This document shows positions 1 through 26,504 of a DNA stretch of 26,504 nucleotides, in pieces; position 1 is the first letter of the stretch, and the number at the start of each line of letters is the position of its first letter. Made by a program: the position numbers and the translations under genes. Below the pieces are notes generated by a model that was given only the letters and a program-made list of their open reading frames with translations, ran no database searches and was not told the DNA's origin. The DNA is from a virus, in IMG/VR virus record IMGVR_UViG_3300020152_000053, positions 1 through 26,504 of that record. One strand, given 5' to 3'.

Positions 1-195
1 CAGCTCCTTCCCGCACTTCTTGCAGATGGTGCGGTATTCGTTGCGGTGACCGCATGGACAGGTTCGATAGCGCGTAGGCAGCGCTGGCTTGGAATCAATG
101 TGCATCGGACGCGCGTTCTCGGTGGCAAGAATGTCTTGGCATGCGCGGAGTTCGTTGATGATGGAATCCAGCTTTGGGTCGCGGAGGGAAATCAT
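1..195 (-). CDS. Hypothetical zinc-ribbon protein, 3' end outside window
   Basis: This leftward reading frame opens at ATG 195-193 and runs off the left edge after 65 codons. Its A is shared with the TGA of the gene upstream (TGATG), so the two are probably translationally coupled. The visible part begins MISLRDPKLDSIINEL. Near residues 48-62 it has a CxC...CxxC arrangement (CPCGH, then CKKCG), which looks like a small zinc ribbon. I do not recognise a family. The location in the leftward early operon, downstream of a repressor-controlled promoter, suggests an early accessory or regulatory phage protein. The function is unknown. Confidence 0.6.
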   Translation of the reverse strand, partial: MISLRDPKLDSIINELRACQDILATENARPMHIDSKPALPTRYRTCPCGHRNEYRTICKKCGKEL

Positions 196-416
196 CAGTC
201 GTTACTCCAGCCACGCGCACGATTCTCATCAGCCTGTGCTACGAACCGGCGATTGAATCCTTCAGGGGAAATGTCGTTGAGCTTGCGAATGTCGGCCATC
301 AAGGCGCGATCCTTGAATGCCAACACGTGATGCTCATGCAGGTCTTGCGGAACTACAGCGCGGAGAATTGGCTGTCCGTACTGTGTGCTAAAGCCGTGTT
401 CGTCAAAGAGTTGCAT
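195..416 (-). CDS. Hypothetical early phage protein, first gene of leftward operon
   Basis: The protein is 73 aa if started at ATG 416, beginning MQLFDEHGFSTQYGQP. An in-frame ATG at 428 would add four residues. I prefer 416 because GGGGA lies five bases upstream of it, while nothing like a ribosome site precedes 428. The protein is soluble, moderately charged, and has no motif I recognise. It is the first gene after the leftward promoter at 455-483, the position occupied by the antiterminator N in λ. It lacks the arginine-rich N-terminus of N-type proteins, so that role is not supported by sequence. The stop overlaps the next gene's start. Confidence 0.6.
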   Translation of the reverse strand: MQLFDEHGFSTQYGQPILRAVVPQDLHEHHVLAFKDRALMADIRKLNDISPEGFNRRFVAQADENRARGWSND

Positions 417-454
417 CTGTTTCCCCATATCGTTTTAGTTACGGTATGGGTAAT

Positions 455-483
455 ATATTAAACGCTGTGTTTAATAAATGCAA
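455..483 (-). promoter_or_regulatory. Leftward early promoter (pL-like)
   Basis: On the minus strand a -35 hexamer TTGCAT (483-478) and a -10 hexamer TAATAT (460-455) are separated by exactly 17 bases. The spacer contains most of the operator at 458-474. The same geometry is seen at the cro promoter (TTGCAA, 17 bases, TAACAT). The predicted start near 448 gives a short leader before the ATG at 416. The call is by inspection only. Confidence 0.6.
458..474. promoter_or_regulatory. Repressor operator, leftward promoter, site 1
   Basis: The site reads TTAAACGCTGTGTTTAA. It is a 17-bp palindrome with a central T, and it differs at one base from the perfect palindrome TTAAACACTGTGTTTAA at 1910-1926 between cI and cro. 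It lies between the -35 and -10 of the leftward promoter, so bound CI or Cro would block RNA polymerase. Confidence 0.7.
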
Positions 484-496
484 ACACTTTGTTTAA
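480..496. promoter_or_regulatory. Repressor operator, leftward promoter, site 2
   Basis: The site reads GCAAACACTTTGTTTAA and matches 14 of 17 positions of the 1910-1926 operator. Its centre is 22 bp from the centre of the first site, about two helical turns, which would suit cooperative binding of two dimers. It overlaps the -35 hexamer. Confidence 0.5.
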
Positions 497-525
497 CTAT
501 TGTGTAAATTTCTTAAACGATGGAC

Positions 526-550
526 AACAAAAAACCCGCCGAAGCGGGTT
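526..550 (-). terminator. Rho-independent terminator ending the lysogeny operon
   Basis: On the minus strand a 7-bp stem AACCCGC / GCGGGTT closes a four-base loop (TTCG) and is followed by a run of T (TTTTTTGTTG). It lies just beyond the stop of the secreted-protein gene at 568. It would stop leftward transcripts from cI before they enter the separately controlled genes at 1-416. Confidence 0.8.
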
Positions 551-567
551 GAGTGGAGTGGATTAGC

Positions 568-831
568 TTAACGCTTCGCGCGATCCTGCCAAGTACCGTA
601 AGGTTCTGCCCGCTGGGTTTCATATCTGTTGTCCGGCGGGTCAAACCTTATAGGCTCATTGATGGTGTTGCCGCTATAACCGCCAAGCGGTTGCTGGTAG
701 TCATTATCTTCATATTGCTGATACTGCTCGGCAGCTCGGCGCTCTGTGGCCTGCTCCTTTGTTTCAAATGCGCGCTCTGCTGCAGCGCTCAACGGTATGG
801 CGAGGATGATTAAAGCGGTGATCAACTTCAT
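568..831 (-). CDS. Small secreted or periplasmic protein of the lysogeny operon
   Basis: The product is 87 aa. I start it at ATG 831-829, which overlaps the upstream gene's TGA as ATGA; the frame is open further upstream, but those residues lie inside the membrane-protein gene. The first 19 residues (MKLITALIILAIPLSAAA) are a clear signal peptide with a probable signal peptidase I site after AAA. The mature part is hydrophilic and rich in Q, E, Y, R and P, with no cysteine, so it is not a lipoprotein. I recognise no family. As the last gene downstream of cI it is likely expressed in the lysogen and may be a conversion or superinfection-exclusion factor. That role is inference. Confidence 0.7.
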   Translation of the reverse strand: MKLITALIILAIPLSAAAERAFETKEQATERRAAEQYQQYEDNDYQQPLGGYSGNTINEPIRFDPPDNRYETQRAEPYGTWQDRAKR

Positions 832-1136
832 ATAGTGAACCCCCTTCTTATCTGCTTTATGGTGATCAAGATTTGCGGGTACCCAATAAAGAGCCAGGGT
901 AAAGATACAGCCGCCCAAAGCAACAAGGTTGCTGCAGCCTGAATGTAGTGCCCGGCTGGCAAGTGCATCGCGAACACCACATAAAGAAATGCGCCGAAGG
1001 TCATCAATCCCCACATAACAAGGAATAGCAACTTGAACACAGCAGCGGCCAGCGGGATCCTAATAGCCGCCAGCATTGCACCGGCTAGCACCAGGATGGA
1101 GACAACGGCTTGGCCTATGTATGGATACTGGTTCAA
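828..1136 (-). CDS. Three-helix membrane protein coupled to cI
   Basis: The frame is open from a TTG at 1181, but I prefer the TTG at 1136-1134. It overlaps the cI stop codon as TTGA and gives 102 aa starting MNQYPYIGQAVVSIL. The product is almost entirely hydrophobic, with three probable transmembrane segments (about residues 8-28, 33-55 and 64-86) and a short basic C-tail (KQIRRGF). No enzyme motif is visible. It is sandwiched with 4-bp overlaps between the repressor and a secreted protein and should be made in the lysogen. Phage membrane proteins in this position often act in superinfection exclusion, but I cannot show that here. Both the start and the function are uncertain. Confidence 0.65.
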   Translation of the reverse strand: MNQYPYIGQAVVSILVLAGAMLAAIRIPLAAAVFKLLFLVMWGLMTFGAFLYVVFAMHLPAGHYIQAAATLLLWAAVSLPWLFIGYPQILITIKQIRRGFTI

Positions 1137-1840
1137 ATGCGTTCGCTCTGTTTGTAGATCACCCGGCCAATAATATAGCAATGCTCATGGCAGAGCTTGT
1201 TCGGGTATTTGCGTTTGTCTGAGTTGTCGGATGACAGGTACCAGTTTCCGGCCTCACGTACCAACCGCTTAATTACCAGTTCACCTTCATAGTTGACGGC
1301 ATACACCTCTGTATCGATGGGCTTGGTGTCAGCTGCGTTCGCTACGACAATATCGCCTTCCCACAGACTCGGGATCATGCTTTCGCCATGGACTTCTAAA
1401 GCAAAGAGCTTCTCCGGCTTGAATCCATTCTTCAGCATCCAGGCGCGACGGAAGAATATCGGATCCCGTTCACCATCTAGGTATTCGACCGCGTAGCCGG
1501 AAACGCCGGCCGATATTTTCAGGTCGACGCGCTGGATACCGACAAAATCCGTATCGCTATCAATGATGGGGTTGAGTAGAGCAGCCTCTGTCCGCTCCAC
1601 TGTCATGCGACCGAAGCCTGTTTTGAGCCAAGCGGTATTCAGTCCGGTCATCTTCTTGGATGCCTCGACTATCCCTTTGTCGGATATGCCGCGCGATTCC
1701 CAATTCGTCAGAACCTGCTCGGAAGTGTTTAAGAGTCTGGCCAGCTCGGCCTTGAACCTGAATTCCGGATGAAAGTGATTTGACGCGTCATATAGGCGAG
1801 CCATGTCCTCTTTTATACCGTTTTTATACTCGATCCCCAT
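1133..1840 (-). CDS. cI: CI-type prophage repressor with LexA-like self-cleavage domain
   Basis: This is the master lysogeny repressor. From ATG 1840 it is 235 aa. Residues 31-52 form the helix-turn-helix region (ELARLLNTSEQVLTNWESRG). The C-terminal half is an S24/LexA-type domain: an Ala-Gly cleavage site (SAGVSG, about 111-112), catalytic Ser154 in HGESM, and catalytic Lys191 in VIKRL. RecA-stimulated self-cleavage and SOS induction are therefore expected. The frame continues upstream to an ATG at 1906, but those bases overlap the operator region, so that start is unlikely. An ATG at 1804, after AGAGGAC, is a possible shorter start. It is divergent from cro and leads an operon with two export or membrane genes. 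Confidence 0.9.
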   Translation of the reverse strand: MGIEYKNGIKEDMARLYDASNHFHPEFRFKAELARLLNTSEQVLTNWESRGISDKGIVEASKKMTGLNTAWLKTGFGRMTVERTEAALLNPIIDSDTDFVGIQRVDLKISAGVSGYAVEYLDGERDPIFFRRAWMLKNGFKPEKLFALEVHGESMIPSLWEGDIVVANAADTKPIDTEVYAVNYEGELVIKRLVREAGNWYLSSDNSDKRKYPNKLCHEHCYIIGRVIYKQSERI

Positions 1841-1874
1841 GGGCTCTAGTCTATTGGCAAGGCTCAACAATTTG

Positions 1875-1891
1875 TTAAACGCTCCGTTTAT
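1875..1891. promoter_or_regulatory. Degenerate repressor operator upstream of cI
   Basis: The site reads TTAAACGCTCCGTTTAT. One half is identical to the operator at 458-474 and the other is degenerate. It lies between the probable cI start and the cro promoter and may control cI itself. Its centre is 35 bp from the strong site at 1910-1926. Confidence 0.5.
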
Positions 1892-1900
1892 CGAAAGTAG

Positions 1901-1929
1901 TTGCAAAACTTAAACACTGTGTTTAACAT
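1901..1929 (+). promoter_or_regulatory. Rightward early promoter (pR-like)
   Basis: A -35 TTGCAA (1901-1906), a 17-base spacer and a -10 TAACAT (1924-1929) precede cro. The predicted transcript start (about 1936-1938) coincides with the cro ATG at 1938, so the cro mRNA is probably leaderless. The perfect operator at 1910-1926 fills the spacer. Confidence 0.6.
1910..1926. promoter_or_regulatory. Perfect palindromic CI/Cro operator
   Basis: TTAAACACTGTGTTTAA is an exact 17-bp palindrome about a central T. It sits between the -35 and -10 of the cro promoter. A weaker half-site (GTGTTTAT, 1932-1939) lies immediately downstream, overlapping the cro start codon. Confidence 0.8.
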
Positions 1930-1937
1930 CCGTGTTT

Positions 1938-2153
1938 ATGAATACGACAACTGTTAAAACTCAGGTTGAGAAGGACGCAGAGCTGATCGAGTCGCTAGGT
2001 GGGCCGGCAAGTGTTGCGAAGTTGCTCGACTATTCCGATGAATCAGGAACGCAGCGTGTGTTCAATTGGACCAAACGCGGCATTCCTCCAAAGGTAAAAC
2101 TCGACCATCCAGATATATTCCTGGCCGACCTTTCACACAGGACGGCAGCATGA
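1938..2153 (+). CDS. cro: Cro-like transcriptional regulator
   Basis: The product is a 71-aa DNA-binding protein divergent from cI. A helix-turn-helix is visible over residues 21-50: GGPASVAKLL, then TQRVFNWTKRGIPPKVKL. This pattern is typical of the small YdaS/Cro-like regulators found opposite CI in proteobacterial prophages. A GTG at 1932 is also in frame, but I choose ATG 1938. No ribosome binding site precedes either codon, and the predicted promoter start is at or next to 1938, so translation is probably leaderless. It would bind the TTAAACAC-type operators and favour lytic growth. The gene is followed by two terminators. Confidence 0.85.
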   Translation: MNTTTVKTQVEKDAELIESLGGPASVAKLLDYSDESGTQRVFNWTKRGIPPKVKLDHPDIFLADLSHRTAA

Positions 2154-2187
2154 TTTCCTGCCAACGCGCCATCGCTGGCTCCTCCCT

Positions 2188-2217
2188 CCGCCGTGCCCCT
2201 ATGGGCGGCGGTTTTTT
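2188..2217 (+). terminator. Rho-independent terminator after cro
   Basis: A GC stem CCGCC...GGCGG extends into GCCC/GGGC around a CTAT loop, with a two-base bulge on the left arm, and is followed by six T residues (2212-2217). It occupies the position of λ tR1, so early rightward transcription would need readthrough or antitermination. Confidence 0.8.
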
Positions 2218-2225
2218 ATTCCAAC

Positions 2226-2262
2226 GATGCTCAAGCTCAACTGGTGAGCATCATATTTTTTT
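2226..2262 (+). terminator. Second terminator-like hairpin after cro
   Basis: GATGCTCA (2226-2233) pairs perfectly with TGAGCATC (2245-2252) around an 11-base loop and is followed within four bases by seven T residues. The stem is AT-richer than the first. It may be a backup terminator or a site for regulated readthrough. Confidence 0.55.
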
Positions 2263-2313
2263 GCCTGTAGCTCATCTATACAAACGACTACAAAAAATTT
2301 GTAAGGGGACGAA

Positions 2314-2697
2314 ATGACGCAAGACGCTTTGTTCTACGAAACCTTTAACGACGCGCTTGACGCGGTTGTGAAGGCGTGTGGAGGGGCAAAGGCTGTGGCC
2401 TGCAAACTTTGGCCAGAAAAGACACCCGACGCAGCTCATCGGTTACTGCTTGCCTGCCTGAATGAAGGCCGAGTTGAAAAGCTCTCACCTGAACAAGTGA
2501 TTTTCCTCCTACGCATGGGCCGCGAGCGTGGCTGTCATGCAGCCATCAACTATCTCAGCCGTGAATCCGGCTATAGCGATCCGCAGCCAGTAGATCCAGA
2601 CAACGAAAAGGTCAGGTTGCAGCGGGAATTTATCGAAGCTCAAAAGTACATGCAGCAGTTGGCGGCACGCATGGAAAAGAGCGGGCTTATTGCATAG
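2314..2697 (+). CDS. CII-like phage regulatory protein
   Basis: The product is 127 aa and starts at an ATG preceded by AAGGGGA. Residues 10-75 resemble the phage regulatory CII/CP76-type fold: a helical segment with ACGGAKAVACKLWPEKTPD, then LSPEQVIFLLRMGRERG, as in proteins that act just downstream of cro in P2- and λ-like phages. The C-terminal third is a charged helix (EKVRLQREFIEAQKYMQQL) probably used for oligomerisation. It is the first gene after the two post-cro terminators. Assignment rests on position and fold-like pattern, not a clear motif. A role in the lysis-lysogeny choice is inferred. Confidence 0.55.
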   Translation: MTQDALFYETFNDALDAVVKACGGAKAVACKLWPEKTPDAAHRLLLACLNEGRVEKLSPEQVIFLLRMGRERGCHAAINYLSRESGYSDPQPVDPDNEKVRLQREFIEAQKYMQQLAARMEKSGLIA

Positions 2698-2707
2698 GAG
2701 CGGGGAA

Positions 2708-2869
2708 ATGAACGACTACAGCTTTGCCGAGATAGTGATTGCGATGGTAATCATCCTAGCCGTCATTTACGTGGGCGTGATGCTCTGGGAAATGGTTCGT
2801 TGGAAATGGGCCGAGTGGGAAGCCGAAGCAGCTGACTATCCCGAGGATTTTTACAACTACGACAAGTAG
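2708..2869 (+). CDS. Small single-pass membrane protein
   Basis: The product is 53 aa, starting at ATG 2708 after GGAGCGGGGAA, eight bases beyond the previous stop. Residues 8-27 (EIVIAMVIILAVIYVGVMLW) form one transmembrane helix. The tail is acidic and aromatic (WKWAEWEAEAADYPEDF). No family is recognised. The strong ribosome site and operon spacing support expression. A role in membrane perturbation or exclusion is possible but not shown. Confidence 0.65.
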   Translation: MNDYSFAEIVIAMVIILAVIYVGVMLWEMVRWKWAEWEAEAADYPEDFYNYDK

Positions 2870-2948
2870 GCGGAATAAGCCGAGAAGTATGCAGTTAAGC
2901 AAAGCAGTTCAAGCCGTATCCGTACGTTAGGCCACAGAGGGACAGAAA

Positions 2949-3251
2949 ATGCTTCACACCAATATCAGAGAGACCAGTCTCGATGCACACGACATTGTTC
3001 AGACCTCCGGTAAAGCTGGCACTCAAGAAACCATGATCCTCAACCTGATGGACGATAACAGACACCTCAGCTTTACGCGCAGGGAGTTGGCCTCTGCTCT
3101 GGATATGGAAACCAGCACCATGAGCGCGCGAGTTAATAGCTTGGTGCAAGCCGGCAAAGTTATCGAATTACCGCACAAGCGCAAATGCTCAGTGAGCGGC
3201 ATTAATGCTATTGCCCTGCAGTTACCTGCAAAGCAGGCAGGTTTGTTCTGA
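2949..3251 (+). CDS. Winged-helix DNA-binding protein
   Basis: The product is 100 aa, with GAGGGA seven bases upstream of the ATG. Residues 25-90 have the look of a winged helix: an MILNLM helix, the helix-turn-helix FTRRELASALDMETSTMSARVNSL, then a wing (GKVIEL...RKCSVSG). This recalls MarR/Lrp-type small phage regulators. The stop overlaps the next ATG by one base. The 79-bp gap before it (2870-2948) holds only a 13-codon ORF I do not believe. The target is unknown. Confidence 0.7.
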   Translation: MLHTNIRETSLDAHDIVQTSGKAGTQETMILNLMDDNRHLSFTRRELASALDMETSTMSARVNSLVQAGKVIELPHKRKCSVSGINAIALQLPAKQAGLF

Positions 3252-3544
3252 TGCTCATTGCGGCCACAAATCCTTCCAAGCAATTCAGCCAGATTTGTCG
3301 CGAGATCGCGCACAAGCTGCGCTTATCGACGGAGCAGGTTCGCCGGGCAATCACAGAGGATTTCTACGGGGTCAATACGTACACCATCGCGGGTAAAACC
3401 TATACCCAGCCCGTCAAGGAACATGATGACGCCAGCCATGATTACAAAACGCTAGTGCAGTTCTCTCTCAAGTGGGCACATGAAAAGCTGAACCTGGTGT
3501 TCTCTTTTGAGGTGCCTAAAGTTCCAGAAGCGGAGGCGGCTTGA
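3251..3544 (+). CDS. Hypothetical early protein with HTH-like segment
   Basis: The product is 97 aa, starting at the ATG that overlaps the previous TGA. Residues 14-36 (QICREIAHKLRLSTEQVRRAI) could form a helix-turn-helix. The rest has no motif I recognise. It is tightly packed between the winged-helix gene and the PP-loop gene, overlapping the latter by four bases. Reading frame and coupling support a real gene. The function is unknown. Confidence 0.65.
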   Translation: MLIAATNPSKQFSQICREIAHKLRLSTEQVRRAITEDFYGVNTYTIAGKTYTQPVKEHDDASHDYKTLVQFSLKWAHEKLNLVFSFEVPKVPEAEAA

Positions 3545-4497
3545 TCAAACACGTCGTTTCAGTCTCTGGCGGCAAAGATAGCACCGCAACCTTGCAGCTG
3601 GCACTTGTGAAATGCGGCTATGAGAGCGTCATCCCAATCTTCTGCGATACCGGCAACGAGCATGAAGCTGTGTATGAGTATTTGGGTTACCTGGAAGAAG
3701 CGCTCGGCGTGAATATTCACCGGCTCAAGGCCGACTTTTCTGAACAGATCGCCAACAAGCGCATGTTCATTGCCCGCGATATGCGTACCGGCCGCAAGAA
3801 TGGCCGACGCATGCGCTGGAGCAACAAGGCGAAGCGACGTGCTCTTGCTGTGCTGCAGCCTACTGGCAACCCATTCCTTGACCTGTGCCTATGGAAAGGT
3901 CGTTTTCCAAGCCGGAAGGCCCAGTTCTGCACTGAACATCTCAAACGGGATATGGCTGTGGAATTCCAGATGGATCTAATCGACCAAGGGCATCAGGTTG
4001 TCAGCTGGCAAGGGGTGCGCCGGGATGAAAGCCTGAACCGCCGCTATGCCAAGAAGTTTGAGCGTGTAGGTAAGGGCCTATGGATATTCAGGCCGATTGT
4101 TGAGTGGACTGCTGAACAGGTCTTTGACTACTGCAGGGAATGGGCCATTCAACCGAATCCGCTCTACCTGCAAGGCATGGGCCGTGTTGGATGTATGCCG
4201 TGCATCAATGTGAACAAGGCTGAGCTGAATGAAATTTCGAAGCGCTTCCCTGAGCATATAGCGCGCATTTCAATGTGGGAAGAACTGGTGGCTCAAGCAT
4301 CAAAACGGCAGGCCGCCACATTCATTCCAGCTCCTGGCATCACTCCAGATCAGGCCAAAGCGCACAACATCTACAGCGTCATCACTTGGGCCAAAACTTC
4401 CCGCGGCGGCAAGCAATTCAACTTCTTCGACCAACTGGAAGATGTAGGCGGCTGCAGCTCATCCTATGGCTTGTGTGATCAAGGTGTGGCCGCATGA
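3541..4497 (+). CDS. PP-loop ATPase, PAPS reductase-like (CysH/DndC superfamily)
   Basis: The 318-aa product starts at TTG 3541 (TTGA overlap), six bases after a strong GGAGG. The PP-loop SGGKDST at residues 9-15 binds ATP and adenylylates substrates in this superfamily. FCDTGNEH (34-41) follows as in PAPS reductases. Cysteines at 130 (FCTEHLK), 218 and 221 (VGCMPC), and 305 and 312 could hold an Fe-S cluster, as reported for DndC-like proteins. Phages often carry such genes with unknown substrates. Candidate roles are sulfur-based DNA or tRNA modification, or sulfur metabolism during infection. No dnd partner genes are nearby, so phosphorothioation is not supported by context. Confidence 0.85.
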   Translation: MIKHVVSVSGGKDSTATLQLALVKCGYESVIPIFCDTGNEHEAVYEYLGYLEEALGVNIHRLKADFSEQIANKRMFIARDMRTGRKNGRRMRWSNKAKRRALAVLQPTGNPFLDLCLWKGRFPSRKAQFCTEHLKRDMAVEFQMDLIDQGHQVVSWQGVRRDESLNRRYAKKFERVGKGLWIFRPIVEWTAEQVFDYCREWAIQPNPLYLQGMGRVGCMPCINVNKAELNEISKRFPEHIARISMWEELVAQASKRQAATFIPAPGITPDQAKAHNIYSVITWAKTSRGGKQFNFFDQLEDVGGCSSSYGLCDQGVAA

Positions 4498-4557
4498 ATT
4501 CCTCAGAAATTGATTTATTGGCTATGATTTCTATTCCATTCACAGGGGAGGGCAAAC

Positions 4558-4809
4558 ATGGCCAAGGAACCAGTCAAGAACCCAGCCGAGGACGACGATT
4601 CAATCGAGTTTCGCTGGGAGGATGCCGAAAAAGACGGGGAGGTGATAGTTCAGAACCAAAGCGCGATAGCAATATATATCAATCCCTACAAGAACATTGT
4701 CCTGCGACAAGAGGGAAGGTACGGATCGGAAGATCATATCGTTGCCATCCCCAAGTCAGAGGTCCGCAAAGTCATCAAGAAAATGCAGGATTTGCTGAAA
4801 GAAATCTAG
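4558..4809 (+). CDS. Hypothetical acidic early protein
   Basis: The product is 83 aa and starts at ATG 4558 after GGGGAGGG. It is acidic at the N-terminus (EDDDSIEFRWEDAEKD), has a central β-rich stretch (EVIVQNQSAIAIYINP) and ends in a basic helix (SEVRKVIKKMQDLLKEI). No family is recognised. The frame starting at 4494 that overlaps it has no ribosome site and is a shadow. It lies just before the replication gene. The function is unknown. Confidence 0.7.
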   Translation: MAKEPVKNPAEDDDSIEFRWEDAEKDGEVIVQNQSAIAIYINPYKNIVLRQEGRYGSEDHIVAIPKSEVRKVIKKMQDLLKEI

Positions 4810-4837
4810 CCCATAAAATCACACGGCGGGGTGCTGC

Positions 4838-5761
4838 ATGAAGCGCCCTGCCTTCCAGTTTTACCCTGCCGACTGGCGTAATAACGCCAAACTTCGCCGC
4901 TGTTCAGAAGCCGCTCGCGGTGCCTGGATAGACATTCTCTGCCTGCTCCATGATTTCGATGAGTACGGTGTATGCCGCTGGCCGCTGGCTGACTTGGCGA
5001 GAGCTGCAAACATTCCTATGCGCCTTGTCAAAGAGCTCGTTGAAAAGAACGTTCTCAAGGGTGGCGATAAGGACGCAGAGCCTTATATATACACGCCTCG
5101 GCATGCTGGCAAAGATGGTGAACCAGTCACCTTAGTCACGAATAACGGCGGACCTATTTGGTACTGCAGTCGATTTGTACGTGATGAATACATTCGTCAA
5201 AAGCGCGGACAAACTACCCGCTTTGACGATGAGAATAATCCACAAAAGCAACCACCAAAGCCCCAACCAAAGGTCACACCAAAGCCCCCCTTTGGTGATG
5301 GGTTAGGTGACGGCTCTACATCTACATCTACATCTTCTATAAAACCACCTCTAAAGGACACGCTACCTCAAGTATCCGGCGAAGGGGTTGCGCGTGCTCA
5401 ACCCGGAATCGTCTGCAAGGCGATCAAAGCCATCGGCATTGTCGACGTGAACCCATCACACCCGCTGCTGTTGAAGCTCATCGAAGCAGGTGCAACGCAG
5501 GAGGAATTCGAGAACGCGGCTCATAGCTGCAAGGCCAAGGGCAAGAAGTTCGCCTACCTGCTAGCGATGGTGGAAGGCATGCGAGCGGATGCAGCCAACG
5601 CCGTGGTGACCCAGGGGAAAACTGCGAAGCCCAATGACCAGACATGGCGCTTTGATGACGTTCAGATCATGGCCAAAGCCCGAGAGCTTGAAGTGCACAC
5701 CACGGGCAAAACCAAGTTCGAAATCCTTGCGGCGATCGACAAGAAAGAGGGCCGCAAATGA
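4838..5761 (+). CDS. Phage replication protein (O/DnaT-like replisome organiser)
   Basis: The product is 307 aa. Residues 1-115 match the N-terminal pattern of phage replication organisers of the DUF1376 type: KRPAFQFYPADWRNN, then AARGAWIDILCLLHDF. Residues 125-180 are a Pro/Lys/Ser/Thr-rich linker. Residues 195-255 resemble a DnaT-like module (HPLLLKLIEAGATQEEFENA...FAYLLAMVEGMRADA). The last 40 residues (IMAKARELEVHTTGKTKFEIL) look like a SAP/HeH-type DNA-binding helix pair. It probably recruits the host helicase to the phage origin; no phage helicase or loader gene is present nearby. The linker-coding DNA contains iteron-like repeats, so the origin may lie inside the gene as in λ O. Confidence 0.75.
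   Translation: MKRPAFQFYPADWRNNAKLRRCSEAARGAWIDILCLLHDFDEYGVCRWPLADLARAANIPMRLVKELVEKNVLKGGDKDAEPYIYTPRHAGKDGEPVTLVTNNGGPIWYCSRFVRDEYIRQKRGQTTRFDDENNPQKQPPKPQPKVTPKPPFGDGLGDGSTSTSTSSIKPPLKDTLPQVSGEGVARAQPGIVCKAIKAIGIVDVNPSHPLLLKLIEAGATQEEFENAAHSCKAKGKKFAYLLAMVEGMRADAANAVVTQGKTAKPNDQTWRFDDVQIMAKARELEVHTTGKTKFEILAAIDKKEGRK
5241..5350. repeat. Candidate replication origin: 12-bp iterons, inverted repeat and AT-rich tract
   Basis: Four tandem 12-bp units start at 5241, 5253, 5265 and 5277: CACAAAAGCAAC, CACCAAAGCCCC, AACCAAAGGTCA and CACCAAAGCCCC. An inverted copy CTTTGGTG at 5290-5297 makes an 8-bp palindrome with the last unit. An AT-rich stretch with three TCTACA units (5315-5332) follows. 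λ's origin has the same plan inside O. The repeats also encode a Pro/Lys linker, so protein-level constraint is an alternative explanation. Confidence 0.45.
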
Positions 5762-5988
5762 CCTTCTCTGACCCTCAAAAAGACATGCTCGATACGCTGC
5801 GCGAATTCCGCAATGTGTTCGGAGAGTTCGAGCTCAAGGTAACGTTGCCGAACGTGACACTCGCAACGCCTGGCTTCCCTGTTGGCAGGACATACACCGA
5901 ATGCTCGAGTCAGCCATGGGACCACAACGCGAAGAGTCCGCAGCATGCAAAGATTCAGCAATGGAGGGCTCAACGATGCAAGACCTGA
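5758..5988 (+). CDS. Hypothetical small early protein
   Basis: The product is 76 aa. The ATG overlaps the replication gene's stop as ATGA and has GAGGG seven bases upstream. The N-terminal half is amphipathic (DMLDTLREFRNVFGEFEL) and the C-terminal half is polar and basic. There is no recognisable family. The position directly after a replication organiser is where λ-like phages carry a helicase loader, but the protein is far too short for DnaC or P. The function is unknown. Confidence 0.6.
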   Translation: MTFSDPQKDMLDTLREFRNVFGEFELKVTLPNVTLATPGFPVGRTYTECSSQPWDHNAKSPQHAKIQQWRAQRCKT

Positions 5989-6083
5989 AAACTTATTGGC
6001 GCTGCCCGGCTGACCGGAAGCTGATTCCGTACGTTGTGGCACGCATCTGCAAAGGCTGGAAAGGATACTCGCTATGGGTGTGA
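5976..6083 (+). CDS. Very small basic protein
   Basis: The product is 35 aa, starting at ATG 5976, which follows GGAGGG with seven-base spacing. Longer in-frame starts at 5901 and 5961 lack such a site. The product (MQDLKTYWRCPADRKLIPYV...) is basic and aromatic with two cysteines. It overlaps the previous gene by 13 bp and the next by 10 bp. The strong ribosome site and chain of overlaps are the only evidence that it is real. Confidence 0.45.
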   Translation: MQDLKTYWRCPADRKLIPYVVARICKGWKGYSLWV

Positions 6084-6259
6084 GTGCTGCCGGCATTGTG
6101 CAAGCCCCTCGCGCGCACGCGTTTGAGAAATGCCAGGGCATCGACTGCGAACGCAAATACCGCTGCGAAAGGTTCACCGCATTACCGGTGAAGAATCAGC
6201 GCTGGGCATCGTTCTACGCGCTGGAAGAGTGTGAAGCGTTTGTGGAGGTGGTTCAGTGA
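6074..6259 (+). CDS. Small cysteine-rich protein
   Basis: The product is 61 aa, starting at ATG 6074, with GGAAAGGA about eight bases upstream. Residues 20-32 hold CQGIDCERKYRCERF, a three-cysteine cluster with a fourth cysteine further on (EECEAF), suggesting a metal-binding knuckle. Small Cys-rich proteins commonly precede rusA in λ-like early operons. It overlaps the RusA start by four bases. The function is unknown. Confidence 0.65.
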   Translation: MGVSAAGIVQAPRAHAFEKCQGIDCERKYRCERFTALPVKNQRWASFYALEECEAFVEVVQ

Positions 6260-6705
6260 GTATCACCCTAACCCTGCCCTATCCCATCAGCGCGAATCGC
6301 TACTGGCGCACCTTCATGCCGAAAGGCTTCAAAGCACCAGTCACAACCGTTAGCCCAGAGGCCAGAAGCTACAAGGCGCAGGTCGCTCACATGTGCAAGG
6401 CAGCCGGCATCAAACAGCCCATCAGCGGCCGTGTGGAGATCGACATCAAGCTGTTCCCAAAGCGCCCGCAGGACTACGCCAAGCGCATGCAGAAGAATCC
6501 CGACAGCTGGGACGATGACGTGCAATGCCTGGACCTGGATAACGTGAACAAGGTGCTATTCGACGCAATCAAGGGCATCGCGATTGTTGATGACAAATGG
6601 ATCCGTCGCATCACTTCCGCGCGCATGGAACCGGATGGTGAGGCGCGCGTTGTGATGACCATCAGGCCTCTGCAGTTGGCCTCACCACAGGCGGCTTTGA
6701 TATAG
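6256..6705 (+). CDS. rusA: RusA-type Holliday junction resolvase
   Basis: The 149-aa product starts at GTG 6256, overlapping the previous stop as GTGA, with GGAGGTGG upstream. RusA dimers cut Holliday junctions and resolve branched replication DNA before packaging. The catalytic acidic set is present: Asp93 and Asp95 in CLDLDNVNK, Lys99, and Asp112/Asp113 in AIVDDKWI. The N-terminal PISANRYWR is also typical. The length is a little above E. coli RusA (about 120 aa) because of an insertion around residues 70-88. It is near the end of the early operon, as in λ-like phages. Confidence 0.93.
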   Translation: MSITLTLPYPISANRYWRTFMPKGFKAPVTTVSPEARSYKAQVAHMCKAAGIKQPISGRVEIDIKLFPKRPQDYAKRMQKNPDSWDDDVQCLDLDNVNKVLFDAIKGIAIVDDKWIRRITSARMEPDGEARVVMTIRPLQLASPQAALI

Positions 6706-6707
6706 CC

Positions 6708-6980
6708 ATGGACTACCGAGCCCATCCGCGCATTGATTGGTTCCGCATCTTTGCGGACCTCAAGGCCGTGGGCATTTCCATCGATCAGATCAATGCCGAC
6801 CTGAAAATACCCCGTAGCACACTGCTGGGCTGGAAGAACATCGGGGCTGAACCGAAGTTCCGCGACGGGGAACTGTTCCTGAACTACTGGCAGCAGAAAA
6901 CCGGCAACGACTTCGATCATGTGCCCATGGTAGGCGTCATCAAGATTCGCAAAATAGTCAGGAATCCGACTATGGCCTGA
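6708..6980 (+). CDS. HTH protein at the late-regulator position
   Basis: The product is 90 aa. Residues 10-45 show a helix-turn-helix: WFRIFADLKAVGISIDQINADLKIPRSTLLGWKN, followed by the aromatic helix LFLNYWQQKTG. The fold resembles small phage HTH proteins with unassigned roles. It lies between rusA and the virion genes, where Q-type antiterminators or late activators are found, so control of late transcription is a fair inference. It could instead be a small-terminase-like HTH protein, but a better terminase candidate lies at 21840. The ribosome site is weak. Confidence 0.6.
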   Translation: MDYRAHPRIDWFRIFADLKAVGISIDQINADLKIPRSTLLGWKNIGAEPKFRDGELFLNYWQQKTGNDFDHVPMVGVIKIRKIVRNPTMA

Positions 6981-7033
6981 CGGGATACTGCGCATGTCCG
7001 AATCATCCTCACCCCTTCAGGAGATCATCGCAA

Positions 7034-7450
7034 ATGACAAAAGCACCCGGCAAAGCTCGCAATCATCAAGTTCAAACCCCAGGCGCTGCACCCGCAGCCG
7101 CAGAGAACACAACTCAAGCCTCGGAAGGAGGTGACGAACATGCCGCGCAAACTCAGGAGAATGCAGGCGAAAGCGCTTCTGCTGGTGATGGCAACGGTAC
7201 CGGCGCTGCTGATTCTGGAGCTAGTGACAACGCCGATACGGCTAGCGCTGAAGTAGTGACAGCTCCGCCTGCGCTAGAACCTGCTGCGACTCAACCAGAG
7301 AAGGCACCGGCCAAGCCACAGCGCAAGGTTGCAGGTCCAGTTGATTACTCCAAGATGCGCGCCGATGATGTTGATGCAACCAAGCTTCAACGCGCCGTGC
7401 TGACCCTCGATGGCTGGGTAGTCCCAGTCAAGCCCGAAACAGCGAAATAA
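7034..7450 (+). CDS. Low-complexity Ala-rich protein, first late gene
   Basis: The product is 138 aa. Residues 1-100 are Ala/Glu/Thr/Pro-rich and look disordered. The last 35 residues (VDYSKMRADDVDATKLQ, RAVLTLDGWVVPV) look like a compact conserved element. AGGAG lies ten bases upstream of the ATG. It opens the virion gene cluster and is followed by two gp7.3-like proteins. The role is unknown; it may be a minor virion or assembly protein. A second ORF with a far better ribosome site is nested within it (7140-7256). Confidence 0.65.
   Translation: MTKAPGKARNHQVQTPGAAPAAAENTTQASEGGDEHAAQTQENAGESASAGDGNGTGAADSGASDNADTASAEVVTAPPALEPAATQPEKAPAKPQRKVAGPVDYSKMRADDVDATKLQRAVLTLDGWVVPVKPETAK
7140..7256 (+). 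CDS. Nested 38-codon ORF encoding a small membrane protein (candidate)
   Basis: ATG 7140 follows AAGGAGGTGA with eight bases between GGAGG and the ATG, a near-perfect match to the 16S rRNA tail and the best ribosome site in the window. The ORF is in another frame inside the 7034-7450 gene. It encodes a basic N-terminus (MPRKLRRMQAKA) followed by one hydrophobic helix (LLLVMATVPALLILELV). Such a charge pattern suits an N-in single-pass membrane peptide. The site could be a coincidence of the outer frame's Glu-Gly-Gly codons. Confidence 0.4.
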   Translation: MPRKLRRMQAKALLLVMATVPALLILELVTTPIRLALK

Positions 7451-7453
7451 ATC

Positions 7454-7690
7454 ATGTGCGGCAATCCCTTCAAGAGCAAACCCAAAACACCCAAGGTCGT
7501 GCAGGTGGACCCGGCTGCAGACCAGGCAAAGCTAGAAGCGCAGGCAGCGTCTAAGGCCAATGCCGAGGCTGTTGCGCGCAAGAAGAATCTGCGGCAGAAC
7601 AGTCTGCTTGCCACTGGTGCGCAAGGTGTTGAGGGTGAAGCCACGACCTCTTCCGTGATGGCTCGCGGCAAGCAGGAGCTCGGAGGCTAA
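7454..7690 (+). CDS. Small virion/tail-assembly protein, T7 gp7.3-like
   Basis: The product is 78 aa, beginning MCGNPFKSK. The middle is a charged Ala-rich helix; the C-terminus (RKKNLRQNSLLATGAQG, then ARGKQELGG) has the basic-then-SLL-then-KxxLG layout seen in small proteins encoded just upstream of podovirus portals, including T7 gp7.3, a tail assembly protein. No clear ribosome site precedes it. The next gene has the same MCG start and NSLL...ELG end, so the two look like diverged duplicates. Confidence 0.6.
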   Translation: MCGNPFKSKPKTPKVVQVDPAADQAKLEAQAASKANAEAVARKKNLRQNSLLATGAQGVEGEATTSSVMARGKQELGG

Positions 7691-7692
7691 TC

Positions 7693-7950
7693 ATGTGCGG
7701 CATGAATCCTGATCGGGACAAACTGTACGAGAAAATCACTACGCCCTTGCGCGGCGGTGAAAAGCGGTCAAGGGAAGCGCTTGCTTCTCACATCCCAGAC
7801 AATCCGAACATAGCAGCATCCGCTTGGGATCCGTTGTCCCGCTCAAAATTACCTTCCAAGCGGTCGGTGTTGAGCCAGGGTGAAGCAGCTAAACCAGCCA
7901 ACAAGGGAAACAGTCTGCTTTCCTACGGCAAATCTGAATTGGGTGCCTGA
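7693..7950 (+). CDS. Second small gp7.3-like virion protein
   Basis: The product is 85 aa, beginning MCGMNPDRD, with GGAGG seven bases upstream. It ends NSLLSYGKSELGA, matching the C-terminal plan of the preceding gene, including the shared 12-mer AACAGTCTGCTT. The middle (residues 12-65) differs. It lies immediately upstream of the portal, overlapping its start by one base. A role in tail or connector assembly is inferred from position. Confidence 0.6.
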   Translation: MCGMNPDRDKLYEKITTPLRGGEKRSREALASHIPDNPNIAASAWDPLSRSKLPSKRSVLSQGEAAKPANKGNSLLSYGKSELGA

Positions 7951-9557
7951 TGGACAGTGATATTGGCTCTCAGGTAGTCCGCAGGCTGGCAACGCTACGT
8001 GCGGCACGTCAGCCGCATGAAAACACCTGGCAGGAATGTTACGACTACTCCCACCCGATACGCGGCTCCGGCTTCATGGGGCACATCTACGATGCCGAGA
8101 CATCCAAGCGCAAACGTGCTGAACTGCTTGATGCGACTTCTACAGATTCCTGCCGCATCCTCGCATCCTCGATCATGGGTGGACTCACCCCGGCGAACTC
8201 CATTTGGTTCGAACTGGACAGCGGCGACGAATCCGAAGAAGAAAAGCGCTGGCTCGGTGCATCCGCTAAGACTCTGTGGGAAAACATCCACGCATCCAAT
8301 TTCGATGCCGTAGGCTTTGAGTGCATGCTCGATCTGGTAGATGCCGGCTGGTTCTGCATGTACGTGGAAGAGGATGAAGAGAACGGCGGCCTGAACTTCC
8401 AGCTGTGGCATATCTCAGGCGTGTTCGTTGCAGCCAGCAAAAAGGGAGGGCTCATCGATACGGTTTATCGGCCCTACACCCTGACTGTCGAGCAATGCGT
8501 CAACGAATTCGGCCTGGATAACGTCAGCGATGCTGTCCGCAACAATTACACCGAACAGAAATACGATGAAAAGGTTGAACTCGTTCATGCGATATACCCG
8601 CGCAAGATCAGTGTTTCGAATGCCAGGCTTGCGAAGAACCTGCCGTTTGCATCGGTCACAGTTGAATGCAAGAGCAAGAAGCCGTTGCGCGAGAGTGGTT
8701 ATCACGAATTCCCGTGCGTCGTACCACGCTGGATGCTTATTCCGAATTCGGATTACGCTGTCGGACCCATGTTCGACGCGCTCCCTGATGTCAAGGAGCT
8801 CAATGAGATAAACCGGCTGGAGCTGGCCTCATTGGACATCGCGCTGGGCGGCATGTGGATTGCCGAAGATGATGGCGTACTGAATCCCAAATCGATCAAG
8901 CTGGGCGCGCGTAAAGTCATCGTCGCCAACAGCGTGAACAGCATGAAGGAACTGAAATCAAGCGCTGATTTCAATGTGGGCTTCACCAAGAAGGAACAGC
9001 TGCAGGCTTCCATCCGCAAGATTCTGATGTCTGACCAGCTGCAGCCGCAGGATGGCCCCGCCATGACTGCAACCGAAGTGCATGTGCGCGTCGGTCTCAT
9101 CCGGCAACTGCTTGGCCCTGTCTATGGCCGTATGCAGGCTGAATACCTGCAGGTACTGATTACCCGCTGCTTCGGCCTCGCCTACCGTGCCGGCGTGTTT
9201 GGCCGCGCCCCTGATTCACTGGTTAATCGTTCATTCACCATCAAGTACGTTTCCCCGCTAGCCCGTGCGCAAAAACTCGAAGACGTGACCGCGATTGAAC
9301 GTCTGTATGCGAATGCCGGTGCGATTGCCGCCGCCAATGGTGACGCAAGTATTTTTGACAACCTGGACGATGACGAAGCGATTCGCCTGGTGAGTGATGC
9401 TCTGGGTTCTCCGGCCAAGGTCATGCGCACCAAGGAAGATGTCAGCCGTCTGCGCGAAGCCAAGAAGGAAGCGCAGGAAGAGGCACAGCAAGCTGCGCAG
9501 ACGCAGGCACTCACGCAAGAAGCAGGAAGCGCCGCAATTAAATCCATGGCCGCATAA
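7950..9557 (+). CDS. Portal protein (podovirus head-tail connector, T7 gp8-like)
   Basis: The product is 535 aa, the usual length for the podoviral head-tail connector family (T7 gp8, 536 aa). It forms the dodecameric ring at the capsid vertex through which DNA is packaged. Family features are the N-terminal VVRRLATLRAARQPHENTWQECYDYSHP, then LDATSTDSCRILASSIMGGLTPANSIWFEL near residue 60, and the long helical stretch TKKEQLQASIRKILMSDQLQPQ...MTATEVHVR (about 340-385). The C-terminus is a charged Gln/Ala-rich helix. It overlaps the upstream stop by one base and heads the structural block. Confidence 0.93.
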   Translation: MDSDIGSQVVRRLATLRAARQPHENTWQECYDYSHPIRGSGFMGHIYDAETSKRKRAELLDATSTDSCRILASSIMGGLTPANSIWFELDSGDESEEEKRWLGASAKTLWENIHASNFDAVGFECMLDLVDAGWFCMYVEEDEENGGLNFQLWHISGVFVAASKKGGLIDTVYRPYTLTVEQCVNEFGLDNVSDAVRNNYTEQKYDEKVELVHAIYPRKISVSNARLAKNLPFASVTVECKSKKPLRESGYHEFPCVVPRWMLIPNSDYAVGPMFDALPDVKELNEINRLELASLDIALGGMWIAEDDGVLNPKSIKLGARKVIVANSVNSMKELKSSADFNVGFTKKEQLQASIRKILMSDQLQPQDGPAMTATEVHVRVGLIRQLLGPVYGRMQAEYLQVLITRCFGLAYRAGVFGRAPDSLVNRSFTIKYVSPLARAQKLEDVTAIERLYANAGAIAAANGDASIFDNLDDDEAIRLVSDALGSPAKVMRTKEDVSRLREAKKEAQEEAQQAAQTQALTQEAGSAAIKSMAA

Positions 9558-9564
9558 GGTTTAA

Positions 9565-9801
9565 ATGCCTGACTCGTTACAACCCCAGCTTTACAAGGAC
9601 GTTTTCGAAGATGACCGCCGAGGCGCGGCCATTCTCGATGAGCTCATTCGCAGGTTTGGACGCAATCCATACGTACCCGGTGGCCTCGAAGGTGCGCGCC
9701 AGACCGATTTCAACGCGGGACAGAACAACGTAGTGCAGTTCCTCATTAACCGCATTAATCAAGCCAACGGAGTAGAAGAGAATGAACAAGAGAATGCGTA
9801 G
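9565..9801 (+). CDS. Bbp19-like small structural protein
   Basis: The product is 78 aa. Residues 10-65 (YKDVFEDDRRGAAILDEL, then DFNAGQNNVVQFLINRI) follow the pattern of the Bbp19-like domain named after Bordetella phage BPP-1: a short N-terminal helix, then a conserved FNxGxxxVxxxI helix. In BPP-1 the gene sits between portal and scaffold/capsid genes, as here. AAGG lies six bases upstream. The precise role is not established. Confidence 0.7.
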   Translation: MPDSLQPQLYKDVFEDDRRGAAILDELIRRFGRNPYVPGGLEGARQTDFNAGQNNVVQFLINRINQANGVEENEQENA

Positions 9802-10639
9802 GTTGTTTTATTTCATGAACGAAGCCGGTGACGGCACGCAAGGCGGTGCAGGTGGCGGTTCTGGTACTGGTGAAGGTGCGGCAGGTGGTCAAGGCGATGG
9901 CGGCGCTGGATCCGTATTAGCCGGTGCAGCGGGTACCACAACCGCAATCAATGAACTGATCCCCGAGAAATACCGCGTCAGCAAGGAAGATGGCACATTC
10001 GACATCGAAGCATCCGCACGCAAACTGGCGGAAGGCCACACCAATCTGGAAAAGAAATTGGGTTCCGGTGATGCCGCCCCATCCGCTCCCACTGAATACA
10101 AGATCAACGTGCCAGACGAGTTCAAGGAAGCCGTGGCCTCCGACGCACCCGAAATGCAGCAGTTCCTCGCTGATGCGCATGCGGTCGGCATGACGCAGAA
10201 GCAGCTCGATTTCGTGATGAACCAATATGCGGGCATTCTTCCGCAGCTGGCATCCGGCAATAACTTCACTCCAGAAGCCGCGACGGAATCACTGAAGGAA
10301 ACATGGAAGACCGAAGAGGAATTCAATGCCGGCGTGAAAGGTGCCTACCGCGCTGCTGTCGGGTTCGGTGAGAAGGTCGGCGTCAGTTTTGATGACATGG
10401 AATCCAGCGGCCTGACCAACAATCCGGTATTCATGCGCATCATGGCGGCCGTCAGTAAGGAAATGGGCGAAGACAAGATTCCGAATGATGGTGCAGGTGG
10501 TGGAAGCGGTGACAGCTCAATCGAAGCCCTGCAGGCATCTGAGGCCTATCGCAATCCCAAGCATGCTGATCATGCCAAGGTCAGCGAGCAGGTTCGCCAG
10601 TTCTACGCCAAGAAGTACGGCGACGCACCAGTTCTGTAA
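9782..10639 (+). CDS. Capsid scaffolding/assembly protein (T7 gp9-like)
   Basis: The product is 285 aa from ATG 9782, with GGAG nine bases upstream. ATG 9815 (MNEAGDG) would match the usual start of such proteins but has no good ribosome site. Residues 13-50 are Gly-rich, the middle is acidic and helical (EFKEAVASDAPEMQQFLAD, MTQKQLDFVMNQY), and the C-terminus is basic (VSEQVRQFYAKKYGD). Composition, size and position before the major capsid gene match podovirus scaffolds, which guide capsid assembly and leave before DNA packaging. Confidence 0.8.
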   Translation: MNKRMRRLFYFMNEAGDGTQGGAGGGSGTGEGAAGGQGDGGAGSVLAGAAGTTTAINELIPEKYRVSKEDGTFDIEASARKLAEGHTNLEKKLGSGDAAPSAPTEYKINVPDEFKEAVASDAPEMQQFLADAHAVGMTQKQLDFVMNQYAGILPQLASGNNFTPEAATESLKETWKTEEEFNAGVKGAYRAAVGFGEKVGVSFDDMESSGLTNNPVFMRIMAAVSKEMGEDKIPNDGAGGGSGDSSIEALQASEAYRNPKHADHAKVSEQVRQFYAKKYGDAPVL

Positions 10640-10645
10640 TTCCAA

Positions 10646-10663
10646 ATAGTCGGGAAACCGACA
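10646..10663. repeat. 18-bp direct repeat, copy 1 (capsid leader)
   Basis: ATAGTCGGGAAACCGACA occurs here and, base for base, at 23743-23760 inside the large terminase gene. The central part is a GAAA-capped hairpin. A chance 18-bp match within 26.5 kb is unlikely. Confidence 0.75.
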
Positions 10664-10737
10664 CTCACCTTGCGCGACTATTGCGGGCATCGGCCTGCGG
10701 TAGCGCGCAGACACCCGTTAAAGCTCACAGGTTCAGC

Positions 10738-10821
10738 ATGGTAGCCGATGCCGAACTGGCGAACAGGCCCGCTCCAACGGACACCCTGAAGGCGAATTTA
10801 CCAATTCTTTTTCAGGAGTAA
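10738..10821 (+). CDS. Possible 27-aa leader peptide ORF before the capsid gene
   Basis: ATG 10738 opens a 27-codon frame (MVADAELANRPAPTDTLK...) whose TAA at 10819-10821 abuts the capsid AGGAG site, five bases from the capsid ATG. AGG lies six bases upstream of the start. The frame has no stop back to about 10636. It could couple or attenuate capsid translation, or be accidental. Its bases also form the leader's 9-bp stem. Confidence 0.3.
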   Translation: MVADAELANRPAPTDTLKANLPILFQE

Positions 10822-10825
10822 AAAA

Positions 10826-11806
10826 ATGAAAGCATACATTCAAAGCAACAAGTGGCAACTCGCAGGCCTCGCGCTGGCGCTCGCTCTCGTATCTGTTGGC
10901 GTTATGCCTGCTGATGCAATGGCCGGTGTCGCCTTGGTCGGCGTAGGTTCTACCACCATCACCAATGCCTTTGTGCAGCAGTTCGATAGCAATATCCGCC
11001 TGCTGTCACAGCAAAAGGAATCCCGCCTTGAAATCGCCGCGCATGACCGCGGCAACATCACCGGCGAATCCTTCACCGCTAACCGTCTTGCCGCCCTGGA
11101 AGATACGCCAGAGAACAACACCCGGCACGGTGACACGCAATGGTCCGAGTCCGATCATTCCACCCGCGTTGCCTTGATGAAAGATTTCTATCAAGCCCTG
11201 CCGGTGGATCGTGCTGACGAGCCGAAGCTCCTCGCCAACCCGAACGGTGCATACACCGATTCCCTGCTGGCCGCATGGAATCGCCGTAAGGATGCAATCC
11301 TGTACGCAGCTCTGCGCGGTAACTCGCAGGCAAAGGACGGCTCGCTGGTCGCGCTGACCTCTGGCCAGAAGATCGCTCACGGCGGTACCGGCTTTACCAA
11401 GGCCAAGCTGATCCAGGCCAAGAAGCTGTTCCGGACCAATGAGCTCGATGAGCACAACGGCGAAGAACTTTACATCACCTTCAACGGTGAAATGCTGGAA
11501 GACATCCTGGCTGATACCACCTTGACCAGTGCCGATTACATGGCCGTCAAGATGCTGCAGGACGGTGACGTTTCCGGTAAGTGGATGGGCTTCAAGTGGG
11601 TTCCTTACGAGGGCCTGACCTTCTCCGCATCAACCTACTACGCAGTTGCCTGGGCGAAGTCTGCGATTCATCGCGGTACTGGCTTCGTGGAAGGCAAATC
11701 CCAACGCCGCGGCGACAAGAAAGACACCATGCAGGTTTCCATGGCTGGTTCTTACGGTGCTGTACGGGTTGAGGAAAAAGGCGTAGTCGAGATCGCCTTC
11801 CAATAA
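10826..11806 (+). CDS. Major capsid protein with signal-peptide-like N-terminus
   Basis: The product is 326 aa, starting at ATG 10826 with AGGAG seven bases upstream. From residue 42 (TTITNAFVQQFDSNIRLLSQQ) the protein reads like podovirus HK97-fold capsid proteins of the family that normally begins near this point. It follows the scaffold gene. Residues 1-41 are extra: K2 and K9, a hydrophobic core LAGLALALALVSVGV (12-26), then ADAMA-G with an A-x-A motif at 31-33, the form of a Sec signal peptide. A shorter start at Met32 lacks a ribosome site. The extension may be a membrane-targeting or assembly domain. Capsid identity is firm by context, moderate by sequence. Confidence 0.82.
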   Translation: MKAYIQSNKWQLAGLALALALVSVGVMPADAMAGVALVGVGSTTITNAFVQQFDSNIRLLSQQKESRLEIAAHDRGNITGESFTANRLAALEDTPENNTRHGDTQWSESDHSTRVALMKDFYQALPVDRADEPKLLANPNGAYTDSLLAAWNRRKDAILYAALRGNSQAKDGSLVALTSGQKIAHGGTGFTKAKLIQAKKLFRTNELDEHNGEELYITFNGEMLEDILADTTLTSADYMAVKMLQDGDVSGKWMGFKWVPYEGLTFSASTYYAVAWAKSAIHRGTGFVEGKSQRRGDKKDTMQVSMAGSYGAVRVEEKGVVEIAFQ

Positions 11807-11815
11807 GCGATTGAG

Positions 11816-11831
11816 GCCCGGGCAACCGGGC
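11816..11831. other. Intercistronic hairpin after the capsid gene
   Basis: GCCCGG and CCGGGC form a perfect 6-bp stem with a GCAA tetraloop ten bases past the capsid stop. There is no T run, so it is more likely an mRNA 3'-end stabiliser or weak attenuator than a full terminator. Confidence 0.55.
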
Positions 11832-11873
11832 TTCACCGCTGAACCCATTCAATTTTTAAAGGAGTAAGGAATC

Positions 11874-12332
11874 ATGGCTGAACAAGTCTCCCGTCAAGCC
11901 GCCAAATTGGTGGCGAATTCGAAACTCGCACCGCATGAAGCCCTTGGCAAAAAGCGTGTGATTGTCATTACCTCACCGGCAGCTGTTACCTGGGCGCAAA
12001 ACGATACCATCGCCAGCCCTGTACCTCTGCCAGTCGGCACCCGGATCCTGTGCGGTTCTTACGCTTCGCATCAGGACATGGGCACGTCGATCACGCTGGA
12101 TGTCGGCCTGCGCGACAAAAACGGCACTGCCATCGATGCGGACGGTATCGCCGCTGCTGTTGATGTAGCAACCGCCGCCGCCCGCACTGTGCTGAATAAC
12201 GGCGCTCTGGTGAAGGATGGTGCCGAGTATGTGACCGATCAGATTTCGTATGTGTATGCAACGCTTGGCGGTGGTACCCCTGGTGCCAACGCGCAGATTC
12301 GTATCGAAGTCGAAGTCATCACACCTGATTAA
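11874..12332 (+). CDS. Probable capsid decoration (cement) protein
   Basis: The product is 152 aa with AAAGGAGTAAGGA upstream. It is predicted β-rich (KRVIVITSPAAVTWAQNDTIAS, TSITLDVGLRDKNGTAI, NAQIRIEVEVITP) and has no enzyme motif. The gene lies directly after the major capsid gene between two RNA hairpins, the position of the cementing protein Bbp16 in phage BPP-1 and of decoration proteins in other podoviruses. The identification is from position, size and β-rich composition. A head-tail adaptor is less likely because the tail-tube A gene follows. Confidence 0.6.
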   Translation: MAEQVSRQAAKLVANSKLAPHEALGKKRVIVITSPAAVTWAQNDTIASPVPLPVGTRILCGSYASHQDMGTSITLDVGLRDKNGTAIDADGIAAAVDVATAAARTVLNNGALVKDGAEYVTDQISYVYATLGGGTPGANAQIRIEVEVITPD

Positions 12333-12350
12333 TTTCAGGTTGCTTTAACA

Positions 12351-12369
12351 CGGGGGCCGCGTGCCCCCG
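12351..12369. terminator. GC hairpin after the decoration gene, possible weak terminator
   Basis: CGGGGGC (12351-12357) pairs with GCCCCCG (12363-12369) around CGCGT. Only GTTT follows, so termination would be weak. It may reduce expression of downstream tail genes relative to the capsid genes. Confidence 0.5.
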
Positions 12370-12392
12370 GTTTCACAACATGGGGTAAAACT

Positions 12393-12956
12393 ATGGCCAG
12401 CGCCGTTTCCATCTGCTCTAACGCTTACCTCTCTCTCGGGGATAAATCCCTAAGTTCATTCGAAGAGTCAAACGACAACGCAGAACGCGCTGCGAATCTG
12501 TTTCCTTCCGTGCGCGACTTCATTCTGCGGTCGCATCCGTGGAACTGCGCTGTTAAACGTGTAGCACTATCGCCTGACGAAACGCCTCCAGCATTCGGCT
12601 ATTCCTATCAGTTTACTTTACCCGGCGATTGGCTGCGTACGCTGTCCATCGGGGAGCCTGGCGATGACATCGACCATGTAACCGAGAACATGAAGATTCT
12701 GGCCAACACCAATGTCCTCTACCTGCGCTACATCTTCCGCAATATCGAAGTGAACAGCTGGGATGCAATGCTGATTCATTGCATGGAAAAAGCCATGGCC
12801 GCAGCGCTCGCCTACCCAGTGACGCAATCCACCTCGCTCAAGGAAGCCTGTGTCAAAGAGGTTAACGACGCACTGAAAACCGCCCGCGCCGTGGACGGTA
12901 TAGAAGACCCGCCAGAGGATTTCGGCGACTTCCCATTGCTTAGAAGCAGGTTCTAA
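12393..12956 (+). CDS. Tail tubular protein A (T7 gp11-like adaptor)
   Basis: The product is 187 aa, close to T7 gp11 (196 aa). The protein sits below the portal and joins it to the nozzle. Family features are ICSNAYLSLGDKSLSSF near the start, ANLFPSVRDFILRSHPWNCAVKRVALSP (about 34-62), and the LPGDWLRTLSI strand (76-86). GGGG lies eight bases upstream. The stop overlaps the next gene's ATG by one base (TAATG), as expected for coupled adaptor and nozzle proteins. Confidence 0.88.
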   Translation: MASAVSICSNAYLSLGDKSLSSFEESNDNAERAANLFPSVRDFILRSHPWNCAVKRVALSPDETPPAFGYSYQFTLPGDWLRTLSIGEPGDDIDHVTENMKILANTNVLYLRYIFRNIEVNSWDAMLIHCMEKAMAAALAYPVTQSTSLKEACVKEVNDALKTARAVDGIEDPPEDFGDFPLLRSRF

Positions 12957-15124
12957 TGCCTCGCGTCACCATCATCCAGACCAATTTCACAGCTGGGGAA
13001 TTGAGCCCTCGGCTGTATGGCCGCATTGACATCGAGCGCTACAACAACGCTGTCAAGCGCATGCGCAACATGACGCCAGTTATTCATGGTGGCGCCAAGG
13101 ATCGCGGCGGCTGGCTTTACAAGGCACCTACCAAACATGCGGATAAGCGTGCTGTACTGGTGCCGTTCGTTTTCAACATCGATCAATCCTACATGCTGGA
13201 GTTCGGTGACCAGTACATGCGCGTATTCATGGACGGCGCACAGGTCGAATCATCCCCGGGCGTACCGTATGAAATCAGCAGCCCATTCACTGAAGCCATG
13301 CTGGCGAACATTGATTTCGAGCAGGCCGCCGATACGATGTTCATCACGCATGAGGAAGTACCTACGCAACGGCTGCGCAGGTTCGGGCATGCACTATGGG
13401 ATTTGTCACCGACGCCGTTCATTGTCGAGCCATTTGATGAGCTGGGCATTAAGCCAGCCGCAGACTTAACACTGTCTGCTGCAACAGTCGGCACCGGGCG
13501 CACATTCACTGCAAGTGTGGCGAAGTTCCTTGCTGGGGATGTAGGCCGAGAGATTACCTCTGGCGCAGGCCTGGCCGTCATCACTGGATTCACCAGTACA
13601 ACTGTGGTGACGTGCGAAATCATCATTGCATTCAGCGGCACAAGTATTTCTTCCGGTGAATGGACACTGACCGGAACTCCTCACACATCTTGCACGCCTT
13701 CTGCCAAGGATCCTGTCGGTACTGCGATAACTCTCACCCTCGCTGCAAATGGCTGGCGTTCAGATGATGTCGGCAAGATGGTCAGGATTAACGGCGGACT
13801 GTGCGAGATAACCGCCATCACAAGCGCCCTCGTGGTAGATGCGGTTATCAAGGTTGTACTTTCAGCCACTGCCGCCGCCCCTGCCCTGTCGTGGACATTG
13901 GAAAGCTCTATCTGGAATGCTGATGATGGCTACCCTTCAACCGTAACACTGCATCAGCAACGCTTGATACTGGCCGGATCTCCCGGGCATCCGCAATCGG
14001 TAGCAGGCAGCAAGACTGCTGAATACCTCGATTTCACGCTTGGCACGGCTGACGATGCAGCATTTCTGTTCAAGGTGGCTGAAACGCAGGACCAGCTGTT
14101 GCATCTGGTGAAGCTCAAAGAGCTACTCGCGCTCAGTCAGACCGGGGAATTCTCGCTTGCCGGCGGCATTGAGAAGCCGATCACCCCGACCAATGTACAA
14201 ATCAAGTCTCAGGCGCCATACGGTGCAAACCGCGTCCGTCCTCTTCGTGTCGGCAATGAAATTTTCTATGTGCACCGCGCCAACAAGAAACTGATGGCGA
14301 CCAGCTATCAGCTGGATTCTGACGGCTTCAATGCAGCTGATGTTTCCAAAATCTCCGACCACATCGCAAAGCTCGGTATCGTCGGCATGACCTACGAGCA
14401 AGAACCGGAATCGCTCATGTGGCTGATTCTGGCTGACGGTTCCTACGCAAGCCTGACGCTCGACCGCGAAGAGAAGGTCACTGCCTGGGCGCATCACGAT
14501 ACTGATGGCGTAGTAGAAGCCATGGCAACCATGCCAGTGCCTGACGGTGAAGAGACATGGGCCATTATCCGGCGTGAAATCGATGGCAATACCGTGCGCT
14601 ATGTTGAAAAGCGCGATATTGACGTCAGGCTCGACAGTGCAATTGTCGGTGAAGATGCTGGCGGAGCCGCCACCTGGACAGGCCTCGATCACCTCGAAGG
14701 CAAGGAAGTTGCCGTATTGGCGGACGGTGTTTATATGGGCTTGTTCACCGTGGAAGCCGGCGAAATCACTTTACCGCGCGATGCCCTTGAGGTTGAGATT
14801 GGCCTGCCGTTTGTGGCCGAAATCGAAATGCTGCCGGCAGAGGTGCCAACGGGTACGGGCACCGCTCAAGGCAATGCAGTAAGAACCGGCAAAGCGATTG
14901 TTCGCCTGCTCGAATCCAGCGGCTGCAAGATCAATGGCGACCAGATACCTTTCCGCAAATTCGGAAGCGATCTGCTGGACCGTGATGCACCTCACTTCAC
15001 TGGCGATAAAGAATTAACCCTGTCGGGCTGGGATAAGTCAGGCGGGGCCATCACCATCACACAAGACTTGCCGTTGCCTCTGCATGTGTTGGCCGTGATC
15101 CGCAAGGTGACTGTCAATGATTAA
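12956..15124 (+). CDS. Tail tubular protein B (T7 gp12-like nozzle)
   Basis: The product is 722 aa (T7 gp12 is 794). It begins with the hallmark QTNFTAGELSPRLYGRIDIERYNNAVKRMRNM, followed by HGGAKDRGGWLYKAP and LVPFVFNIDQSYMLEFGDQYMRVF, all typical of podovirus nozzle proteins. Residues about 365-470 hold the conserved NVQIKSQAPYGANRVRP...FYVHRANKKLMATSY region. Residues 180-310 have several Ser/Thr/Ala-rich β-strands that could be an inserted domain. The protein forms the hexameric tail nozzle. Confidence 0.9.
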   Translation: MPRVTIIQTNFTAGELSPRLYGRIDIERYNNAVKRMRNMTPVIHGGAKDRGGWLYKAPTKHADKRAVLVPFVFNIDQSYMLEFGDQYMRVFMDGAQVESSPGVPYEISSPFTEAMLANIDFEQAADTMFITHEEVPTQRLRRFGHALWDLSPTPFIVEPFDELGIKPAADLTLSAATVGTGRTFTASVAKFLAGDVGREITSGAGLAVITGFTSTTVVTCEIIIAFSGTSISSGEWTLTGTPHTSCTPSAKDPVGTAITLTLAANGWRSDDVGKMVRINGGLCEITAITSALVVDAVIKVVLSATAAAPALSWTLESSIWNADDGYPSTVTLHQQRLILAGSPGHPQSVAGSKTAEYLDFTLGTADDAAFLFKVAETQDQLLHLVKLKELLALSQTGEFSLAGGIEKPITPTNVQIKSQAPYGANRVRPLRVGNEIFYVHRANKKLMATSYQLDSDGFNAADVSKISDHIAKLGIVGMTYEQEPESLMWLILADGSYASLTLDREEKVTAWAHHDTDGVVEAMATMPVPDGEETWAIIRREIDGNTVRYVEKRDIDVRLDSAIVGEDAGGAATWTGLDHLEGKEVAVLADGVYMGLFTVEAGEITLPRDALEVEIGLPFVAEIEMLPAEVPTGTGTAQGNAVRTGKAIVRLLESSGCKINGDQIPFRKFGSDLLDRDAPHFTGDKELTLSGWDKSGGAITITQDLPLPLHVLAVIRKVTVND

Positions 15125-15569
15125 GACCGCCATCCGCATCGCTACCGGCAAGGATGCATGGTTCATCGCCAACAACTTGCGTCCTGACGACCTCAAGGAA
15201 CTGCGTGCGCTGCAGCAAGGCCTGCCGGAAGTGCTTGTGATGGAAACATTTGAGTGTGCAGCCTGGTCGCGCGTCGCCACCCTCAATGATGTGCCGGTGA
15301 TTCTGTATGGTGTCTGTCCACATGACATCAAGGGGCATGGCATTCCCTTCATGGTCGCCACGCCAGCCATTACCCAATTCACCAAGCGGTTTGTTCGTGG
15401 CTCCATCGATGAAGTATTCCTGATGGAAAAGACCTTTCCCAAGCTCATCAACATGGTACACAAGGAAAATCAGCTCTCTCGCCGCTGGCTGAAGTGGCTT
15501 GGCTTCGAGATAGATGAAAAACCTGTCGGGCCTGGCGGGGAATTCATGATGTTTACCAAGGGGATTTGA
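15117..15569 (+). CDS. Internal virion protein, T7 gp13-like
   Basis: The product is 150 aa, starting eight bases inside the nozzle gene, with AAGGTGA seven bases upstream. The N-terminus IRIATGKDAWFIANNLRPDD, then YGVCPHDIKGHGIPFMVATP, and the C-terminal LKWLGFEIDEKP...GEFMMFTKG follow the T7 gp13-like, acetyltransferase-fold family encoded between tail tube B and gp14. T7 gp13 is needed for virion morphogenesis. Any catalytic activity is doubtful. Confidence 0.8.
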   Translation: MIKTAIRIATGKDAWFIANNLRPDDLKELRALQQGLPEVLVMETFECAAWSRVATLNDVPVILYGVCPHDIKGHGIPFMVATPAITQFTKRFVRGSIDEVFLMEKTFPKLINMVHKENQLSRRWLKWLGFEIDEKPVGPGGEFMMFTKGI

Positions 15570-15570
15570 T

Positions 15571-16074
15571 ATGTGCGTCGCTGCTGCAGCATTACCGATG
15601 ATTCTTTCCGCCGCAGGTACTGCGGTTTCTGTGCTTGGCTCTATTCAACAAGGCAGGCAGGAAAGCGCCTATGCCGAATATCAGGCCAAACAGACCGAAG
15701 CCGATGCGGTAGCTGAACGCAGTGCGGCACAGATTCATGCGGAGAAGATACGCAAGGCCGCCAGGCTGACACAAGGTGAAGCGAATGCGTCACTCGCCGC
15801 CTCAGGTGTTGATGTAGGGTCTGGCAGTGCGGCACTCATCAACAAGAGCATCGGACAGAACGCGGAAGAAGATGCGCTCACTGCAATCCTTGAAGGGAAT
15901 CGCAAAGCCGACCGCATGGACGCACAGGGCGAAGGCTACAAGATCACCGGTCAGAACGCCAAGACTGCAAGTTATTACAACGCTGGCGGTTCGCTTCTGG
16001 CCGGAGGCTATCAAATCGCGAAGGGCTGGAAAACAACCAAAAAAGCCCCTGTTGAAGAAAGGAACATCAACTGA
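15571..16074 (+). CDS. Internal core/ejection protein, T7 gp14-like
   Basis: The product is 167 aa with AGGGGA eight bases upstream. It begins MCVAAAALPMILSAAGTAVS, closely like the MCWAAAIPIAIS start of T7 gp14. Residues 27-110 are a long Ala/Gln/Glu-rich helix, and then a short hydrophobic segment (GGSLLAGGYQIAKGW) precedes a basic tail. In T7, gp14 leaves the virion at infection and forms a pore in the outer membrane as part of the gp14-gp15-gp16 ejectosome. The position, between gp13- and gp15-like genes, agrees. Confidence 0.82.
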   Translation: MCVAAAALPMILSAAGTAVSVLGSIQQGRQESAYAEYQAKQTEADAVAERSAAQIHAEKIRKAARLTQGEANASLAASGVDVGSGSAALINKSIGQNAEEDALTAILEGNRKADRMDAQGEGYKITGQNAKTASYYNAGGSLLAGGYQIAKGWKTTKKAPVEERNIN

Positions 16075-18095
16075 TGGCTAAAATTCAGACCGGTAATTTC
16101 GGGTTTGCGGTGCCTCGTACCTCTCCCGGCATCGCAGGTGTCGGCGGTGTTGGCGCCCCGGGTCGCGCCCTTGCCAATATCGGCGAAACAACCAGGGCCA
16201 TTGCGGGCGACATTCAGCACACGCAGGACGTTGAAGCCGCAAGGCAACGTCAGGAAGAAGAGCGCATTGCGCGTGAACAGGAAGCTGAACGCAAAGCAGC
16301 GGAGAAGGAAGCCGCCCGAGCTCGCGCGTTGACTGCGCAAGTTACACACGAAAACGAGGTCAACGCGATTTATGACCAGCTCAACACCGACCTTGAGCAA
16401 GGAAAAATCACCCGCGACCAACTGCCTGACCTGTTCAATAAGCAGTCCGCTGAAATCCGCAAGAAATCACTTGAGGGCATAGACCCAGACCACACGCCTA
16501 TCCTTGAGGCTGGTTTTTCAGGTGTTGAAGGCAAGCTGTCTCGCAAACTGGCGGAGAGTGCCGACAACAACCGCAAGCAGGAAGTCGCAAGCCATCTGAA
16601 CATCACCCTCGAAGAACTCTCGCGCATGGGCCTGCGTGACCCAGAGACAGCAAAACTCAAGGCAAAGCAGGTTATCGAAGCACAAGGCCCGATGATTGGC
16701 ATGACTGCCGACAAGATGACTCAAGCGGTGCAGGATTTCAACGAGAAAACGACCGCCAACTTCGTGACGCAAAGCATCGCAACCGACCCGCGCGGCACGC
16801 TCAAGTTGCTCAAGAAGGGAGAATTCGCAGACCTGCAACCCGAAACCCGTTTGCGCCTGCTGAGTCATGCCGAAAGCTCGGTCGAAACCATAGAGCGCAG
16901 GGCCGAGATCCATGCCGCCAAGGTTGAACGTCAGAACCGGGAAACCTTCGATAGCTTCGTCAGCCTGGTATCAGCCGGAAAGAATCCATCGCCTGAATAC
17001 ACCGCCTCGATCACACAGAAGCTCAAGGGCACACCATACGCCAAGGCTGTCAATGAAATGCTCGCGCAGGCTCCCGCCCAGGTTTCGTTCGCAGCAGCCC
17101 CATTGAAGGCACAGGAGCAGAATCTGCAGGCCTTGCTGGTTAAGGGCAACGACCCTAAACGCGGCTGGACACCCGAAGAACAAAAGCAGTACACGCAGTT
17201 CGAACAGGTGCACCAGAAAACGAAAGCCGACATCAAGGCTGACCCATATCAGGCAGCACTTGAGCGCGGCGTAATTCCCGCGATTGCACCCTTGGACATC
17301 GGCGACGTGAATACGCTTGGTGCGCAACTCGCAACACGCGCCGAACAAACGCAGATCGTCAGCCAGTGGACCGGAAAACCGGAAAGCCCATTGCGGCCGG
17401 CAGAAGCTGAACAGGTCGCCAGCATCATTCAGTCATTGCCCCCGAAGCAGCGTTCCGCAGCACTCAGTACAGTCGCCAAGGCTGTGAACAATCCTGCTCA
17501 GATGCGCGCCCTCGCAGGCCAGTTCGGCAAAGTCTCCGACACCATATCAACCGCTGCCTACCTCGCATCGAAAGACCTCGTAAGCACTCGCGGGCGTCAT
17601 ATCTCCGAAATGTACCTGAACGGTGCCGACGCACTTGAGCAAGGGCGCGCGAAGATTGACCAGACGAAAGAAACAGGCGTTCGTGCGCAAATTTATTCCG
17701 AGCTCAACGGTGTGTATTCATCCAAACCTGCGATGGACATGGCGGCTGATGCCACATTCAAGATATATGCAGGGCTGAAAGCGGAAGGGGATGATGATCT
17801 GGAACGCGCCATCAGGATTGCGAACGGCAGCATCATCAATCATAACGGCCAGAAGATAGCGGCTCGCGGTTTTGATGAAGGTGACGTGGAAGATGCGATT
17901 GCCAGAATCAAGCCTGCTGACCTCGGCGGAAATGACTTCATCGCTTCCGGTCACTCGATCAGTGCGCAAGACCTTACCGCCCGCCTGCCTTCCTTGCCGC
18001 TACGCAACGCACCATCCGGTTACTACGTGCAGGCCGGCGCTGATGTTGTACGCCATGCCAACGGTCAACCGCTTGTTATCCAGTTGAGGAAATAA
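16074..18095 (+). CDS. Large internal virion protein, T7 gp15-like
   Basis: The product is 673 aa (T7 gp15 is 747). The ATG overlaps the preceding stop by one base. Residues 52-90 form a highly charged coiled coil (RQRQEEERIAREQEAERK). The rest is helical with conserved-looking C-terminal stretches, such as LTARLPSLPLRNAPSGYYVQAG, common in phage core proteins. In T7, gp15 builds the periplasmic tunnel with gp16. Assignment rests on order, size and helical composition. Confidence 0.75.
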   Translation: MAKIQTGNFGFAVPRTSPGIAGVGGVGAPGRALANIGETTRAIAGDIQHTQDVEAARQRQEEERIAREQEAERKAAEKEAARARALTAQVTHENEVNAIYDQLNTDLEQGKITRDQLPDLFNKQSAEIRKKSLEGIDPDHTPILEAGFSGVEGKLSRKLAESADNNRKQEVASHLNITLEELSRMGLRDPETAKLKAKQVIEAQGPMIGMTADKMTQAVQDFNEKTTANFVTQSIATDPRGTLKLLKKGEFADLQPETRLRLLSHAESSVETIERRAEIHAAKVERQNRETFDSFVSLVSAGKNPSPEYTASITQKLKGTPYAKAVNEMLAQAPAQVSFAAAPLKAQEQNLQALLVKGNDPKRGWTPEEQKQYTQFEQVHQKTKADIKADPYQAALERGVIPAIAPLDIGDVNTLGAQLATRAEQTQIVSQWTGKPESPLRPAEAEQVASIIQSLPPKQRSAALSTVAKAVNNPAQMRALAGQFGKVSDTISTAAYLASKDLVSTRGRHISEMYLNGADALEQGRAKIDQTKETGVRAQIYSELNGVYSSKPAMDMAADATFKIYAGLKAEGDDDLERAIRIANGSIINHNGQKIAARGFDEGDVEDAIARIKPADLGGNDFIASGHSISAQDLTARLPSLPLRNAPSGYYVQAGADVVRHANGQPLVIQLRK

Positions 18096-19390
18096 TGTTT
18101 GATGATGCTTTCGAAGATGAAGCCGCAGCAACCCTCAGTGTTCCAGTGCGTGAGCCATTACCCGAATCGCCTGGAGCATTCGCCAACCTAGGCACCGCAG
18201 TTATTGATGCCGCACCCTCGGCAACTTTCCGGGCATTGCGGGCACTCAACCTCTATGCTGGCGACCGTGGCACAGGCTATCGCAGCGACATCGTACCGAC
18301 TGCCAAGGATGCACATAAAGCCGACATCCAGCGCCTCACCGATGACAGCCTGAAATCCAGCATCCGCGAATACACACCAGACCCGCTGACCACAGGCGCG
18401 GCAAGCAACTTTGTTTTCCAGGCAACGCAGACAGTCGGCAAGGCGGTAGGTTATACCCTGATGGGTGGGCCGATTGCAGGCCCGATAGCATTCGGCCTCG
18501 ATCAAGGCGCGAACGAGTCGCTCACGCTGCAGGATCAGGGCGTGGACGAAGCAACCGCCAATGAAGCCGGTGTGGTCACTGGACTTACTTCCGCGGTCAG
18601 CATTGCATTGCCTGCTGCCGCTGCAACGGGATGGGGAACGGCTGGACTTGTTGCGGTTGGCGGACCCGGTAGCTATATGGTGGAAACGTCTGCGATACAG
18701 AGCATCCTCGAAGATGCCGACTATGCCGAAATCGCCCGCCACTATGACCCTTTCGACATGACCAACCTTGCCCTTTCGATACTTCCCGCCGGTGCTGTCG
18801 GTGCACTTGCTCACGGCATGCGGGTGCGTGCCTCCAGCCCTGATGATGTAGCAGCGGCCTTCGCCCTTCAGGAAGCCATCAAGGTCAATGAGTCAGCGCT
18901 TGCCAAACCCGGCGACATTGAACGCCAGAACAAGAGCATTGCGGCACTGGAAACGGTACGCAATCAGCTCGACAACAACGAACCTGTTTCCGTGGATATG
19001 TCAGCTGCTGATCCTGACATCGTGAATGAACGTATCGCCATGCTGCCGGATGAGCTGAAGACTGATGCCAGCAGAGAACAGGCCGAGTTACTGCCACCAG
19101 AACCAGCGCCTGAAGCGCCGATTGTGCAGCCTGATTCGAATGCCCCACTTGAAGCCAGCCCAATGCAAGCTGATGCACAGGCCGACCCCGCAGTCACCGA
19201 ATCAATCACCGTACTGGACACAACCGGCGACATGTATATCCCAACCGGCGATCTGGATACAGACGGGAACGCCATCACCATTTCCGCGCGTGAAGCTCTT
19301 GCGCAAGCTGATGAATCAATCAATCTCGCCCAGACGGAAGCCAGAGGCTTTGAGGCTGCGGTGCAGTGCTTTTTAAGGAACGGCGCATGA
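18095..19390 (+). CDS. Internal virion protein with hydrophobic centre
   Basis: The product is 431 aa with GAGG six bases upstream. Residues 100-250 alternate hydrophobic and Gly/Ala-rich segments (VGKAVGYTLMGGPIAGPIAF, TGLTSAVSIALPAAAATGWG, LALSILPAGAVGALAHGM) able to insert into membranes. Residues 320-390 are Pro/Asp/Ala-rich. The C-terminus ends FEAAVQCFLRNGA. With the next gene it may correspond to a T7 gp16-type protein split in two. It has no lytic transglycosylase motif. A role in DNA ejection across the inner membrane is inferred. Confidence 0.65.
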   Translation: MFDDAFEDEAAATLSVPVREPLPESPGAFANLGTAVIDAAPSATFRALRALNLYAGDRGTGYRSDIVPTAKDAHKADIQRLTDDSLKSSIREYTPDPLTTGAASNFVFQATQTVGKAVGYTLMGGPIAGPIAFGLDQGANESLTLQDQGVDEATANEAGVVTGLTSAVSIALPAAAATGWGTAGLVAVGGPGSYMVETSAIQSILEDADYAEIARHYDPFDMTNLALSILPAGAVGALAHGMRVRASSPDDVAAAFALQEAIKVNESALAKPGDIERQNKSIAALETVRNQLDNNEPVSVDMSAADPDIVNERIAMLPDELKTDASREQAELLPPEPAPEAPIVQPDSNAPLEASPMQADAQADPAVTESITVLDTTGDMYIPTGDLDTDGNAITISAREALAQADESINLAQTEARGFEAAVQCFLRNGA

Positions 19391-21837
19391 AACAAATCTG
19401 TGTGGACGCAGTATCAGCAGCAGTTGGGCGCCCTCTTAATGCCAGCGAGATAAAGAACATCGAGGACCGCATTCAGCAATCCATGGTGAATATCGCGCGC
19501 CGTAATGTAGAGAAATGGCGAAGCCTGTCACTCGCCGAACGCATGGACTTGGCAGCGAAAGAAGCAGCCTCCCAACTGGTAGGTGATGCCATGAAGAAGA
19601 AGCAGCGCATCGCGCGCACCATCCTCGCTTATGACCGCAATGCACAGGTGCTCACCGATGCCAAGGTACAAGGCAAAACCGCATTCAATGGGCTGGCGAA
19701 GCAGCTGGAAAACGCTGACGTATATATCAAGGGCGTGGGACGTGAATACTTCAGCGCTTTGCGCGACACCATCCAGGCGGTCGAACCTCGCTTCTTTGGC
19801 TTCATGCACGACGCTGGCCAGATGCGTGATTTCGCGTTTGAGGTATTCGGCAAGGATTCCGGCAATCAGATAGCGAAGGCCGGTGCAAAGGCTTGGCTCG
19901 ACACCATAGAGCTGATGCGCGCGCGATTCAACGGTGCGGGCGGTGATATTGGCAAGCTGGATTATGGCTACCTGCCACAGCCGCATGATGCGCTGAAAGT
20001 GCGTGAACTAACCGCAGATGATTGGGCGGTAAAGGTGATGCCACTTCTTGACCGTTCCAGATACCTCAACGTCGATGGCACAGCAATGAGCGACATTGAG
20101 ATTTTCGCCTTGCTCAAGGCAGCGCACGAAACGATTTCCACTGAAGGCCTGAACAAGATGAACCCCGGCGCACGTACCGGTAACGGCATGACTGCCAACC
20201 GGCACAGCGACAGCCGCCAGATCCATTTCAAGGATGCCGAAAGCTATCTGTCCTACATGGGCGAATTCGGGCACGGCAACATGTTCACCGCCATGCAGGC
20301 CCATGTAGCCAGCCTAGCAAAAGACATCGGCATGGTGGAAACATTCGGGCCTAATCCAGAGCAGATGTATCGCACACTGCATGACCTTGCGTTGAAAGAC
20401 CATGGGCAGGAGCAGATGCAAGGCCCGTTCCTGGTGACAACTGATGACATGTGGGCATCGCTGACCGGAAAGACCAATCAGCCCGTGCATCAGCGTTTCG
20501 CAGACATCGCGCAGGGCATTCGCAACGTGGAAGTTTTCGGCAAGCTGCAGGGTGCGTTCATTTCATCGGTTACCGACATTCCGACCTACTTCATCACCAC
20601 AGGTTTCAACCGCCTGCCATTGCTTCAATCCGTGACCAACCTGGTCCGCGGCCTTTCTCAAAAGTCCGACATGAAGGAGTTCGCATCGCGCGCCGGCCTG
20701 ATCTCCGATTCCATCATTTCAGATATGAACCGCTGGGCCGAAGGCAACATAGGGGACGGATGGACTTCAACGCTTGCCAACGCGACCATGCGCATGTCAC
20801 TACTGCAGGCGTGGACGGATTCAATCCGCAGGGCTTTCTCGGTCACGATGATGGGCGGACTCGGAAAAATATCCCGGCTGGATTGGAAGAAGCTCGACAA
20901 GGCAGACCGCAGCCACATGGCGGCCAAGGGTGTGACGGAACAAAACTGGCAGGTATGGCAAAAGGCGCAGCTGGAGAGCTGGAAGGGTTCGGCCATGCTG
21001 ACACCGGAAGCCATCCGCAAGATACCTGACTCTGAGTTAGAGGCTCTCGGCAATCCTGAACGGTTACGCAATGAAGCGGTTTCCCGCTTGCTGGGCGTGA
21101 TAACGGATGAAGCCGAATACGCTTCCCTCGGTCAAGACCTGATGACCCGTGCAGCGATTACGAGAGGCACACAGAAGGGCACTGTGCAGGGTGAAATAGC
21201 CCGGTCAGTGATGCTGTTCAAAGGCTTCCCGATGTCCATGATTTCCCGTCACTGGCGGCGCGCATTCGAGCAGCCAGGTGCGGCATCCAAAACGAAATAC
21301 GCTGTCACCCTGGCAACTAGTATGACTATGTTCGGGGCGCTTGCTCTGCAACTCAAGGACATGATCAACGGCAAGGATCCGCGTGACATGACAACCGGAA
21401 AATTCTGGGGCGCGGCTTTCGCACAGGGCGGCGGCGTCGGCATCCTCGGCGACATACTTTATACGGGCATGGGCGGACAAAATCGCGCAGGGGTACCGAA
21501 CTGGATGAACCTGCTTGGGCCAGTAGTCGGCACAGCCTTCGAAGGTACCGATCTCGTATTCGGCAATATCGGCGAAGCAATGAAGGGTGAGGAAACGCAT
21601 GTCGGGGCCGAGGCATTCCGCTATGCCCGTTCGCATACCCCATTTATTAACCTGTGGTATGCCAAGGCCGCGCTCGATCATATGGCCTTGCAGGATTTAC
21701 AAGAAATGCTCTCCCCTGGCTACATGTCTCGCGTAAAGCGCAGAGCTGAAGGCGATTGGGGTCAAGGCTTCTGGTGGGAACCGGGCGAACCCTTGCCCGA
21801 GCGCGCACCTGATTTCGGCAATGCGGTAGGAGAATAA
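19387..21837 (+). CDS. Large internal virion/ejection protein (gp16-like C-terminal type)
   Basis: The product is 816 aa from ATG 19387, which overlaps the previous stop as ATGA and has AAGGA seven bases upstream; seven further in-frame residues upstream lie inside the preceding gene. The C-terminal section RSVMLFKGFPMSMISRHWRRAF is a recurrent signature of large podovirus internal virion proteins, followed by hydrophobic stretches (AVTLATSMTMFGALALQ, GGGVGILGDILYTGMGG). No glutamate-centred transglycosylase motif was seen. It is probably ejected with the DNA to form the channel. Confidence 0.75.
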   Translation: MKQICVDAVSAAVGRPLNASEIKNIEDRIQQSMVNIARRNVEKWRSLSLAERMDLAAKEAASQLVGDAMKKKQRIARTILAYDRNAQVLTDAKVQGKTAFNGLAKQLENADVYIKGVGREYFSALRDTIQAVEPRFFGFMHDAGQMRDFAFEVFGKDSGNQIAKAGAKAWLDTIELMRARFNGAGGDIGKLDYGYLPQPHDALKVRELTADDWAVKVMPLLDRSRYLNVDGTAMSDIEIFALLKAAHETISTEGLNKMNPGARTGNGMTANRHSDSRQIHFKDAESYLSYMGEFGHGNMFTAMQAHVASLAKDIGMVETFGPNPEQMYRTLHDLALKDHGQEQMQGPFLVTTDDMWASLTGKTNQPVHQRFADIAQGIRNVEVFGKLQGAFISSVTDIPTYFITTGFNRLPLLQSVTNLVRGLSQKSDMKEFASRAGLISDSIISDMNRWAEGNIGDGWTSTLANATMRMSLLQAWTDSIRRAFSVTMMGGLGKISRLDWKKLDKADRSHMAAKGVTEQNWQVWQKAQLESWKGSAMLTPEAIRKIPDSELEALGNPERLRNEAVSRLLGVITDEAEYASLGQDLMTRAAITRGTQKGTVQGEIARSVMLFKGFPMSMISRHWRRAFEQPGAASKTKYAVTLATSMTMFGALALQLKDMINGKDPRDMTTGKFWGAAFAQGGGVGILGDILYTGMGGQNRAGVPNWMNLLGPVVGTAFEGTDLVFGNIGEAMKGEETHVGAEAFRYARSHTPFINLWYAKAALDHMALQDLQEMLSPGYMSRVKRRAEGDWGQGFWWEPGEPLPERAPDFGNAVGE

Positions 21838-21839
21838 CC

Positions 21840-22229
21840 ATGCGGCAGGACCAGTTCGAAAAACTTCAGGAAATATCGGAAAACCTCACCGATGTTTTTA
21901 TTGCGGAAGCAGATGTCAGCAAATGGCCGGGGGCAACAATTCCCGTCGATCAACAGGACAAGACGATACGCGGTGACCGGTACTGGCAAAAGAAAAACGC
22001 AGTCGCCACCATCGCGCTCATTACCCGCGTTAGCGTCTTGACCGGCATCATCAAGAGAAACACCTCAAGCGGCAATGTTGGCGGCGGCAGTGCCGGTGTG
22101 ATGGAAGAGGACATGGACCGCGAAATACAGGATGCCGAGAAAGAAGCCGCCAAGCTGATGAAGCGCATCAACGACCCAGCCAACAAAGCCAATTACGACA
22201 TAAAGGTTCATGGCAAAGCCAAGAATTAG
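21840..22229 (+). CDS. Probable small terminase subunit
   Basis: The product is 129 aa with GGAG seven bases upstream. The N-terminal helix (DQFEKLQEISENLTDVFIAEADVSKWPG) and the central KNAVATIALITRVSVLTGIIKR, followed by an acidic helix (EEDMDREIQDAEKEAAKL), suit a small-terminase DNA-recognition subunit of the T7 gp18 type. It lies directly upstream of the large terminase and overlaps it by 20 bp. T7's gp18 is shorter (89 aa). Identification is mainly positional. Confidence 0.65.
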   Translation: MRQDQFEKLQEISENLTDVFIAEADVSKWPGATIPVDQQDKTIRGDRYWQKKNAVATIALITRVSVLTGIIKRNTSSGNVGGGSAGVMEEDMDREIQDAEKEAAKLMKRINDPANKANYDIKVHGKAKN

Positions 22230-23823
22230 CTTCCTCGCGTTCTTCCTGATCTGGGCGAAACGTAGAAACTGGCAGGTTCCCGATATTCACATTCTGGCCT
22301 GTAACTGGCTGGAGACAACGGGTGATTTATCGGTGCTGCGATGCTTCCGCGGGTTCGGCAAGTCCACCATTCTGGAAGTGTTCAACGCCTGGTGCTACTA
22401 CTGCAACCCAGAGTTCCGCATTCTGCATCAGTCTGAATCCGACAAGACGGCATACAAAACCAGTCGCGGCACACAGAATGTTCTGCGCAATCACCCGCTC
22501 ACGCAGGGCATGTTCCGCGACGGTGGCATTGAAGCATGGTGGGTGGAAGGTTCGACCGATCCGCGGAATGCCAGCATGTACGTGAAAGGCATCCTCTCCA
22601 ACGTGACGTCAGCCCGTGCCGACATGTGCCAGAACGATGACGTCGAAGTTCCGAAGAACATCAAGACAGCAGAATCCCGCGAAAACTTGCGCTATCGCTT
22701 GGGCGAACAGACGCACATCATGGTGCCTGGAGGCCATCAGCTCTTCATCGGTACCCCTCACACGCATGACAGCATCTATGACGAAATGGAGGCGGCAGGT
22801 GCAAACTGCCTGACCATCAAAATGTTTAAACACGAACACCGCATAGATGACGCCGCGAAACTCAGTTACCCGATACCCTTCATTCCAGAATTCGTTTTCC
22901 ACGGCATAGGCAAAAACACGCGGGCCCTGGAAGAAGGAAAGGACTTCCGCATTATTTCCGATCGCATCGTGTTCGCGGAAGTGCTTGGCGGACTGGTCGA
23001 CTTGTATTCCGGTTCGGCTTGGCCGGAGCGATTCACGACTGAAGAAATGGTGAAGCGGCGCAAGCGTACCCGCACCATCAACGAATGGGATTCACAGTAT
23101 CAGCTGCATTCCAAGCCATTAACGCAGGTTCGGCTCAACCCCGAGAAGATTATTGCATACGATTGTCAGCCAGAATTCAGGTGGGCGAACCGCAATCTCA
23201 CGATGTGGCTTGGTGGCGTGCAGATTGTCAGCGCAACTGCAAAATGGGACCCATCATCCGGCAAGGTCAATTCCGATATTTCTTCCTTCTCAGTGATGCT
23301 GCAGGACGCACTCGGGCGCATGTATTGGCATCTCGCGCTGGAGCTCACTGGTGAGGTTGCGGAATTTGATGATCGAGGCAAGGTAATCGGGGGCCAGGTA
23401 TGGCAGATTTGCGATGTGGTCGAAGCACTGAACCTGCCGCGTGTTGTGGTGGAAACCAACGGCATTGGCGGCCATACGCCAGCCATCCTGCGCGGTGCAT
23501 TCAAGGCTCGCGGCATCACCGCTGGCATCACCGAAATCCATGAAACCGGCAACAAGAACGAGAAGATCCTGCAGGCATACGAACCTGCGCTTTCAGGAAA
23601 ATACCTTTGGGCGCATGTGGATGTGCTTGATACGGTGTGGGACCAGATGCGGGATTGGAACCCAGCCATCACGAATCAGGTGGATGATCACCTGGACTCA
23701 GGGGCCGGGGCCATCAGCGAAGAGCCGGTTCGCATCGGGAAGATAGTCGGGAAACCGACAGCGGATAAGAGGCAAGATTGGCGCACTAATTCAGGCGTTT
23801 ATGAGGTAACGCTTGAGACCTAA
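22210..23823 (+). CDS. Terminase large subunit (T7 gp19-like)
   Basis: The product is 537 aa and powers DNA packaging and cuts concatemers. The Walker A-like loop is RGFGKST (47-53). A Walker B-like region is RADMCQNDDVEVP, with acidic Asp143/Asp144. A coupling-type motif FIGTPHTHDSIY lies at 179-190. The nuclease half has Asp347 in AKWDPSSG, Asp356, Glu415 in VVVETNGIGG, and Asp492/Asp493 in NQVDDHLDSGAG. The lineage is the T7/gp19 type, predicting terminally redundant ends made by replication-linked cutting rather than λ cos sites. AAAGG lies four bases from the ATG. The 18-bp repeat shared with the capsid leader lies near its 3' end. Confidence 0.93.
   Translation: MAKPRISFLAFFLIWAKRRNWQVPDIHILACNWLETTGDLSVLRCFRGFGKSTILEVFNAWCYYCNPEFRILHQSESDKTAYKTSRGTQNVLRNHPLTQGMFRDGGIEAWWVEGSTDPRNASMYVKGILSNVTSARADMCQNDDVEVPKNIKTAESRENLRYRLGEQTHIMVPGGHQLFIGTPHTHDSIYDEMEAAGANCLTIKMFKHEHRIDDAAKLSYPIPFIPEFVFHGIGKNTRALEEGKDFRIISDRIVFAEVLGGLVDLYSGSAWPERFTTEEMVKRRKRTRTINEWDSQYQLHSKPLTQVRLNPEKIIAYDCQPEFRWANRNLTMWLGGVQIVSATAKWDPSSGKVNSDISSFSVMLQDALGRMYWHLALELTGEVAEFDDRGKVIGGQVWQICDVVEALNLPRVVVETNGIGGHTPAILRGAFKARGITAGITEIHETGNKNEKILQAYEPALSGKYLWAHVDVLDTVWDQMRDWNPAITNQVDDHLDSGAGAISEEPVRIGKIVGKPTADKRQDWRTNSGVYEVTLET
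23743..23760. repeat. 18-bp direct repeat, copy 2 (in terminase gene)
   Basis: This is an exact copy of ATAGTCGGGAAACCGACA at 10646-10663. Here it encodes part of IVGKPT near the C-terminus of the large terminase. Confidence 0.75.
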
Positions 23824-23838
23824 CATGAGGGCGCCAGC

Positions 23839-25137
23839 ATGCCGGTATCAGTTCAAACACCCTACAACAGTTCAACTGCCAACGGTGTAACCACAGTCTT
23901 TCCATACACGTTCTACCTGCTGTCAGAAGACGACCTGATAGTTGAGCTGGACGGCGTTGCGCAGGTATCCGGCTTTACCGTCAGCGGCGTTGGCGACCCT
24001 TCAGGTGGCTCGATAACCTTCTCGGTTGCGCCTGCCAATGGTGTAAAGGTACTGCGCAAACGTGAACTGCCCCTTTCCCGCGAGACCGACTATCAGTATC
24101 AGGGCGATTTTCAAGAGGAAGTAGTAGACCGCGACTTTGATCGCATCTGGATGGCTATACAGCAGCTCGGCCAAAAGATTATCTCTGCGATAAAGCTGCC
24201 ATTCGATACTGCTACTGATCAAGTTCTTTCGGAAGATGCCGCAGACAGAACCCGCAAGGCCCTGATGTTTGATGACGATGGCAATCTTACCCTTTCCGAA
24301 TTTGACCCAGACGAACTACCAGCCCAAGCAGAAGCATTCGCGGATGCAGCTGCTGCAAGCGCAACAGCTGCGGCAACCAGTGAAAGCAACGCAGCCGCCA
24401 GCGAAGCCAATGCAGCCACGCATGAGGAAAACGCTGAAGCAGCCGCCATAATAGCTCAAGCTGCAGCAGCAGCTTTTTCCGACGGCGACAAGGGAGACAT
24501 TACCGTTTCCGGTGCAGGCTCTGTCTGGACGTTGAATTCGGATGCAGTACCTGATGCCTCGACTACACAAAAAGGCGTCTCAGAGCTTGCAACCTCGTCT
24601 GAAATGGCCACCGGCACAGACTCTGCAAGGGTGCCTTCAGTCGATGCAATCAGGCAAGGTCTTGTTGTCATTGGCACACCCCAGAACACCACCTCCGGCA
24701 CATCTATTGACATCACCGGTTTCCCCTCATGGATGACCAACATCATTATTATGTGGTCCGCTGGTTCTACCAATGGGACCTCTCCCATCATAGGACAGCT
24801 AGGAGACAGCGGCGGATTCGAAACGACCGGTTATGCCGGGCCTTATGTATCATCTGTTAACAGCAATCAAGGATCAGGATTTTCATCTACCGCTGGGCTG
24901 AACATAGGTTCTACCGCCGCAGACTCAGTGATGCACGTCGTTGTTCACTTGGTTATTCAAGACCCAAGCACAAACACCTGGATGGCGCAGATCACCACAA
25001 GTTACAGCAATACCGCAGCCTCTGGGGGAACATCTTGTACTAAATCGCTCTCCGGCGCACTCACTTCGTTCCGTCTGACTACGGTATCAGGTACCCCTGT
25101 ATTCGATGCAGGCACTCTCAACTGGATGGGATGGTAA
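23839..25137 (+). CDS. Tail fibre protein with T7 gp17-like N-terminus
   Basis: The product is 432 aa with GAGGG eight bases upstream. Residues 1-130 match the virion-attachment domain of T7 gp17-type fibres: VQTPYNSSTANGVTTVFPYTFYLL, VLRKRELPLSRETDYQYQGDF, FDRIWMAIQQL. Residues 162-213 are an Ala/Ser/Asn/Glu repeat typical of trimeric fibre shafts. Residues 215-272 (GDKGDITVSGAGSVWTL, TTQKGVSELATSSEMATG) are common phage fibre modules. The C-terminal 160 residues are Ser/Thr/Gly-rich and β-structured, likely the receptor-binding tip. No intramolecular chaperone or enzymatic domain is evident. Confidence 0.85.
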   Translation: MPVSVQTPYNSSTANGVTTVFPYTFYLLSEDDLIVELDGVAQVSGFTVSGVGDPSGGSITFSVAPANGVKVLRKRELPLSRETDYQYQGDFQEEVVDRDFDRIWMAIQQLGQKIISAIKLPFDTATDQVLSEDAADRTRKALMFDDDGNLTLSEFDPDELPAQAEAFADAAAASATAAATSESNAAASEANAATHEENAEAAAIIAQAAAAAFSDGDKGDITVSGAGSVWTLNSDAVPDASTTQKGVSELATSSEMATGTDSARVPSVDAIRQGLVVIGTPQNTTSGTSIDITGFPSWMTNIIIMWSAGSTNGTSPIIGQLGDSGGFETTGYAGPYVSSVNSNQGSGFSSTAGLNIGSTAADSVMHVVVHLVIQDPSTNTWMAQITTSYSNTAASGGTSCTKSLSGALTSFRLTTVSGTPVFDAGTLNWMGW

Positions 25138-25139
25138 TC

Positions 25140-25604
25140 ATGTACACAGCTATCGTTGCAGTAGAAAACAACCGTGTTGCCAAGTACAAGGAATTCGAGA
25201 CGGCTGACGCAGCACAGGCTCATTGCGATGTGTATGGCGGCTTTCCGTATGAAGGCAGTTACAGCCCAGACCTGTACGTTGATGGGCAAAGCGTAACCAT
25301 ACAGCCAGAACAAGAAACTGCGGAGCAGGTTATTGCAAGGTTAGAGCGTGCGCTAGACCGTCACCTTGATGAGGTAGCGAATTCCTACCGCTACGAATCC
25401 ATCAGAACCATGGTGACTTATGCGACTTCCGAACATCCGACATTTGGTCCAGAAGGCCGCGCAGCAGTGAAATTCCGTGATGCTGTCTATGCCTATGGCA
25501 TCCAAAAGATTGCCGATTGCACGCGTGAAGTTGACCCCGACCCAATCCCGACTGAAGCCGATCTGATTGCAGGGCTTCCACCAATAACAGATTACTTCGA
25601 ATAA
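25140..25604 (+). CDS. Tail-fibre-associated small protein
   Basis: The product is 154 aa from ATG 25140; an in-frame ATG at 25131 lies inside the fibre gene. The N-terminal part is β-rich (YTAIVAVENNRVAKYKEF). The C-terminal part, RLERALDRHLDEVANSYRYESIRTMVTYA...FGPEGRAAVKFRDAVYAYG, then EADLIAGLPPI, is a motif recurrent in proteins encoded next to tail fibre genes, often called fibre assembly chaperone or DUF4376-like. It is followed by a strong terminator. Function as chaperone or structural fibre part is inferred. Confidence 0.7.
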   Translation: MYTAIVAVENNRVAKYKEFETADAAQAHCDVYGGFPYEGSYSPDLYVDGQSVTIQPEQETAEQVIARLERALDRHLDEVANSYRYESIRTMVTYATSEHPTFGPEGRAAVKFRDAVYAYGIQKIADCTREVDPDPIPTEADLIAGLPPITDYFE

Positions 25605-25610
25605 CAAACC

Positions 25611-25635
25611 AGCCGCCTGCGGGCGGCTTTTATTT
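25611..25635 (+). terminator. Rho-independent terminator between fibre and lysis genes
   Basis: GCCGCC (25612-25617) and GGCGGC (25622-25627) close a TGCG loop, followed by TTTTATTT. It splits the virion genes from the lysis cassette, which must then be reached by readthrough or an own promoter; none was clearly seen in the 20 bases left. Confidence 0.85.
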
Positions 25636-25656
25636 ACGCAAACACGGGGAATACTA

Positions 25657-25980
25657 ATGCCAGAGAAAGACCCAACCAATTACGCGCTCATCACATACGC
25701 ATGGGTATTCCTGCTTTCAGCCTGGGGAGGTTTGGTGTCGTACATCTCCAAAGTGAAAGCCGGGGAAGCTCGAGCATTCAACTTCGCCGAGCTGATCGGC
25801 GAGCTGGTCATTTCCTCGTTCGCCGGCATGCTTACGTTTTTGCTGTGTGAGGCAGCTGGGTTGAACGACCTTCTGACTGCTGCACTCGTCGGCATCTGTG
25901 GGCACATGGGAAGCCGCGCCATCTTCATGTTCGAGAAGTATGCAACCAAGAAGATGCAAAGCATGTGGGGCAAGCCGTGA
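25657..25980 (+). CDS. Holin (three transmembrane segments, LydA-like)
   Basis: The product is 107 aa with GGGGA eight bases upstream. It has three predicted membrane helices: about residues 10-30 (ITYAWVFLLSAWGGLVSYI), 47-66 (ELVISSFAGMLTFLLCEAAG) and 72-92 (LTAALVGICGHMGSRAIFMF), with a basic C-tail (EKYATKKMQSMWGK). This is class I holin topology resembling the LydA/superfamily III holins. It permits the endolysin, which lacks a signal peptide, to reach the cell wall. It overlaps the endolysin start as GTGA. Confidence 0.85.
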   Translation: MPEKDPTNYALITYAWVFLLSAWGGLVSYISKVKAGEARAFNFAELIGELVISSFAGMLTFLLCEAAGLNDLLTAALVGICGHMGSRAIFMFEKYATKKMQSMWGKP

Positions 25981-26504
25981 GCTTCGATCTGGCGTTCACT
26001 CACACAGTCGGCATCGAGGGCGAGTATTCAGACCATCCTGCAGATCGCGGTGGTAAAACAAAATACGGCATCACCGAACGCGTTGCCAGGGCCGAAGGCT
26101 ATGAAGGTGAAATGCGCGACATGCCCCTGCTGTTTGCAAAGCAGGTCTACAAGCGTCGCTATTGGGACCCGCTGAACCTTTCTTCCATTGATGTCATTGC
26201 CAGCCCGATTGCCCATGAGTTATTCGATACGGCCGTCAATATGGGCACATCCGTCGCCGGCGCATTCTTCCAGCGCACGCTGAATGCCTTGAACCGTAAT
26301 GGGGAGGATTATGCCGACCTCATCGTTGATGGTGTCGTTGGCGCCAAGACTGCGCAGGCCTTCCAAGCGTTCTTCATCAAGCGCGGCATGTCGGGCGTCA
26401 AGGTCATGGCCAGAATGCTCAACTGCCTGCAGGGTGCTCATTACATGGCCATCTGCGAGCGTGACAGGTCGCAGGAAACATTCATGTTCGGCTGGGTACT
26501 CAAT
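25977..26504 (+). CDS. Endolysin, GH108 family muramidase, 3' end outside window
   Basis: Translation starts at GTG 25977 with GGGG upstream; 176 codons are visible. The N-terminal LAFTHTVGIEGEYSDHPADRGGKTKYGIT carries the catalytic Glu14 in the EG-x-Y motif of GH108 (ZliS-like) N-acetylmuramidases. YKRRYWDPL and LFDTAVNMGTSVAGAFFQRTLN follow as in the family, and the C-terminal half is the associated peptidoglycan-binding type domain (VDGVVGAKTAQAF). The last visible residues FGWVLN are near the usual end, so only a few residues are likely missing. There is no signal peptide, so export depends on the holin. Confidence 0.92.
   Translation, partial: MSFDLAFTHTVGIEGEYSDHPADRGGKTKYGITERVARAEGYEGEMRDMPLLFAKQVYKRRYWDPLNLSSIDVIASPIAHELFDTAVNMGTSVAGAFFQRTLNALNRNGEDYADLIVDGVVGAKTAQAFQAFFIKRGMSGVKVMARMLNCLQGAHYMAICERDRSQETFMFGWVLN

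Follow-up and report, generated by a model that had tools for sequence, protein, structure and literature searches.

Why should the major capsid protein of a tailed phage begin with a segment that resembles a signal peptide? The question is raised by one gene in the window, which here means the whole stretch of viral DNA that was analysed (26,504 nucleotides). The ORF at 10826-11806 (+) encodes 326 amino acids and its product is an HK97-fold major capsid protein. Residues 1-41 of this product lie outside the capsid family match, which starts at residue 42-45. The head genes and the parts of the leader are as follows.

7950-9557, + strand: portal gene of the same head module (PF12236)
9782-10639, + strand: T7-type capsid assembly (scaffold) gene (phrog_3742, 3e-49; PF05396 below the cut-off)
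10643-10818, + strand: conserved, strongly folded 5' untranslated region ending in AGGAG (alignment of relatives, fold z-score, compensatory pairs)
10826-10948, + strand: putative N-terminal membrane leader, residues 1-41, with a K2/K9 n-region, hydrophobic core, Pro turn and second strip; homologues in two capsid families
10859-10903, + strand: hydrophobic core of the leader, residues 12-26 (predicted helix 9-23; 15-residue mean hydropathy 2.48, AlphaFold)
10904-10915, + strand: turn M27-P28-A29-D30, in which the leader has its single acidic residue and which is the equivalent of the PHE/PHD/HHD/PDH turn in other leaders
10916-10948, + strand: second, shorter hydrophobic strip AMAGVALVGVG, residues 31-41, with A-x-A sites inside (predicted helix 29-38; sequence, AlphaFold)
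10949-11806, + strand: capsid core, residues 42-326 and stop (PF19821/phrog_3437, HK97 fold)

Start codon and product of the capsid gene

The PF19821 profile covers capsid residues 45-325 in a full-length match (208 bits, 291 of 293 positions), and the phrog_3437 profile covers residues 42-326 (1.9e-85). AlphaFold models the window capsid as an HK97-type shell protein, and the top Foldseek match of this model, the closest solved structure, is the capsid of phage LME-1 (9eg4). A preliminary description of this DNA had placed the beginning of the capsid-like part at TTITNAF, residue 42. The two profiles bear out a boundary directly after the leader, but the motif itself starts at residue 43. The signal-peptide-like form that was described is present in all its parts: K2, K9, a hydrophobic run at 12-26 and ADAMA (29-33) followed by G34. 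Among the 25 plausible genes of the window, the leader has the highest N-terminal hydropathy.

The start codon was said to be fixed by a ribosome site. This holds, as the Shine-Dalgarno sequence AGGAG at 10814-10818 lies 7 nt 5' of ATG 10826, and homologous leaders in relatives point to the same start. Third codon positions vary most in the leader (0.41, 0.36 and 0.58 for the three positions) and likewise in the core (0.24, 0.21 and 0.43). Since a homologous leader begins at the same start codon in five diverged relatives and third-position changes are the commonest, the leader is not a chance read-through. It is confirmed as a real segment, translated from ATG 10826.

Distribution of the leader in two capsid families

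IMG/VR was scanned for close capsid relatives, their start sites were read, and 44 distinct cores were placed in a tree. Of these close relatives, 38 are leaderless and start at about window residue 42, with a ribosome site at the same position; most of them open with M(S/P)xTITQAF and are preceded by the same conserved upstream region. Starts of this kind with matching ribosome sites had been named beforehand as evidence against the leader. They are the rule among the relatives, yet a homologous leader is found in five others (L002, L008, L009, L037 and L038), which with the window gives six leader-bearing PF19821 capsids. Because the leader is conserved as an add-on in these members, the leaderless majority does not refute it. 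In the five relatives, MKxYIxxxKW is followed by a hydrophobic core, a PHE-like turn and a short hydrophobic strip, and then by the same capsid core. The two start forms differ by an insertion between start codon and capsid core. Leader identity ranges from 31 to 58% among the six diverged capsids; in L008 and L009 the cores are 88% identical and the leaders 42%.

Leader-bearing proteins are scattered on the 44-core tree, where six changes are needed. A single clade of leader-bearing cores is rejected with a p-AU of 1e-46, a value that comes from a single tree and is conditional on a grouping named after the leader was seen. In principle the pattern could reflect either loss from an ancestor or repeated acquisition. 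Acquisition is favoured since the outgroups, phages of Yersinia, Alcaligenes, Acinetobacter, Escherichia and Pelagibacter, are leaderless, and it probably proceeded by recombination through the conserved flanks. With the leader as query, tblastn had no match among isolated phages at E 10; the low-complexity filter probably masks the query, so that this result does not imply absence, and isolates were therefore judged by annotated start. By this measure, none of the checked isolates related by PF19821/phrog_3437 carries the leader. A separate gene that donates the leader was considered and rejected: no stand-alone copy occurs in 42 records, and wider DNA-pattern scans gave only unrelated proteins besides the known leader-bearing contigs. 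Nor does a second, leaderless capsid gene stand beside a leader-bearing one, as each record has a single capsid gene.

The second family was reached with a leader-only profile, which was trained on the six PF19821 leaders and applied to 399 genomes from a single bacterial order. Its best match, L097 (1.3e-6), and its third, L099 (1e-3), both correspond to residues 1-41 of phrog_1005 capsids, the family of the heads of Pseudomonas phage B3 and Burkholderia phage KS10. Some uncultured members of this family thus bear the same leader at the same position, and here too the family profile begins only at residue 42-43 of L097 and L099. When the window capsid was compared with L097 by BLASTP, residues 1-44 gave the sole significant match (E 0.010). 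The capsid cores of PF19821 and phrog_1005 have no BLASTP-recognisable kinship. An IMG/VR search of phrog_1005 added nine leader-bearing members (11 in total) and about 50 without the leader, which start with MSTTAFPVNP or MATTAFPVNP. The leader is scattered in this family as well, with eight changes on a quick tree, at least five of them forced. The isolated relatives B3, KS10, Bise and TJ1 have no leader by their annotated starts. Leader-bearing sequences are mostly metagenomic, and two (L097 and L099) lie in bacterial genome assemblies. A 73.7-kb record, IMGVR_UViG_2602042090_000006, holds two phrog_1005 capsid copies, L174 and L175, 45 kb apart; it may comprise two adjacent prophages.

Reciprocal profile tests support a common origin of the two sets of leaders. 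The phrog_1005 leader profile scores the PF19821 leaders at 21-34 bits, whereas none of 65 unrelated hydrophobic N-terminal segments scores above 13.8, and in the reverse direction 9 of 11 phrog_1005 leaders exceed the 99th percentile. These reciprocal scores are slightly raised by the last 1-3 residues of the leader strings, which are shared with the core start (ST/TT). Leaders of each family score higher than unrelated hydrophobic N-termini with the profile of the other. It is therefore well supported that the leader is one homologous module, found in both of these unrelated capsid families, with many gains or losses.

Other searches with the leader returned the same capsids. Phages with and without the leader together gave 6,610 ORFs, and among these the leader profile matched capsids only. 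Comparison with Pfam, PHROG and NCBIfam gave sub-threshold matches only, and a scan for further leader-bearing capsid families gave none. A refined profile had strong matches only at the two known loci in 345 genomes, followed by a host LptC-like anchor and then a transporter. The first of these, L252 (21 bits), looks like a common signal anchor at the N-terminus of an LptC-like host protein. A co-inherited partner gene was rejected, as no ORF is common to the leader-bearing genomes of both families. A diversity-generating retroelement, with related reverse-transcriptase, Avd-like and variable-protein genes in the two records, is present in L226 (the record of L002) and L233 (the record of L162), and was not seen in the leaderless records compared. 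It is probably unrelated to the leader.

Anatomy and possible functions of the leader

In all 17 leaders of the two families, the n-region has one to three K/R residues and is followed by a hydrophobic core of 15-19 residues (15-residue mean hydropathy 2.2-3.3). After this core there is no K or R in any of the 17 leaders (306 residues). Acidic residues after the core number one per leader, and two in L138, and usually sit in a turn of the PHE/PHD/HHD/PDH type. A second short hydrophobic strip lies downstream of the turn in 17 of 17. AlphaFold, run on independent alignments, placed helices at 2-7, 9-23 and 29-38 in the window protein and at 2-7, 9-23 and 29-39 in L120. A helix-break-helix is thus predicted for leaders of both capsid families. 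Confidence is moderate in the leader (block means 47-79) and the link to the core is disordered.

The charge pattern is typical of a segment that inserts into the inner membrane and keeps its N-terminus inside. From the sequences and models we infer membrane insertion, topology, tethering and release of the leader as follows. The positive N-terminus would remain cytoplasmic, and the first hydrophobic helix would insert into the inner membrane. The Pro/His/acidic turn would lie at or within the membrane, and the second strip would run into the unchanged N-arm of the capsid. New capsid protein would be held at the inner membrane, where head assembly may thereby begin or concentrate, and the leader would come free or be cleaved off either ahead of shell closure or in its course. 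That residues 1-41 are a transferable membrane-insertion leader of some tailed-phage capsids, and that it keeps the nascent capsid protein on the inner membrane while heads assemble, has in our judgement just short of an even chance. The wider proposal, that a mobile membrane-anchor module is fused to the capsids of unrelated tailed phages and that the shell protein is itself a membrane protein during assembly, is put forward tentatively, as a serious possibility rather than an expectation.

Topology presents a difficulty for a tether, as an N-in/C-out segment puts the core in the periplasm unless it forms a re-entrant hairpin or export is stalled. Because the shell protein must finally be cytoplasmic, the leader is probably an uncleaved anchor, a re-entrant hairpin, or a segment removed before closure. 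The modelled helix-break-helix and the second strip lead us to guess at a hairpin. The N-termini of HK97-fold capsids face the interior of the procapsid, and hence a tether would be limited to the time before the shell closes, when subunits are free or lattices still open.

The preliminary description had offered three ideas for this segment: a membrane tether, a delta-like assembly domain and processing by signal peptidase. The tether fits best, in view of the positive-inside pattern in 17 of 17 leaders and the helix-break-helix. The delta-like domain is a live rival, although we consider it rather unlikely. Here the hydrophobic helices would pack under the capsomers inside the procapsid and aid the scaffold, to be cleaved or retained, and no membrane would be involved. 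The leader sits where the N-terminal pro-domains of the HK97/T5/T4 type are located, directly before the unchanged N-arm and absent from the shared capsid core. This arrangement is compatible with two capsid families and with the scaffold gene that the phages keep, and an interior-facing N-terminus poses no geometric difficulty. However, the one-sided charge (0 K/R in 306 residues) and the membrane-like hydropathy would serve no evident purpose in an internal bundle. The delta domain of HK97 and T5 and the propeptide of T4 gp23 are longer, charged or coiled-coil segments that are removed by a phage protease, whereas the leader is a short hydrophobic helix-break-helix. No prohead protease was found among the scanned proteins of the window, which is an incomplete record; the "protease" label of phrog_458 matches the scaffold gene there.

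Signal-peptidase processing does not hold as the general explanation. A genuine Sec signal peptide, which signal peptidase I would cut near residue 31-33 while a fast-folding core stays in or slips back to the cytoplasm, is improbable. In the window, the positive n-region and hydrophobic core of such a peptide are present, and ADA/M and AMA/G follow Pro28 at textbook spacing for the enzyme. A strict A-x-A occurs in all six PF19821 leaders, and the mature N-terminus of a cut product would resemble that of the leaderless relatives. Against this, A-x-A is found in 10 of 17 leaders and missing from the other 7, so that the small-residue (-3,-1) site is not conserved among homologues and simple signal-peptidase processing is not their common feature. 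The second strip and the acidic turn are retained beyond the needs of cleavage, and assembly would be blocked if the shell protein were exported. Sec signal peptides and N-terminal signal anchors, such as that of host LptC, share with the window leader a positive n-region, a hydrophobic core and a c-region with Pro and small residues. They differ from it in that the leader stands on a capsid protein, lacks a general A-x-A and has a conserved acidic turn and a second strip.

It is very improbable that the leader is an arms-race add-on, which masks or alters the capsid N-terminus against a capsid-sensing host defence or prevents mixed shells from forming with a co-infecting phage. The patchy distribution with repeated gain and loss and the fast divergence seen in L008 and L009 would agree with it, but it leaves unexplained why charge pattern, hydrophobic core and acidic turn are fixed, and no defence partner was identified. 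Last, an annotation artefact, with true initiation at Met32 or later and an accidental open frame upstream, would suit the majority of relatives that begin at the equivalent of residue 42, but is almost certainly wrong, as the ribosome site and the upstream untranslated region end at ATG 10826 and at the matching ATG in relatives, leader homologues occur in two capsid families, and L008, L037 and L038 have no Met near the core, which also rules out two products by internal initiation.

Membrane-nucleated assembly itself has precedents. Heads of T4 (PMC9958956) and SPP1 (PMC13212656) assemble at the inner membrane via the portal. In T4 (gp20/gp40/YidC) and SPP1 (gp6) the contact is the portal, unlike the shell protein proposed here. 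Capsid proteins with additional N-terminal domains are known. In the open-access literature searched, we found no description of a short hydrophobic leader that is common to two unrelated capsid families and repeatedly gained and lost, nor of a shell protein acting as a membrane protein during tailed-phage head assembly. If the leader tethers the capsid to the membrane, the reasons for phage head assembly at membranes become directly accessible to genetics, since one and the same capsid core occurs naturally with and without the leader. The leader may also serve as a portable tag that places HK97-fold shells on membranes.

The upstream region and neighbouring genes

The PF19821/phrog_3437 heads of HTVC010P-like phages, Yersinia phage YeP5 and Alcaligenes phage Piluca share with the window the part that corresponds to residues 42-326, the HK97 fold and the gene order (portal, scaffold, capsid, tail tubes), but have no leader. 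Since a scaffold gene is present next door, the leader does not replace the scaffold, and a role as scaffold substitute was rejected.

The upstream region of about 176 nt occupies the same place before about 42 related capsid genes (L001-L076), leader-bearing and leaderless alike. Its predicted fold in the window has an MFE of -74.7 kcal/mol (z -6.1 against shuffles), and the mean z in 37 relatives is -1.5. Compensatory changes are found in 8 of 15 consensus pairs. The last helix of the predicted window fold overlaps and pairs with part of the capsid Shine-Dalgarno sequence; when this hairpin was aligned locally by itself, no consensus helix emerged at the ribosome site. With no match in Rfam, the region looks like an undescribed cis-regulatory RNA.

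Two other genes of the window may be mentioned. The early region encodes, judging by eye, a phosphoadenosine phosphosulfate reductase-type product (3541-4497). A small N-acetyltransferase-like gene (15117-15569) lies between the tail-tube and internal-protein genes, and Piluca has a gene annotated likewise in the same place.
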